From: Pseudoxanthomonas sp. CF385
GTDB taxonomy: Bacteria; Pseudomonadota; Gammaproteobacteria; Xanthomonadales; Xanthomonadaceae
Direction of reading: 5' to 3'
Assembly (NCBI RefSeq): GCF_900104255.1
Contig: NZ_FNKZ01000001.1
Coordinates: 1,952,001 to 2,016,000, forward strand
DNA: 64,000 nt
Shown here: piece by piece, positions 1-64,000 of the stretch
How the letters are laid out: each line of letters opens with the position of its first letter
Position numbering within the stretch: position 1 is the stretch's first letter
Notes under the pieces: generated by a model
Database searches by the model: none
What the model saw: the letters and a program-made list of their open reading frames with translations, nothing else
What the model was told of the DNA's origin: nothing
Position numbers and translations under genes: made by a program

Positions 1-377
1 GTCGTCGAGGCGGAGGATGGCGTGTCCGTTTGCAGGACCGCATCGAGCGCGTCGAGGCGTGCGGTCCAGAACTGCTCGTACTGCCGCAGCCAGGCCTCGC
101 CTTCGGCCAGCGCCTGCGGCTGCAAGTGGCACAGGTGGGTGCGGCCCTGGATCTGGCGCGTCACCAGTCCGGCGCGTTCCAGCACCTTGATGTGCTTGGA
201 GGCCGCGGCCAGCGAGATCCGGAACGGGGCGGCCAGTTCGCCGACGCTGCGCGGTTGCCCGCCCAGGCTGCGCAGCATGCGGCGACGGGTGCCGTCGGCC
301 AGTGCGCGGAAGACCGCGTCCAGGCGAGGGGAATCATGTTCAACCATGTGGTTGAGTATTGAAGGCGGATCACTCAT
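1..377 (-). CDS. ArsR-family winged-helix regulator (3' end outside window)
   Basis: This leftward gene is cut by the left edge; about 125 codons are visible. The protein has an ArsR-type winged helix near residues 15-90: FRALADGTRRRMLRSLGG, then a recognition helix region SLAAASKHIKVLERAGLV and the wing GLVTRQIQGRTH. This layout fits the subgroup that usually sits beside a START/SRPBCC (AHSA1-like) gene rather than the metal-sensing ArsR proteins; no metal-binding Cys pair is visible. The ATG at 377 is the longest start; a second in-frame ATG lies at 347. Neither has a convincing ribosome binding site. Two identical-arm inverted repeats lie around the start and suggest autoregulation. The partner gene, if present, is beyond the left edge. 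Confidence 0.8.
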   Translation of the reverse strand, partial: MSDPPSILNHMVEHDSPRLDAVFRALADGTRRRMLRSLGGQPRSVGELAAPFRISLAAASKHIKVLERAGLVTRQIQGRTHLCHLQPQALAEGEAWLRQYEQFWTARLDALDAVLQTDTPSSAST

Positions 378-395
378 TGTCAACCGTTTGGTTGA
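340..395. promoter_or_regulatory. Twin inverted repeats TCAACC-N4-GGTTGA, candidate ArsR operator
   Basis: Two perfect 6+6 bp inverted repeats with 4 bp spacers occupy 340-355 and 380-395. Their starts are 40 bp apart, close to four helical turns. The second lies between the divergent arsR-like gene and trhO, next to the ATG at 377. The first lies inside the 5' end of the arsR-like frame and includes the alternative ATG at 347. The spacing suggests two regulator dimers bound on one face of the DNA. The role is inferred. Confidence 0.6.
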
Positions 396-421
396 ATGAT
401 GGGGGCGGAGCCGACGGACGG

Positions 422-427
422 TAAAAT
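422..427 (+). promoter_or_regulatory. Candidate -10 box (TAAAAT) for trhO
   Basis: TAAAAT ends 6 bp before the trhO ATG at 434. If used, transcription would begin at about the A of the start codon and give a leaderless mRNA. No matching -35 hexamer is seen at the usual distance. Confidence 0.35.
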
Positions 428-433
428 CGCCGC

Positions 434-1183
434 ATGGTCACCAACATCGCCGCCTACCACTTCACGCCGATCGCACGTCCGGAGGCGTTCGCCGACGAGA
501 TCCGCGAGCGTGCCGAGCAGCTGGCCCTGCGCGGCTCGGTGCTGATCGCGGGAGAGGGCGTCAACCTGTTCCTGGCGGGCGGGGCGGAGGCGATCGAGGC
601 CTTCCTGGCGCCGCTGCGTGCAGATCCGCGTTTCGCCGGTCTGCGCGTCAAGTACAGCCGCAGCGCGCAGGTGCCGTTCGCACGGCTCAAGATCAAGGTG
701 AAGCCGGAGATCATCAGCTTCCGCCGCCCGGGCACGACGCCGGAGGACGCACGTGCACCCACCGTGGCACCGCACGTCGTGGCGCGCTGGCTTGAACAGG
801 GCCATGACGACGACGGTCGTCGCGTAGTGATGCTCGACACGCGCAACGCGCAGGAAGTGGCGTACGGCACCTTCACCGGCGCGCTGACCCTGCCGATCGA
901 CAAGTTCACCGACCTTCCGGCGGCGCTGGAGCCGCACCGCGATGCGTTGAAGGACGCCACCGTGGTCAGCTTCTGCACCGGCGGCATCCGCTGCGAGAAA
1001 GCCGCGCTGTGGATGCAGGCCGAGGGCATGGACAACGTCCTGCAGCTGGACGACGGCATCCTTGGCTATTTCGAGCAGGTCGGCGGCGCGGGTTACGACG
1101 GTGCCTGTTTCGTGTTCGACGAGCGCGTCGCGCTGCGGCCGGACCTCACGCCGTTGGTGGACGACGCGGCCGACGCGGCATGA
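434..1183 (+). CDS. trhO: tRNA uridine(34) hydroxylase TrhO (YceA-type rhodanese)
   Basis: Members of this family use prephenate-independent, oxygen-dependent chemistry to make 5-hydroxyuridine at the tRNA wobble position; the protein is cytosolic. The 249-residue product has the N-terminal ferredoxin-like YceA domain (about 1-95, with [13 protein letters not shown] at 39-51) followed by a rhodanese domain (about 110-230). The rhodanese active loop reads [10 protein letters not shown] at 181-190, with Cys181 and Cys187. E. coli TrhO is about 350 residues; this shorter form lacks the C-terminal tail, as I recall is usual in xanthomonads. Its TGA overlaps the selO ATG, so the two are probably co-translated. 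No Shine-Dalgarno sequence is seen. Confidence 0.87.
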
Positions 1184-2748
1184 GCGGCATGCGCGCGCTG
1201 CATTTCGACAACCGTTACGTCAACGAACTGCCGGGCGATCCGGAGCAGTCCCCGCATCGTCGCGAAGTGCGGGGTGCGGCGTGGTCGGCCGTGGCACCCA
1301 CGCCGGTTGCAGGGCCGGTGCTGCTGGCGCACTCGCCGGAGGTGGCCGCGCTCGTCGGCTTCGACGAAGCCGACATCGCATCGCCGGAGTTCGCCCGGAT
1401 CTTCGGTGGCAACGCCCTGCTGCCGGGCATGCAGCCGTATGCGGGCAACTACGGTGGCCACCAGTTCGGCAACTGGGCCGGGCAACTCGGCGATGGACGC
1501 GCGATCACCCTGGGCGAAGTGGTCAACGCGCAGGGCGAGCGCTGGGAGCTGCAGCTCAAGGGCGCAGGCCCGACACCGTATTCGCGTACCGCCGACGGGC
1601 GCGCAGTACTGCGCTCGTCCATCCGCGAGTTCCTCTGCAGCGAGGCGATGCACCACCTGGGCGTACCGACCACGCGCGCACTGAGTCTGGTGGGCACGGG
1701 CGAAACGGTCGTGCGCGACATGTTCTACGACGGGCATCCCGTGGCCGAACCGGGCGCGGTGGTGTGCCGGGTGGCGCCGTCGTTCCTGCGCTTCGGCCAC
1801 TACCAGCTGCCGATGTCGCGCGGAGATACCGATCTGCTGCGCACGCTGGCGGACTTCACGATCCGGCGCGACTTCCCGCACCTGCAGGGCGAGGGTGAGG
1901 CGCTGTACGGCGCGTGGTTCGCCGAGATCTGCGAGCGCACGGCGGTGATGGTGGCGCACTGGATGCGCGTGGGCTTCGTCCACGGCGTGATGAATACCGA
2001 CAACATGTCAGTGCTGGGGCTGACCATCGATTACGGTCCTTACGGCTGGATCGACGACTACGATCCGGACTGGACGCCGAACACCACCGACGCGCAGGGC
2101 CGCCGCTATCGCTTCGGCTGGCAGCCGCGCATAGCAGGATGGAACCTGACGCGCCTGGCCCATGCGCTGTCGCCGCTGTTCGACGGCGTCGACGCCCTGC
2201 AGGATGGACTGCAGCGGTTCGCCGATGCCCACGCGCGCGAGGACCGCGACAGCACGGCGCGCAAGCTTGGTCTGACGGCGCATCGCGACGGCGACACCGA
2301 ACACATGCAGGCGCTGCAGGCGCTGCTGCTTCAGGGCGAGATCGACATGACGCTGTTCTTCCGCGCGCTGATCGATGCCGACCTGGGCGATGCGTCGTTG
2401 ACGGCGTTCGACGAGACCTTCTACGACGCCGGGAAACGTGACGCCGTTGCACCCGCGCTCCGCGACTGGTTGGCGGCGCACGCACGCCGGCTCAGCGACG
2501 ATCCGCTCGATCCCGCCGCGCGCCGCGAACGCATGCGCCTGGCCAGTCCGCGCTACGTATTGCGCAATTACCTGGCGCAGCAGGCGATCGACGCCGCGGA
2601 AGCCGGCGACCTGTCCGGCTTGCATGAACTGCTGGACGTCATGCGCCGGCCCTACGACGACCAGCCCGGCCGCGAGCGGTTCGCGCAGCGCCGGCCGGAC
2701 TGGGCGCGCGATCGTGCGGGCTGTTCGATGCTGTCGTGCAGTTCCTGA
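1180..2748 (+). CDS. selO: Protein adenylyltransferase SelO
   Basis: SelO is a pseudokinase-fold enzyme that transfers AMP from ATP to Ser/Thr/Tyr of target proteins, linked to redox control. Visible family motifs include [20 protein letters not shown] near residue 92, [20 protein letters not shown], and the metal-site stretch [20 protein letters not shown]. The protein is 522 residues, normal for bacterial SelO. It ends CSMLSCSS, so a plain Cys sits where animal homologues carry selenocysteine. The ATG at 1180 overlaps the trhO stop in an ATGA junction; a second ATG nine bases on is also possible. Confidence 0.93.
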
Positions 2749-2792
2749 TGCCCGCCGCGCGGTAGCATGCGCCATCCCCGCGGAGCATCGGC

Positions 2793-3464
2793 ATGATCAC
2801 CGTCCACCACCTCAACAACTCCCGTTCCCAGCGCGTGCTCTGGCTGCTCGAGGAACTGGGGCTGGACTACACCGTGGTGCGCTACCAGCGTGACCCGCGC
2901 ACGATGCTCGCGCCGCCGGAACTCAAGAAAGTGCATCCGCTGGGCAAGTCGCCCGTGGTCGTCGATGGCGAGCACGTGCTGGCCGAATCCGGTGCGGTGC
3001 TGGAGTACCTGGTGGAGCGCTACGACGCGGCGCGCCGGTTCGCGCCGTCGCCTGGCACGGCCGAGCACCTGCGCTACCGCTACTGGTTGCACTACGCCGA
3101 AGGCTCGGCGATGCCGCCGATGCTGCTGAGCCTGGTGTTCTCGCGCCTGAAGAAGGCACCGATGCCGTTCTTCGCACGCCCCATTGCGCGCGGCATCGCC
3201 GACAAGGCGCTGAAGACCTTCGTGGGCCCACAGGTGAAGCTGCACCTGGGCTACATGGAGCAGGCGCTGGAAACGTCGGCCTGGTTCGCCGGGGACGAAT
3301 TCAGTGCGGCCGACATCCAGATGAGCTTCCCCGTGGAGGCCGCCGCGGTGCGCGCCGGCCTGGACACGTATCCGAACCTGGCCGGCTTCCTGCAACGCAT
3401 CCATGCGCGACCGGCCTACCAGCGCGCCCTGGCGCAGGGCGGCCCGTTCGACCTGCTGGGCTGA
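2793..3464 (+). CDS. Glutathione S-transferase
   Basis: A 223-residue cytosolic GST. The N-terminal thioredoxin-fold domain starts ITVHHLNNSRSQRVLWLLEEL, where the Ser of NNSRSQR is the likely glutathione-activating residue, followed by the conserved cis-Pro region GKSPVVVDG and the E-S pair in LAESGAVLEYL. The helical C-terminal domain begins near residue 90 and holds the usual FSAADIQMSFPVEAA element. Substrate cannot be told from sequence. The gene follows selO by 44 bp and may share its transcript. Confidence 0.9.
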   Translation: MITVHHLNNSRSQRVLWLLEELGLDYTVVRYQRDPRTMLAPPELKKVHPLGKSPVVVDGEHVLAESGAVLEYLVERYDAARRFAPSPGTAEHLRYRYWLHYAEGSAMPPMLLSLVFSRLKKAPMPFFARPIARGIADKALKTFVGPQVKLHLGYMEQALETSAWFAGDEFSAADIQMSFPVEAAAVRAGLDTYPNLAGFLQRIHARPAYQRALAQGGPFDLLG

Positions 3465-3548
3465 GCGGGATACAGCGTCCCGCAGGCGACGGTGGAATCC
3501 GTCTCCGCGCACCCCCATGACGATGTCATCGTCATTGCCGGCCGTCCC

Positions 3549-4535
3549 ATGATTCCGTATTCGCTCCTCGACCTCGCCCCCGTCTGCGAGGGCAGCGACA
3601 CCACGCAGGCCTTCGTCCACATGCGCGACCTGGCGCAGCATGCCGAGCGTTGGGGTTACACGCGCTACTGGCTGGCCGAACACCACAACATGCCGGGCAT
3701 CGCCAGCGCGGCGACCGCGGTGCTGATCGGCCACGTAGCCGGCGCCACCTCGACGATCCGCGTCGGCGCCGGCGGCATCATGCTGCCCAACCACGCGCCG
3801 CTGCAGGTGGCCGAGCAGTTCGGCACGCTGGCGTCGCTGTATCCGGGGCGCATCGACCTCGGCCTGGGCCGCGCGCCAGGCACCGACCAGCCCACCGCGC
3901 GCGCGTTGAGGCGCTACTTCGACAGTGCCGAGCAGTTCCCGCAGGACGTGCAGGAAGTGCTGCGCTACTTCGAGCCGGTACAGGAAGGGCAGGCCGTGCG
4001 TGCCGTGCCGGGCGCGGGCCTCGAGGTGCCGGTCTGGCTGCTGGGCTCCAGCCTGTTCGGCGCCCAGCTGTCGGCCGCGCTTGGCCTGCCGTACGCGTTC
4101 GCATCCCATTTCGCGCCCGACGCGATGGACCAGGCGCTGCTGCTGTACCACCGCGATTTCCGCCCGTCGAAGCGGCTGGCCAAGCCGCACGCGATGCTGG
4201 CCCTGAATGTCGTGGCGGCCGAGACCGACGACGAAGCCCGCCATCTGTTCACCACCCAGCAGCAAGCCTTCGTCAACCTGCGCCGCGGCCGCGCGGGCCT
4301 GGTGCCGCCGCCGATCGACGACATCGAGGCGTTCTGGGAGCCGCACGAGAAGGCCGGCGTGGCGCAGGCACTGGCCTGTGCGGTCGTCGGCAATCGCGAT
4401 ACCGTGCGCAAGGGCATCGCCGACTTCATCCAGCGGCATCGTCCCGACGAACTGATGCTGACCGCCAACATCTTCGATCACGCCAAGCGGCTGCGTTCGT
4501 TCGAGATCGCCGCCGAGGTGATGTCCGGCGGCTGA
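3549..4535 (+). CDS. LLM-class flavin-dependent oxidoreductase (YhbW-type)
   Basis: A 328-residue luciferase-like monooxygenase. Such enzymes use reduced FMN, usually supplied by a partner reductase, to oxidise small organic substrates. The N-terminus [14 protein letters not shown] and the block [20 protein letters not shown] are typical of the alkanal-monooxygenase-like subgroup, as is [14 protein letters not shown] around residue 100. The ATG at 3549 matches where family members begin; an upstream in-frame ATG at 3492 would add 19 residues with no family resemblance. The natural substrate is unknown. Confidence 0.85.
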
Positions 4536-4538
4536 GGG

Positions 4539-6155
4539 TCAGAACGTCCCGCGCTGGATGAAGGGCGCCTGTTCGTAGAGCCGGCGCTCCGCGCCACGCG
4601 GGTCGTCCTGCATCCGCGAGGCGTCGTCGAAGACCATCGTCTGCCGTTGCGGCAACGTGTACGGCGACCATGCCGGCAGGCCGGCATGATTCGGGTCGCC
4701 ATGGCGGGCGAGGGCGATCAGCGCCTCGCTCATGCGCGCGGCCATCGCCCGAGCGCGCGCGTCGTCGCCGGTCTTCGAACCTTCCGCCGCCACGTTGTCG
4801 AAGACGAGCGGGATGTCGAGCGTGTGGAACGCGCGCAGGCGGCCACCCTCGGCTGGCGAGCGCCAGTCCAGCTGGTAGACCCACGCTGGCGCGCCCTGTG
4901 CCGCGCGGGCTTCGGCTTCGATCACCGCGCCACGCCACGAACGTCCCGCGGTGGTCGCCGCGAAGAAGACGTCCGATGGGGTGTAGTCGGGATACAGATG
5001 ACGGTACTCGGCGATGACGACATCCGGCGACAGGTCCACGTACTGTTGTTCGCGCAGCTTCTGGGGCAATGCCTCCCAGGTCAGGGCGAAGTTCGCTTCG
5101 TCGTTGCCCAGGAACGCGCGCGTCTCGTCGCGCGTGTTGCCGATGATCATCGGGATGCGGGCGGACTGCGCAGGTGCATCGGGGTAGAACGGATGCCGGG
5201 GCAGATTGTGCGTATCCAGTACCGGGCCGAAGTAGAGCGCGGTGTTCTCCACGCGCGATGGGTCGCGCACGCGCGTGGCGTCCAGCAGGCGCGCCATCGG
5301 CATCGTCAGCAGCGCATCGGTGTCGCGCGGACCCAGCCCCAGTTCGGCGAGGAACAGCGCGGTGCGCTGCGCCGCGGCGCGCGGGCCTGCGGCGGTGACC
5401 TGCTGGCCGCTCATCGTCATCGCCTTGTGGAACAGGCCGCCGGCTTCCGGCATGGCCATCAGCGTGGCGATCTTGGCGCCTCCGCCGGACTGGCCGAACA
5501 CGGTCACGTTCCCGGCGTCGCCGCCGAATTCGGCCGCGTGTTCGCGCACCCAGCGCAGGGCATCGATCAGGTCCAACTGGCCCACGTTGCCGGCATCGCG
5601 CAGGCGCGTGTCGCCGCTTTCTCCCAGATACAGATAGCCGAACGCGTTGAGCCGGTGATTGACGGTCACGACGACGACGTCACCGCGACGGCAGAGATTC
5701 GAGCCGTCGTAGAGCGGATGCGAGCCCGAGCCGTTGTTGTAGCCGCCCCCATGGATATAGACCAGGACCGGGCGCTTCCCGCCATCGCGCAGTGCCGGCG
5801 TGTGGACGTTGAGGAACAGGCAGTCTTCGCTGATCGGTTGACCGTCGGCATCGCCGCGCTGCGGCGCGGAAGCGCCATGACGGGTCGCCTCGCGCACACC
5901 GGTCCAGGCGGTTTCAGGCAGGGCGCGCTGGAACCGGCGCGTCGCGGTGTTGGCGCCGTAGGGCACGCCGCGGAAGATTTGGACGCCCCGGTCCGTCCGT
6001 CCGGCGATCCGGCCGCTGCGGGTGGTGGCGACCGGTGCGCCGCGGAGGGCGGAGGCGCCCAGGGGCACTGCCACCGTCAGCGCAGCCATGGAGGTAGTTC
6101 CCGCGCACTGGATCAGGAAACGGCGGCGGGTAGGCAGGAGGGGCGTGGACGGCAT
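4539..6155 (-). CDS. Exported type B carboxylesterase
   Basis: A 538-residue alpha/beta-hydrolase of the carboxylesterase/para-nitrobenzyl esterase family, which hydrolyses carboxylic esters. The N-terminus has a Tat-like signal (TRRRFLI at 9-15, then a hydrophobic stretch to about residue 40), so the enzyme probably goes folded to the periplasm or outside. The oxyanion loop is YIHGGGY (133-139). The nucleophile Ser223 sits in FGQSGGG instead of the common FGESAGG, a mild variant. The acid residue is likely in IGNTRDET and the His in RAFHTLDIP. It converges with the monooxygenase gene, only 3 bp apart, and has no obvious terminator between. Confidence 0.87.
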   Translation of the reverse strand: MPSTPLLPTRRRFLIQCAGTTSMAALTVAVPLGASALRGAPVATTRSGRIAGRTDRGVQIFRGVPYGANTATRRFQRALPETAWTGVREATRHGASAPQRGDADGQPISEDCLFLNVHTPALRDGGKRPVLVYIHGGGYNNGSGSHPLYDGSNLCRRGDVVVVTVNHRLNAFGYLYLGESGDTRLRDAGNVGQLDLIDALRWVREHAAEFGGDAGNVTVFGQSGGGAKIATLMAMPEAGGLFHKAMTMSGQQVTAAGPRAAAQRTALFLAELGLGPRDTDALLTMPMARLLDATRVRDPSRVENTALYFGPVLDTHNLPRHPFYPDAPAQSARIPMIIGNTRDETRAFLGNDEANFALTWEALPQKLREQQYVDLSPDVVIAEYRHLYPDYTPSDVFFAATTAGRSWRGAVIEAEARAAQGAPAWVYQLDWRSPAEGGRLRAFHTLDIPLVFDNVAAEGSKTGDDARARAMAARMSEALIALARHGDPNHAGLPAWSPYTLPQRQTMVFDDASRMQDDPRGAERRLYEQAPFIQRGTF

Positions 6156-6225
6156 GGAAACCCTGGAATGACACCGGTTTCCAAAAGAGTAGCAAGGGCG
6201 TTGGTCCGGGGAACGCCGCAGTGCG

Positions 6226-7407
6226 TCAGACCGCCAGGCCTGCCGCGTGGCCCGATGCCCAGGCCCACTGGAAGTTGTAGCCACCCAGCCAGCCGGTAAC
6301 GTCGAGCACCTCGCCGACGAAGAACAGGCCCGGCACGCGCTTGGACATCAGGGTGCTGCTGGAAACGCCGTCGGTATCCACGCCACCCAACGTCACTTCG
6401 GCGGTTCGGTAGCCCTCTGTGCCGCTGGCGATCAGCGGCCAGTCGGCGAGCAGGGTGGCTGCTTCCTTGAGCTGGGGCGCGTTGAACTGCCTCATCGGGC
6501 GATTGGGCAGCCAGACCTCGCAGAGTCGCTGGGCGAAGCGGCGCGGCAACGCGTCGGACAACACGGTCTTCAGTTCGGCGTCCGGGCGCTGCTGCTGTTG
6601 CGCCAGCAGCCAGTCCAGCGAATCACGGTCCGGCAGCAGGTCCAAGCGCAGGTCATCGCCCGGTTGCCAGTAGGAGGAGATCTGCAGGATCGACGGGCCA
6701 CTGACGCCGCGATGGGTCAGCAGCACGAAATTGCGGAAGCGTGCCTTGCCGCAGCGGGCCTCCACTGGAAACGACACGCCGCTCAGGTCGGCCAGCCGTT
6801 CCTGGTGCTTGCCGCTGAGGGTCAGCGGCACCAGGCCGGCGCGCGTGGGCAGCACGTCGTGGCCGAACTGCTTCGCCAGCTCGTAACCGAAGCCGGTGGC
6901 GCCCATGCTCGGGATAGAAAGCCCGCCGGTGGCCACCACCAGCGAGGGTGCCGCGAAGCGGCCCAACGTCGTGTCCAGGCGGAACACGCCGTCCGCCTGT
7001 TCGACCTTGCCGACACTGCAACCGGTTTCGATGCGCACGCCGGCGGCCAGGCATTCGTCCACCAGGAGCTTCACGATCAGCTTGGACGAGACGTCGCAGA
7101 AGAGCTGGCCGAGTTCCTTCTCGTGATAGGCGACGCGATGGCGTTCGACCAGTTCGATGAAGTCGCTTGGCGTGTAGCGGGCCAGCGCCGACTTGCAGAA
7201 ATGCGGATTGGCCGACAGGAAGTTGGCGGGCGTGGTGCCGGTATTGGTGAAGTTGCAGCGGCCGCCGCCCGACATCAGGATCTTCTTGCCCACCTTGTTG
7301 GCGTGCTCGACGACCAGCACGCGCAGGCCGCGCTGGCCGGCGGTGAGGGCGGTCATCAGGCCGGCGGCACCGCCGCCCAGGACAAGGACGTCGTGGGTCG
7401 GAAGCAT
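6226..7407 (-). CDS. BaiN/YhiN-family NAD(P)/FAD-dependent oxidoreductase
   Basis: A 393-residue flavoprotein of the HI0933-like/BaiN family. The FAD-binding Rossmann motif [14 protein letters not shown] is at residues 8-21, followed by the family block [15 protein letters not shown] near 40. A second nucleotide-site segment [17 protein letters not shown] lies mid-protein, and the C-terminus has the closing FAD motif [15 protein letters not shown] and [12 protein letters not shown]. Physiological substrates are poorly known; the BaiN name comes from bile-acid dehydroxylation in gut bacteria and need not apply here. It lies 4 bp downstream of the YaeQ gene, so the two are probably one transcript. 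Confidence 0.88.
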
Positions 7408-7411
7408 GCGG

Positions 7412-7969
7412 TCAGGCCGCCCGCGCGAGGCCTGCCTGGCGGATGGCCGGGATCACGCTGACCACATGCTCGTCGGTCATCCACTGCATTTCGCCGTCCT
7501 GGATCATCACGTTGAAGCGCATGCTGCGGACCATCAGTGCGGTGATCGCGTCCACCGCATCAGGCGTGATGTCGAGCACGGTCAGGTTGCGGTGGCGGGC
7601 GAGCAGCGCCGCGTTCTTGTCCCACCACAGGTCGGCCGCCCGGCCGCCATAGTTGACCACGACCACCTCGTTGGCCCGCCCGCAGGCCTTGCGGATCCGG
7701 GACTCGTCCGGCTGGCCCAGGTCGATCCACTGCTCGATCAGACCGGTGTAGTCCTTGCGCCACAGGTCGGGCTCTTCCTCGTTGCTCAAGCCCTTGCCGA
7801 ACTCCAGGCGTTCGTCGGCATGCAGGGCGAACGCCAGCAGACGGACCATCAACCGTTCGTCGGTTTCGGAGGGGTGCTGGGCCAGCGTCAGGGCGTAGGT
7901 ACCGTAGTGATGACGGTCCATGTCGCTGATCTGCAGCTCGGCTTTGACGACAGTGGACTTGAGCGCCAT
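7412..7969 (-). CDS. yaeQ: YaeQ family protein
   Basis: A 185-residue cytosolic protein matching the YaeQ family along its whole length: [21 protein letters not shown] at the start, then [22 protein letters not shown] and the [15 protein letters not shown] block. YaeQ proteins have a PD-(D/E)XK nuclease-like fold but no established activity; the E. coli member was first noted as a suppressor of RfaH loss. Translation probably begins at the ATG at 7969. It leads the two-gene unit with the BaiN-type gene. Confidence 0.88.
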
Positions 7970-8281
7970 GGCAGGGGTTCGGCAAAAGGGGCGCCATCAT
8001 ACGCCGGCCGCGTCGGGACGCCGGACAGGCCGGCTGCAACCGGTTACACGGAGGCACGGGATCGCCCTGTTCAGCTTCGATCGTGGCGGGATTCGCTTTT
8101 GCGCGCAAACCCCGGTAGAGTGCGCGGCACTGTGCTTGCCAGGGTCACCGTGAATCGTGAGCCTGATGCGGTAGATACATCTGCTACATCTTCCCGCTTT
8201 ACCAACGCCTGCAAACCCAGTCCCGTTCCAGCCAATGCTGGAATCGTGGTCCTTTCATCCATGTTTCAGGAGTTAGTAAAG
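7970..8281. promoter_or_regulatory. Intergenic region: yaeQ promoter side and cold-shock 5' leader
   Basis: These 312 bases hold no credible gene. They separate the divergent yaeQ and cold-shock genes. A long untranslated leader, as in other cspA-type genes, would fit in 8130-8281. A clear Shine-Dalgarno AGGAG is at 8268-8272, nine bases before the ATG. I could not identify a strong sigma-70 promoter by eye. Confidence 0.5.
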
Positions 8282-8491
8282 ATGTCTGATCGTCAGACCG
8301 GTACCGTCAAGTGGTTCAACGACGCCAAGGGCTTCGGCTTCATCACCCCGCAGAGCGGCCCCGACCTGTTCGTGCACTTCCGCTCGATCCAGGGCAATGG
8401 CTTCAAGTCGCTGAAGGAAGGCCAGCAGGTCACCTTCGTCGCCGTGCAGGGCCAGAAGGGCATGCAGGCCGACCAGGTGCAGGCGCTGTAA
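8282..8491 (+). CDS. Cold-shock protein (CspA family)
   Basis: A 69-residue single OB-fold RNA/DNA chaperone. The two RNA-binding motifs are intact: KGFGFI (RNP1) and DLFVHF (RNP2). The protein melts RNA secondary structure and is often induced by cold or growth-phase change. The start is fixed by AGGAG at 8268-8272. A strong hairpin terminator follows at 8521-8548. The neighbour dbpA, an RNA helicase, converges on it, which is a thematic but not transcriptional link. Confidence 0.95.
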
Positions 8492-8520
8492 TCCAGCCCT
8501 GAACCCTACGGTTCAAGAAA

Positions 8521-8548
8521 ACGCCGGTGCGCAAGCGCCGGCGTTTTT
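8521..8548. terminator. Intrinsic terminator between cold-shock gene and dbpA
   Basis: The stem ACGCCGGTGC / GCGCCGGCGT (10 bp with one G-T pair) closes a GCAA tetraloop and is followed by five T on the plus strand. On the minus strand the same stem is followed by TTTTC, so it can also serve dbpA. Confidence 0.85.
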
Positions 8549-8559
8549 GTTTGCGCGCG

Positions 8560-9936
8560 TTACAGCTTGCGGACGCGGAAACTGCGGCCCTTGATCTTGC
8601 CGGCATTGAGCCGGGCCAGCGCCGCCGCCGCCTTGTCGCGCGCGACCGCCACATAGGTGCGGGTGGGGAAGACGTTGATCTTGCCGATGGCGGCGGCCGA
8701 CAGGCCGGCGTCGCCGGTCAACGCACCGAGCACATCGCCCGGGCGCAGCTTGTCCGTCTTGCCGGCATCGATGCGCAGCGTGGTCATGGCCGCCGGCGGG
8801 GCCGCATGCGCCTTCGGCGCGGCGGGCACGTTGCGGTCCCACAGCAGCGGCGCGCCGAAGCGTTCTTCCAGCATCGCGGCGCGCGGCAGTTCCCGCGGCG
8901 TGCACAGGCTGATCGCCAGGCCATCGCGGCCGGCGCGGCCGGTACGGCCGATCCGGTGGACGTAGGTATCGGCATCGCTGGGCATGTCGAAGTTGACCAC
9001 CAGGCCCAGATCTTCGATATCCAGGCCGCGCGCGGCCACGTCGCTGGCCACCAGCACGTTGCAACTGCGGTTGGCGAAGCGCACCAGCACTTCGTCGCGG
9101 TCGCGCTGTTCCATGTCGCCGTGCAGGGCGAGAGCGGAGAAGCCGAAGTGCTGCAGCGAGACGGCGACTTCGTCCACGTCCTTGCGCATGTTGCAGAACA
9201 CCACGCAGGTCTCGATGCGCTGCTGTGCGATCAGTCCCGCCAGCGCCACCTGCTTGCGCGCGGGCTCGACCTGCACGAAACGCTGTTCGATGGCGGCGCG
9301 TTCCTGTGGTCCGTCGACAGTGACTTCGAGCGGGTCGCGCAACGTGTTGCGGGCGATCGTGCGGATCGCATCATCGAAGGTGGCCGAGAACAGCAGGCTC
9401 TGCCGGCCCTTCGGCGTCTTGCCGATGATTTCGCGGATGGGCTCCTCGAACCCCATGTCGAGCATGCGGTCCGCTTCGTCCAGCACCAGCGTGCGTACGC
9501 CGCCGAGGTGCAGCACCTTCTTGCGCAGCAGTTCCTGGATGCGGCCCGGCGTGCCGACGACGACGTGCGGGTCGTGCGCCTCCAGCGAACGGATCTGCGG
9601 CTCCAGCGGCAGGCCGCCGCAGAGCGTCAGCACTTTCAGGTTGGGCAGTCCGACCGCGAGCTTGCGAATCTGCTGCGCGACCTGGTCGGCCAGTTCGCGG
9701 GTCGGGCACAGCACCAGCGCCTGCGTGCGCACGGTGCCCAGGTCGAGCCGGTGCAGCAGGCCGATACCGAACGCGGCGGTCTTGCCGCTGCCGGTCGGCG
9801 CCTGCGCGATGACGTCGCGGCCGTCGAGGATGGCGGGCAGGCTCTGCGCCTGGATCGGAGTCGGCTGGGTATAGCCGAGGGCGTCGACGCCCTGCTGCAG
9901 GCCGGGCGCCAGCGGGAGATGTTTGAAATCGTGCAT
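8560..9936 (-). CDS. dbpA: ATP-dependent RNA helicase DbpA
   Basis: A 458-residue DEAD-box helicase acting in 50S subunit assembly. Motifs appear in order: the Q-motif around PTPIQAQSL, Walker A APTGSGKT (46-53), PTREL, DEAD (154-157), SATF, and motif VI HRIGRTGRAG. The C-terminal domain from about residue 385 (RIDAGKTDKLRPGDVLGALT to KGRSFRVRKL) is the DbpA RNA-recognition domain that targets hairpin 92 of 23S rRNA, which separates DbpA from RhlE/RhlB. It lies 39 bp downstream of the barstar gene on the same strand. Confidence 0.94.
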   Translation of the reverse strand: MHDFKHLPLAPGLQQGVDALGYTQPTPIQAQSLPAILDGRDVIAQAPTGSGKTAAFGIGLLHRLDLGTVRTQALVLCPTRELADQVAQQIRKLAVGLPNLKVLTLCGGLPLEPQIRSLEAHDPHVVVGTPGRIQELLRKKVLHLGGVRTLVLDEADRMLDMGFEEPIREIIGKTPKGRQSLLFSATFDDAIRTIARNTLRDPLEVTVDGPQERAAIEQRFVQVEPARKQVALAGLIAQQRIETCVVFCNMRKDVDEVAVSLQHFGFSALALHGDMEQRDRDEVLVRFANRSCNVLVASDVAARGLDIEDLGLVVNFDMPSDADTYVHRIGRTGRAGRDGLAISLCTPRELPRAAMLEERFGAPLLWDRNVPAAPKAHAAPPAAMTTLRIDAGKTDKLRPGDVLGALTGDAGLSAAAIGKINVFPTRTYVAVARDKAAAALARLNAGKIKGRSFRVRKL

Positions 9937-9975
9937 GCGGCATTTTCGCAGATCGGCGCGCCGGCCGTCGGAAAC

Positions 9976-10410
9976 CTACTGCAGGTCGGGGAAATCCTCT
10001 TCCGGCAGCGCAATGAATGCCCAGAACGGCACCTCATCCGCCGCCCAGGCCTGCGATGCCTCGTCCAGGATGTCCAGCAACGTGTCGAAGTCGGCTTCGT
10101 TGTGTTCGCGCAGCGCATGGGCTTCCTCGAACAGCAGCACGTAGCCCGGCGCCGGCAGCCAGGACAGGTCACGCAGGCTGTCGGACAGGGCATCCCAGTT
10201 GCGCCCCGACGTGTCGGGGAAGTCCAGTACCGTGGCGATGCGCAGCAGCAGCGCGGCCTTGCCGTCGCAGCCGGAGAGGTCCACGCGGCGGGCCAGCAGA
10301 CCGGCGTCGCGGCCGACGGCGGCGAGCGGGCCGAGGTCGTCCTCGGTGACGAAGAACACGCCCGCGCGCGCGGCATCGGTCAGGCCGGGATCGAAGCCGG
10401 ATTCGCTCAT
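9976..10410 (-). CDS. Barstar-family ribonuclease inhibitor
   Basis: A 144-residue acidic cytosolic protein. Residues from about 35 match barstar: VDLSGCDGKAALLLRIATVL, then the signature FPDTSGRNWDALSDSLRDLSW and GYVLLFEEAH. Barstars bind and block barnase/RNase Sa-type enzymes by covering the active site. Its ATG overlaps the stop of the upstream RNase gene (ATGA, 10407-10410), so inhibitor and enzyme are translationally coupled. It almost certainly protects the cell from its own RNase before export. Confidence 0.88.
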   Translation of the reverse strand: MSESGFDPGLTDAARAGVFFVTEDDLGPLAAVGRDAGLLARRVDLSGCDGKAALLLRIATVLDFPDTSGRNWDALSDSLRDLSWLPAPGYVLLFEEAHALREHNEADFDTLLDILDEASQAWAADEVPFWAFIALPEEDFPDLQ

Positions 10411-10982
10411 GGTGCGGTGCCCTTATCGATCTCGAACCGGCGGAAACTGTCGTAGTGGTCGTCCGTGTAGTAGTACTCGCTCGGCGGCGTGCCACCCGTG
10501 ACGATGCGCCGCGCGCCGCGATGGTCCAGGTCGGGCGTGTCCACGGTGTACTCGTGGTAGTAACCGCGTGCCTGGCGCGGGAGCCGTCCTTCGCGATTCT
10601 GGAACACCGCTCCGTCCTGGCGATGAGGGAACGGGCCGCCGCGCTGGATTAGGTCCAGCGTGGCGCGCGCTTCCGGCGGCAGGAACGCGGGCAGCGTGGG
10701 CGTGGCAGGCGTTGATGTTGTCGGAGCGGGCGCCGACGCGACGGCCGGCACCTCGCCTGCGAGCGCGCCGGGCCGTGTCTGTTCGACCGGTGGCAGCGAC
10801 AGCGCTTCGTTGACGCGTTGCGGATCGCCAACCTGCTGTGCCACTTCGGGCGTCGGCGCATCGGGGGCGTCGCCCCGCTGCGTCCACCACCATGCGCCTG
10901 CGCCGATCAACAATAAGGCGACGAAGGCGAGCAGGGGCAGGCGAAGGCCGGAGGATTGGCGGCGGCGGGAACGTCGGCTCAT
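10407..10982 (-). CDS. Membrane-anchored guanyl-specific RNase (RNase Sa/barnase type)
   Basis: A 191-residue protein. A basic N-terminus and one hydrophobic segment (about 14-33) form a signal or anchor, followed by a Pro/Ala/Thr-rich linker (37-100) and a microbial RNase domain (about 100-191). Key residues align with RNase Sa: Glu144 in YYHEYTV (Glu54), Arg155 and Arg159 in RGARRI (Arg65, Arg69), and His176 in YYTDDHYDSF (His85). An active extracytoplasmic enzyme is expected. The barstar gene follows with a 4-base overlap, and a lipoprotein gene precedes it by 7 bp. Possible roles are RNA scavenging or damage to competing cells. Confidence 0.85.
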   Translation of the reverse strand: MSRRSRRRQSSGLRLPLLAFVALLLIGAGAWWWTQRGDAPDAPTPEVAQQVGDPQRVNEALSLPPVEQTRPGALAGEVPAVASAPAPTTSTPATPTLPAFLPPEARATLDLIQRGGPFPHRQDGAVFQNREGRLPRQARGYYHEYTVDTPDLDHRGARRIVTGGTPPSEYYYTDDHYDSFRRFEIDKGTAP

Positions 10983-10989
10983 CAGGGGC

Positions 10990-11769
10990 TCATTCGGTCA
11001 GGAAGCGGCCGCAACCGCGGTAGGTCCGGTCGCCGACGACGAGCGTCGCGGAGGCCGGGTATTCGGTATCGCTCATGCCGTCGCTGCAGGGCTCACGTCG
11101 GGTAGTCAGCGACACGGCGGTCTGGTCGGCCGCCTTGCCGCGGTAGCCGTCCGTGATGCGCTCCAGGCGCGCCACATCGATCTTGCGCTCGCCGTAGTCG
11201 AGTTCGGCATGCAGCGCCGGCGTGGCGCCCGCGCCGACTTCGACCAGCCAGCCCGGCTCGGTGCCGATGCCGCGGAAGACGATACCGCGCGCCTTCGCCT
11301 GGTCCCACGGTGAGCCGTTCGGCGGCACCGGGTCGCCGCCAGCGCGCACCATGCGGAACTCGACCGGCGTGCTGGCCCCCGGCGTGACAGGCACGCGCGT
11401 ATCGGTGACGAACCACAGCTTGCCCTGGGCGTCGCGCAATCCGGCATGCAGGCCGTAGCGGCCATTGGGCCGGAGCTTGGCGGGGTCGTAGGCCAACGAG
11501 AACGCGTAGGGAGGTCCCTGCAGGCCGGTGAACTCCTGGCTGGCGATCACCGCGGCCGGCGTGTCGGCCAATTGCGCGTCCACCAGCTGCACGCTCAGGC
11601 GGGCATCCGGCGGTGGGGCGATGCGTTCGAGATACGTGGCGCGGCCTTCAACGGCGGCGGTCGGTCGTGGCGTGTCGGTCGCAGGCACCGGCTGGCCGGG
11701 ATCGGTGGCGGGGCGCGGTGTGCACGCGGCAAGCGCCAGGCAGGTGGCGGCCAGCAGGGGTCGGATCAT
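10990..11769 (-). CDS. YbaY-like envelope lipoprotein with C-terminal COG3650-type domain
   Basis: A 259-residue lipoprotein. The signal peptide ends in the lipobox LAAC at 13-16, so it is lipid-anchored at Cys16. Residues about 38-140 (VEGRATYLERIAPPPDARLS to VTDTRVPVTPG) resemble the YbaY/YscW beta-sandwich. The C-terminal part (from about 155) has a conserved-looking CxxGMSDTEYP pattern and a final GCG in DRTYRGCGRF, typical of small envelope lipoproteins of the COG3650 kind. The function is unknown. It is the first gene ahead of the RNase/barstar pair, and the 7 bp gap suggests one transcript. Confidence 0.75.
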   Translation of the reverse strand: MIRPLLAATCLALAACTPRPATDPGQPVPATDTPRPTAAVEGRATYLERIAPPPDARLSVQLVDAQLADTPAAVIASQEFTGLQGPPYAFSLAYDPAKLRPNGRYGLHAGLRDAQGKLWFVTDTRVPVTPGASTPVEFRMVRAGGDPVPPNGSPWDQAKARGIVFRGIGTEPGWLVEVGAGATPALHAELDYGERKIDVARLERITDGYRGKAADQTAVSLTTRREPCSDGMSDTEYPASATLVVGDRTYRGCGRFLTE

Positions 11770-11884
11770 CGAGGGCGCTCTCGCGTTCGAGGTGACCCAG
11801 CATAGCTACGCCTGACGTAACGGATCGTCAATGCGGGGCGGGTCAGGACCGCGCTACAGTGCGCACGTTCGAGGGACGCCCGAC

Positions 11885-12490
11885 ATGCCGACGACCGATC
11901 CGCGCATCGATGCCTACATCGCCAAGGCGGCGGATTTCGCCCAGCCGATCCTCATGCATGCGCGCGCCGTGGTGCACGACGCGTGCCCGCAGGTGGAGGA
12001 AACGGTGAAGTGGGGCATGCCGACGTTCCAGTACGGGGGGCGCATCCTCTGTGGCATGGCGGCGTTCAAGCAGCATGCCTCGTTCGGCTTCTGGCAGCAC
12101 GAGCAGGTGATGGAGACCGGCGAGCGGACCGGCATGGGCAGCTTCGGCAAGATGACGACGGTCCGCGATTTCCCCGCGCGGCGCACGCTGGTCTCCCTGA
12201 TCCGCAAGGCCATGGCGTTGATCGATGCGGGTGCGAAGCCGGACGCCGCGCGCGCGTCTCGCACGACCAAGCCTGCGCTGCGGGTGCCGGCCGACCTGCG
12301 CGATGCGCTGGCCGGCAACGCGGCCGCGAAGACGACGTTCGACGGCTTCAGTCCGAGTGCGCGCCGCGAGTACATCGAGTGGATCACCGAGGCCAAGCGC
12401 GCGGACACGCGCACGCGCCGGCTCGAGCAGGCCGTCGCCTGGCTGGCCGAGGGCAAGACGCGCAACTGGAAGTACGAGCGGCGCGGGTGA
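11885..12490 (+). CDS. DUF1801/YdeI-OmpD-associated family protein
   Basis: A 201-residue cytosolic protein. The first half (DPRIDAYIAKAADFAQPILM, VKWGMPTFQYGGRILCGMAAFKQHASFGF) is a DUF1801 domain. The second half contains the YdeI/OmpD-associated block PADLRDALAGNAAAKTTFDGFSPSARREYIEWI and ends with LAEGKTRNWKYE. Such proteins are widespread; YdeI homologues have been linked to resistance to peptides, but there is no proven biochemical role. The ATG at 11885 is preferred to a longer in-frame start because family members begin here. Confidence 0.8.
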   Translation: MPTTDPRIDAYIAKAADFAQPILMHARAVVHDACPQVEETVKWGMPTFQYGGRILCGMAAFKQHASFGFWQHEQVMETGERTGMGSFGKMTTVRDFPARRTLVSLIRKAMALIDAGAKPDAARASRTTKPALRVPADLRDALAGNAAAKTTFDGFSPSARREYIEWITEAKRADTRTRRLEQAVAWLAEGKTRNWKYERRG

Positions 12491-12611
12491 CCGCCGGCGG
12501 GCATCGACGGCCCACATCGCCACGATTCAGTTTTGCGATGACACCTGTCGGCGCAGCGGCGCTAGGATGCAGGCGTACGACGTAACGCACCGCGACCCCG
12601 GAGTTCCCGGC

Positions 12612-13496
12612 ATGAACCGCGTCCTGCAGCCGTTCGCCCACACCCGCACGCAAACCGCCTGGCCCTATCTGCTGGCCGTGGCCGCGATCATCGTCGCCGC
12701 CGTGTGGTGCGTGGTCGGCATCCCGTCGAACCCGGCCGAGGGCGGCATACGGCAGTCCCTGCGTGGCGGCGCGCTCTGCGCGCTGGCGACGGCGCTGGGC
12801 GCGCTGCCGGTGCTGGTGGTGCGGGCGATCCCCCAGCGCGTATCCGACGGTCTGCTGGGATTCGGTGCCGGCGTCATGCTGGCGGCTACGGCGTTCTCGT
12901 TGGTGCTGCCTGGTTTGGAAGCCGCGAGTGGCGCGGGCTACTCGCCCTGGGGCGCCGCAGCGCTCGTCAGCGGTGGCGTGCTGCTCGGCGCAGGCGTGCT
13001 GCTGCTGATGGACCGCGTGCTCGTCGACGATCCGCTGGACGCGCAGCGGCATCTGGTGCCGTCGCGGGTGATGCTGTTCGTCCTGGCCATCGTGCTGCAC
13101 AACATACCGGAAGGCATGGCGGTCGGCGTCTCGGCGGGCGGCCGCCTGAGCGGTGCGGAAGGACTCGCCATGGGTATCGCCCTGCAGGACGTGCCCGAAG
13201 GCCTGGTGGTGGCACTGGTGCTCGCCACCGCCGGCATGGCGCGCAGCAAGGCGGTCTTCATCGGTGCGCTGTCGGGCGTGGCCGAACCCCTGGCGGCCGT
13301 GCCCAGCGCATGGGCGGTGGGTCTGTCGTCGGTCCTGCTGCCATGGGGACTGGCGTTCGCGGCGGGTGCGATGCTGATCGCGGTGGGGCACAGCGTCATA
13401 CCGGAATCCAACCGTCACGGACACGGCGCCATCGCGTCCTGGGGGCTGGCCATCGGCTTCTGCCTGATGATGTCGCTGGATACCGCCCTGGGTTGA
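12612..13496 (+). CDS. ZIP-family divalent metal transporter
   Basis: A 294-residue inner-membrane protein with about eight hydrophobic segments. The paired metal-site helices are visible: VLHNIPEGMAVGVS (about residue 160) and ALQDVPEGLVVALV (about residue 195), the ZIP signature with His/Pro-Glu. It probably imports Zn2+ or a related divalent cation into the cytoplasm. A short loop HGHGAI near the C-terminus holds additional His. No Zur-like operator was recognised upstream. The ATG at 12612 gives the normal N-terminus. Confidence 0.88.
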   Translation: MNRVLQPFAHTRTQTAWPYLLAVAAIIVAAVWCVVGIPSNPAEGGIRQSLRGGALCALATALGALPVLVVRAIPQRVSDGLLGFGAGVMLAATAFSLVLPGLEAASGAGYSPWGAAALVSGGVLLGAGVLLLMDRVLVDDPLDAQRHLVPSRVMLFVLAIVLHNIPEGMAVGVSAGGRLSGAEGLAMGIALQDVPEGLVVALVLATAGMARSKAVFIGALSGVAEPLAAVPSAWAVGLSSVLLPWGLAFAAGAMLIAVGHSVIPESNRHGHGAIASWGLAIGFCLMMSLDTALG

Positions 13497-13547
13497 CCCG
13501 ATCGCGCGGACTGCGCACCCTGCGTCGGACCTCGACGGAGCAGGGAC

Positions 13548-14300
13548 ATGACGGAACCGCTGACGATCATCGGCAACTACATCTCGCCCTACGTGCGGAA
13601 GGTGCTGGTGTGCCTGGATGTAAAGGGCATCCCGTACCGCATCGACCCCATCGCGCCGTTCGTCGGCGACGACGCATTCAGCCGGCTCAGTCCGTTGCGC
13701 CGCATCCCGGTGCTGATCGATGGCGATCTAGTCCTCAACGACTCCACCGTCATCTGCGAGTACCTGCAGGACCGGTTTCCCACACCGTCGCTGTATCCTG
13801 CCGATCCGGTGCAGCGTGCGCAGGCGCGTTGGCTGGAGGAGTACGCCGATTCCTACCTCGGCGATGTGGTGATCTGGCGGATGTTCTTCCAGAAGGGCGT
13901 GCGGCGCTTCCTGTTCAACGAAGGCACGGACGAGGACGTAGTCCGCAAGGCGCGCGACGAGGAACTGCCTGTCGCGCTGGACTATCTTGAAGCGCGGCTG
14001 CCGGAGGAGGGCTGGATCTTCGGTGAACTGTCTATCGCCGACATCAGCGTGGCCAGCTTCTTCCGCAACGCGGCCTTCGTGAAGTACCAGGTGGACCCGC
14101 AACGGTGGCCGCGCGTCGCGGCCTTCGTCGGACGCGCCCTCGCTTTGCCCGCGTTCGCCCGGCTGGCGGCCTTCGAAGACCGCACGTTGCGCACGCCGTT
14201 GCCGGAGCAGCGCGCCGTACTGTCCGAGATGGGCGCTCCGCTCACCGCGACGACCTGCGGCAATGCGGCACCGCGCTACGGGGTGATGCGCCTGGGCTGA
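13548..14300 (+). CDS. Glutathione S-transferase
   Basis: A 250-residue GST, unrelated in detail to the one at 2793. The thioredoxin-fold domain starts LTIIGNYISPYVRKVLVCLD, where the Ser in ISPYVRK takes the catalytic position, and has the cis-Pro block RRIPVLIDGDLVLNDSTVICEYL. The C-terminal helical domain holds GELSIADISVASFFRN. A C-terminal tail of about 35 residues beyond the last helix is longer than usual. It stands 51 bp after the ZIP gene and could be co-transcribed with it. Confidence 0.88.
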   Translation: MTEPLTIIGNYISPYVRKVLVCLDVKGIPYRIDPIAPFVGDDAFSRLSPLRRIPVLIDGDLVLNDSTVICEYLQDRFPTPSLYPADPVQRAQARWLEEYADSYLGDVVIWRMFFQKGVRRFLFNEGTDEDVVRKARDEELPVALDYLEARLPEEGWIFGELSIADISVASFFRNAAFVKYQVDPQRWPRVAAFVGRALALPAFARLAAFEDRTLRTPLPEQRAVLSEMGAPLTATTCGNAAPRYGVMRLG

Positions 14301-14329
14301 GGATGTCGCCTAACCGCGACGGCGCGGCT

Positions 14330-16090
14330 TCAGGGCGCCGCATCCACGCGCAGCACCGGGTAGAGCTGGTAACGCTCGTCCCACGAGGGATGACGACGGT
14401 AGAAGAATTCCAGCCGTGCGGCGGGGTCGTCCGCGAAGGCCTTGTCTTCGCGCAGCCTGCGTTCGAACTCGGCCTTCACGGCCGGGTCGCGCAGCATCTC
14501 GCGTGCGACGGTTTCGGCCACGTAGTCTTCCATGTACTCCTTGCGCTCGAACGCGTTGTTGAAGCGACCCCAGGCGAGCAGCGAATCCGGTGCCTTCGGC
14601 TCCAGCAGCGCCATCACCAGGCGCGCCTTGGGCTGGGCGATGGGTACGAACAACGCACCCGTGGGCGTGCTGCGGGCTTCGCGCGTCCAGTCGCCCTCGA
14701 CCGTCAGGCGCTGGTGGGTTTCGACCGACGTGCCGCCGAAACCGCTCTTGGTCGCGCGGAACACCTGCGCGTCGCCCTGCCAGGCCTTGCCCAGCAGGCG
14801 GTAATCGATGCCGTGCGTCTTCAGCAGCGGCGCGACCCATGTGGCTTCCGCCGCAGGCACCAGGTAACCACCACGCGGCGCGTCCACGACGACGCCCGGG
14901 CGGATGTCGTCCTTCAGCGGTACCTTCCAGATCTGTGGCGTGGTTTCGTCGTAGCGCGTCATCAGCGCGCCGGATACGTCGGACTTCGTTCGCGTGTAGG
15001 CGTAGCCGCGGAAGTCGACCGTGCGCGCCGTCGGCGCCGCGACCCAGGTCAGGGGCTCGGCCTGGCCGGCCAGCTGCGTGGCCGCCGCATCCGCCTGCTT
15101 CGCGGCCGCCTGCCAGGCGGCGCCATCACGGGCGACGTGCTCCAGCACCGAAACGACGGTGTTGCGGGTGATGCGCACGCGCACGGGGTATTCCTTCCAC
15201 GAGTGCGTTTCCACCAGCATGCCGATGCGGTTGCGCAGCAGGAAATAGCCGTGCGAGAAGCGGGGCGGCGGCACACCGTCCTCGAAGCCGGAGGTGGGAT
15301 CGTCGCCCACGACGAACGACGGGTAGTAGGGCAGGGGCAGCGAGCCCTGCTTGGCCAGGTCGCCGATGACGGCGGTGCGCAGGGCGAGACCGGCCTTGCG
15401 CAGGCCGGCATCGCCGGCATGCACCGGTTCGACCTGGATGGAGATGTCGTGCTCGAACTGCGCGCCATTGGTCGCGTGCAGGTCGACCGCAACGATCGGG
15501 TCCCAGCGCTGCACCAGCTGCAGCATGGCCTGCATTTCGGCCGCGTCGGCCTTCACGTAGTCGCGGTTGAGGTTGTAGTTCTGCGCGGTGGTGCGCCAGC
15601 CCATTTCCTTCGGGCCGCGCTGATTCGGGCGATTCCACGCGCCGAAGCGTTCATGGCCATCGACGTTGAACACCGGTACGAACACCCACACCAGCTTGTC
15701 CAGCGCGCCGGGCGCCGCCTTGCCTTCCAGCACCTCGCGCAACGCGAGGAAGCCCGCATCCTTGCCATCGATCTCGCCCGCGTGGATGCCGCCCTGGACC
15801 AGCACGACAGGCAGCTGGCGGCGTTGCGCCTGTTCGGGCGTAAGCGCGCCGCTGGTCGAGGCGATGATGGCCTTCATCGGCCGGCCTTCGGGCGTGGTGC
15901 CGAACGTGGTGCAGCGCACCGCCTTGGGATACTGGCGCGCGAATGCGTCGCAGAGGGCGATGACCTCGTCGTAGCGGCCGGTGTCCACGAACCCCGAGCG
16001 CTCCGACACCGTGGTCAGGGCCGATTGGGCGTGCGCGAGCGGCGCGAGGGCGAGCAGCAGCGTGATGCAGGGCAGGCGCAGCATGGTCAT
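14330..16090 (-). CDS. Exported M14-family zinc metallopeptidase
   Basis: A 586-residue protein with a cleavable signal peptide (MLRLPCITLLLALAPLAHAQ), hence periplasmic or secreted. The M14 carboxypeptidase fold is shown by the zinc ligands in GGIHAGEIDGK (His103, Glu106) and VDLHATNG (His205), and the likely catalytic Glu294 in GMLVETHSWKEYP. The C-terminal third has no recognised motif. It probably trims peptides or peptidoglycan-related amide bonds; the specificity is unknown. The ATG at 16090 or that at 16084 is the start, since both directly precede the signal peptide. It is divergent from the POT transporter, a functional match for peptide use. Confidence 0.86.
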   Translation of the reverse strand: MTMLRLPCITLLLALAPLAHAQSALTTVSERSGFVDTGRYDEVIALCDAFARQYPKAVRCTTFGTTPEGRPMKAIIASTSGALTPEQAQRRQLPVVLVQGGIHAGEIDGKDAGFLALREVLEGKAAPGALDKLVWVFVPVFNVDGHERFGAWNRPNQRGPKEMGWRTTAQNYNLNRDYVKADAAEMQAMLQLVQRWDPIVAVDLHATNGAQFEHDISIQVEPVHAGDAGLRKAGLALRTAVIGDLAKQGSLPLPYYPSFVVGDDPTSGFEDGVPPPRFSHGYFLLRNRIGMLVETHSWKEYPVRVRITRNTVVSVLEHVARDGAAWQAAAKQADAAATQLAGQAEPLTWVAAPTARTVDFRGYAYTRTKSDVSGALMTRYDETTPQIWKVPLKDDIRPGVVVDAPRGGYLVPAAEATWVAPLLKTHGIDYRLLGKAWQGDAQVFRATKSGFGGTSVETHQRLTVEGDWTREARSTPTGALFVPIAQPKARLVMALLEPKAPDSLLAWGRFNNAFERKEYMEDYVAETVAREMLRDPAVKAEFERRLREDKAFADDPAARLEFFYRRHPSWDERYQLYPVLRVDAAP

Positions 16091-16205
16091 ATCCTGAACA
16101 GGGCAGCGCGCATGATGCCCAGCAATCGCGGTCAGTCCCAGTCCCCTTTGCGCCCATGCGGCCACGTCGTGGGCGGTTCGACCCGTCGCGGGGGGATACG
16201 GTAAC

Positions 16206-16229
16206 CTTCCGGGACTTTTTCACCGGAAG
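16206..16229 (+). promoter_or_regulatory. Hairpin covering the POT transporter ribosome binding site
   Basis: CTTCCGG (16206-16212) pairs perfectly with CCGGAAG (16223-16229) across a 10-base loop. The right arm contains the likely Shine-Dalgarno GGAAG, five bases before the ATG at 16235. Folding would hide the site; whether it is regulatory is inferred. Confidence 0.45.
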
Positions 16230-16234
16230 ATCGG

Positions 16235-17851
16235 ATGAGCACGACCGCAGAAGCCAGCCAGGGCCGCATGCCCCGCCAGATTCCCTACATCATCGGCAAC
16301 GAGGCGTGCGAGCGGTTCAGCTTCTACGGGATGCGCAACATCCTGGTGCCGTTCCTGATCAGTTCGGTGCTGCTGGCGTACCTGCCTGATGAAGCGTCGC
16401 GGAACGGTGCGGCGAAGGACATTTTCCACAGCTTCGTCATCGGCGTGTATTTCTTCCCGTTGCTGGGCGGCTGGCTGTCGGACCGCTACTTCGGCAAATA
16501 CAACACCGTCCTCTGGTTCTCGCTGATCTACTGCGCCGGCCACGCGTGCCTGGCGATGTTCGAGAGCCACGCAACCGGCTTCTACACCGGCCTGTTCCTG
16601 ATCGCGCTGGGTTCCGGCGGCATCAAACCCCTGGTCGTGACGTTCTGCGGCGACCAGTTCGACCAGACCAACAAGAGCAAGGCGAAGATCGTGTTCGACG
16701 CCTTCTACTGGATCATCAACTTCGGCTCGTTCTTCGCTTCGCTGCTGATGCCGCTGGTGTTGAACAGCTGGGGTCCTGCCTGGGCATTCGGCATCCCGGG
16801 CATCCTGATGTTCATCGCCACGCTGATCTTCTGGGCGGGGCGCAAGAAGTACGTCAACGTGCCGCCTTCGCGCGGCAACGACCCCGACGCGTTCCTCAAC
16901 ATCGTGCGCAGTGCATTGCTGGTGAAGGGATTCGGCGCAGGCACGTTCGTCGCAGCCGTCGGCATGGTCGGCGCCGTCGTGATGCTGGCATTGTGGGCGC
17001 TGAAGTTTGCGGGCGTCGGGATCTGGCCCGAGGCGTGGGGCTTCGTCATCACCGCGTGCCTTGCGTTGGGCGCGATCATCGCCGGTGTCGGCCTCGGCGC
17101 CTCGCTGCAATTGGAGCGCGCGCGTGGTCTGCATCCGGATGCCGCCATCGAAGGCGTGCGCTCGGTGCTGCGCATCCTGATCGTGTTCGCGCTGGTCACC
17201 CCGTTCTGGTCGTTGTTCGACCAGAAGGCCTCCACCTGGGTCATCCAGGGCAAGGACATGGTGATCCCGCACGACGCATGGTGGTGGCCTAGCCGGCTGG
17301 TGAAGGACGCTACCCAGATGCAGGCGTTGAACCCGCTGATGGTCATGCTGCTGATCCCGTTCAATAACCTGGTGCTGTATCCGCTGCTGCGGAAGATGGG
17401 CTTCAACGTCACCGCGCTGCGCCGGATGGGTTGGGGCATCGCGATCTCCGCGCTGTCGTGGATCGTCGCCGGCCTGCTGCAGCTGCAGATGGACGAGGGC
17501 GAGAAGGTCTCGCTGGCCTGGCAGACCCTGCCGTACCTGCTGCTGACGTTCGGCGAGGTCCTGGTGTCGGCGACGGCGCTGGAGTTCGCCTACAGCCAGG
17601 CGCCGATGGCGATGAAGGGCGTGATCATGGCGTTCTGGTACCTGACCAGCACCTTCGGCGGGCTGTGGGTGCTGCTGACGAACGCCAGCGTGCGCGATCC
17701 GGCCGTGATCGGTTGGATCCAGTCGCAAGGCTGGACCGAGAACGCTTTCCTGATGTTCTTCTTCGCCGGCTTCGCGTTCGTGGCCGCGCTAGCGTTCGCG
17801 CTGTACGCGCGAAGCTACCCGATGCAGGACAACTACCGCACCGCGGCCTGA
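16235..17851 (+). CDS. POT/PTR-family proton-dependent peptide transporter
   Basis: A 538-residue inner-membrane protein of the proton-coupled oligopeptide transporter family. Near the start it carries the ExxERF motif (EACERFSFYGMRN, about residues 23-35) that couples proton and peptide binding. The PTR signature GSGGIKPLVVTFCGDQF follows near residue 127. About 12-14 hydrophobic segments are visible. It should import di- and tripeptides. It is divergent from an exported M14 peptidase that could supply the peptides. The rhomboid gene follows 9 bp later on the same strand. Confidence 0.93.
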   Translation: MSTTAEASQGRMPRQIPYIIGNEACERFSFYGMRNILVPFLISSVLLAYLPDEASRNGAAKDIFHSFVIGVYFFPLLGGWLSDRYFGKYNTVLWFSLIYCAGHACLAMFESHATGFYTGLFLIALGSGGIKPLVVTFCGDQFDQTNKSKAKIVFDAFYWIINFGSFFASLLMPLVLNSWGPAWAFGIPGILMFIATLIFWAGRKKYVNVPPSRGNDPDAFLNIVRSALLVKGFGAGTFVAAVGMVGAVVMLALWALKFAGVGIWPEAWGFVITACLALGAIIAGVGLGASLQLERARGLHPDAAIEGVRSVLRILIVFALVTPFWSLFDQKASTWVIQGKDMVIPHDAWWWPSRLVKDATQMQALNPLMVMLLIPFNNLVLYPLLRKMGFNVTALRRMGWGIAISALSWIVAGLLQLQMDEGEKVSLAWQTLPYLLLTFGEVLVSATALEFAYSQAPMAMKGVIMAFWYLTSTFGGLWVLLTNASVRDPAVIGWIQSQGWTENAFLMFFFAGFAFVAALAFALYARSYPMQDNYRTAA

Positions 17852-17860
17852 GGACGACAG

Positions 17861-18475
17861 ATGGACGCGCCCATCACTCTTCTGATCATCGCTGCTACGT
17901 GTGTCGTCAGCCTGGTCGCCTTTCGCACCCCCACGCTGTTGATGCGGTTGATCCTGTGGCCGCCGGCGATCGACCGCCATCGGCAGTACGACCGATTGGT
18001 GACCTACGGTTTCATCCATGCCGACTTCTGGCACCTGTTCTTCAACATGTTCACGCTTTTCTTCTTCGGTCGCGAGATCGAAGGCTGGATGGCGGGACAG
18101 AAAGGGCCTTGGGTGTTCCCTCTGTTCTATCTTTCGGCGCTGGTGGTATCCATCCTGCCTACCTATCTGAAGCATCAGAAGGATCCCAACTACCGCAGTC
18201 TCGGCGCCTCGGGTGCAGTGTCGGCAGTGCTGTTCGCTTTCATCATGCTGGCGCCATGGGCAAGGATCGGCGTGTTCTTCGTCCCGATGCCGGCCATCGT
18301 ATTCGCCGTGCTCTACATCGCGTACAGCATCTGGATGGACAAGCGCGGCGGCGACAACATCAACCACGGCGCACACCTCGCAGGTGCCGCATATGGCGTG
18401 CTTTTCTTAGTGGTGATGGATACCGGAGTCGTGGAGCACTTCCTGCAGGAGCTGTCACGTCCCAGTTTCGGTTAA
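17861..18475 (+). CDS. Rhomboid-family intramembrane serine protease
   Basis: A 204-residue six-helix membrane protein. The catalytic dyad is intact: Ser117 in SLGASGAVSAV and His172 in NHGAHLAGAAYG. The HLFFNMFTLFFFG segment at 58-70 is the conserved helix with the oxyanion His/Asn. Rhomboids cut transmembrane segments of other proteins within the membrane; the substrate here is unknown. The gene is 9 bp after the POT transporter and probably on its transcript. Confidence 0.92.
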   Translation: MDAPITLLIIAATCVVSLVAFRTPTLLMRLILWPPAIDRHRQYDRLVTYGFIHADFWHLFFNMFTLFFFGREIEGWMAGQKGPWVFPLFYLSALVVSILPTYLKHQKDPNYRSLGASGAVSAVLFAFIMLAPWARIGVFFVPMPAIVFAVLYIAYSIWMDKRGGDNINHGAHLAGAAYGVLFLVVMDTGVVEHFLQELSRPSFG

Positions 18476-18530
18476 GCCGCCATTGCGGTGGCGATCACCT
18501 GCACTGAAGGTTCTCCGTGCTATTTCCGTG

Positions 18531-18547
18531 CCACGTCCCACACGTGG
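18531..18547 (+). promoter_or_regulatory. Small hairpin upstream of the histone-like gene
   Basis: CCACGT and ACGTGG (6 bp arms, 5-base loop) lie directly before the Shine-Dalgarno GGAGA (18546-18550) of the gene starting at 18556. A TGCTATTT element at 18518-18525 could be an extended -10, which would put the hairpin at the 5' end of the mRNA. Weak evidence. Confidence 0.3.
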
Positions 18548-18555
18548 AGAAGCGC

Positions 18556-19275
18556 ATGGCAACGGCACGCAAGGCGACTGGCAAGAAGGTCACCAGGAAA
18601 GCCGCCAAGAAGGCGGCAAAGAAGACCGTGAAGAAAGCGGCGAAGAAGGCGACGGCGAAGAAGACCGTTGTCCGCACGGCGAAGAAGGCGGCCGGCAAGA
18701 CCACGAAGAAGGCCGTCAAGAAGAGCGCGGTCCGCAAGATCGCCAAGAAGGCGGCGGCGAAGAAGGCGCCGCGCAAAGCTGCGGCGAAGCGCGCGCCTGT
18801 GAAGAAGGCAGCGAAGAAGGTCGCGCGCAAGGCTGCGGCCAAGAAGGCAGTGAAGAAGGTCGCGCGCAAGGCCGTGGCCAAGAAGGCGGTCAAGAAAGTA
18901 GCGAAGAACGCGACGAAGCGCGTCGCCGCCACGCCGCGTCCCGCTTCGGCGGTGAAGGCGCGCAAGGCGACCACCGCGCCTCGCAAGGCGCCGCCGCGCA
19001 AGCGCGCACCGAAGAAGATCACCCCCGCACAGGCGCTGGCGAACGCACGGGCGCTGCTGGAACAGAAGCAGGAACATGACCGCCAGCCGACACCGTGGCA
19101 GCAGCTGGACGAGAACGGTCAGGGGTCGACGCCGGGCGCCGGCTTCGTGTCATCCGAAGCGGCGGGCAAGGCGCTGGAGTTGCATGCGGCCGAGAGCCGG
19201 ATGAAGGCGATCCAGGGCAGTTCCGGCACGCAGGATCGGCGCAACCAGGGCAAACGCGATCATCGCGGCGACTGA
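18556..19275 (+). CDS. Lys/Ala-rich histone H1-like DNA-binding protein
   Basis: A 239-residue very basic protein. Residues about 1-150 consist of repeated AKKA, KKV and RKAA units, like the C-terminal tail of histone H1 and the bacterial AlgP/Hc1/BphAH-type proteins. Lysine and alanine make up most of this part. It should bind DNA or RNA without sequence specificity and act as a nucleoid protein. The last 80 residues differ: KKITPAQALANARALLEQKQ then a Gln/Asp-rich stretch and a basic tail. The ATG at 18556 with GGAGA is the start. Repeats in this gene may vary in number between strains. Confidence 0.8.
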   Translation: MATARKATGKKVTRKAAKKAAKKTVKKAAKKATAKKTVVRTAKKAAGKTTKKAVKKSAVRKIAKKAAAKKAPRKAAAKRAPVKKAAKKVARKAAAKKAVKKVARKAVAKKAVKKVAKNATKRVAATPRPASAVKARKATTAPRKAPPRKRAPKKITPAQALANARALLEQKQEHDRQPTPWQQLDENGQGSTPGAGFVSSEAAGKALELHAAESRMKAIQGSSGTQDRRNQGKRDHRGD

Positions 19276-19315
19276 CGCGACGGTATCGAAGAAGATGCGG
19301 GATGTATCGGTTTCT

Positions 19316-19333
19316 TCCTGCGGATCCGCAGGA
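19316..19333. repeat. 18 bp perfect palindrome (TCCTGCGGA/TCCGCAGGA)
   Basis: TCCTGCGGA followed directly by its reverse complement TCCGCAGGA, with no spacer. It lies between the convergent histone-like gene and the small gene at 19421. No T-run follows, so it is not a standard terminator; a protein site or cruciform is possible. Confidence 0.6.
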
Positions 19334-19342
19334 GGGACGGGA

Positions 19343-19392
19343 CTCCGGCGCGGCAGTCGCACCCGAAGGCGGACCCCTGCGCCGCGCCGGAG
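19343..19392. repeat. 12 bp inverted repeat with 26-base loop in convergent gap
   Basis: CTCCGGCGCGGC (19343-19354) is perfectly complementary to GCCGCGCCGGAG (19381-19392). The loop is GC-rich. It may end transcription of one or both convergent genes, but there is no U-tract on either side. Confidence 0.55.
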
Positions 19393-19420
19393 CACCCGGT
19401 AGAGAAGAAGCGTCTTGCGA

Positions 19421-19624
19421 TCAGTCCATCAACGAGTGCACGGCGTGCACGCTGCCGATCTCGGCGCTGGAGTAGGCGGACATCAGGCGCTCGTACACGG
19501 CGTTGTTGAGGCGCTCGAACTCCCAGTCGCTGGTGTGGCCGGTGACGGTGAGCTGGAACAGGCCTTCCAGCAGCGTGAAATCGCTGGCGTTGGAGACGTC
19601 GGGCAATTCTTCGATCAGGCTCAT
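19421..19624 (-). CDS. Small hypothetical protein (67 aa)
   Basis: A 67-residue acidic soluble protein (MSLIEELPDVSNASDF at the start, HAVHSLMD at the end) with no signal peptide or membrane segment. The ATG at 19624 is preceded by CGGAG at a suitable distance, which supports it being translated; a longer in-frame start at 19720 lacks this. The composition is unlike the GC-rich shadows around it, with normal residue variety. I do not recognise the family. It looks helical and may be a small conserved xanthomonad protein. Confidence 0.6.
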   Translation of the reverse strand: MSLIEELPDVSNASDFTLLEGLFQLTVTGHTSDWEFERLNNAVYERLMSAYSSAEIGSVHAVHSLMD

Positions 19625-19822
19625 GGCGGAACTCCGAAGTGCGGGTCTATGGGTCTGTACACGCAGCAATCGTGCCAACTCTTGTTTCGCGAACCCGGTC
19701 ACGTTTCGGTCGCGCGACAAAACCTTTCACAACGATGAATGTGACGCGCTGCGTCAGTTTTGCCTCAGTCCACCCTGGGCATTGGGTCACAATGTCCATG
19801 AGCCCCCTGCCACGGAGATGCC

Positions 19823-20116
19823 ATGACCCCCGACCCGCCTTCCCCGGATGTGCATCACGACGCCGATACCCGCCGGTTCCACACCCGGGTGGACGGCCAC
19901 GAGGCCGAGCTGCTGTATTCGCTGCGGGACGGCCGGATGACCATCAACCACACCGGGGTCCCGGACGTGATCGGCGGACGGGGCGTGGCGGCGGCGCTGG
20001 TGAAAGCGGCGCTGGAACTGGCGCGCGCTCAGGGATGGCGGGTGATACCGGCCTGTTCGTACTCCGCGGCCTACGTCCAGCGGCATCCTGAGTACGCCGG
20101 TCTGGTCGAGGGCTGA
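19823..20116 (+). CDS. Small GNAT-type N-acetyltransferase (YjdJ-like)
   Basis: A 97-residue minimal GCN5-related acetyltransferase. Core signature: MTINHTGVPDVIGGRGVAAAL, where the GGRGVA loop binds the acetyl-CoA pyrophosphate, then LARAQGWRVIPACSYSAAYVQRHPEY, the closing motif of the short Gtf2/YjdJ class. Substrate unknown. GGAG precedes the ATG at 19823. Confidence 0.85.
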   Translation: MTPDPPSPDVHHDADTRRFHTRVDGHEAELLYSLRDGRMTINHTGVPDVIGGRGVAAALVKAALELARAQGWRVIPACSYSAAYVQRHPEYAGLVEG

Positions 20117-20183
20117 ATCGGCTGGAGGACGCGGGTGGTGCGCCCTAGAATGACGGCCATCACACACGCGGAAGGAGCCCGAA

Positions 20184-21026
20184 GTGTCCCCCAGCAAGTC
20201 CTCCCCCCTGGCGCGCACGGTCCTGTTGGCCGCGCTGGCGGCCGTTTCCCTGGCTGCCTGCAAGCGTGAATCCGCCCCGGCGGCACCCGGCGACGGGGCC
20301 ACACCCGCGGCCACCCCGCCGGCAGGCGCGGACGCCGCACCGGTGGCGCTGAAGGACGCCATCGAGACGACCGACCGCTACGTGGTCGGCATCAGCTATC
20401 CCGCCGCCGCCAACCGGTACCCGGGCCTGGCGAAGGCGTTGTCCGACTATGCGGCCGCCGAACGGGCGGAACTGATGGAGGCGGTCGATGCCTTCGGCAA
20501 CGACAAGCCCACCGCGCCCTATGAGCTGTCGCTGGCTTTCGAACAGGTGGTGGACACGCCTCAGATCGTCGCGGTCGCGGCCGATGGCAGCCGTTACACC
20601 GGCGGTGCGCACGGCCAGCCGCTGATCGCGCGGTTCGTCTGGCTGCCGCAGCAGGACAAGCGCCTGACGTCGGCCTCCCTGGTGCCGGACCCCAAGGGCT
20701 GGCAGGCGGTCAGCGACTACGTGCGCGAGCAGCTGCATACCGCGGTGGTCACGCGCGCCGACGAGGACGAACTGGCGGCCACGGACCGCGCCGCGCTCAT
20801 CAAGAGCACGTCACGGATGATCGATGAGGGTACGGAACCCGAGCCGGCCAACTTCAGCGAGTTCGTGCCGGTCCTCGACGCGGCCGGCCATGTCGCTGCG
20901 CTGCGCTTTGTGTTCCCGCCCTACCAGGTCGGGCCGTACGCGGACGGCACGCAGACCGTGGATGTCCCCGCCAGCGTCCTGCTGCCGCACGTCGCGCCGG
21001 AGTACGCGGGGCTGTTCGCCCGCTGA
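20184..21026 (+). CDS. Lipoprotein with DUF3298/RsiV-like domain
   Basis: A 280-residue envelope lipoprotein starting at GTG 20184, with a good GAAGGAG site 10 bases upstream. The signal peptide ends in the lipobox SLAAC (Cys26), followed by a Pro/Ala linker to about residue 57. The rest matches the DUF4163 plus DUF3298 arrangement: YVVGISYPAAANRYPGLAKAL, then ADGSRYTGGAHGQPLIARFVW and the C-terminal FVFPPYQVGPYADGTQTVDVP. Homologous domains occur in RsiV, which binds lysozyme in Bacillus, but no such role is shown here. The cyclopropane synthase gene follows 7 bp later. Confidence 0.82.
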   Translation: MSPSKSSPLARTVLLAALAAVSLAACKRESAPAAPGDGATPAATPPAGADAAPVALKDAIETTDRYVVGISYPAAANRYPGLAKALSDYAAAERAELMEAVDAFGNDKPTAPYELSLAFEQVVDTPQIVAVAADGSRYTGGAHGQPLIARFVWLPQQDKRLTSASLVPDPKGWQAVSDYVREQLHTAVVTRADEDELAATDRAALIKSTSRMIDEGTEPEPANFSEFVPVLDAAGHVAALRFVFPPYQVGPYADGTQTVDVPASVLLPHVAPEYAGLFAR

Positions 21027-21033
21027 GTCCGCC

Positions 21034-22152
21034 ATGCCGCACGCCCGCTTCGAGCACAGGATGCGAACCCTGTTGGCCGAAGCGGATGTGCGCATCGACG
21101 GCGATCGGCCGTGGGACTTCCGGGTCAACGACCCGCGCGTGCACGCGCGCGTGCTCGGCGAGGGCTCGCTGGGCCTGGGCGAGAGCTACATGCAGGGCTG
21201 GTGGGACGCGGATGCGCTCGATGGCCTGCTGTTCCGCCTGCTGGACGCGCGCCTGGATGAGCGCGTGCATCGGCCCGGCGAACTCTTCGAAGCGCTGCGC
21301 GCGCGCCTGACGAACCTGCAGTCGCGCCGCCGCAGCGGCGAGGTCGGGCGACGCCACTACGATCTCGGCAACGATCTGTATGCCGCGATGCTCGGTCGGC
21401 GCCTGGTCTACAGCTGTGCCTACTGGCGCGATGCGCAGGACCTGGACGCCGCCCAGGACGCCAAGCTCGACCTCGTCTGCCGGAAGCTACGCCTGGCGCC
21501 GGGCATGCGTGTGCTCGACGTCGGTTGCGGCTGGGGCGAGGCGCTGAGATTCGCCGCCGAACGGTACGGCGTCAGCGGTGTCGGCGTGACCATCTCGACC
21601 GAGCAGGCCGAGTACGCGCGTCGTCTCTGCGCCGGCTTGCCGGTCGAGATCCGCCTGCAGGACTACCGTGATCTGGACGAGCGCTTCGATGCCGCGTTCT
21701 CGCTGGGCATGTTCGAGCATGTCGGGGTCAAGAACTACGCGACATACTTCGACGTCGTACGCCGCTGCCTGCCCACCGACGGTCTCTTCCTGCTGCATAC
21801 CATCGGCACGAACCGCTCGGTGCACCGGACCGATCCGTGGATCGCGCGCTACATCTTCCCAAACTCGATGCTGCCTTCCGCCGCGCAGGTCGCGCAGGCG
21901 TTGGAAGGGCGCTTCGTGCTGGAGGACTGGCACAGCTTCGGCGCGGACTACGACCGCACGCTGCAGGCCTGGCGGAGCAACGTGGAGGCGGCATGGGAGC
22001 GGCTGGATCGGCGCTACGACGCACGGTTCCGGCGGATGTGGCGGTTCTACCTGAGCGCCTCGATGGCCACGTTCCGAAGCCGCCGTTCGCAGTTGTGGCA
22101 GTTGGTGCTGTCCCCGCGCGGGGTGCGGGGCGGCTACGTGGCGCCCCGCTGA
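21034..22152 (+). CDS. cfa: Cyclopropane-fatty-acyl-phospholipid synthase family protein
   Basis: A 372-residue SAM-dependent methyltransferase that adds a methylene bridge to unsaturated phospholipid acyl chains at the membrane. The N-terminal lipid-binding part has the family block GEGSLGLGESYMQGWWD; the SAM site is VLDVGCGWGEALRFAA. YSCAYW and FEHVG, with the QDYRDL acid region, are conserved in Cfa proteins. Family length is about 380. The start ATG 21034 lies 7 bp after the lipoprotein stop. A perfect 11 bp terminator follows. Confidence 0.92.
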   Translation: MPHARFEHRMRTLLAEADVRIDGDRPWDFRVNDPRVHARVLGEGSLGLGESYMQGWWDADALDGLLFRLLDARLDERVHRPGELFEALRARLTNLQSRRRSGEVGRRHYDLGNDLYAAMLGRRLVYSCAYWRDAQDLDAAQDAKLDLVCRKLRLAPGMRVLDVGCGWGEALRFAAERYGVSGVGVTISTEQAEYARRLCAGLPVEIRLQDYRDLDERFDAAFSLGMFEHVGVKNYATYFDVVRRCLPTDGLFLLHTIGTNRSVHRTDPWIARYIFPNSMLPSAAQVAQALEGRFVLEDWHSFGADYDRTLQAWRSNVEAAWERLDRRYDARFRRMWRFYLSASMATFRSRRSQLWQLVLSPRGVRGGYVAPR

Positions 22153-22164
22153 GGGCGCAAACGA

Positions 22165-22190
22165 AAAGAGCAGGCCGGAGCCTGCTCTTT
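22165..22190. terminator. Bidirectional terminator between cfa and pilH-like gene
   Basis: AAAGAGCAGGC / GCCTGCTCTTT is a perfect 11 bp stem with a CGGA loop. T-rich ends on both strands suit the two convergent genes. Confidence 0.85.
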
Positions 22191-22212
22191 GTGCGACGCG
22201 TACCGGCGCGCT

Positions 22213-22605
22213 TCAGGCCGAGGGCGGCGAGGGCAGTTCGCGGGCGTTGAAGATGCGTTCGATGACCTCGGCCAGTTCGTCTTCCGAGAAGGGCTTGGTC
22301 AGGTAGGCCTTGGCGCCCTGGCGCAGGCCCCACATGCGATCCGTGTCCTGGTCCTTGGTGGTCACCAGGATCACCGGGATGTGTTTGGTCGTGGCTTCGC
22401 GGCTCAGGGTACGGGTGGCCTGGAACCCATTCAGGTTGGGCATCACCACGTCCATCAGGACCATGTCCGGCAGCTCGCGCTTGGCGACTTCCACGCCTGC
22501 GGCGCCATCTTCGGCGGTGATGGATTCGTGCCCGAGTTTCTCGACGATACGCTGGATGCCCAGCAGCTGCGACGGTGAATCGTCGACGATCAGAATCTTT
22601 GCCAT
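22213..22605 (-). CDS. pilH: Single-domain response regulator, PilH-like
   Basis: A 130-residue CheY-type receiver without an output domain. The phosphate-accepting residue is Asp52 in MVLMDVVMPNLNGFQATR; the acidic pair is in LIVDDSPSQ (Asp8, Asp9) and the Lys in AYLTKPF. The sequence is closest to PilH of twitching motility (VTTKDQDTDRMWGLRQGAKAYLTKP block). PilH tunes retraction of type IV pili through the Pil-Chp chemosensory pathway. It stands alone here, away from other pil genes, so the assignment to PilH rather than another orphan CheY is moderately sure. A promoter is visible upstream. Confidence 0.78.
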   Translation of the reverse strand: MAKILIVDDSPSQLLGIQRIVEKLGHESITAEDGAAGVEVAKRELPDMVLMDVVMPNLNGFQATRTLSREATTKHIPVILVTTKDQDTDRMWGLRQGAKAYLTKPFSEDELAEVIERIFNARELPSPPSA

Positions 22606-22635
22606 GGAGTTCCCCAAGTTGTCCCCGCCGAGGAT

Positions 22636-22664
22636 TGTAGAGCGACTTTGGGACAAGACAAATG
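22636..22664 (-). promoter_or_regulatory. Candidate sigma-70 promoter of pilH-like gene
   Basis: Read leftward: TTTGTC (22664-22659), 17 bp spacer, TACAAT (22641-22636). The -10 ends 30 bp before the ATG at 22605. Confidence 0.5.
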
Positions 22665-22709
22665 GGGATCGCGGCCAGGGCATGACGCCTGTCGTGCCGC
22701 CAGTGCCGT

Positions 22710-23705
22710 TCATCCCATTCGCACGAGCGTACGGCCGAAGGACTGGCCGGCCAGCATGGTCCGGAAGACCTCGGGAAGGCCGTCCAGGGTGGTTTCACGG
22801 GTGCAGATGGTGTCCAGGTGGGCCGGCTTCCAGTCGCTGCCCAGGTGGGCCCAGACCGCCTCGCGGATGTCCCGCGCGGTGCCCGCCGAGGCGACGCCCA
22901 GCAGCGAGACGCCGCGGATGATGAAGGGCATAACCGTGGTGGGCAGATCGTGGCTGGCGGCCAGGCCGGCCGTGGCCACATTGCCGTACGGCGTGGTCTG
23001 CGCCAGCAGGCTGGCCAGCATCGGGCCGCCGACGTTGTCCAGGCCCCCGCCGAAGCGCGCCGACTCCATCGGTCGCGTCGTGGCGAGCGCATCACGGCCG
23101 AGGACCTGGCGCGCGCCGATGGAGGTCAGGTAGGCGGTGTTCTCCGGCTTGCCGCTGATCGCGTGGACCTCGAAGCCGGCCTTGCTGAAGATGTCCACGG
23201 CCAGCGAACCGACACCGCCAGTTGCGCCGGTGACGGCCAGCGGCCCCAACTCGGGCGTCTGCCGGTTCTCGCGCATCCGGAACAACGCGAGCGCGGCGGT
23301 GAAACCGGCCGTGCCGAGGATCATGCTCTCGCGCAGGCTGAGGCCGGCGGGCAGGGGAATGACCCACCGCGCTTCAAGGCGCGCGTACTCGGCATAGCCG
23401 CCATCGCGCGTCTCGCTGAGGCCGCAGCCGGTGACGAGCACGGCATCGCCTTCCTTGAACGCCGGATCGGTCGAGGCCACCACATGCCCCGCGACGTCGA
23501 TGCCGCCCACCAGCGGGAAACGCCGCAGGATCTTGCCTTCGCCGGTGCCGGCGAGCGCATCCTTGTAGTTGACCGACGAGTACGCGGTCTTGATGACCAC
23601 TTCGCCCGGATTCAAGCCATCGAGCGTCAGGGTTTCGATGCCTGCACGGTAGCCGGCGTCGTCGTTGTGGATGCGGAAGGCGGTGAAGGTGGCGGGCAGG
23701 GTCAT
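22710..23705 (-). CDS. acuI: AcuI/YhdH-type MDR oxidoreductase (acrylyl-CoA reductase)
   Basis: A 331-residue zinc-independent medium-chain reductase. Characteristic are YSSVNYKDALAGTGEGKIL (residues about 42-60), PLVGGIDVAGHV, and the NADPH-site segment VTGATGGVGSLAVDIF. The C-terminal LPEVFRTMLAGQSFGRTLVRM is typical of YhdH/AcuI. Known members reduce acrylyl-CoA to propionyl-CoA with NADPH, detoxifying acrylate. The gene appears monocistronic, 104 bp beyond pilH in the same direction. Confidence 0.88.
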   Translation of the reverse strand: MTLPATFTAFRIHNDDAGYRAGIETLTLDGLNPGEVVIKTAYSSVNYKDALAGTGEGKILRRFPLVGGIDVAGHVVASTDPAFKEGDAVLVTGCGLSETRDGGYAEYARLEARWVIPLPAGLSLRESMILGTAGFTAALALFRMRENRQTPELGPLAVTGATGGVGSLAVDIFSKAGFEVHAISGKPENTAYLTSIGARQVLGRDALATTRPMESARFGGGLDNVGGPMLASLLAQTTPYGNVATAGLAASHDLPTTVMPFIIRGVSLLGVASAGTARDIREAVWAHLGSDWKPAHLDTICTRETTLDGLPEVFRTMLAGQSFGRTLVRMG

Positions 23706-23818
23706 GGGGTCTCCTTGTTCGTCGTCGCGATGAACGGCAGGGAACGGCGTGGTCCCGATTCTGCCTGCGGACGAGGTGCGGGTGCGCCGGACTTTGGTCT
23801 AATGCGTCGCGCGACCGA

Positions 23819-24412
23819 TCAACGCAGCGACTTCCGCCGCTTCTCGTCCATCCACTTGTCGGCCTGCGCCGGCGAATAGGCGCGCATCCAGGCGACCATC
23901 GCGTCGAGGTCGTCGCCGTGCCACAGGTCGTTGCGCTGTTCCGGGTGCAGGAAGCGCTCCTCCACCATGCGGTCGATCATGCCCATCAGCGGCGTGTAGA
24001 AGCCTTCCACGTCGAGGAAGGCGCAGGGCTTATCGCCGATGCCGAGCTGGCGCCAGGTCAGCATCTCGAACATCTCGTCCAGCGTGCCGAAGCCGCCGGG
24101 CAGGGCGACGAAGGCATCGGACAGGTCGAACATGCGCTTCTTGCGCTCGTGCATGTTGGCGACCACCTCAAGCCGGGTGACGCCCTTGTGCGCCACTTCC
24201 CAACCCACCAGTTGCTCCGGGATCACGCCGATCACCTCACCGCCCGCGGCGAGGACCGCGTCGGCGACGATGCCCATCAGGCCGACGTTGCCGCCGCCGT
24301 AGACCAACTGCATGCCCTCCCTCGCGATGCGCTCGCCCAGGGCGACGGCGCGTTCGGTGTAGACGGGCTTGCTACCGGCGTTGGAGCCGCAGTAGACGCA
24401 GATGCTCTTCAT
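23819..24412 (-). CDS. LOG-family protein (nucleotide 5'-phosphoribohydrolase)
   Basis: A 197-residue TIGR00730-type Rossmann protein. The active-site motif is LPGGFGTLDEMFE (the PGGxGTxxE signature), and RKKRMF upstream supplies the conserved Arg. LOG enzymes cut nucleoside 5'-monophosphates to free base and ribose-5-phosphate; plant and some bacterial members release cytokinins. Whether this one makes cytokinin is unknown. The ATG at 24412 is at the family start SICVYCGSN. A terminator lies just upstream, so it probably has its own promoter. Confidence 0.88.
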   Translation of the reverse strand: MKSICVYCGSNAGSKPVYTERAVALGERIAREGMQLVYGGGNVGLMGIVADAVLAAGGEVIGVIPEQLVGWEVAHKGVTRLEVVANMHERKKRMFDLSDAFVALPGGFGTLDEMFEMLTWRQLGIGDKPCAFLDVEGFYTPLMGMIDRMVEERFLHPEQRNDLWHGDDLDAMVAWMRAYSPAQADKWMDEKRRKSLR

Positions 24413-24440
24413 GTCGCTGTCCTGTAGTGCGTGTTGTCTG

Positions 24441-24469
24441 AAACGCAAAACGCCAGGCTTCGCCTGGCG
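24441..24469 (-). terminator. Terminator of the sucA-sucB-lpdA operon
   Basis: CGCCAGGC / GCCTGGCG (8 bp, 3-base loop, 24451-24469). Read leftward it is followed by TTTTGCGTTT. It lies 48 bp after the lpdA stop. Confidence 0.8.
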
Positions 24470-24516
24470 CATGCGGTATCTCGGCGACCCGCGTTCGCGC
24501 GGTCGCCGTGCGGGCC

Positions 24517-26064
<1,548 letters not shown>

Positions 26065-27288
26065 TTACATGCCCAGGAGCATGCGGTGCGGATTTTCCAG
26101 CTGGTTTTTGATGTCCACCAGGAACAGCACCGCGTCCTTGCCGTCGATGATGCGGTGGTCGTAGGACAGCGCGATGTACATCATCGGCGCGGCGATCACC
26201 TGGCCGTTCTCGACGATGGCGCGGTCCTTGATGGCGTGCATGCCCAGGATGGCGCTCTGCGGCGGGTTGACGATCGGGGTGGACATCAGCGAACCGAAGG
26301 TGCCGCCGTTGGTGATGGTGAAGGTGCCGCCCTGCAGGTCTTCCAGGCCCAGCTTGCCGTCGCGCGCCTTCTTGGCGTACTCGGCGATGCCCTTCTCGAT
26401 GTCGCCGAAGCCCATGCGCTCGACGTTGCGCAGCACCGGCGTGACCAGGCCCTTCTCGGTGGAGACGGCGATCGAGATGTCGGAATACCCGTGATAGATG
26501 ATGTCGTTGCCGTCGACCGAGGCGTTGACGATCGGGTGGCGCTGCAGCGCATTGGCGGCGGCCTTGGCGAAGAAGCTCATGAAGCCGAGCTTGATGCCGT
26601 TGGCCTTCACGAAGTCGTCCTGCAGCTCCTTGCGCATCTCCATGACCTTGCCCAGGTTGACTTCGTTGAACGAGGTCAGCATGGCGATGGAGTTCTTGGA
26701 CTGCATCAGGCGCTCGGCGATGCGCGTGCGGATGCGGGTCATCGGCACGCGTTCTTCCGGACGCGCGCCGCCGGACACGCCGGCGGTCTTGCCGCTGGCG
26801 TAGTTGACCAGGTCTTCCTTGGTCACGGCGCCACGACGGCCGGTGCCTTCCACGTTCGCCGGATCGATGCCCTGGGTGACGGCGGTGAAGCGCGCGCCCG
26901 GGGGCAGCGCGTCGGTGCCGACCGGGGCCGGCTTGGTGCTCGCCGGCGCGGCGGCTTCGGCCTTCGCGGCCTCGGCCTTGGGCTGGACTTCCTGGGCGCC
27001 GGCGGCCGGCTTCTTCTCTTCTGCGGCAGGGGCGGGCGCGGCGGCGGCCGCACCTTCCTCGATGATCGCCAGCAGCTGCTGGCTGGTCACCGTGTCGCCT
27101 TCCTTGAACTTGATCTCCTTCAGCACGCCGTCGACCGGCGAGGGCACTTCCAGCACGACCTTGTCGGTTTCCAGGTCCATCAGGTTCTCGTCGCGCTTGA
27201 CCGCATCGCCCACCTTCTTGTGCCAGGCGGCGATGGTGGCGTCGGAGACGGACTCGGGAAGAACCGGAACTTTGACTTCAGTGGCCAT
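26065..27288 (-). CDS. sucB: 2-oxoglutarate dehydrogenase E2 (dihydrolipoyl succinyltransferase)
   Basis: A 407-residue core subunit of the TCA-cycle complex. One lipoyl domain occupies about 1-78, with the lipoylated Lys in [11 protein letters not shown]. An Ala/Pro/Glu-rich linker follows, then the E1/E3-binding domain ([21 protein letters not shown], about 135-170) and the catalytic domain ending in [15 protein letters not shown], which holds the active His and Asp. The start at ATG 27288 ([19 protein letters not shown]) is the conserved N-terminus. It sits 49 bp after sucA. Confidence 0.95.
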
Positions 27289-27337
27289 TGGATGGGGCGT
27301 CCTGGTGGTGTTGTTGTTCGTTGGAATTCGGGTGTGC

Positions 27338-30166
27338 TTACTCGGCGACGTTGTCGCTGCCGAGCTTGTTGACCAGCGCATCGGCGACCAGTTTCAGCTG
27401 CTCCTCGACGTGCTCGGCGAAATGGCCGGCGGCGGGCGAGGGCGAGCGCGGGCGACCCGCGTAATGCAGCGTCTGCTTGTCGGCCAGGCAGGCCTGCAGG
27501 TGGTGCTTGATCTGGTACCACGCGCCTTGGTTCTGCGGCTCTTCTTGGCACCAGATGACTTCGGTGGCCTTGCCGTAGCGCTTGAGTTCGGCGGCGAGCT
27601 GCTCGCGCGGGAACGGGTAGAGCTGTTCGACGCGCAGGATCGCCACGTCGTCCTGGCCGCGCTTCTGCGCATCTTCCAGCAGGTCGTAATAGACCTTGCC
27701 CGAACATGCGACGACGCGCTTGACCTTCTTCGCGTCCGCGGCGGCGTCCGGGATCAGGTGCTGGAATTCGCCGTTGGCCAGGTCGTCCAGGGTGGACACC
27801 GCCAGCTTGTGGCGCAGCAGCGACTTCGGCGTCATGACGATCAGCGGCTTGCGCGTGGTCATGCGCATCTGCCTGCGCAGCATGTGGTAGGCCTGGGCCG
27901 GCGTGGTCGGCACGCAGACCAGCATGTTCTCCAGCGCGCACAGCTGCAGGAAGCGCTCCAGGCGCGCCGAGCTGTGCTCGGGGCCCTGGCCTTCGTAGCC
28001 GTGCGGCAGCAGCAGGGTCAGGCCGCTGATGCGTCCCCACTTGGCTTCGCCCGCGGCGATGAACTGGTCGATCACCACCTGCGCGCCGTTGGCGAAGTCG
28101 CCGAACTGCGCTTCCCAGATGCACAGCGTGTTGGGATCGGTGGTCGAAAAGCCGTACTCGAACGCCATGACCGCTTCCTCGCTCAGCAGCGAGTCGATGA
28201 CGGTGGCCTGTTCGGGCTGTTCCACCAACTGGCGCAACGGCAGGTAATAGCTGTCGGTCTTCTGGTCGTGGAGGATCGCGTGGCGGTGGAAGAACGTGCC
28301 CCGGCCCGCGTCCTGGCCGACCAGGCGCAGGCCGTGGCCTTCGGCCAGCAGGGTGGCGTAGGCGAGGTTCTCGGCGAAGCCCCAGTCGCCCGGCAGTTCG
28401 CCGGCGGCCATCTTCACGCGGTCTTCGTAGATCTTGGCCACGCGCGGGTGCAGCACGACGCCGGCCGGGATGGTGGTGATGATCTTGGCCAGCGAATCCA
28501 GCGACTTGCGCTTGACCTTGGTGTCGACCGGATCGCTGACCTTCCCGGACAGGTAGCGCGACCAGTCGATCGCCAGCTCGTCGCCCTTCTGCTTGGCGAG
28601 CTCGGTGGTGACTTCGCCGGAATCCAGCTTGTTGCGGAACTCGTCCGCCAGCGCCTTGCCGCCCTCGGCGGGGATCACGCCGGCGCCTTCCAGCTTCGCG
28701 GCGTACATTTCGCGCGTCGTCGCGTGCTTGCGGATGGTCTGGTACATCACCGGCTGCGTGGCCGCCGGCTCGTCGGCCTCGTTGTGGCCGTGGCGGCGAT
28801 AGCACACCAGGTCGATGACCACGTCCTTCTTGAACTGCTGGCGGAAGTCGTAGGCGAGCTGCGCCACGAAGACCACCGCTTCCGGATCGTCGCCGTTCAC
28901 ATGGAACACCGGCGCGCCGACCATCTTGGCCACGTCGGTGCAGTACAGCGTGGAGCGCGAGTCTTCCTTGTTGCTGGTGGTGAAGCCGATCTGGTTGTTG
29001 ATGACGATGTGCAGCGTGCCGCCGACGGCGAAACCGCGCGCCTGCGACATCTGGAACAGCTCCATCACCACGCCCTGGCCAGCGAACGCGGCGTCGCCGT
29101 GCATGATGATCGGCAGTACGGCCTGGCGCGCGGCGTCGCTGCGGCGCTCCTGGCGCGAGCGGACGCTGCCGGCCACGACCGGGTCCACGATCTCGAGGTG
29201 CGACGGGTTGAAGGCCAGCGCCAGGTGGACCGGTCCACCGGGGGTGGCGATGTCGGCGGAGAAGCCCATGTGGTACTTCACGTCGCCGGCGTGGGCCAGG
29301 CTGTTGTCGTGCTCGAACTTGCCTTCGAACTCGTCGAACAGCTTGCGCGGGCTCTTGCCCAGCGTGTTGACCAGCACGTTCAAGCGGCCGCGGTGGGCCA
29401 TGCCGACCACGATGTCCTTGACCCCGCCTTCGCCCGCGCTCCGGATGGTGGTGTCCAGCAGCGGGATCAGCGCGTCGCCGCCCTCCAGCGAGAAGCGCTT
29501 CTGGCCGACGTACTTGGTGTGCAGATAGCGCTCCAGGCCCTCGGCGGCGGTCAGGCGCTCGAGGGTGCGGCGCTTGGCATCGTCGGACAGGCCGAACTGG
29601 CCGCCGGCGGTCTCGAGGCGCTGGTACAGCCACTGGCGCTGCTCGACTTCCGAGATGTGCATGAACTCCACACCGATCGGGCCGGTGTAGGTGGCCTTCA
29701 GCCGCGCCAGCAGGTCGCGCAGCTTCATGCGCGCGTGGCCACCGACATTGCCGGTGCTGAACTCGCTGTCCAGGTCCTTGTCGGAGAGGTCGTGGAACGA
29801 CAGCTCCAGATCGGGCGGATTGACCGGCGGGGTCAGGCCCAGCGGGTCGATCTGCGCGCCGAGGTGGCCGCGCGAACGGTAGGCGGTGATCAGGCGGCCG
29901 ATGTTGCGCTCGCGCTCGTCGCCACCCGCGGCCACGACGTGGCCGTTGTTGGCGGCCTGGCGGGCCGCCTCGGTGATCTGCTGGATCACCACCGAGTGGG
30001 GGACGTCACCGGCCTCGTGACCCTTGAATCCGTCGAAGTAGGCCTTCCACTTGGGGCCCACGCTGTCCGGGGCGACGAGGTACTGCTCGTACAGGTCTTC
30101 GACGTAGGAGGCGTTGCCCCCGTTGAGCTGCGAGGATTGCGCGAACTGCTTCAGGAGATTGTCCAC
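27338..30166 (-). CDS. sucA: 2-oxoglutarate dehydrogenase E1 component
   Basis: A 942-residue thiamine-diphosphate enzyme that decarboxylates 2-oxoglutarate and succinylates the lipoyl arm of SucB. The conserved N-terminus [20 protein letters not shown], the ThDP-site region [20 protein letters not shown] and GDAAFAGQG are visible, as is the C-terminal transketolase-like domain with [21 protein letters not shown] place the start at GTG 30166, where xanthomonad SucA proteins begin as I recall. An ATG at 30238 in frame would add 24 residues. A TATAAT lies at 30255-30260. It opens the sucA-sucB-lpdA operon. Confidence 0.94.
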
Positions 30167-30254
30167 GATGGCGATGGCGTGCTGTGGGGTAGTCGGGGAG
30201 GCGCTTACGGTCCATGTCGCGCGATGTCCGACGGACATGGACGAAAACCCAGAA

Positions 30255-30260
30255 ATTATA
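30255..30260 (-). promoter_or_regulatory. Consensus -10 box (TATAAT) for the suc operon
   Basis: A perfect TATAAT reads leftward 16 bp before the in-frame ATG at 30238 and about 88 bp before the preferred GTG at 30166. No good -35 hexamer stands at 16-18 bp, so the promoter may need an activator. Confidence 0.55.
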
Positions 30261-30354
30261 CCCCCATGCCGGGAAGGGGGCGTAACCGGATTGGACTAAA
30301 GACGCAGGGCACGGGTCCACGAAGGCCGTCGTGGCGAGGTTTCGGAGGCTTCTA

Positions 30355-31260
30355 TCAGAGGCCGAGCGCGCGGAATTCCGTGACCGGGCGCGCGCGTTCC
30401 CACATCTGCGTGAACTCGTTGCGCAACTGGCGGGCGCGGCCCGCATGCTCGAGGCCGGCCTCGCCATCGAAGCGATGGCCCAGCGGGCGGTAGTAGTAGC
30501 CGTGGTCGTCGTTGGCGACGAAGGCGGCCGTATAGGGCAGGTCCACCGGGTCCTGCACTTCGCGGAACTGGAAGACGCTGGGCAGCCGTTGGCCCAGGCC
30601 GATCAGGGGGGCGAGCGCCTGCTGGGGCGTGGTGGCGTCCTGCAGGAGCACCTGGACCTGCACGCCGGTGCGGTGGGTGGCGAAGCGGCGCAGGGCGTCC
30701 ATTACGGGTGATGCGTCCCACAGCCCGGGGTCGAGCGCGCGGCTGTAGATCGCCAGCGAGCGACGCGCCTGCACGACGACGGCGCTGGTGATGGCCACAG
30801 CCTCGGCCCGGTGGGCGATGGTGGCCGTGCCGCCCAGGACCCGGCGCATGCCCTGGTGCTCGATGCCGGCCTCGAAGAATCGCTCGCCTTCGGGCAGGAA
30901 ACCCTGGCGTGCGTAGAACCGTTCGGCCTCCACCTGCGCATGCAGGGATACCGCCGGCCACTGGCGCCGACGGGCTTCGGCCAGCAGGGCGTGCAGCAGG
31001 GCCTCTCCGACACCCCGGTTGCGCCACGCAGACAGCACCGCCATGCGGCCGATCCGGTGGTCCGGGGTGAGCCGGCCGGTACCGATGGGCTGCCCGTCAG
31101 CGTCGCGGGCGATCACGTGGTGGCACAGCGGGTCGAGGGCGTCCCGTTCGAGCTCGCTGGGCACGCCCTGTTCCTCGACGAACACCACGTCGCGGATCCG
31201 TCGCAGGTCATCCAGCGCGGTGGTGTAGTCGACCGCATCCACGCGATAGTCGATGCTCAT
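30355..31260 (-). CDS. GNAT N-acetyltransferase fused to a PLD-like C-terminal domain
   Basis: A 301-residue two-domain protein. Residues about 5-145 are a GCN5-type acetyltransferase of the ElaA/YjdJ-like class: VFVEEQGVPSELERDALDP, GRMAVLSAWRNRGVGEALL (acetyl-CoA loop) and AERFYARQGFLPEG. From about 155, AVVVQARRSLAIYSRALDP, VQVQVLLQDATTP and FVANDDHGYYYRPL resemble one half of a phospholipase-D-like fold but lack the HxK catalytic motif. The fusion is not described in function. The ATG overlaps the roxA stop (ATGA), so it is coupled to roxA. Confidence 0.75.
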   Translation of the reverse strand: MSIDYRVDAVDYTTALDDLRRIRDVVFVEEQGVPSELERDALDPLCHHVIARDADGQPIGTGRLTPDHRIGRMAVLSAWRNRGVGEALLHALLAEARRRQWPAVSLHAQVEAERFYARQGFLPEGERFFEAGIEHQGMRRVLGGTATIAHRAEAVAITSAVVVQARRSLAIYSRALDPGLWDASPVMDALRRFATHRTGVQVQVLLQDATTPQQALAPLIGLGQRLPSVFQFREVQDPVDLPYTAAFVANDDHGYYYRPLGHRFDGEAGLEHAGRARQLRNEFTQMWERARPVTEFRALGL

Positions 31261-32513
31261 GGGGCCTCGCCCTCCCCGTCCGGATCGTCATCGTCCAGGG
31301 CCAGTTGGTAATGGCCCTGTGCGGCGAGGGCCATGACCGCGTCGCGGCCGGCGGCGCTGAGCGCGGTGTAGGTCGCGCCGTCGAGCGTGTCGAGGGCCGC
31401 GAGCTGGCGGGCATCCTTCACCGGCAGTACGTAGTCCACGCCGTTGCAGAACAGCGTCGCGTCCTTGTGCCGGCGGCGCCAGGCGAAGCGCGAGAAGGGA
31501 TGGCGGAGCAGCTGCGCGCCCTGCTGCAGGTCCCACTCCAGCTCGATCCGCGAGCGGGCGTCGGGGCCCGGCATCACGTCGCCGGAGGCGCGGTAGGTGG
31601 TGATGAACCGGCCGAACCAGTCGCCCACGCGGTCTGGATCGTTCATGCGCAGGGCATTCAGGGCCTCGATCACGCGCTCCATCGCGCGCGCATCGATCTC
31701 GTACGGGTCCTGCGGCGCCGTGAGGTCTTCGTCGTGGTAGCGGAGCGCCTCGTCGGCGTCGGCCACCAGGGTGTCCAGGTAGTCGGCGATCAGTTCGGCC
31801 GAGGACGGCGCGCGCATGCCGACCGAGAAGGTCAGGCACGGATTCTCTGCCACGCCGTGGTGCGGCACCAGCGGCGGCAGGTACAGCATGTCGCCGGGGG
31901 AGAGCACCCATTCGTGGGTGGGTTCGAAGGTGCGCAGCAGCTTGATCGCCACGTCCTCCTGGAACCCGAGGTCGGGCGCCGGCCTCCCCATCGCCACGCG
32001 CGCGTCGATCATCCAGCGGCGTTCGCCCTGCGCCTGCAGCAGGAACACGTCGTAGTGGTCCACGTGCGCGCCGACCGAGCCGCCGGTGGCCGCGAAGCTG
32101 ATCATGATGTCGTCCACCCGCCAACGCGGCAGGAAGCGGAACTGCTCCAGCAGCGTGCGGATGTCGGCATCCCACTTGTCGACGTCCTGCACCAGCAGGG
32201 TCCAGTCGTGGTCGGGCAGGCCGGGGAAATCCTCTTCCTGGAACGGGCCGGTGCGCACGTCCCACGTGCCGGCGGCGCGATCGAAACTGATCATCCGCGC
32301 CAGCACCCCTTCTTCGCAGGCCAGGCCGGCGAGGTCTTCCGGCTGCACCGGCGTTTCGAAGTCCGGGAAGGCGTTGCGGATCAGCAGCGGCCGCTTGTGC
32401 CAATAGTCGCGCAGGAAGCGTTCCGCGGGCATGCCCAGCGGATGCTCGCGCGTGGCCTGGATCTCGAACGGCAGCGCGGTGGCGGGACGGGAGGCGGTGG
32501 TCTTCTTGGTCAT
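31257..32513 (-). CDS. roxA: Ribosomal protein arginine hydroxylase RoxA (YcfD, JmjC-type)
   Basis: A 418-residue Fe(II)/2-oxoglutarate oxygenase. E. coli YcfD hydroxylates Arg81 of ribosomal protein L16. Iron ligands are visible: His150 and Asp152 in VGAHVDHYDVFLLQ, and the distal His218 in PPLVPHHGVAENP. The opening LGMPAERFLRDYWHKRPLLI is typical, and the C-terminal half carries the dimerisation and winged-helix parts. Normal family length is about 370-420. Its start codon context and the 80 bp gap to the metallo-beta-lactamase gene suggest an operon from purB. Confidence 0.9.
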   Translation of the reverse strand: MTKKTTASRPATALPFEIQATREHPLGMPAERFLRDYWHKRPLLIRNAFPDFETPVQPEDLAGLACEEGVLARMISFDRAAGTWDVRTGPFQEEDFPGLPDHDWTLLVQDVDKWDADIRTLLEQFRFLPRWRVDDIMISFAATGGSVGAHVDHYDVFLLQAQGERRWMIDARVAMGRPAPDLGFQEDVAIKLLRTFEPTHEWVLSPGDMLYLPPLVPHHGVAENPCLTFSVGMRAPSSAELIADYLDTLVADADEALRYHDEDLTAPQDPYEIDARAMERVIEALNALRMNDPDRVGDWFGRFITTYRASGDVMPGPDARSRIELEWDLQQGAQLLRHPFSRFAWRRRHKDATLFCNGVDYVLPVKDARQLAALDTLDGATYTALSAAGRDAVMALAAQGHYQLALDDDDPDGEGEAP

Positions 32514-32593
32514 GGGCGGTGAGGGGCCGGTGGGCACAACAAATAAAGGAGCGTCAGGATCGCGACGGACGCCGGGCCCGTCATTGATGCCGA

Positions 32594-33505
32594 TCAAGGG
32601 CGAGGCGTGGCGGCGGACGACGATGCCGCTTCGTCCGACAGGCGTTTGTCCAGGCGCTGGGTCGCGGCGTTCGCGTACGCACGGCAGGCGCCGGTATCGG
32701 AGAGCGGCGCCTGGGCGCCGGGGCCGATCCGGGTCCACAGCCGGCTCGCCGACGGATGCGGCGTGACCAGCACGTCGCAGTCCAGCGCAGCGATCCTCGC
32801 CAGCGTGTCGCGAAACGCCGCCACGTAACCGGGGTGCGCGTGTTCGTCGCTGTAGCGGTACACATCGTCGGAGATCGCCGTCAGGCTGTCGGCGTAGACC
32901 ATCTGGTGGCAGACATCGCCTTCGCAGCTGCGCCAGGTCCAGCTGGTGCCGCCCGGCGTATGGCCGGGCGATGCGATGGCCTGCAAGGCCAGCGGGCCGA
33001 CGCGCACGACGCCATCGTCGGCAAGGGCGACGACGCGTTCGACCGGGGCGAGGGGCTCGGACACTTCGAATTGCGGATCGCTACGATCGGGCTTGCCGCG
33101 CTTCAGCACGCCCACGGCCGGCGCGCGCGCATACACGGGCGCAGCGGTGGCCCGCTGGAGCTCGGCCAGGCTCCCCGCATGGTCGTGGTGTTCGTGCGAG
33201 AAGACGATGGCGCGCACATCCTCGGGTTTGAAGCCCAGGGCGCGGATGTTGGCCAGGATCTGCGGGCCAGCCTGGGGTGTGGCCGCATCGATCAGGATGT
33301 GGCCGGCGTCGGAGGTCACCAGCAGCGCGCTGATCCCGCACGTGCCGACGAACCATGTGTTGCCGTACACGCGCAGCGGGGTGGCAGGATCGTTCCAACC
33401 GGCGTCGTCGGCGCACGCTTTTGCGGCGGGCGCATCGGTCGCGGCGGCCGCGAACGGCAGCGCGAGGGCGATCAGGCAGGCGATGAAGCGGCAGCGCAGG
33501 GTCAT
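32594..33505 (-). CDS. Subclass B3 metallo-beta-lactamase
   Basis: A 303-residue protein with a signal peptide (to about residue 22), hence periplasmic. All zinc ligands of subclass B3 are present: His104, His106, Asp108 and His109 in [10 protein letters not shown], His182 in [11 protein letters not shown], and His250 in [11 protein letters not shown]. The segment [18 protein letters not shown] is typical of B3 enzymes such as L1 of Stenotrophomonas. It should hydrolyse beta-lactams, possibly carbapenems, but substrate range cannot be read from sequence. The gene overlaps the upstream VOC gene by 4 bases and sits in a purB-led group, which indicates a chromosomal, resident gene rather than an acquired cassette. 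Confidence 0.87.
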
Positions 33506-33900
33506 GTGGCGATCTCGTCGTAGCCACGGTTGACGAACTGCAGCAGGCACCAGCCATGGCCCCAGGGATCGGCCAGCCGCACGATGCGGCCCCAGTTCGC
33601 TTCGCGGATGTCGGTTTCCTGCCGCAGTCCGGCCGTGAGGGCGCGGGCCAGGGCAGGTTCCAGGTGATCCACCACGACGTCCAGGTGCACCGGCGTCCAG
33701 TGGCGGGCGTAATCACGGCGCGCGTCGGCGGCGGCAACGGACCCGGCGGGGTTCTGCAGCACATAGATCGGCGCCTGCGCGCCGAGCAGCTCCACGCTGC
33801 CATCGCCGAAGCGGCGCCCCGCAGTGAGGCCGAAGGCGTGCGTGTACAACGCCTCGGCGGCAGGCAGGTCGGGCACGTCGATGTTGATCAGCAGGTGCAT
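33502..33900 (-). CDS. VOC/glyoxalase-fold protein
   Basis: A 132-residue vicinal-oxygen-chelate protein. It has two beta-alpha-beta modules: [23 protein letters not shown] at the start and [21 protein letters not shown] in the second half, ending with [18 protein letters not shown]. Possible metal ligands are His72 and residues in DPWGHG. Glyoxalase, dioxygenase and antibiotic-binding proteins share this fold, so the activity is open. The ATGA overlap with the B3 beta-lactamase gene is notable. Confidence 0.83.
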
Positions 33901-33921
33901 CGTCGTTCCCGCCTCCGCGGG

Positions 33922-35319
<1,398 letters not shown>

Positions 35320-35321
35320 TC

Positions 35322-35327
35322 ATTTTA
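35322..35327 (-). promoter_or_regulatory. Candidate -10 box (TAAAAT) for purB
   Basis: TAAAAT reads leftward 33 bp before the purB ATG, in the 140 bp divergent gap with fumC. The -35 region is weak. No PurR-type palindrome was recognised. Confidence 0.4.
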
Positions 35328-35429
35328 CCCCGGGAAGCGGCCGAACCGGCCTGGCGTATCCTGTCGGCCCCGCCAGCCACCGGCCTTCAGCCGGTGCGCA
35401 AGCCGTGAATTCCTGCCAGGAGACGGTGC

Positions 35430-36851
35430 ATGACCAGCAAGAAGACCGCGGGCCGCACCCGCGTCGAACACGACAGCATGGGCGAACTGCGGGTTCCCGC
35501 GGACGCGCTCTGGGGCGCCCAGACGCAGCGGGCCGTGCAGAACTTCCCGATTTCCGGCCGGCCGATGCCGCGCGGGTTCATCCGCGCGCTGGGTCTGGTC
35601 AAGGCCGCCGCCGCGGAGGTCAACGCAGGCCTGGGCCTGCTGCCCAAGGGCGTCGCCAAGGCCGTGCAGGTAGCCGCGAACGAGGTCGCACGTGGCGATC
35701 ACGACGCCCACTTTCCGATCGATGTCTACCAGACCGGCTCGGGCACTTCGTCCAACATGAATGCCAACGAGGTGATCGCCACCCTGGCCTCGCGCGCGGG
35801 CAAGGTGCAGGTCCACCCGAACGATCACGTCAACCTCGGCCAGAGTTCGAACGACGTCATCCCCACGGCCATCCGCGTGGCCGCACAGCTGGCGGCGGTC
35901 GAAGACCTGCTGCCGGCGATCAAGCACCTGCGCAAGACGATCGATGCGCGGGGTCGCGCGCTGGGCAAGGTGGTCAAGACCGGCCGCACGCACCTGATGG
36001 ACGCCATGCCGCTGACCTTCGGCCAGGAGTTCTCGGCGTGGTCGGCGCAACTGTCGTCCGCGCAGGCACGTATCGAGGACACCCTGAAGCGCGTGCGCCG
36101 GTTGCCGTTGGGCGGCACGGCGATCGGCACCGGGATCAACGCCGATCCGCGCTTCGGCGCGCGCGTGGCGAAGGCGCTGTCGGCCGACACCGGCACCCGC
36201 TTCGAAAGCGCGGCCAACAAGTTCGAAGGCCTGGCCGCGCAGGACGATGCCGTCGAACTGTCGGGCCAGCTCACTGCGCTGGCCGTGGCCCTGACCAAGA
36301 TCGCCAACGACCTGCGCTGGATGAATTCCGGGCCGCTGGCCGGCCTGGGCGAAGTGGAGCTCCCGGCACTGCAGCCCGGCAGTTCGATCATGCCCGGCAA
36401 GGTGAACCCGGTGATCCCCGAAGCGACCGTGATGGTCTGCGCGCAGGTGATGGGTTACCACACCGCGGTGACGGTGGCGGGCCAGACCGGCAACTTCCAG
36501 CTCAACGTCACCCTGCCGCTGATCGCGCACAACCTGCTGGATGCGATGCACCTGCTGTCGAACGTGTCGCGGCTGCTGGCGGACGACTGCATCGCGGGGC
36601 TGAAGGTGCGCGATGCGCGGGTCAAGGAAGCGCTGGACCGCAATCCGATCCTGGTGACGGCGCTGAACCCGGTGATCGGCTACGAGAAGGGTGCCGCCAT
36701 CGCCAAGCAGGCGTACAAGCAGAACCGGCCTGTACTGGATGTGGCGCGCGAGGTCACCGGGTTGCCGGAGAAGACGCTGAAGCCGCTGCTGGATCCGGCC
36801 GTGCTCGCCAAGGGCGGCATCCACGGCAAGGCGGGCGGCGGAGGCGGTTGA
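35430..36851 (+). CDS. fumC: Class II fumarate hydratase
   Basis: A 473-residue oxygen-stable fumarase of the TCA cycle, converting fumarate and malate. Signature segments are SGSGTSSNMNANEV near residue 106, HVNLGQSSNDVIPTA, KTGRTHLMDAMPLTFGQE, and GSSIMPGKVNPVIPE at about 318-332 with the mobile catalytic Ser. N-terminal RVEHDSMGELRVPADALWGAQT is the normal start. AGGAG stands before the ATG. Seven residues longer at the C-terminus with a Gly run. Confidence 0.96.
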   Translation: MTSKKTAGRTRVEHDSMGELRVPADALWGAQTQRAVQNFPISGRPMPRGFIRALGLVKAAAAEVNAGLGLLPKGVAKAVQVAANEVARGDHDAHFPIDVYQTGSGTSSNMNANEVIATLASRAGKVQVHPNDHVNLGQSSNDVIPTAIRVAAQLAAVEDLLPAIKHLRKTIDARGRALGKVVKTGRTHLMDAMPLTFGQEFSAWSAQLSSAQARIEDTLKRVRRLPLGGTAIGTGINADPRFGARVAKALSADTGTRFESAANKFEGLAAQDDAVELSGQLTALAVALTKIANDLRWMNSGPLAGLGEVELPALQPGSSIMPGKVNPVIPEATVMVCAQVMGYHTAVTVAGQTGNFQLNVTLPLIAHNLLDAMHLLSNVSRLLADDCIAGLKVRDARVKEALDRNPILVTALNPVIGYEKGAAIAKQAYKQNRPVLDVAREVTGLPEKTLKPLLDPAVLAKGGIHGKAGGGGG

Positions 36852-36893
36852 ACCCGTCCGCCGTGGTGCGGCGGCGGATCGTATTCGACGGGA

Positions 36894-37565
36894 TCAGGGC
36901 TTGGCCGGCTCCGCCGCAGCGGCGTCGGCTTCCGAGGCGGCATTCTTCGCGCCGCCGTCGTCGTCCTTGATCGCCTGGCCGATGGCGCGGCCGACGTCTT
37001 CGCCGGCCTCGTGGCTTTCGTTCTGCTCGGTACGGCAATCCTCGACATCGCCTTCGTCCATGGAGGCATACGGCAGGAAGGCGGGGAGGGCGGCGGCGAG
37101 TTCCTGCTGCGCCTTGTACAGGCCCGGCAGGCGGTCGCAGATCTTCATCGCTTCGGCTTCGACCTTCTTGGCTTCCGCCTCGATCTCCTTGTCGATCTGG
37201 TCCGGGTTGCCGCTGAAGATGCCCTTCACCGCGGCGCCCACCGCCTTGCCGGCGAGCTTGGCGCCTTCCTTGCCGGTGGCGATGCCGGCATCGGCGATGC
37301 CGCCCAGTTCGCGGTGGTAAGCCACCAGCAGCGCGCGCTGCGCGTCGTTCACCTCGACTTTCTTGCCGTCGATGATGAAGTCGCCCTTGGCGGATATTTC
37401 CGCCTTCGGCTGGCCGGTCGCGTTGAGCGTGAGGTTCTGGCCCCACAACGCGCCGGACGCTTCGATGCGGGTGCCGGAATCGGGCGCCTTGTCCTTGCCC
37501 GAACAGGCGGACAGGAGGACGAGGGAGAGCGCGAATGCGAGCGGTGCGAATCGGGTCATGGTCAT
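36894..37565 (-). CDS. YggN/DUF2884-like lipoprotein (copy A)
   Basis: A 223-residue lipoprotein; the signal peptide ends LLSAC (Cys about 21). The core AEISAKGDFIIDGKKVEVND followed by QRALLVAYHRELGGIADAG matches the YggN/DUF2884 pattern. The later CDRLPGLYKAQQELAAALPAFLPYASMDEGDVEDC closely parallels copy B at 38444. A Lys/Glu-rich helix (SGNPDQIDKEIEAEAKKVEAEA) lies between, and the tail is Ala/Glu-rich. Envelope location, function unknown. It is the last gene of the GntR-ABC operon, 10 bp after the GIN-domain gene. Confidence 0.75.
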   Translation of the reverse strand: MTMTRFAPLAFALSLVLLSACSGKDKAPDSGTRIEASGALWGQNLTLNATGQPKAEISAKGDFIIDGKKVEVNDAQRALLVAYHRELGGIADAGIATGKEGAKLAGKAVGAAVKGIFSGNPDQIDKEIEAEAKKVEAEAMKICDRLPGLYKAQQELAAALPAFLPYASMDEGDVEDCRTEQNESHEAGEDVGRAIGQAIKDDDGGAKNAASEADAAAAEPAKP

Positions 37566-37575
37566 TCCTTGGAAC

Positions 37576-38418
37576 TCAATGATGTTTCGGGAGATCGATG
37601 GCGCCCTTCACGCCTTCGTGGTGCACGTCGCCGCTGCCGATGGAGCGCACGGTGAGCGCGCCCGCGACGTTGCGGGCTTCCACGCCGCCGGAGCCGACCG
37701 ACCCGACGACGACGTCGCCGCCGACATCGCGTACTTCGGCGTCGCCGGAACCGATCGAGCCGATCTCGACGCTGCCGGTGCCGCGCACCAGGGTGAAGTC
37801 GCCCGAGCCGATGCTGCCGACATGGACGGCACCGCGAACGCCCCGTGCGGTGACATCGCCGGAGCCGATGGAGATCACGCGCACCGCGCCGACATCGTCC
37901 AGTTCGATGTCGCCGGAACCGACCGACACCGCTGCCAGTCCGCGGATGCCGCGTGCGGCGACATCGCCGGAACCCACGTCGGCGCTCAGCACCGGCGAGC
38001 CGGTGACGACCGCATCGCCGGAGCCGACCTTGAGCTGCACGGGGAGGGTGTCCGGGAGGGTCACCGACAGGGTCTGGTAGGCGTAGTTGTTGCCGAAGAA
38101 CACGCCACTGAAGCGCCCCTCGCGCCAGACGCGCACCACCAGCTTGTCGCCGACGCGTTCCTGGGACAGCTTCAGGCTGGGCAGCGCATCGGCCTGCGAC
38201 GCGCAGGCCTTGCCTTGCAGCGAGACGGCCGCGCCGGGCGAGGCGTCCACGCGCAGGTCGTTGTGGCCGATGTCGAACACGATGGCCTTGGCGCCGGCCG
38301 TGTCCAGCTTCAACTGGCGCGGGGCGGAATGCTTGCAGTGTTCCCCCTGCGCGAACGCGGGTGCCGCGAGCAGCGCGGTCGCGAGGAACAGCAAGGGGGC
38401 GGTGGTCGACATGCGCAT
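37576..38418 (-). CDS. Exported GIN-domain (DUF2807) beta-solenoid protein
   Basis: A 280-residue protein with a signal peptide ending AFA-QG near residue 24. From about residue 125, eight copies of a (S/V/D)(I/V)GSGD turn recur every 17-19 residues (the seventh is GSGG), as in putative auto-transporter adhesin head GIN domains, which fold as right-handed beta-solenoids. The region from 25 to 125 holds the edge sheet and two Cys (in EHCKHSA and KACASQA). It should be periplasmic. The role is unknown. It is flanked by two YggN-like lipoproteins in one operon. Confidence 0.82.
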   Translation of the reverse strand: MRMSTTAPLLFLATALLAAPAFAQGEHCKHSAPRQLKLDTAGAKAIVFDIGHNDLRVDASPGAAVSLQGKACASQADALPSLKLSQERVGDKLVVRVWREGRFSGVFFGNNYAYQTLSVTLPDTLPVQLKVGSGDAVVTGSPVLSADVGSGDVAARGIRGLAAVSVGSGDIELDDVGAVRVISIGSGDVTARGVRGAVHVGSIGSGDFTLVRGTGSVEIGSIGSGDAEVRDVGGDVVVGSVGSGGVEARNVAGALTVRSIGSGDVHHEGVKGAIDLPKHH

Positions 38419-38443
38419 GCGGTCGTTCTCCGGGTGGCGGGAA

Positions 38444-39100
38444 TCAGAAGTTCCAGTCGGACTGGTTGGCGCAGTCGTCCACGTCGGCCTGGTCCATGCT
38501 GGCGTACGGCTTGAACTCCGGCACGGACGCCGCGAGCGCCTGCTGCGCCGTGAGCAGCGCCGGCAGGCGGCCGCAGAGCTGGTCGACCATCGGCTTGATC
38601 TTGGTCTTGGCTTCCGCGCCGACCTGCTTGCCGATCTCGTCGCCCGACTGGCCGGACAGCACGCCCTTGAGTGCGCTTGCTGCCGCATCGATGCCGACCT
38701 TCGCGCCTTCCATGCCGATCGCCATGCCGTCGCCGACCACGGTGATCATCGCGCCGCGGTAGGCCAGCACCTTCTCTTTCTGCTCAGGCGTAGTGGCCAC
38801 GGACTTGCCTTCGATCAGCAGGTCGCCGGCGGGTGTGATCTCCGCTTTCGGCAGCTGCTGGTTCTCGTTGCGGTTGAGCGTGAGGTTCTCGGTCGCCAGC
38901 TTCTTGCGCGCCGCGTCGATCTCGCTCTGGGCCTTCTGCAGTTCCTGGCTGGCTTCACCGAGGCCCTTGCGGGCTTCGTCCATCGCCTTGGCGGCGATGC
39001 CGGTGGGGGCGTTGTCGTGCTTGTCCTGGGCCGGCTGGCAGGCTGCCAGCGCCAGGGCGGCGACGAGGGGGAGCGTACGCAGGAGGGCAGTGCGGGGCAT
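38444..39100 (-). CDS. YggN/DUF2884-like lipoprotein (copy B)
   Basis: A 218-residue lipoprotein with lipobox ALAAC (Cys about 21). A predicted helix (AMDEARKGLGEASQELQKAQ and on to about residue 70) precedes the YggN-like core AEITPAGDLLIEGKSVATTP and QKEKVLAYRGAMITVVGDGM. The end CGRLPALLTAQQALAASVPEFKPYASMDQADVDDC matches copy A residue by residue in pattern. The helical insert is the main difference. Spacing to the GIN gene is 25 bp and to the permease 60 bp, consistent with one operon. Confidence 0.75.
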   Translation of the reverse strand: MPRTALLRTLPLVAALALAACQPAQDKHDNAPTGIAAKAMDEARKGLGEASQELQKAQSEIDAARKKLATENLTLNRNENQQLPKAEITPAGDLLIEGKSVATTPEQKEKVLAYRGAMITVVGDGMAIGMEGAKVGIDAAASALKGVLSGQSGDEIGKQVGAEAKTKIKPMVDQLCGRLPALLTAQQALAASVPEFKPYASMDQADVDDCANQSDWNF

Positions 39101-39160
39101 GGGGGCGTCCTCGTTGAATGGAGAATGGGGTGGCGGCCGCAGCCGCCACCGTGTCCAGGC

Positions 39161-40159
39161 TTATTCGCTTTCGCGCCAGCGGCGCAGGTAGATCGCGCCG
39201 ACGATCAGGGCGATGCCGATGACCGCGCCGATCCAGATGTCCGCCGAGGCGAATGCCTGCCAGCTGCGCGTCAGGTCGATGGCGTTGGCCAGTTCGTCGG
39301 GCGTGTTGATCTCGGTATGCGCGCCGGCGGCACCGCCCTGCAGGGTCGGGAACCAGGCGCCCGGCACCACGCTCAGCAGGCCGCGGTAGACCACCGTGTA
39401 CCAGACCAGGTCATGGCGGATGTTCAGGCCCGGCAGGATGTCGGTCATGCTGATGATCACGCAGGCCAGCACCGGCACCAGCACGGCCCACAGGAACGGC
39501 TTGCTGCGTGCCCACGCCGAGCAGAACATCAGCCAGCCGATCGCCGGCAGCGACCAGAACACGTAGACGGGCAGCGAACTGATCACACCGCCGATGACGC
39601 GCAAGGGGTGCGAATGGGTGAACATCGCGCCACCGGCCGGCAGGCCGTTGACGGTGATGGTCAGCGCCGAGATCAGCCACATCGCCACGCCGATCAGGAT
39701 GCCGATGCCGATGGCCAGCAGCGGCGCCAGGACCAGCGCCCAGGCCAGCTTCGACAGCACCATGTGGGTGTCCGAGACCGGCAACGACTTCCAGAACAGG
39801 ACGCTGCGGTCGCGGCGGTCGTCGTACAGGGTGCCCAGGGCGTAGAAGAACACCACGAACGCCAGCACCACGCAGGCGAGGATCACGCCGCCCAGCAACA
39901 TGCCGTCGCCGATCCCGCCGACGATCTGGTGCGCCTTTTCCGGTGCGTCGTCGATGACGAAGCCGCCATCGCCCATCGAGCGGCGCGCCGCGATGCTGCC
40001 GATGACGGCCAGGATCAGGTTCAGCACCAGGAAGATGCCGCCGGTGATCACCGGCGCCCAGAAGAAGCCGCCGCGGTTCTCCCAGAACTCGCGCTTGATC
40101 AGCCACTTGAACGCGCCCGGCTTGGAGGGCTTGCCCAACGTCGAAGTCACGGCGTTCAT
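39161..40159 (-). CDS. ABC-2 type transporter permease
   Basis: A 332-residue inner-membrane protein with about six hydrophobic segments: one after FKWLIKREFWENRGGFFWAP, others around LLGGVILACVVLAFVVFFYALG, LAWALVLAPLLAIGIGILIG, a pair near PVYVFWSLPAIGWLMF and VLVPVLACVIIS, and the C-terminal IGAVIGIALIVGAIYL. A soluble stretch of 80 residues lies between the first two. It pairs with the ATPase upstream, which it overlaps by 4 bases. The cargo is unknown; related YtrA-linked systems are thought to act against cell-envelope stress. Confidence 0.82.
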   Translation of the reverse strand: MNAVTSTLGKPSKPGAFKWLIKREFWENRGGFFWAPVITGGIFLVLNLILAVIGSIAARRSMGDGGFVIDDAPEKAHQIVGGIGDGMLLGGVILACVVLAFVVFFYALGTLYDDRRDRSVLFWKSLPVSDTHMVLSKLAWALVLAPLLAIGIGILIGVAMWLISALTITVNGLPAGGAMFTHSHPLRVIGGVISSLPVYVFWSLPAIGWLMFCSAWARSKPFLWAVLVPVLACVIISMTDILPGLNIRHDLVWYTVVYRGLLSVVPGAWFPTLQGGAAGAHTEINTPDELANAIDLTRSWQAFASADIWIGAVIGIALIVGAIYLRRWRESE

Positions 40160-41034
40160 GCGTAGGTTCCTTTCATGATGGCGACGAACAGGTCGGCCAG
40201 GCCAGGGGTACGGGTTTCGCCCAGCGGGGCGAGCTGCGCCTGCGGCACGCCGTCGAAGAGCAGCACGGTCTTGCCGAAGGGCAGGGCACGTTCATCGATC
40301 GGTTTCAGGGCACGCGCCTGATCGGCCGCCTCGGCGCCGCCGACGAGCACTTCGGTGTAGCGCTCGGCAACTTCGTCCATCTGCGCGGTCAGCACGATCT
40401 TGCCGTCGCGGATGAACATCACGTCGGTGAGGATGTGTTCGATCTCCTCGACCTGGTGGGTGGTGACGATGATGGTCTTCTGCTCGTCGAAGTAGTCTTC
40501 CAGCAGGCGTTGGTAGAACTGCTTGCGGTAGAGGATGTCCAGGCCGAGCGTGGGTTCGTCCAGGACCAGCAGTTTGGCGTCGATCGCCATCACCAGCGCC
40601 AGGTGCAGCTGCACGATCATGCCCTTGGACATCTCGCGGACGCGCAGGTTGGGCTTGAGCTGGGTGTTGGCGATGAATCGCTCGCACTTGGCCCGATCGA
40701 AGCGGGGGTGCACGCCTTCGACGAAATCGATGGCTTCCTTGACCTTCATCCAGCGCGGCAGCACGGCCACGTCGGCGATGAAGCAGACGTCCTTCATCAG
40801 TTCGTCGCGGTCCTTGCGCGGATCCAGGCCCAGCACCCGCAGCTGGCCCTCGAACGGCGTCAGGCCGAGGATGGCCTTCAGCGCGGTGGTCTTGCCCGCG
40901 CCGTTGGGACCGATCAGACCGATGATCTTGCCCGCCTCGATCTCGAAGCTGGTGTTGTCCAGCGCCAGCTTGTTCTTGTAGCCCTTGCGAAGACCGTGGG
41001 CAGTGACCACGGTGTTGGCGATTGCGGCATTCAT
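40156..41034 (-). CDS. ABC transporter ATP-binding protein (YtrB-like)
   Basis: A 292-residue nucleotide-binding subunit. Walker A is GPNGAGKTT (about 40-48), Walker B LLVLDEPTLGLD, and the switch His is in TTHQVEEIEH. The signature motif is the degenerate MSKGMIVQLHLALVMA in place of LSGGQ, as in YtrB/EcsA-type exporters linked to GntR regulators. A C-terminal domain of about 70 residues follows. The gene overlaps the GntR gene by one base and the permease gene by four, giving a strictly coupled set. Confidence 0.9.
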   Translation of the reverse strand: MNAAIANTVVTAHGLRKGYKNKLALDNTSFEIEAGKIIGLIGPNGAGKTTALKAILGLTPFEGQLRVLGLDPRKDRDELMKDVCFIADVAVLPRWMKVKEAIDFVEGVHPRFDRAKCERFIANTQLKPNLRVREMSKGMIVQLHLALVMAIDAKLLVLDEPTLGLDILYRKQFYQRLLEDYFDEQKTIIVTTHQVEEIEHILTDVMFIRDGKIVLTAQMDEVAERYTEVLVGGAEAADQARALKPIDERALPFGKTVLLFDGVPQAQLAPLGETRTPGLADLFVAIMKGTYA

Positions 41035-41396
41035 CACTTGTTCCCCTTGGATTGCAGCAGCTCTTCGATAGACAGGCCCAGGCGCTCGATGCGCTCGGCG
41101 ACGGCCGGCCATTCTTCGGTCAGGAACCGCTCGCGCTCGCTGCCGCGCAGCTTCTTGGACGCTTCGTCGGTGACGAACATGCCCAGGCCGCGGCGCTTCT
41201 CCACCAGGGCCTCGTCGGCCAGCTCCTGATAGGCGCGCGATACGGTGATCGGATTCAGCTGGTACTCCGCGGCCACCTGGCGCACGGAGGGCAGGGCGTC
41301 GCCCGGCTTCAGGATCCCGTCCAGCATCATGGCGATCACACGATCCTTCAGCTGGCGGTAGATGGGAGCGCCGTCGCTCCATTGGATGGACGTCAT
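41034..41396 (-). CDS. GntR-family regulator, YtrA subfamily
   Basis: A 120-residue repressor: a GntR winged helix (about 10-75: APIYRQLKDRVIAMMLDGIL, LPSVRQVAAEYQLNPITVSRAYQELADEALVEKRRGLGMFVTD) and a short helical tail without a ligand-binding FCD or UTRA domain, which defines the YtrA subfamily. Such proteins repress their own ABC operon. The start has GAGGAG upstream. An inverted repeat overlapping the operon -10 box fits autoregulation. Confidence 0.92.
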   Translation of the reverse strand: MTSIQWSDGAPIYRQLKDRVIAMMLDGILKPGDALPSVRQVAAEYQLNPITVSRAYQELADEALVEKRRGLGMFVTDEASKKLRGSERERFLTEEWPAVAERIERLGLSIEELLQSKGNK

Positions 41397-41399
41397 GGC

Positions 41400-41657
41400 T
41401 CAGCTCCTCGGACGCAGCGATTGGCCAAAGGAGAAGTAGGGCATGGCCAGCGAAGCCCGGGCGCGACGCTTGTGCTGCCGCGTGTCCGGGTTGCCGTCAT
41501 CGCCTGCAATCTCGCGGGCATCGGATTCCAGCGCGGCCAGCGCGGCGGATTCCACTTCGGCCGTGCGGGCGCCGGTGACGGTCGCCAGCACACCGATCGC
41601 CAGCAGCAGGCCGCCGACGGCCAGGCTGGGCAGTGTGTGGGTCAGTTTCTGGTTCAT
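41400..41657 (-). CDS. Small single-pass membrane protein leading the GntR-ABC operon
   Basis: An 85-residue protein. Residues about 9-30 (LPSLAVGGLLLAIGVLATVTG) form one hydrophobic segment, followed by an Ala/Glu helix and a basic tail (TRQHKRRARASLAMPYFSFG). I do not recognise it. It begins at ATG 41657 downstream of a good promoter and stops 3 bp before the GntR gene, so it should be translated as the first cistron. It could be a membrane sensor or partner of the ABC permease, but this is inference. Confidence 0.6.
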   Translation of the reverse strand: MNQKLTHTLPSLAVGGLLLAIGVLATVTGARTAEVESAALAALESDAREIAGDDGNPDTRQHKRRARASLAMPYFSFGQSLRPRS

Positions 41658-41683
41658 GGCATCCCCCGCTGAGTTGGGTGAGT

Positions 41684-41724
41684 GGTGTTGTATTCAACTA
41701 TAACACCAAAACACAGGGCGTCAA
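41684..41724 (-). promoter_or_regulatory. Promoter and inverted-repeat operator of the GntR-ABC operon
   Basis: Read leftward: -35 TTGACG (41724-41719), 16 bp spacer, -10 TATAGT (41702-41697). An inverted repeat of 9 bp arms with one mismatch (41684-41692 and 41699-41707, 6 bp centre) covers the -10 box. Its outer bases read GGTG-N16-CACC, a pattern I recall for YtrA-type repressors in Xanthomonas. Confidence 0.7.
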
Positions 41725-41791
41725 CTCCCTTGTGGGGTTTTGTCACCCAACTGAAGGCATACTTGTCATGTTCGTACTAGCGGAGCAGATC

Positions 41792-42355
41792 ATGACATCC
41801 AAGTTACTGAAATCATTTGCTTTTGTGGCGCTCCTCGGGACTGCCGCGACCGTCCTGGCGGCCGGTCTGCTCGATGTCAGCTACCGCCCCCTGAGCGGAA
41901 AGAGCCCCGTGAACCTGAAGGAAAAGTACACCGGGCAGGTGCTGCTGGTGGTCAATACCGCCAGTAAGTGCGGTTACACGCCTCAATACGAGGGATTGGA
42001 AGCGCTGAACCAGCGGTACGCGGGAAAGGGCTTTGCGGTGCTGGGTTTCCCTTCCAACGACTTCAAGGGACAGGAACCCGGTAGCGAGAAGGAAATCCAG
42101 GAGTTCTGCACGCTCACCTACGGGGTGAAGTTCCCGATGTTCGAGAAGGTGTCCGTGATCGGCGAGAACGCCACGCCCTTGTACAAGGCGCTCACCGAAG
42201 CCACGGGCACCGCACCGGGATGGAACTTCCACAAGTACCTGATCTCCCGCGACGGTCGCGTGGTCGCGAACTTCCCCAGCAAGATCAAGCCGGACGATCC
42301 GGCGCTGGTCGCTGCGATCGAGCGCGAGCTGGCCGCACCGCGTGCGAAGCGCTGA
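41792..42355 (+). CDS. Exported glutathione peroxidase
   Basis: A 187-residue thiol peroxidase with a cleavable signal-like N-terminus (KLLKSFAFVALLGTAATVLA), so probably periplasmic; most bacterial family members are cytosolic. Catalytic residues are Cys60 (VVNTASKCGYTPQYEGLEAL, Cys in place of selenocysteine), Gln94 in NDFKGQEPG and Trp144 in APGWNFHKYL. It reduces peroxides with thioredoxin or similar thiols. The ATG 41792 has CGGAG upstream; an ATG at 41768 would add eight residues. It is divergent from the GntR-ABC operon. Confidence 0.9.
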   Translation: MTSKLLKSFAFVALLGTAATVLAAGLLDVSYRPLSGKSPVNLKEKYTGQVLLVVNTASKCGYTPQYEGLEALNQRYAGKGFAVLGFPSNDFKGQEPGSEKEIQEFCTLTYGVKFPMFEKVSVIGENATPLYKALTEATGTAPGWNFHKYLISRDGRVVANFPSKIKPDDPALVAAIERELAAPRAKR

Positions 42356-42438
42356 CCCTGCTGCCGTGCGGGGCGGCCGGCATGCCACAATAAGGAGTTA
42401 GCGCCATCCACCCGGCGCAGGTTCCAGGAGTGAGAAGG

Positions 42439-43374
42439 ATGAAGCGGTCGGTCCGCGGCATTGCCGCGTTGTTGGGAATCTCGTTTTCGATGCTGGGAGG
42501 CAGCGTGTCTGCACAGGGAAAAACCGCGCTGGACACCGAGCGCGACAAGGTCAGCTACGCCATCGGCGTGGACGTCGGCAGTTCGCTGCAGCCGGTGGGC
42601 CCGTTCCTCGACACCGCTGCGTTCGAGCGCGCGATCGTCAATACGTTCGCTGGCAAGCCGGCGCTGATTTCCGAACAGGAAGCGCAGGCCACCGACCAGC
42701 TGCTGCGCGTGAATCTCGCCGTGGCCGATGGCCAGACCATCCCGGGCATGCCGCCGGGCAGCACACCGCCGCCGGTCGACAAGACGAAGGTGGGGCTGTT
42801 CCTGGGTACCTACGTCGTCGGCCCCTCGCTGCTGCCGTTCAAGGACGTGGTGGATCCGTCCGTGCTCACGCAGGCCGTGCGCGCCGTGGCCGGCAACAGC
42901 GGTACGCCGCTGATGACGGTTGAACAGGCGCAGGCCGAGATGAAGGCCTACCTGACCAAGCGCCAGGCGGGCCTCGCCCAGCGCAACCGTGACGAGGGCG
43001 CGAAGTTCCTCGCCGAGAACAAGGCCAAGCCGGGCGTGATCACCACGCCGTCGGGCCTGCAGTACATGGTGCTGCGCCAGGGCAACGGCCAGCGTCCGAT
43101 GCCGACCAGCCGCGTGCGCGTCAATTACGAAGGCAAGCTGTTGAACGGAGACGTCTTCGACAGCTCGTACGAGCGCGGCCAGCCGGCTGAATTCCCGCTC
43201 AACGGCGTGATCGCGGGTTGGACCGAAGGTGTTTCGCTGATGCCCGTGGGTGCGAAGTACCGTTTCTGGATTCCTTCCGGCCTGGCCTACGGTTCGGGCG
43301 GTGCGCCCGGCGGCAAGATCGGCCCGGATGCGACCCTCACGTTTGACGTGGAGTTGATGGGCATCCTGCAATAG
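42439..43374 (+). CDS. Exported FKBP-type peptidyl-prolyl isomerase with duplicated N-domain
   Basis: A 311-residue periplasmic isomerase; signal peptide to about residue 26. The C-terminal FKBP domain (about 205-311) has VRVNYEGKLLNGDVFDSSYERG, VIAGWTEGVSLMPVGAKYRFWIP and the closing ATLTFDVELMGI. The N-terminal FKBP_N dimerisation unit appears twice: KVSYAIGVDVGSSLQP at 37-52 and KVGLFLGTYVVGPSLLP at 117-133, each followed by a helix and an EQ(E/A)AQA motif. Mip and FkpA carry one. AGGAG sits 8 bases before the ATG. It is followed by an intercistronic hairpin and ugd. Confidence 0.88.
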   Translation: MKRSVRGIAALLGISFSMLGGSVSAQGKTALDTERDKVSYAIGVDVGSSLQPVGPFLDTAAFERAIVNTFAGKPALISEQEAQATDQLLRVNLAVADGQTIPGMPPGSTPPPVDKTKVGLFLGTYVVGPSLLPFKDVVDPSVLTQAVRAVAGNSGTPLMTVEQAQAEMKAYLTKRQAGLAQRNRDEGAKFLAENKAKPGVITTPSGLQYMVLRQGNGQRPMPTSRVRVNYEGKLLNGDVFDSSYERGQPAEFPLNGVIAGWTEGVSLMPVGAKYRFWIPSGLAYGSGGAPGGKIGPDATLTFDVELMGILQ

Positions 43375-43399
43375 TCGTCGGCTGTAATAGCCACGACTA
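43372..43399 (+). repeat. Hairpin between the FKBP gene and ugd
   Basis: TAGTCGT pairs with ACGACTA and the inner GGCT with AGCC, one bulged C, five-base loop: 11 bp. The left arm starts at the FKBP stop codon TAG. It ends 18 bp before the ugd ATG. No U-tract. Confidence 0.55.
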
Positions 43400-43417
43400 G
43401 GTCCAGGAGGCCGCTGC

Positions 43418-44770
43418 ATGCGAGTTGCCATTTTCGGCACGGGTTACGTTGGGTTGGTGACGGGTACGTGCCTGGCGGAAGTCGGACATGACGTGGTCTG
43501 CGTCGATATCGACCCGGCCAAGGTCGACGGACTGAACCAGGGCGTCGTGCCGATCTACGAGCCCGGCCTGTCGCCGATGGTGAAGGCCAACCATGCAGCG
43601 GGCCGACTCAACTTCACGACCGATGCCGCGGCGGCGCTGACACACGGCGACGTGCTCTTCATCGCGGTGGGCACGCCGCCCGACGAGGACGGCAGCGCGG
43701 ATCTGCAGTACGTGCTGGCCGTGGCGAGAACCATCGGCCGCCATATCGAGCGTCCCTGCACGGTGGTGAACAAGTCCACCGTGCCGGTCGGCACCGCGGA
43801 CAAGGTGAAGGCGACCATCGAGGCCGAACTGGCGTCGCGCGGCGTCGACGTGGCCTTCGACGTGGTGTCCAACCCGGAATTCCTGAAGGAAGGCGATGCG
43901 GTCAACGACTGCATGCGGCCGGACCGCATCATCATCGGCGCCGCGCGTCCGCAGGCCGTGGACAAGCTGCGCAGGCTGTACGCGCCGTTCAACCGCAACC
44001 ACGAGCGCTTCGTGGTGATGGACGTGCGTTCGGCCGAGCTGACCAAGTACGCGGCCAATGCGATGCTGGCGACCAAGATCAGCTTCATGAACGAGATCGC
44101 CAACATCGCCGAACGCGTGGGCGCGGATGTCGAGCATGTACGCCAGGGCATCGGTTCCGACCCGCGCATCGGCTGGCACTTCATCTACCCGGGCGCCGGT
44201 TATGGCGGCTCGTGTTTCCCGAAGGACGTGCAGGCGCTGGCCAAGACCGCGCAGCAGTACGGCTACGCGCCGCAGCTGTTGCAGGCCGTGGAGGGCGTCA
44301 ACGAGCGCCAGAAGGGCCACCTGTTCGAACTGATCCAGCGCCACTACGACCGCGGCGAAGACGAAGGCGTGCGCGGCAAGACCTTCGCCGTGTGGGGGTT
44401 GGCCTTCAAACCCAACACCGACGACATGCGCGAGGCGAGCAGCCGCCGGTTGCTGGCGGAACTCTGGGAGGCCGGCGCACGCGTCCGCGCCTACGATCCG
44501 GAAGCCAGCGAAGAGGCGTCCCGTATTTTCGGCGAGCGCGACGACCTGGTGCTTTGTACCGATGCCCGCGCCGCACTGGAAGGCGCCGATGCGCTGGTGG
44601 TGGTGACCGAGTGGAAGCAGTTCCGCAGCCCGGATTTCGCCCGCCTGCACGCGACCCTGGCCGATGCCGTGGTCTTCGACGGCCGCAACCTTTACGATCC
44701 CGGCGAAGTCGAGGCCGCAGGCATCGCCTACTACGGGATTGGACGGGGGAGATCGATACATGCAGGCTGA
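43418..44770 (+). CDS. ugd: UDP-glucose 6-dehydrogenase
   Basis: A 450-residue enzyme making UDP-glucuronate from UDP-glucose with two NAD+, feeding exopolysaccharide, capsule or lipid A sugar synthesis. The NAD site is [19 protein letters not shown] at the start; the catalytic Cys is in [14 protein letters not shown] (about residue 268). The C-terminal UDP-binding domain begins near 320 ([15 protein letters not shown]). The SD AGGAGG precedes the ATG. It overlaps slyX by 11 bases. No glycosyltransferase lies next to it. Confidence 0.96.
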
Positions 44771-44996
44771 CCTGCCGCTGCAGCGGGACGCGCTGGAGCA
44801 CCGCCTGGTGGAACTGGAAACGCGCCTGGCGTTCCAGGAGCACGCACTAGGCGAGCTGAGCGAGGCGCTCGCTGACGCGCGCGCCGAGAACCAGCGCACC
44901 GCGGTGCTGCTGCGGCACATGGTGGAAGAACTGGGCAAGGTGCGGTCCTCGTTGTTCGAGGACCCCGCCAACGAGCCGCCGCCACCCCATTATTGA
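44760..44996 (+). CDS. slyX: SlyX family protein
   Basis: A 78-residue protein with a coiled-coil of about 50 residues: [29 protein letters not shown], then a helix [16 protein letters not shown] and the Pro-rich end EPPPPHY, the SlyX hallmark. Function unknown, cytosolic. The ATG at 44760 lies inside the end of ugd in another frame, hence translational coupling. Confidence 0.87.
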
Positions 44997-45032
44997 TACG
45001 CTGTAGGGACAGTACGTCCCCCTGAAAGACCG

Positions 45033-45680
45033 ATGAGCGATACCCTCCGCGACCAACTGCTGGGCCTGGGCTTCAAGCCCGCCCCCAAGCCCGAACGCAA
45101 GCCCGACGCGCGCAAGCCCGGCCCTCGGCCGCCTGGCAAGGATGGACCGCCGCCGCGCGCCGGGCATGGCGGCAAGCCGCGCCCGTCCCAAGGGCAAGGG
45201 CAAGGGCAAGGGCGAGGTCAGGGTCAGGGCCAGGGGCGCAAACCGCGCTCGCAGGAAGACATCGACCTGGCGAAGGCGTACGCCATCCGTGCGCAGCGCG
45301 AGAAGGACGAGCGCATCGAAGCCGAGCGCGTGAAACAGGAAGAAGCGCGCCTGCGTCGCGAAGCGAAAGCCAAGCTCGAGGAGTTCCTCAAGGACAAGGC
45401 GTTGAACGACGCCGAGGCAGACATCGCGCGGCACTTCCCGTACGGCGGCAAGATCAAGCGGATCTACGTCAATGCGGACCAGTTGAAGGCGCTCAATGCC
45501 GGCGAGCTGGGCGTGGTGCAGCAGAACGGGCGCTATCTGCTCGTCACCTCCGTCGTGCTGATCGAGGCCGAAGCGATCTTCGCGCCCGCCGTGGCCCTGA
45601 GGGTCGATCCGAACGCACCCGCCGGGGAAGATCCCTACGCCGATCCGCAGTACCAGGTGCCCGACGACCTGGTGTGGTGA
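45033..45680 (+). CDS. DUF2058 (YaiL-like) nucleoprotein/polynucleotide-associated protein
   Basis: A 215-residue basic protein. The N-terminal SDTLRDQLLGLGFKP is the family start, followed by a Pro/Lys/Arg-rich disordered section and an imperfect (GQ)n run near residues 53-69. The folded C-terminal part (about 90-205: DIARHFPYGGKIKRIYVNADQLKALNAGELGVV) is the conserved DUF2058 core. YaiL has been annotated as polynucleotide-enzyme-associated, without a proven role. The hexanucleotide repeat in the gene may vary in length. Confidence 0.83.
   Translation: MSDTLRDQLLGLGFKPAPKPERKPDARKPGPRPPGKDGPPPRAGHGGKPRPSQGQGQGQGRGQGQGQGRKPRSQEDIDLAKAYAIRAQREKDERIEAERVKQEEARLRREAKAKLEEFLKDKALNDAEADIARHFPYGGKIKRIYVNADQLKALNAGELGVVQQNGRYLLVTSVVLIEAEAIFAPAVALRVDPNAPAGEDPYADPQYQVPDDLVW
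45189..45236 (+). repeat. Hexanucleotide tandem repeat inside the DUF2058 gene
   Basis: Four CAAGGG units (45189-45212) followed by four diverged ones (CGAGGT, CAGGGT, CAGGGC, CAGGGG) encode the Gly-Gln run. Gains or losses keep the reading frame. Confidence 0.75.
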
Positions 45681-45685
45681 GGGTG

Positions 45686-46879
45686 TCAGGCGCCGCTTGA
45701 ACCTGGGCGAACGGCTGGACGGACCAGCCATCGCCACACGATCACCGCGGCGAGCAAGGCGATCACGGACGACGCCATGAAGGCCGTTTCGCCGCCGAAG
45801 CGCCACAGTTGGCCGGCGAGCAGGGCGCCGCAGACGCCACCGACGCCCGACGACAGGCCGTAGAACACACCCTGGCCATGGCCGTTGAGGCGGCCGGGGA
45901 AGAAGCGCACCAGCAATTGCATCGCGGCCGCGAAGAACGCGCCGAAGTTCAGCGCGTGGGTCAGCTGCGCCAGCACCATCACCGGCGTGTTGTCGGGGAA
46001 CAGCGCCGTCACCAGCCAGCGGACGGAGGCGCTGAGCAAGGCCAGCATCAGTACGCGCGTGGCATCCCAGCGGCGGAAGATCCGGCTGGAGAGGAAGAAC
46101 ACCACGATCTCCGCCAGTACGCCCACCGTCCACAGCACGCCCTGCGTGCCGGTGCTGTAGCCGTGTTCGGACAGGTAGATCGAGAAGAACGTGTAGAACG
46201 GCCCGAACGAGATCTGGGTGAGGAAGGCCGCAACGAAGAACGCGATCACGTGGGGCTGCCGCAGGCGCGCGCGGAAGCCGTCTTCCGCAGCGGCCCGCGG
46301 GGCCTCCGGCTCATGCGCGTAGCGGTTGGCCAGCGCGGAGCCGAGCACCGCCGTTAGCACCGGCAGCATCAGCCAGGGCAGGGCGCCGACGCCCAGTCGG
46401 CGGGCGTCGATCAGCCAGCCGAACGAGGCGACGACCACGATGAAACCGATCGACCCCCAGACCCGGATCAATCCGTACCGATCGCTGCGCGTCGCCAGGT
46501 GCGACATCGTGATCGATTCGAACTGCGGCATGACCGCGTTGTAGGCGAAGCAGAACGCCGCCATCACCGCGAACAGACCGACGTAACCCCATGGCAGCAG
46601 GAACAGGGCGAAACTGCCGACGGCCAGGGCGCACCCAAGGTGCAGCCAGCGGATCGGATGCGGCGAGCGGGCCGCGAGGGTCGTCCACAGCGAGGGCGAG
46701 ACGATGCGCGTGGCGTACCACAGGCTCATCAGCACGCTGATCGCGGTCACGCCCAGCCCGCGCGACTCCAGGTACAGGCTCCAGTACGGCGTGAACGCGC
46801 CGAGCGTGGCGTAGTAGAAGAAATAGAAGCTGGACAGCCGGGCCGCGGGATATCCCGATGCGTGCGTCGACGCGCTCAC
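45686..46879 (-). CDS. MFS permease (phenylpropionate/HcaT-like)
   Basis: A 397-residue major-facilitator protein with 12 membrane segments. Start YPAARLSSFYFFYYATLGAF and TPYWSLYLESRGLGVTAI are typical of the LacY/HcaT/NupG group; the conserved loop RYGLIRVWGSIGFIVVV lies between helices 4 and 5. Such proteins import aromatic acids, sugars or nucleosides with protons; this one's substrate is unknown. Start is GTG 46879, with GAGGGG upstream. It converges on the DUF2058 gene. Confidence 0.85.
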   Translation of the reverse strand: MSASTHASGYPAARLSSFYFFYYATLGAFTPYWSLYLESRGLGVTAISVLMSLWYATRIVSPSLWTTLAARSPHPIRWLHLGCALAVGSFALFLLPWGYVGLFAVMAAFCFAYNAVMPQFESITMSHLATRSDRYGLIRVWGSIGFIVVVASFGWLIDARRLGVGALPWLMLPVLTAVLGSALANRYAHEPEAPRAAAEDGFRARLRQPHVIAFFVAAFLTQISFGPFYTFFSIYLSEHGYSTGTQGVLWTVGVLAEIVVFFLSSRIFRRWDATRVLMLALLSASVRWLVTALFPDNTPVMVLAQLTHALNFGAFFAAAMQLLVRFFPGRLNGHGQGVFYGLSSGVGGVCGALLAGQLWRFGGETAFMASSVIALLAAVIVWRWLVRPAVRPGSSGA

Positions 46880-46993
46880 GGCGCGCGCCCCCTCATCGCC
46901 ACGAGGGGCGCCATCAGGACCGGGCGGAGTGGAAGAGGCGACGTCACGGCGGGACCACGAGACAGGTGGCGCATTCTAGCCGGGAGCGTGGCC

Positions 46994-49677
<2,684 letters not shown>

Positions 49678-49681
<4 letters not shown>

Positions 49682-50763
49682 GCGGCCTGCTCCAGGGTTG
49701 CGGCCAGGCGGCGTGGCGGCAGGCCGGCGACGGCGTCGGCGATCGCCTTGATGTGCGCTGGCGTGGTGCCGCAGCAGCCGCCGACGAGGTTGAGCAGGCC
49801 GGATTGGGCGAACTCCTTCAGCGTGGCGGCCATCTCTTCCGGCGTCTCGTCGTATTCGCCGAATGCGTTTGGCAGGCCGGCGTTCGGGTGCGCGCTGACA
49901 TAGGCGTCGGCGACGGTCGCCAGCGTATCGACATGCTCACGCAGGTCTTTCGCGCCGAGGGCACAGTTCAGGCCGACCGACAGCGGGCGGCTGTGCGCGA
50001 CGGAGGTGTAGAAGGCTTCCGCGGTCTGGCCGGAAAGCGTGCGGCCGGACGCATCGGTGATGGTGCCGGAGATCATGATGGGCAAACGGCCGCCACGGGT
50101 GTCGAAGACTTCCTCGATGGCGTAGAGGGCCGCCTTCGCGTTGAGCGTGTCGAAGATCGTTTCCACCATCAGCGTATCGGCGCCGCCGTCGATCAGGCCT
50201 TCGATGGCCTCCCGGTAGGTGCCGCGCAGTTCGTCGAAGCTGGTGTTGCGGAAGCCGGGGTCGTTGACGTCGGGACTGATGGACGCGGTGCGGCTGGTCG
50301 GGCCGAGCACGCCGATGACGAAGCGCGGCTTGTCCGGTGTCCTGGCCTCGGCGGCGTCGCAGCATTCGCGCGCGACGCGGGCGCCGGCCTTGTTGAGCTC
50401 GTACACCAGGTGCTCCAGGCGGTAGTCCGCCTGGCTGACCGAGGTGGCGTTGAAAGTGTTGGTTTCCACCAGGTCCGCGCCGGCCTCCAGGTAGGCGCTG
50501 TGCACGCCGGCGATCACTTCGGGCTTGGTCAGCAGCAACAGGTCGTTGTTGCCCTTCAGGTCGTGGTCGCAGCCGGGGCCATGTTCGTGCGCGTGCTGCG
50601 TGTCGCAGCCGGCGGCGAAGCGTTCGCCGCGGTAGTCGGCTTCCTGCAGGCCGTGGCGCTGGATCATCGTGCCCATCGCGCCGTCAATGATCAGGATGCG
50701 TTCTTCCAGTGCCTTCAGCAGCAGCGCGGCACGGGGGGGATTCAACCAGGGAAGGGTGTTCAT
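49678..50763 (-). CDS. metH: Methionine synthase homocysteine-binding domain (separate MetH N-part)
   Basis: A 361-residue homocysteine S-methyltransferase. Zinc-binding cysteines appear as [11 protein letters not shown] and [15 protein letters not shown], with [16 protein letters not shown] completing the barrel. It accepts methyl groups from the cobalamin part encoded next. The [22 protein letters not shown] start is like the N-terminus of E. coli MetH. The ATG overlaps the SahR-like regulator stop. The split is a true gene organisation, not a frameshift, since the downstream part has its own start and overlap. Confidence 0.92.
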
Positions 50764-51689
50764 GGCTTCTGGGCGGTCAGCGACAGTACTTCGAAATGGG
50801 GCGGGCGGCGTTCACGGGTGACGGTCTCGGCATTGGCGATCCCCAACCCGGCCTTCTCGGCGAACTTGCGCAGTTCCTTTTCCGAGAAACCCAGGTTGAC
50901 GTGGCCGTAGGCTTCCACCACGGAACGGTGTTCGTGCTTGGCCAGGCTGCTGAGGAGCAGGCGGCCGCCGCGGCGCAGCACGCGCGCGGCTTCCGCCACG
51001 GCCTGCGCCGGCTTGGTGGAGTAGGTCAGCGCATGCATCAGCACGACCAGGTCGAAACTGGCGTCCTTGAACGGCAGCGCATGCATGTCCCCTTCCCGCA
51101 CTTCCACATTGGGGAAGCGGCGCAGGCGCTCGCCAGCGGCCGCGACCACGCGGGTGCTGGTGTCGATGCAGATATAGCGGTTGGCGTGCGGCGAGAGCAG
51201 CTCCGCCAGCACGCCGTCGCCGGAGGCGATGTCGAGGACGTCGCCGGTCTCCAGCAGGGGCAGGGCGGTGCGGGCCAGCGCCTCCCAGGTCCGGCCGGGC
51301 GAGTAGTGGCGCTCCATGTCGCCGGCCACGCTGTCCGCCCAGTTCTGGTCCGCGGCCCGGTTGGCGAGCACGCTGGCCACGCGCTCGGCGTCCTGGCGCA
51401 GCAGCGGATCGTCGCTGCCGTCGCGCAGGCTGCGCCAGAGTTCGCGCTGGACCGTGTCCAGGTTGTCCTCGTCGAAACGGTAGTACGCCGATACGCCGGC
51501 GCGGCGGTCCCGCACCAGGCCGGCTTCCTTCAGCTTGGCCAGGTGGGTGGATACGCGCGGCTGCGCCAGCTGGGTGATGGCGGACAGCTCGGCCACGGTC
51601 AGCTCCTCGCGCGCCAGCAGGGCCAGCAGGCGGACACGGGTGGCGTCGGCGAAGACCTTCAGCCGGGTGGACCAGGCTTCCAGATCCAT
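50760..51689 (-). CDS. sahR: ArsR-methyltransferase fusion regulator, SahR-like
   Basis: A 309-residue protein: an ArsR winged helix (about 5-80: [39 protein letters not shown]) fused to a SAM-methyltransferase fold (about 110-300, with [16 protein letters not shown]). This is the architecture of SahR, the S-adenosylhomocysteine-responsive repressor of the methionine cycle in proteobacteria. Placement directly before the metH pair, with an ATGA overlap, supports this. The methyltransferase domain presumably serves as effector pocket. Identity as SahR is inferred from architecture and context. Confidence 0.82.
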
Positions 51690-51690
51690 A

Positions 51691-51747
51691 AATATCTTCC
51701 TATCGCGATATAGAGATATTTTGAAGCTCCCCCGTGGGCCGGGTCAA
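51691..51747 (-). promoter_or_regulatory. Promoter and 30 bp palindromic operator of sahR-metH
   Basis: A palindrome spans 51691-51720: outer AATATCT/AGATATT, inner TATCGCGATA, common centre, 12 of 15 positions paired. It ends one base before the sahR ATG and overlaps a candidate -10 CAAAAT (51723-51718); -35 TTGACC is at 51747-51742, spacer 18 bp. The unpaired triplets contain the Shine-Dalgarno AGGAAG. Confidence 0.75.
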
Positions 51748-51818
51748 CCCTCGGCATACGGCCGCGGATGGTCGCGGGTTACAATTGGTATTCAACGTTA
51801 GTTTGCCGAGGGGTAGCC

Positions 51819-52967
<1,149 letters not shown>

Positions 52968-53134
52968 GTTCCGCCGTCGCGCCGTCCAGCGAAGACGCCG
53001 CCGCGAGGCGGCGTTCTCCGTTTCGGGACACCGCACGCAGGACCCCCGTCTTTGGTCATGGGACCACCGGGGCGACGGTCGGCTAGAGTGGCCTGATGCG
53101 GGGGTCCGTCCCCGTTTTCCTCCTGGAGATCCCG

Positions 53135-55009
53135 ATGCGCAAAACCCTGATCGTCTGTGCCCTGACGCTGGCCCTGGCCGCCTGCGACAAGGGGAACGCC
53201 CCGGCCGCCGGTGGCGCCGATGCCGCCACCCCGGTGGCGTCCGCCGCCGACATCGCCGCCGAAAGCAAGCGACTGAACGAGTGGTTCGACAAGAAGTACG
53301 AGGAACAACTGAAGTTCAGCCCGATCCAGCTGACGTTCCAGGGCCGCAAGGATCTGTACGACCAGGTGGACGACATGTCCGAGCAGGCGTCGCGCGACCA
53401 GGTCGCCTGGCAGAAGGCCAGCGTGGAGGAAATGGAGAAATCCTTCGCCTACGCCAAGCTCGACGACGAGACGAAGCTGTCCTACGACCTGTGGAAGCTG
53501 CAGTACGAGAACGCCCGTGACGGCCTGCCGTTCATGGTCGACGGTTATGCGTTCGACCAGATGAATGGCGCGCAGGGCTTCTGGCCGACGTTCCTGATCA
53601 GCTTCCACAAGGTGGAGGAGGAATCCGATTACACCGCCTACATCAAGCGCATCAGCGAGACCGGTCGCGCCTTCGACCAACTGCTCGAGCGTGCCCGCGC
53701 TTCGGCCGCTCAGGGCATCCGTCCGCCCAAGTTCGCCTACGAGGGCGTGATCGACCAGGCGAAGAAGGTCGTCACTGGCGCGCCGTTCTCGGCCGGCGCG
53801 GACGCGGCGATCTGGGCCGATGCCCAATCCAAGGCGGACGAACTGGTGAAGGCGGGCAAGATCGATGCCGCGCGCGCCACCACGCTGAAGGACGAAGCGC
53901 GCAAGGCGCTGCTGGAGCAATTCAAGCCGGCGTACGACCGCGTGATCGCATGGAGCGAGGAAGAGCTGCCGAAGGCCGCGGTCAACGCGACGGGCGTGGG
54001 CGCCACGCATCCGAACGGCAAGGCGTACTACGAGTACCAGTTGCGCCAGATGACGACCACCGGGATGACAGCGGAGGAGATCCACGCGCTGGGCCTGAAG
54101 GAAGTGGAGCGCATCAAGGGCGAAATGACCGCCTTGAAGGACAAGGTCGGCTTCAAGGGCGACCTGGACGCGTTCTTCGCCTTCATCGATACCGACAATC
54201 AGTTCAAGTACCCGAACACCGATGCCGGCCGCCAGGCCTATATCGACGATGCCACCCGCGCGATCGAGAACATCAAGAAGGTCCTGCCGGAATACTTCGG
54301 CCTGCTGCCGAAGGCGGACCTGGTGGTCAAGCGCGTCGAAGCCTTCCGTGAGCAGGACGGTGCCGCACAGCACTATTACCCGGGTACGCCGGACGGTTCG
54401 CGTCCCGGCGTCTACTACGCGCACCTGTCCGACATGAACGCGATGCCGAAGCCGGAACTGGAAGTCATCGCGTACCACGAGGGCATCCCCGGCCACCACA
54501 TGCAGATCTCGATCGCCCAGGAACTGACGGCCGTGCCGAAGTTCCGCACCCAGTACAACACCACCGCCTATGCCGAGGGCTGGGGCCTGTACGCGGAGTG
54601 GCTGGCGAAGGAAATGCCGGGCACCTACCAGGATCCGTATTCGGAGTTCGGCCGCCTGAGCTCGGAAATGTGGCGCGCGATCCGCCTGGTGGTGGACACG
54701 GGCCTGCATGCGAAGGGCTGGACGGAGCAGCAGGCCGTGGAGTATTTCGACGCCAACAGCGCCGTGCCGCGCGCGGCGATCGAATCCGAGGTGAAGCGCT
54801 ATCTGATCATGCCGGGCCAGGCCACCGGCTACAAAGTGGGCATGATCAGGATCCAGGCGCTGCGCAAGAAGGCCGAAACCGAACTGGGCGACAAGTTCGA
54901 CATCAAGGGCTTCCACGACACCGTGCTGGGCGGCGGCGCACTGCCGCTGACGCTGCTGGAACGGCGCGTGGACCAGTGGATCGCGAAGGAGAAGGCCAAG
55001 CAGGCCTGA
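53135..55009 (+). CDS. DUF885-family lipoprotein, probable metallopeptidase
   Basis: A 624-residue envelope protein; lipobox LAAC (Cys about 16) after a short signal peptide, then an Ala-rich linker. The family core runs from about residue 45 to the end. The segment VIAYHEGIPGHHMQISIAQ (about residue 445) is the zinc-site-like HExxGHH motif of DUF885, with TAYAEGWGLYAEWLAKEM following, as in M3/M32-like gluzincins. Peptidase activity is plausible but not established. CTGGAG precedes the ATG at 53135. A strong terminator follows. Confidence 0.85.
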   Translation: MRKTLIVCALTLALAACDKGNAPAAGGADAATPVASAADIAAESKRLNEWFDKKYEEQLKFSPIQLTFQGRKDLYDQVDDMSEQASRDQVAWQKASVEEMEKSFAYAKLDDETKLSYDLWKLQYENARDGLPFMVDGYAFDQMNGAQGFWPTFLISFHKVEEESDYTAYIKRISETGRAFDQLLERARASAAQGIRPPKFAYEGVIDQAKKVVTGAPFSAGADAAIWADAQSKADELVKAGKIDAARATTLKDEARKALLEQFKPAYDRVIAWSEEELPKAAVNATGVGATHPNGKAYYEYQLRQMTTTGMTAEEIHALGLKEVERIKGEMTALKDKVGFKGDLDAFFAFIDTDNQFKYPNTDAGRQAYIDDATRAIENIKKVLPEYFGLLPKADLVVKRVEAFREQDGAAQHYYPGTPDGSRPGVYYAHLSDMNAMPKPELEVIAYHEGIPGHHMQISIAQELTAVPKFRTQYNTTAYAEGWGLYAEWLAKEMPGTYQDPYSEFGRLSSEMWRAIRLVVDTGLHAKGWTEQQAVEYFDANSAVPRAAIESEVKRYLIMPGQATGYKVGMIRIQALRKKAETELGDKFDIKGFHDTVLGGGALPLTLLERRVDQWIAKEKAKQA

Positions 55010-55031
55010 GGCATTCCTTGGTGCAACACCG

Positions 55032-55057
55032 AGAACCCCGGCTTCGGCCGGGGTTCT
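55032..55057. terminator. Intrinsic terminator after the DUF885 gene
   Basis: AGAACCCCGGC / GCCGGGGTTCT, perfect 11 bp stem, TTCG loop, followed by TTGTTTG. It lies between convergent genes and can serve both. Confidence 0.85.
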
Positions 55058-55068
55058 TGTTTGTGCGA

Positions 55069-55965
55069 TCAGTGCGGCGTCGTCAACAGATCGATGTGCC
55101 CGGGGAGCCAGGCATCGAACGTCGATGGCGCGCGGCCGGTGAGCGTGGCGAACTCGTCCGTCACGTCGCCCAGGTCGCCCGCGGCGGTCGCGACATCGAA
55201 CGAAGTGAAGACATCCGCCAGCACCGGCGGGAAGCCATGCCCGCGCAGCCCCTCGGCCAGCTGTTCCGGCGTGACGCCGACCACGGACAGCGGCTTGCCC
55301 GTGGCCGCCACGACCTTCTCAGCGATATCGCGAGCGGTCAGCGCCTGTGTGCCGGTCAACGTATAGACCCGGTTGTCCGCATGGGTCGAGGCCAGGGCGG
55401 TGGCGGCGGCCAGCGCGAGATCATCCCGGGCGATATAGGCGATGCCGCCTTCGCCGGCGGCCGTGACCCATTGGCCGGAGGCGAGCGCCGACGGCAGCGT
55501 ATAGACCAGGTTCTCGGCGTACCAGGCGTTGCGCAGCGCCGTCCAGGCGAGCCCGGACGCCGCCAGCGCCTGCTCGGTGCCGAGATGGTCGGGCGCGAAC
55601 GACACATGCGAGGTGTCGGGTGATGGCAGCGAGGTGTAGACGACATGCGTGACCCCGGCATCGACCGCCGCCTGTACGGCCGTGCGGTGCTGTACCAGGC
55701 GCTTGCCCGGCTCCAGCAGCGCGTCAGTGCTCACCAGCAGCACGCGGTCGGCGCCGCGGAAGGCCGCGGCAAGCGTATCGGGCCGGTCGAAGTCGGCCGC
55801 CCGGACGGTCACGCCTAGAGCGGCGAGATCGGCGAGGGTCTCCGGTTTCCGGCTGGTGGCGATGATGCGGGTCGGCGACACCTGGAGGGTGTCCAGCAGG
55901 TGGCGCACGACGGCGCGGCCGAGCTGGCCGGAGGCGCCGGTGACTAGGAGGGTGGGGGCAGACAT
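55069..55965 (-). CDS. NmrA/QorB-like NAD(P)-binding SDR protein
   Basis: A 298-residue atypical short-chain dehydrogenase. The NADP motif is [20 protein letters not shown] at the start. [42 protein letters not shown] resembles the QOR2/azoreductase-like group, which reduces quinones with NADPH. The ATG at 55965 has AAGGAG; an upstream in-frame ATG would add 11 residues. It is divergent from an HxlR regulator, a standard pairing for quinone or aldehyde stress. Confidence 0.87.
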
Positions 55966-55981
55966 GGGAGCTCCTTGGCTT

Positions 55982-56075
55982 GGTAACGGAAAGGACATTG
56001 GTTACCCTATGGTAGTAATGGCGTCCGCACCCACAAGCAGGGCGTTGGAAGTAACCCGGTTACTGCGCGGTAACC
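55982..56075. promoter_or_regulatory. Cluster of GTAAC half-sites between the SDR and HxlR genes
   Basis: GGTAAC 55982-55987, GGTTACC 56000-56006, GTAACC-C-GGTTAC 56051-56063 (perfect inverted repeat with one base between), and GGTAACC 56069-56075. Likely binding sites of the HxlR protein for both genes. Inferred. Confidence 0.6.
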
Positions 56076-56092
56076 GATGCCGGAGCCCGACC

Positions 56093-56476
56093 ATGACCCT
56101 GCACCGCCAATCCCTGATCCTTGTCGAGAACTGCCCGATCCGCGACGTGCTGGACCGCCTCGGCGACCGCTGGACGGTGCTCGTCCTGCACGAACTGGCG
56201 ATGGGAACGCTGCGTTTCTCCGAGATCCGCAAGCGCGTGGCCGACATCTCGCCGCGCATGCTGGCGCAGACGCTGCGCCACCTGGAGCAGGACGGCCTGG
56301 TCAGCCGCACGGTATTCCCGACCGTGCCGCCACGGGTCGACTATGCGCTGACTTCGCTGGGTGCATCGTTCTTCGAGCGCGTGGAGATGCTGGCGGAATG
56401 GGCGTCCGATCATCACGACGAGGTCCGTGCCGCACGCAAGGCCTACGTGGCCCCGGCCGCCAACGCGCCCAAGTAG
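56093..56476 (+). CDS. HxlR-family transcriptional regulator
   Basis: A 127-residue winged-helix dimer. Conserved segments: [22 protein letters not shown] (with the redox-type Cys18), [40 protein letters not shown]. HxlR/QorR-type proteins sense electrophiles or quinones through that Cys and repress the divergent reductase gene. The ATG at 56093 fits the family start. Followed by a bidirectional terminator. Confidence 0.92.
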
Positions 56477-56488
56477 GCCCCAGAAAAA

Positions 56489-56508
56489 AGCCCCGGCTGA
56501 CCGGGGCT
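56489..56508. terminator. Bidirectional terminator between the HxlR and RND genes
   Basis: AGCCCCGG / CCGGGGCT with a CTGA loop. A-rich on the left (T-run on the minus strand) and CTTTTCTTT on the right, so it works for both convergent genes. Confidence 0.85.
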
Positions 56509-56532
56509 CTTTTCTTTCGCTCGCGCCGCGGC

Positions 56533-59500
56533 TCAGTGGCCGCCGGCAGGCTCCGCCGGCAGCGTGCCGTCGGCGTCGCGTGCCTGTTCGCCGTCGCGGT
56601 CGTGCGCATGGTCGCGGGCCAGGTACAGGTAGAACGCCGGCAGCACGAACAGGGTGAACATCGTGCCGATCGTCATGCCCGAGGCGATCACCACGCCCAT
56701 CGAGAAGCGCGAGGCCGCGCCCGGGCCGCTGGCGATCAGCAGCGGGATCATGGCGAACACTAGGGCGGCGGTCGTCATCAGCACCGGGCGCAGGCGGATG
56801 GCCGCGGCTTCCTCGATGGCCTCCCGCTTGGACAGGCCGCGCTCGACCTGCAGCTTGTTGGCGAACTCCACGATCAGGATGCCGTGCTTGGAGATCACGC
56901 CGACCAGCGTCACCAGGCCTACCTGGGTGTAGATGTTGATGCTCATGCCGGGGAAGGCTTCGATCTGCATCAACCCCAGAATGCCGCTGAGCAGCGCCAG
57001 CGCGTTGAGTGTCAGCAAGGCACCGCAGATCGCCATCGGCACGGTGAGCAGCATGATCAACGCATCGCGGAAGCTCTCGAACTGCGCCGACAGCACCAGG
57101 AAGATCACGATCAGCGCCAACGCCAGCGTCACCAGCATCGCCGCGCCTTCCTGCTTGAACTGGCGCGACTCGCCGGCGTAGTCCACCGAATAGCCCTGCG
57201 GCAGGATCTCCTTGGCGGCCTGGTCGAGGATGGCCAGCGCCTCGCCCTTGCTGACGCCGGGGCGGGGGGCGAAGGTGATCGATACCGCGTTCAACTGCTG
57301 GAAGCGCTTGAGCGACTGCGGCTGCGCGCTTTCCTTCAGCGTCACGATGGTCGAGAGCGGGATCAGCTCGCCGTCGCGGGTGCGGGTGTAGTAATTCTCC
57401 AGGTCGCTGGCATTGAGACGGTCGCTGCGCTGCACCTGGGGGATCACCAGGTACGAGCGGTTCTGCATCGCGAAGCGGTTGGTGTAACCGCCGGACAGCA
57501 TCGCCGCCATGTCGGCCGCCAGCGTGCGCATGTCGATGCCCAGGGTGGCCGCCTTGTCGCGGTCGATGTTCACCTCGATGCGTGGCTTGTCGATCTTCAG
57601 GTCCTTGTCGAGGAAGATGAAGCGCTTGCTCTCCATCGCCTTCATCAGGATCTGGTCGGCCAGTTCGGCCAGCTGGCTGAGTTCGCCGACGCCGCCGATG
57701 ACGAACTCGCCACCGCCGCCATCGCCGCCCGCGCTCGGGAGCGAAGGCGGTACCAGGGCGAAGATGTTCAGGCCACTGACCTGGCTCATTTTCGGCTGGA
57801 GCTCCTGCTGGAGCACGGCGTTCGTCGAGCGGTCGCGTTCGCTCCACGGCTTCAGCACGAAGCCGGCCATGGCCATGGGACTGGCGCCGCCGCCGCTGCC
57901 GCCGAAGCCGCCGTTGAACAGGAAGTAGTCCTGCACTTCCGGTACGCCCTTGGCGATCGAGGTGACTTCCTCGGTGTAGCGCTCCACATAGTCCAGGGTG
58001 GAGTAGGGGTCGGCGCTGGCGACCGAGAAGATGAAGCCCTCGTCTTCCAGCGGCGCGGGTTCCTTCGGCGCGGTGATGTACAGGAACACGCACGACACCA
58101 GCACCAGCAGGCCGAGCACGCCGATCACCGACTTGGTTTCCAGCGTGCCGTGCAGGCGTCGCTGGTAACCGGCGTTGAGCCTTTCGAAACGCGTGTCCAG
58201 CCACTTCTCCAGCTTGCCCTTGCCGCCCTCGCTATGCGGCTTGAGCAGCTTGGCGCACATCATCGGGCTGAGGGTCAGCGCGATCACGCCGGAGAGCAAC
58301 ACCGCGCCGGCGAGGGTGAAGGCGAATTCGGTGAACAGCACCCCGGTCAGGCCGCCCTGGAAGCCGATAGGCAGGTAGACCGCCACCAGCGTGGTGGTCA
58401 TCGCCACGACCGGCCAGGCGAGCTCGCGCGCGCCCTTGATCGCCGCATCGTAGGGCGACATGCCTTCCTCGATGTGGCGATGGATGTTCTCCAGCACGAT
58501 GATCGCGTCGTCGACCACGATGCCGATCGCCAGCACCATCGCCAGCAGGGTCAGCAGGTTGATGGTGAAGCCCATCAGCAGCATCAGGAACAGCGCGCCC
58601 ACCAGCGACAGCGGCACCGTCACGGCCGGGATCAGCACGCTGCGCAGAGAACCCAGGAACAGGAAGATCACCACGATCACGATGATCACCGCCTCCACGA
58701 TCGTGCTGACCACCTCGTCGATCGCGTCCTGGATCTGCTCGGTGCTGTCGTAGGGGATGGTCGCCTTAATGCCCTCGGGCAGTTGCGGCACGATCTCGTT
58801 GTCCCACAGCGTGCGCACGTTCTTGATGACGTCCAGCGAGTTCGCGTCGGGCGACACGAAGATGCCCATGAACGTCGCGGCCTCGCCGTTGATGCGGACC
58901 GAGGTGCCGTAGCTTTCCGAACCCAGCTGCACGTCGGCCACGTCGCCGAGACGGACGATGGCGCCGTTCTGTTCGCGGATGATCAGCTGGCGGAATTCGT
59001 CGGCGTTGCGCAGGTCCGTGCGTGCCGTCATGTCGATGGCGACCATCTGGCCCTTGGTCGAACCCACCGCGGCCAGCACGTTGTTCGAAGACAAGGCCGT
59101 GGAGACATCGCTGGCGGTCACCTGCAGCGCCGTCATGCGGTCCGGTTTCAGCCAGATGCGCATGGCGAAGGTGCCGGCACCGAGGATGTCGGCACGCTGC
59201 ACGCCCGACACGGTGACCAGCTTGGGCTGGACCACGCGGGTCAGGTAGTCGGTAATCTGGTTGTTGTCCAGGGTTTCGCTGGCGAAGGACACGTACATCG
59301 CCGCGATCTGCTGGCCCTGCTGCAGGTCGATCACCGGGTCTTCCGACTCCGGCGGCAACTGGCCGCGCATCTTGTTGACCTTGGCGGCGATCTGGGTGAG
59401 CGCTTCGTTCGGGTCCTGGTCCAGGCGGATGTAGGCCTGGATCTGGCTGACGCCGGCCGAGCTGGTCGAACTGAGGTACTCGATGCCCTCGGCGCTGGCC

Positions 59501-59712
59501 ACCTCGCGCTCCAGCGGCGTGGTGATGAAGCCCTGGATCAGGTCGGCATCGGCGCCGTAGTACACGGTGCTGATGTTGATCACGGCGTTGCGCAGTTCGG
59601 GGTACTGGCGGACGTTCAACTCGGTGAACGAACGCAGGCCGAACAGCAGGATGAACAGGCTGACGACGATCGCCAGCACCGGTTTGTTGATGAAGATGTC
59701 GGTGAATTTCAT
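56533..59712 (-). CDS. RND efflux pump inner-membrane permease (HAE1/MexK-like)
   Basis: A 1059-residue trimeric proton-driven exporter. It starts KFTDIFINKPVLAIVVSLFILLFG, has 12 predicted membrane segments, two large periplasmic loops, and the TM4 motif IVVDDAIIVLENIHRHIEEG with the two proton-relay Asp. The C-terminus has SKHGILIVEFANKLQVERG. A glycine-rich insertion (FGGSGGGAS and GGDGGGGEF) occurs in the second loop. It follows its adaptor gene by 13 bp; no outer-membrane channel gene is in the window. Substrates unknown. Confidence 0.92.
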   Translation of the reverse strand: MKFTDIFINKPVLAIVVSLFILLFGLRSFTELNVRQYPELRNAVINISTVYYGADADLIQGFITTPLEREVASAEGIEYLSSTSSAGVSQIQAYIRLDQDPNEALTQIAAKVNKMRGQLPPESEDPVIDLQQGQQIAAMYVSFASETLDNNQITDYLTRVVQPKLVTVSGVQRADILGAGTFAMRIWLKPDRMTALQVTASDVSTALSSNNVLAAVGSTKGQMVAIDMTARTDLRNADEFRQLIIREQNGAIVRLGDVADVQLGSESYGTSVRINGEAATFMGIFVSPDANSLDVIKNVRTLWDNEIVPQLPEGIKATIPYDSTEQIQDAIDEVVSTIVEAVIIVIVVIFLFLGSLRSVLIPAVTVPLSLVGALFLMLLMGFTINLLTLLAMVLAIGIVVDDAIIVLENIHRHIEEGMSPYDAAIKGARELAWPVVAMTTTLVAVYLPIGFQGGLTGVLFTEFAFTLAGAVLLSGVIALTLSPMMCAKLLKPHSEGGKGKLEKWLDTRFERLNAGYQRRLHGTLETKSVIGVLGLLVLVSCVFLYITAPKEPAPLEDEGFIFSVASADPYSTLDYVERYTEEVTSIAKGVPEVQDYFLFNGGFGGSGGGASPMAMAGFVLKPWSERDRSTNAVLQQELQPKMSQVSGLNIFALVPPSLPSAGGDGGGGEFVIGGVGELSQLAELADQILMKAMESKRFIFLDKDLKIDKPRIEVNIDRDKAATLGIDMRTLAADMAAMLSGGYTNRFAMQNRSYLVIPQVQRSDRLNASDLENYYTRTRDGELIPLSTIVTLKESAQPQSLKRFQQLNAVSITFAPRPGVSKGEALAILDQAAKEILPQGYSVDYAGESRQFKQEGAAMLVTLALALIVIFLVLSAQFESFRDALIMLLTVPMAICGALLTLNALALLSGILGLMQIEAFPGMSINIYTQVGLVTLVGVISKHGILIVEFANKLQVERGLSKREAIEEAAAIRLRPVLMTTAALVFAMIPLLIASGPGAASRFSMGVVIASGMTIGTMFTLFVLPAFYLYLARDHAHDRDGEQARDADGTLPAEPAGGH

Positions 59713-59725
59713 GCCGGGCGCTCCG

Positions 59726-60922
59726 TCAGCGGTTCTCGGGCTTCGGCTGGGCCTCGGTCACCGGCTGCACCTTGTTGTTCACCACCACTTCGGCATCGTT
59801 GCGCAGCTTGAGCAGGCCCGTGGTCGCCACGCGCTCGCCGGGCTTCAGGCCCTCGGTGACCGCGATCAGGTCGCCGCGGGTGGCGCCCGTCTTCACGAAG
59901 CGCTGGCGCACCACCAGCTTCTTGCCGGTCAGCGGGTTGCCCTGCATGTCCTTCTCGCCTTCGGCGCGCTGTACTTCCTGGATCACGTACACGGCGTTGC
60001 CGTACGGGTTGAAGCTGATCGCGGTCTGCGGCACCACCACGACCTTGCGGCTGTCGCCGGTGTCGAAGCCGACGTGCGCGAACGCACCCGGGCGCAGGTT
60101 GTATTCGCCGTTGTCCAGCGTGGCCTGCACCTTGAAGTTGCGGGTGGCTGCATCGACCTGCGGTTCGACGGCGGTCACCTTGCCTTCGAAGACCTGGCCC
60201 GGTAGCGCGTCGACGGTGGCGCGGATGGCCGTGCCCGGCAGCACCTGGCCGACCTGGCGCTCGGGCAGGGTGAAGTCGAGGTAGATGGGGTCCAGGGCCT
60301 GCAGGCTGACGATGGGATCGCCCGGGTTGATGAACTGGCCCAGGTTGACCTGGCGGATGCCGAGCACGCCGTCGAACGGCGCACGGATGGTCTTCTGCGC
60401 GATCAACGCACGCTGCGCCTCGACCTGTGCGAGCGACGTGGCCGCCACTGTGGCGCGCTCCTCGGCCTCGGCCTGCGAGACCAGCTTGTCGCGTGCCAGC
60501 GCCTGCCAGCGGTCGCGCTGGACGGCGGCCAGCTTGGACGAGGCTTCCAGCGACTTCAGCACCGCCAGTTCATTGGCCGTGTTGAGCTGGGCCAGCACCG
60601 TGCCGGCCTTGACCGGCTTGCCCACGTCGATCGACAGGCTGCGCACGACGCCGCCCGCCTCGGTGGTGACATCCGTGCCGTTGATCGCGACGAACGTACC
60701 CACGGCCTGCTGCGCGTCGACCCATTCCTCTTCCTTGGCCGTCCAGTCCGTCACCGTGGAGGCGGGCTGCGGCATGTTGTCGAAGAAGCCGTTCAACAAG
60801 TTGCCCATGACCGCCTTGGCGATGAATACGCCACCGAAGACGAGCACCACCGCGATAAGCATGAGGCTCATGCGCAGGGGCGTGGAGGGCTTTTTCCGTG
60901 CGTTGGGGTCTTTCCGTGTCAT
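59726..60922 (-). CDS. RND efflux periplasmic adaptor (membrane fusion protein)
   Basis: A 398-residue adaptor joining the pump to an outer-membrane channel. One N-terminal membrane segment (about 17-39, MSLMLIAVVLVFGGVFIAKAV) anchors it. The lipoyl/barrel-sandwich halves are VTTEAGGVVRSLSIDVGKPVKAG and TIRAPFDGVLGIRQVNLGQFINPG, linked by an alpha-hairpin (about 110-170). The beta-barrel follows. No lipobox is present. It is the first gene of the pump operon. Confidence 0.93.
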   Translation of the reverse strand: MTRKDPNARKKPSTPLRMSLMLIAVVLVFGGVFIAKAVMGNLLNGFFDNMPQPASTVTDWTAKEEEWVDAQQAVGTFVAINGTDVTTEAGGVVRSLSIDVGKPVKAGTVLAQLNTANELAVLKSLEASSKLAAVQRDRWQALARDKLVSQAEAEERATVAATSLAQVEAQRALIAQKTIRAPFDGVLGIRQVNLGQFINPGDPIVSLQALDPIYLDFTLPERQVGQVLPGTAIRATVDALPGQVFEGKVTAVEPQVDAATRNFKVQATLDNGEYNLRPGAFAHVGFDTGDSRKVVVVPQTAISFNPYGNAVYVIQEVQRAEGEKDMQGNPLTGKKLVVRQRFVKTGATRGDLIAVTEGLKPGERVATTGLLKLRNDAEVVVNNKVQPVTEAQPKPENR

Positions 60923-61151
60923 GGGGAGGTCTTCGGCAGGTCAGGGAGGTCGTCAGGGCGACGAACGGGCGGGGGCCGGTTCGACAGCATGAAGCGCCGG
61001 ATTATCACGGTTTGAGACGCCGGCTAGAAGTGCGGTGCGTTTACCAGGCCTGCCTCGGTGTTCAAGGGGCGGGGCGAGGCCGACCGTCGACACGGCGAAA
61101 GCGGTCCATCGCGGTCAGGTACAGGATCGCGATGCCCTCGACACAAAGAAA

Positions 61152-61174
61152 AAGCCCCGGCAGGGCCGGGGCTT
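61152..61174 (-). terminator. Terminator after the second RND gene
   Basis: AAGCCCCGGC / GCCGGGGCTT, 10 bp, 3-base loop; read leftward it is followed by TTTCTTTGTG, 20 bp after the stop at 61194. Confidence 0.8.
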
Positions 61175-61193
61175 CGTTCCATCCGCAGTGCGC

Positions 61194-64000
61194 TCAGCGG
61201 GACGCCGGCTTGCCCTGTTCCTCCAGGAACTCCTTGGAGGGCTCGTCCATCCTGTCGCCCAGCATGCGCCGCACCGATACGAAGAACACCGGAATCAGCA
61301 ACAGGCCCAGGAACGTGGCGAACATCATGCCGCCGATGACACCGGTGCCGATGGCGTGGCGGGCATTGGCGCCGGCGCCGGTGGAGATGGCCATCGGCAG
61401 CACGCCCATGATGAACGCGAAGGAGGTCATCAGGATCGGGCGGAAGCGCAGGTGCGAGGCCGAGATCACCGCTTCGCGCAGGGTCTTGCCCTGCTTGCGC
61501 TCCATCACCGCGAACTCGACGATCAGGATCGCGTTCTTCGCCGCCAGGCCGATGATGGTGATCAGGCCGATCTTGAAGAACAGGTCGTTCGACAGCCCGC
61601 GCAGCATGGTGAAGGCCAGGGCGCCCAGGGCGCCGAGCGGCACCACCAGCAGCACGGCGACCGGGATCGACCAGCTTTCGTACAACGCGGCCAGGCAGAG
61701 GAACACCACCACGATCGACAGCACCATCAGCAGGGTGGCGCTGTTGCCGGCCAGGATTTCCTGGTACGACATGCCGCTCCAGTCGTAACCGAAGCCCTGC
61801 GGAAGCTGGTCGGTGACGATGTGCTCCATCGTGGTCATCGCCTGGCCCGAGGAACTGCCGGGCGCCGCGGAGCCGTTGATGTTCACCGCCGAGTAGCCGT
61901 TGTAGCGCGACAGCGACGGCGGCACCGAGGCCCAGTTCGATTGCACCACATTGGAGAGCGGGATCATCGCGCGCCCGCCGCTGGCGTCGGTCTGCTGGCT
62001 GCTGGGCGTGTAGATGCGGCCCAGCGATTCCGCACCCGTGCGGTAGGCGGCATCGGCACGCATGTTCACGCGCTTGATGCGGCCCTCATAGAAGAAGTCG
62101 TTGACGTACACCGGCGCCAGCATCAGCTGGATGCCGTTGTAGATGTCGCTCACCGACAGGCCCATCGCCTGCGCCTGCACGCGGTCCACGTGCAGTTGCA
62201 ACTGGGGCGCGTTCTCCAGTGTGTTGGGACGTACGGCCATCAGGCTCTGGTCCTGGGCGGCCGCACCCAGCAGCTGGTTGCGCGCCGCCATCAGGGCTTC
62301 CTCGCCCAACCCGGCCCGGTCCTGCAGCCACATGTCGAAGCCGCCGAACTGGCCCAGGCCCTGGATCGTCGGCAGGTTCACCACGAAGATCTGCGCGCCC
62401 TTGATGCCGTAGAAGCGCTGGTTGGCCTGCTGGATGAACTCCGGCACGGTGACGTCGCGCTCGTCCCAGGGCTTGAGCCGGATGAAGGCCATGCCGACGT
62501 TCTCGCCGCGGCCGAGGAAGCTGAAACCGGCCACTTCCATGACGCCGTCGAAGCCGTCCATCTGCTGCAGCGTGCCGCGGACCTGGTTGAACACCTGCTT
62601 GGTCTTCTGCAGCGAGTTGCCGGGCGGCAGCTGCACGATGGCCAGCGCGTAGCCCTGGTCTTCCTCCGGCACGAAGCTGCTCGGCAGCCGGGTGAACATG
62701 AAACCCGCCAGGACGGTCAACAACGCGAAGACCACCATCCAGCGAGGCGCGTGCTTGATGGCCGCGCCGATGTGGCCCACGTAGGTCTTCTCGAGCTTGC
62801 CGTAGTACTTCTCGAACGTACGGAAGATGATGTTCTTCTTCTCGTGGCTGTCGTGTTCGTGCTGCTTGAGGAAGGTCGCGCACAGCGCCGGCGTGAAGCC
62901 CAGCGCCAGGAAGGCAGAGAACGCCATCGAGATGGCGATGGTCAGCGCGAACTGCTTGTAGATCTCGCCCGACGCGCCGCCCTGCAGGGCGGACGGGATG
63001 AACACCGCCGCCAGCACCACGGTGATGGCGATCACCGCGCCGGTGATCTGGCCCATCGCCTTGATCGTCGCCTCGCGCGGCGGCAGCTTCTCTTCGGCCA
63101 TGATGCGTTCGACGTTCTCGATCACCACGATGGCGTCGTCGACCACGATGCCGATGGCGAGCACCAGGGCGAACATCGTCAACTGGTTGATGGTGAAGCC
63201 GATCAGGCTCAGGCCCCAGAACGTGCCGAGCAGCGCGACCGGGATGACGAGGGTGGGGATGATGGTGGCGCGGAAGTTCTGCAGGAACACCAGCATCACC
63301 AGGAACACCAGGATCACGGCCTCGACCAGCGTCTTGACCACTTCCTCGATCGAGATCTTGACGAAGGTGGTGGTGTCGTACGGCGAGAACCAGCTCACGC
63401 CCGGCGGGAAGCTGGGCGCCAGCTCGTCCATCTTCGCGCGCACCGCGTCCGCCACGTTCAGCGCATTGGCGCCCGGCAGCAACTGGATGGCGAAGGCGCC
63501 GACCGGCTTGCCGTTGAACTGGGTGTCGAAGCCGAAGTTCTGCGCGCCGAACTCGACCCGGGCCACGTCCTTCAGGCGGACGGTGGAGCCATCGCTGTTG
63601 GCGCGCAGGATGATCTGCTCGAACTGCTGGGGCGTCGTGAAGCGGCCCTCGGCGGAGACCGTGGCCGTGAACGCCTGGCCTTCCGGCGCCGGGTCGGAAC
63701 CGACGGAGCCGGCCGCGAACTGCACGTTCTGGCCACGCACCGCGGTGAGGACTTCGGTGGCCGACAGATTGAAGCCCTGCAGCTTGCCGGGGTCCAGCCA
63801 CAGGTTCATGGCGTACTCGGAACCGAAGTGCTGGGTACTGCCGACGCCCGGCACGCGCGCGATCTGGTCGAGCACGCGCGATGCGACGATGTCGTTCAGG
63901 CGGTTGCGGTCGATGCTCGGGTTGTCGGACTGCAGGCCCACCACCATCAGGAAGCCGGCATTGGCCTTCGCGACCACGACGCCTTGCGCGGTGACTTCGC
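61194..64000 (-). CDS. RND efflux pump permease (AcrB/MexB-like), 5' end outside window
   Basis: About 935 residues of an HAE1 pump are visible; the first roughly 110-120 lie beyond the right edge, since the first visible codons (EVTAQGVVVAKANAGFLMVVG) match AcrB near residue 120. TM4 has GIVVDDAIVVIENVERIMAEE with the Asp pair, and the end has GLAAKNAILIVEFAVMERKQGK. It is closer to AcrB/MexB/SmeE than the pump at 56533, which is a different branch. Its adaptor is expected upstream, outside the window. Confidence 0.93.
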   Translation of the reverse strand, partial: EVTAQGVVVAKANAGFLMVVGLQSDNPSIDRNRLNDIVASRVLDQIARVPGVGSTQHFGSEYAMNLWLDPGKLQGFNLSATEVLTAVRGQNVQFAAGSVGSDPAPEGQAFTATVSAEGRFTTPQQFEQIILRANSDGSTVRLKDVARVEFGAQNFGFDTQFNGKPVGAFAIQLLPGANALNVADAVRAKMDELAPSFPPGVSWFSPYDTTTFVKISIEEVVKTLVEAVILVFLVMLVFLQNFRATIIPTLVIPVALLGTFWGLSLIGFTINQLTMFALVLAIGIVVDDAIVVIENVERIMAEEKLPPREATIKAMGQITGAVIAITVVLAAVFIPSALQGGASGEIYKQFALTIAISMAFSAFLALGFTPALCATFLKQHEHDSHEKKNIIFRTFEKYYGKLEKTYVGHIGAAIKHAPRWMVVFALLTVLAGFMFTRLPSSFVPEEDQGYALAIVQLPPGNSLQKTKQVFNQVRGTLQQMDGFDGVMEVAGFSFLGRGENVGMAFIRLKPWDERDVTVPEFIQQANQRFYGIKGAQIFVVNLPTIQGLGQFGGFDMWLQDRAGLGEEALMAARNQLLGAAAQDQSLMAVRPNTLENAPQLQLHVDRVQAQAMGLSVSDIYNGIQLMLAPVYVNDFFYEGRIKRVNMRADAAYRTGAESLGRIYTPSSQQTDASGGRAMIPLSNVVQSNWASVPPSLSRYNGYSAVNINGSAAPGSSSGQAMTTMEHIVTDQLPQGFGYDWSGMSYQEILAGNSATLLMVLSIVVVFLCLAALYESWSIPVAVLLVVPLGALGALAFTMLRGLSNDLFFKIGLITIIGLAAKNAILIVEFAVMERKQGKTLREAVISASHLRFRPILMTSFAFIMGVLPMAISTGAGANARHAIGTGVIGGMMFATFLGLLLIPVFFVSVRRMLGDRMDEPSKEFLEEQGKPASR

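Follow-up and report, generated by a model that had tools for sequence, protein, structure and literature searches.

Relation to described YtrA-type systems

In Bacillus subtilis, the ytrGABCDEF operon combines a YtrA-type GntR regulator with ABC transporter genes and begins with a small-peptide gene. Among the products of its five transporter genes are two ATPases, further permeases as well as an additional subunit. In Xanthomonas citri, the YtrA regulator reportedly recognizes the operator GGTG-N16-CACC, is said to have three direct target operons, one of which is trmL with XAC0231, and reportedly matters for virulence. To our knowledge, the work on X. citri YtrA contains nothing on a tail-conserved small protein, on variable lipoproteins or on a link to a solenoid. 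LiaG, a solenoid-related protein discussed below, belongs to an envelope-stress operon.

We analyzed a window of 64,000 nucleotides from Pseudoxanthomonas sp. CF385, the closest named relative being Pseudoxanthomonas mexicana. The seven-gene operon studied here (Table 1) resembles ytrGABCDEF in combining a YtrA-type GntR with ABC genes, but differs in having one ATPase and one permease and in adding lipoproteins and a solenoid. With this single ATPase and single permease, the locus does not match the Bacillus Ytr transporter. For the Staphylococcus system PmtR-PmtABCD, PmtA, of a PSM exporter, was the best NCBIfam model for the ATPase and PmtR tied with PdxR for the regulator; however, both scores lie far below the cut-offs (135 bits versus 350 for PmtA, 56.8 versus 200 for PmtR), and one ATPase-permease pair is encoded here, where PmtABCD reportedly has two. 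At 135 bits against 350, the exporter is not assigned to PmtABCD. We consider it probable, although far from certain, that the locus is a self-repressed envelope-defence or export operon of the YtrA kind and the principal branch of a small regulon for envelope and efflux functions.

Table 1. Features of the operon and its surroundings, with positions in the window
Feature	Position	Strand	Basis
Glutathione peroxidase-like gene, divergent neighbour outside the operon	41792..42355	+	PF00255
Sigma70-like promoter, TTGACG-16-TATAGT	41697..41724	-	Sole promoter-like site in 36500-42000
Predicted operator palindrome GGTGTTATAGTTGAATACAACACC, overlapping the -10	41684..41707	-	Sole GGTG-N16-CACC in the window
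T: small protein, 85 aa, with signal-like or anchored N-terminus and conserved C-terminal SLAMPYFSFGQSLRPRS	41400..41657	-	
R: YtrA-type GntR repressor, 120 aa	41034..41396	-	PF00392; nearest solved chain 3tqn_A, E 1.1e-33
A: ABC exporter ATPase, 292 aa	40156..41034	-	ABC_tran; best NCBIfam model PmtA
P: ABC-2 type permease, 332 aa	39161..40159	-	Weak PF13346; alignment
Y1: YggN/DUF2884 lipoprotein, 218 aa	38444..39100	-	Pfam; groups with the first lipoprotein of P. mexicana-type loci
G: exported DUF4097 beta-solenoid, 280 aa	37576..38418	-	Pfam, structure model, Foldseek
Y2: YggN/DUF2884 lipoprotein, 223 aa	36894..37565	-	Pfam

Operon organization, regulator and pump

All seven minus-strand frames were present in the order T-R-A-P-Y1-G-Y2, spanning 41657 to 36894 with successive intergenic gaps of 3, -1, -4, 60, 25 and 10 bp, in agreement with the coordinates and spacing given by an earlier reading made from the sequence alone (hereafter the sequence-only reading). 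In a scan of positions 36500-42000, the only promoter-like site had 10 of 12 matches and a 16 bp spacer (mean in shuffles, 0.4). Inside the operon the same scan found neither a promoter-like site nor a terminator-like site on the minus strand, and the end of the operon also had no such terminator-like site. A sole promoter-like site and the lack of an internal terminator-like site in this region support, as far as sequence shows, the single transcription unit that had been proposed.

For comparison, we used the 80 relatives' loci that were found with the permease, 67 on the Lysobacteraceae side and 13 on the Rhodanobacteraceae side. The glutathione peroxidase-like neighbour was divergent in 63 of them. 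GntR, ATPase and permease genes occurred together in all 80 loci, indicating that this arrangement is not due to chance.

The regulator R exceeded the cut-off for the GntR family (55.5 bits versus 27, residues 13-75), and the eight solved chains that match it best have lengths of 113-134 aa. It has the form of the YtrA subfamily, with about 120 aa, an N-terminal GntR winged helix, a short tail and no large effector domain, and it also has the context of that subfamily, being encoded with ABC-2 type transporter genes in every permease-found locus. The earlier assignment of a YtrA-type GntR to an ABC exporter is therefore borne out by length, domain and adjoining genes. In the pump itself, A scored well above the ABC_tran cut-off (77.3 bits versus 25). 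P matched ABC2_membrane_5 weakly and below its cut-off (20.0 versus 25), and its alignment of 23 sequences contained 53 invariant columns.

A conserved putative operator and a predicted regulon

The predicted operator is a 24-bp palindrome of the form GGTG-N16-CACC, and the -10 box of the operon falls within it. This form was found at the operon's own promoter in the window and within 400 bp upstream of the operon in 70 of the 80 loci; one of the ten loci without it (L074) carries the motif at -424. In loci of two families, the changes in the operator mostly affected the central bases. Loci of Xanthomonas were among those found to carry this operon and operator. The bare GGTG-N16-CACC motif is uninformative, because the window holds one copy where shuffled windows hold a mean of 1.73, and the genome holds 137 compared with 188 for a backwards control. 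Specificity is confined to the longer form of the operator. A tight version of the operator was detected in 145 of the 299 genomes of the order (once in 137, twice in 8), and its backwards control gave 0 in every genome listed. Allowing up to three mismatches, the operator pattern was matched in all 31 genomes of the genus, exactly three times in 21; the reversed control had no match in 26 of the 31 and one match in the other five, which means that single weak sites can arise by chance.

The usual set in the genus consists of three sites: at the operon itself, at an RND/HlyD-type adaptor, and at an XAC0231-like protein with a trmL-like gene. In all 10 loci checked for each, the second site lay upstream of the adaptor and the third upstream of the XAC0231-like protein; a trmL-like (SpoU family) gene followed the XAC0231-like gene in nine of ten. 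The operator stood 23-27 nt ahead of the aligned XAC0231-like start in nine of these loci; in the tenth the distance was 98 nt, and the frame itself begins 29 nt away. Against the model NF052303, the XAC0231-like protein gave an E value of 4.5e-19 and 69.1 bits, below the cut-off of 140.

In its operator and targets, the predicted regulon appears to fit the X. citri YtrA regulon. Because of this match, describing the locus as an uncharacterised system, as the sequence-only reading did, was too strong. The additional predicted sites at the RND adaptor and at XAC0231-trmL also lead us to regard the operon as the chief component of a small regulon concerned with envelope and efflux.

Judging from the position and conservation of the palindrome, the GntR repressor would bind over the -10 and shut off its own operon, and repression would be lifted by a compound that is hydrophobic or acts on the envelope, or by the stress resulting from it. 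The ATPase-permease pair, probably assembled as an A2P2 dimer, would export an amphipathic or lipid-like substrate from the inner membrane, as its family suggests. At the two further sites that were observed, R would also control the RND/HlyD-type adaptor and the XAC0231-like exported protein together with the trmL-like gene.

Lipoproteins and the beta-solenoid

Y1 and Y2 both exceeded the Pfam cut-off for DUF2884/YggN (41.1 and 60.0 bits versus 30.6). With PRK10626, presumably the model for E. coli yggN, Y2 scored 14.9 against a cut-off of 279 and Y1 was not listed. They differ from YggN/DUF2884 as known elsewhere in that they sit in a pump operon and vary in copy number.

G had been named a GIN solenoid. 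The beta-solenoid part of this claim stands, with a predicted structure of pLDDT 91.7 and 4qrk as the best Foldseek match (E 1.1e-8); the name GIN is close but not the best one in Pfam, since G falls just below the cut-off for the GIN family DUF2807 (22.8 bits versus 24.2) and exceeds that for the DUF4097 "toastrack" family (31.0 versus 22.9). Its fold matches include entries titled putative adhesin. LiaG was the nearest NCBIfam model, well below its cut-off (39.2 bits versus 285). G is like the LiaG/toastrack proteins in being an exported beta-solenoid with DUF4097 over the cut-off and a fold modelled with high confidence, but G would be under GntR control, whereas LiaG is reportedly under two-component control.

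Synteny beyond the GntR-ABC part held on the Lysobacteraceae side, where the solenoid lies within the operon in 61 of 67 loci and a lipoprotein in 66 of 67. On the Rhodanobacteraceae side, the lipoprotein was retained (12/13) but the solenoid was absent from the operon (0/13). In five genomes of a family that is presumably Rhodanobacteraceae (f12), the solenoid gene is located elsewhere, beside genes that look by eye like mazG and cysQ. Where lipoproteins are present, full-length copies number one to three per locus and belong to at least three lineages, one of which precedes the solenoid in some species and follows it in others. Given this variation, the assembly proposed earlier, with two lipoproteins and the solenoid between them, is not supported as a fixed unit. 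Because Rhodanobacteraceae-side operons lack the solenoid and the lipoproteins vary in number and order, the parts are not all obligate partners, and the idea of an envelope assembly is partly supported.

Three of the seven loci outside the order have a solenoid next to the pump, ahead of R in one locus and behind P in the other two, one of the three being weak in that it was matched by our own profile only, and no lipoprotein was seen among the displayed frames beside the pump. The off-operon solenoid, the variable lipoproteins and their absence from these displayed frames could mean that the downstream genes for lipoproteins and solenoid are passengers, placed under this promoter only by chance. 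This seems improbable to us, because a lipoprotein lies beside the pump in 78 of the 80 loci and the solenoid in 61, the solenoid adjoins the pump in loci outside the order as well, and all DUF2884 matches in the source genome are confined to this operon. As parts of a YtrA-type export operon, the YggN lipoproteins and the DUF4097 solenoid would be periplasmic or outer-membrane helpers acting outside the inner membrane.

A small protein with a conserved tail

T consists of a signal-like start, a variable middle and a strongly conserved MPYFSF-type tail. The frame bearing this tail terminates just ahead of gntR in 79 of the 80 loci. Among nine closely related sequences, one from the window and eight from relatives, the tail had zero amino-acid changes with normal synonymous variation, and T occurred as one copy per genome in 140 of the 299 genomes of the order. 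T, which the sequence-only reading had put forward as a possible sensor, is a real protein with a strongly conserved tail, and it is the most unexpected and newest element of the operon. In the proposed model it would act outside the inner membrane, as a modulator working through the tail.

More specifically, T may be a structural partner of the small-protein pump modulator kind, whose tail docks on the permease, the RND pump, a lipoprotein or the solenoid. This reading is tentative, and is favoured by the form of the protein, a docking-like conserved tail on a variable tether, and by the fact that the same predicted operator covers both the ABC pump and the RND/HlyD-type adaptor.

Alternatively, the circuit could take T as its signal, in the form of a peptide that is secreted or anchored in the membrane. 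The pump would sense or export the tail, which would set the state of the repressor, and the loop would let the cell monitor its own envelope integrity. Its place as the first gene after the operator and directly before gntR, its unchanged tail and its single copy agree with this, as do the small frames, exported-looking by eye, that precede gntR in four of seven loci outside the order. The tail is also cationic on the Lysobacteraceae side (net charge +3 to +6 in 21 rows), but it is not strongly so on the Rhodanobacteraceae side (0 to +2 in six rows). Moreover, the signal-like N-terminus hints at export by Sec and not by the ABC pump, and a conserved tail is equally compatible with a docking site. 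We consider a signalling role unlikely.

It is similarly doubtful that a first-encoded small exported protein, with its short conserved tail sensed or delivered, is the centre of YtrA-type exporter operons in Gammaproteobacteria, and that pump, lipoproteins and solenoid serve the peptide. If the exported-peptide reading were true, T and the XAC0231-like proteins would belong together as a single family of small exported peptides that extends across the regulon. YggN, DUF4097 solenoids and a tail-conserved small protein, which have little or no known function, become parts of a defined, testable regulon that comes with a sequence-specific predicted operator.

The T of the window gave no match to the XAC0231-family NCBIfam model. 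The proteins at the T position in three other loci (L296, L081 and L282) matched it weakly, with E values of 0.003 to 0.046, all below the cut-off, and a profile comparison of Lysobacteraceae-type T with the XAC0231 family gave an E value of 0.027, covering the N-terminus only.

The tail reads MPYxSF in most of the Lysobacterales seen.

Operon layout and protein families

The operon is a YtrA-type exporter operon in a new form and not a categorically new system. On re-reading the sequence, we found the seven minus-strand frames proposed in the sequence-only reading, with gaps of 3, -1, -4, 60, 25 and 10 bp as claimed, and a promoter search of the operon region bore out the proposal of a single promoter. 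The genes are denoted T (85-aa small protein), R (GntR regulator), A (ABC ATPase), P (ABC-2 permease), Y1 and Y2 (YggN/DUF2884 lipoproteins) and G (exported DUF4097 beta-solenoid). Pfam cut-offs were exceeded by R (GntR), A (ABC_tran), Y1 and Y2 (DUF2884) and G (DUF4097); P gave a weak ABC-2 match, and T no meaningful Pfam match. Among NCBIfam models, PmtA ranked first for A, and PmtR and PdxR tied as the top regulator model for R, all far below cut-off. By the permease, the closest named relative is Pseudoxanthomonas mexicana (95% identity).

G was modeled with high confidence as a solenoid (pLDDT 91.7), matching 4qrk and other putative-adhesin solenoids in a structure search. The Y model (pLDDT 82.6) combines a small four-strand part with a long helical hairpin, and the same kind of search returned no significantly related solved structure. 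Y and G may be extracytoplasmic helpers, and the exporter would move an amphipathic or lipid-like substrate, roles that we infer. The genome also contains a second DUF4097 match away from the operon.

Coordinates of features in the window, the own genome (G000; C, contig) and fetched regions (L)
Feature	Location	Strand	Remark
Promoter -10	41702-41697	-	inside GGTGTTATAGTTGAATACAACACC
Operator GGTGTTATAGTTGAATACAACACC	41707-41684	-	first base 50 bp upstream of T start
Glutathione peroxidase-like gene	41792-42355	+	
Second operator site	G000:C3:91169-91192 (L164:2670-2693)		one mismatch; 28 nt before RND/HlyD-type adaptor lipoprotein gene
Third operator site	G000:C1:443739-443762 (L165:2740-2763)		three mismatches; before 127-aa XAC0231-like exported protein
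Second DUF4097 match	G000:C2:693145-693474		
Third YggN lipoprotein, P. mexicana	L006:9807-10454		
Short YggN-like match, Xanthomonas	L045:10745-11032		

Operator conservation and a predicted three-site regulon

The promoter overlaps a palindromic operator, the predicted binding site of R, through which R would repress the operon and envelope-active compounds would induce it. In 70 of the 80 permease loci from Lysobacteraceae and Rhodanobacteraceae, its short form, GGTG-N16-CACC, occurs upstream of the first gene detected at a distance of up to 400 bp; in L074 a site lies at -424. This form alone is not specific, because the window holds 1 match vs 1.73 expected and the genome 137 vs 188 for backwards controls. 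The tight form, GGTGTTNTANNNNNNTANAACACC, was matched in 145 of the 299 order genomes, 137 with a single site and 8 with two, and none of the listed genomes had a control match. Because a glutathione peroxidase-like gene starts 85 bp from the operator, it might share its control; a gene of this kind lies divergent to the operon at 63 of the 80 loci.

When up to three mismatches are allowed, exactly three operator sites and no control match are found in the own genome. All 31 genus genomes matched at this threshold, with three sites in 21, two in two, four in six and five in two; five of the 31 had one control match. For ten genus genomes, two sites per genome were inspected (20 regions); G239, G268 and G316 among them each have one more. 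In all ten genomes, an RND/HlyD-type adaptor gene follows the second site, its aligned start 12-31 nt away. The third site precedes an XAC0231-like exported protein in all ten; the distance to the aligned start is 23-27 nt in nine genomes and 98 nt in the tenth, where the frame itself begins 29 nt away. Behind this protein, nine of the ten have a trmL-like gene (SpoU family). The labels RND and trmL are ours, given from family matches. This three-site set matches the target set reportedly controlled by YtrA in Xanthomonas citri.

The own XAC0231-like protein matches NCBIfam XAC0231 at E 4.5e-19, below the model cut-off, and is also followed by a trmL-like gene. It carries three repeats like IVDLPTVTVTPDAADL, which by eye recall TonB boxes.

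Ten operator loci of other families of the order, taken from the tight-form search, were viewed (L134-L143). By eye, the operator leads into an adaptor gene resembling that of the second site in L136-L139, and into a T-like protein and R in L141 and L143, whose T-like proteins combine LPxVxVxP-type repeats with an MPYYSFG tail. R lies 357 nt downstream in L142. Neither the adaptor gene nor T-like/R was seen behind the operator in L134, L135 and L140; in L134 and L140 it is directly followed by other tiny frames, of 53 and 55 aa, in place of T.

Conservation of the T tail

The N-terminus of T is signal-like or anchored, and its middle is variable. The tail is of the type [AS]MPYFSF..LRPRS, on the Rhodanobacteraceae side mostly MPYYSFG...ISKE; variants include LPFFSF, MPYVSL and MPFVSI. 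Across a 27-row alignment, P73 and S76 never vary, and M72, Y74 and F77 hardly do. In 79 of the 80 loci, a tail-bearing frame terminates immediately upstream of gntR; the search required the tail, and its counts include a 14-aa stub and a frame of 59 aa under the applied start rule. The sole miss is L015 (Pseudoxanthomonas sp. NC8), where each of the R, A and G frames is broken, through either sequencing errors or decay.

The tail is under constraint. Nine close sequences (window and L006-L013) showed zero amino-acid changes in it at a synonymous difference of 0.25, with dN/dS 0.40 in the rest of T. For tail vs rest, dN/dS was 0.15 vs 0.35 across 25 Xanthomonas loci and 0.31 vs 0.85 across all 80, where divergence is strong. 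A single T per genome was found in 140 of the 299 order genomes. The strict operator was present in 110 of these 140, vs 35 of the 159 without a T match; among those 35, T is present below threshold in G012, G062 and G265, and the operator precedes an adaptor gene in G041 and G055. T may act as a modulator or signal.

Synteny within and outside the order

All 80 permease loci have R, A and P, whereas 78 have Y and 61 have G; L049 (a 5.3-kb contig) and L076 lack both Y and G. On the Lysobacteraceae side G belongs to the operon at 61 of 67 loci, on the Rhodanobacteraceae side at none of 13; G homologues occur in 202 of 299 order genomes. In five examined genomes of a family taken as Rhodanobacteraceae, G stands apart, by eye next to mazG/cysQ-like genes; T is far off or on another contig in four, and the fifth (G295) gave no T match. 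A convergent fumC is present in 74 of 80 loci.

Of 370 class genomes, 28 gave a match to the P profile, 5 from within the order and 23 from outside; we examined loci from 15 of these 23 and from one in-order genome. A scripted search found no P in one of the 15 (L291). Seven outside loci carry R-A-P (L282, L284, L288, L289, L290, L292 and L295), flanked in three by a solenoid. It lies after P in L282, where our G profile matched at E 1.8e-7 and no Pfam family exceeded its cut-off, and in L290 (DUF4097 above cut-off); in L295 it comes before R (DUF2807 E 2.8e-50). Y had no match among the neighboring frames shown at outside loci. The link between solenoid and pump therefore recurs, and Y beside the pump is seen only in the order. 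By eye, a small exported-looking frame precedes gntR in four of the seven (L282, L284, L288 and L289); that of L282 has XAC0231-like repeats and a weak model match (E 0.046).

A 57-row Y tree resolved at least three lineages, with a place relative to G that is not fixed. P. mexicana has three Y copies, and the window and strain Root630 two; the additional lipoprotein, absent from the latter two, sits between Y1 and the solenoid. In Xanthomonas loci, the full lipoprotein match is followed by a second YggN-like one that is partial and short, with most of the long hairpin region missing from it in the alignment.
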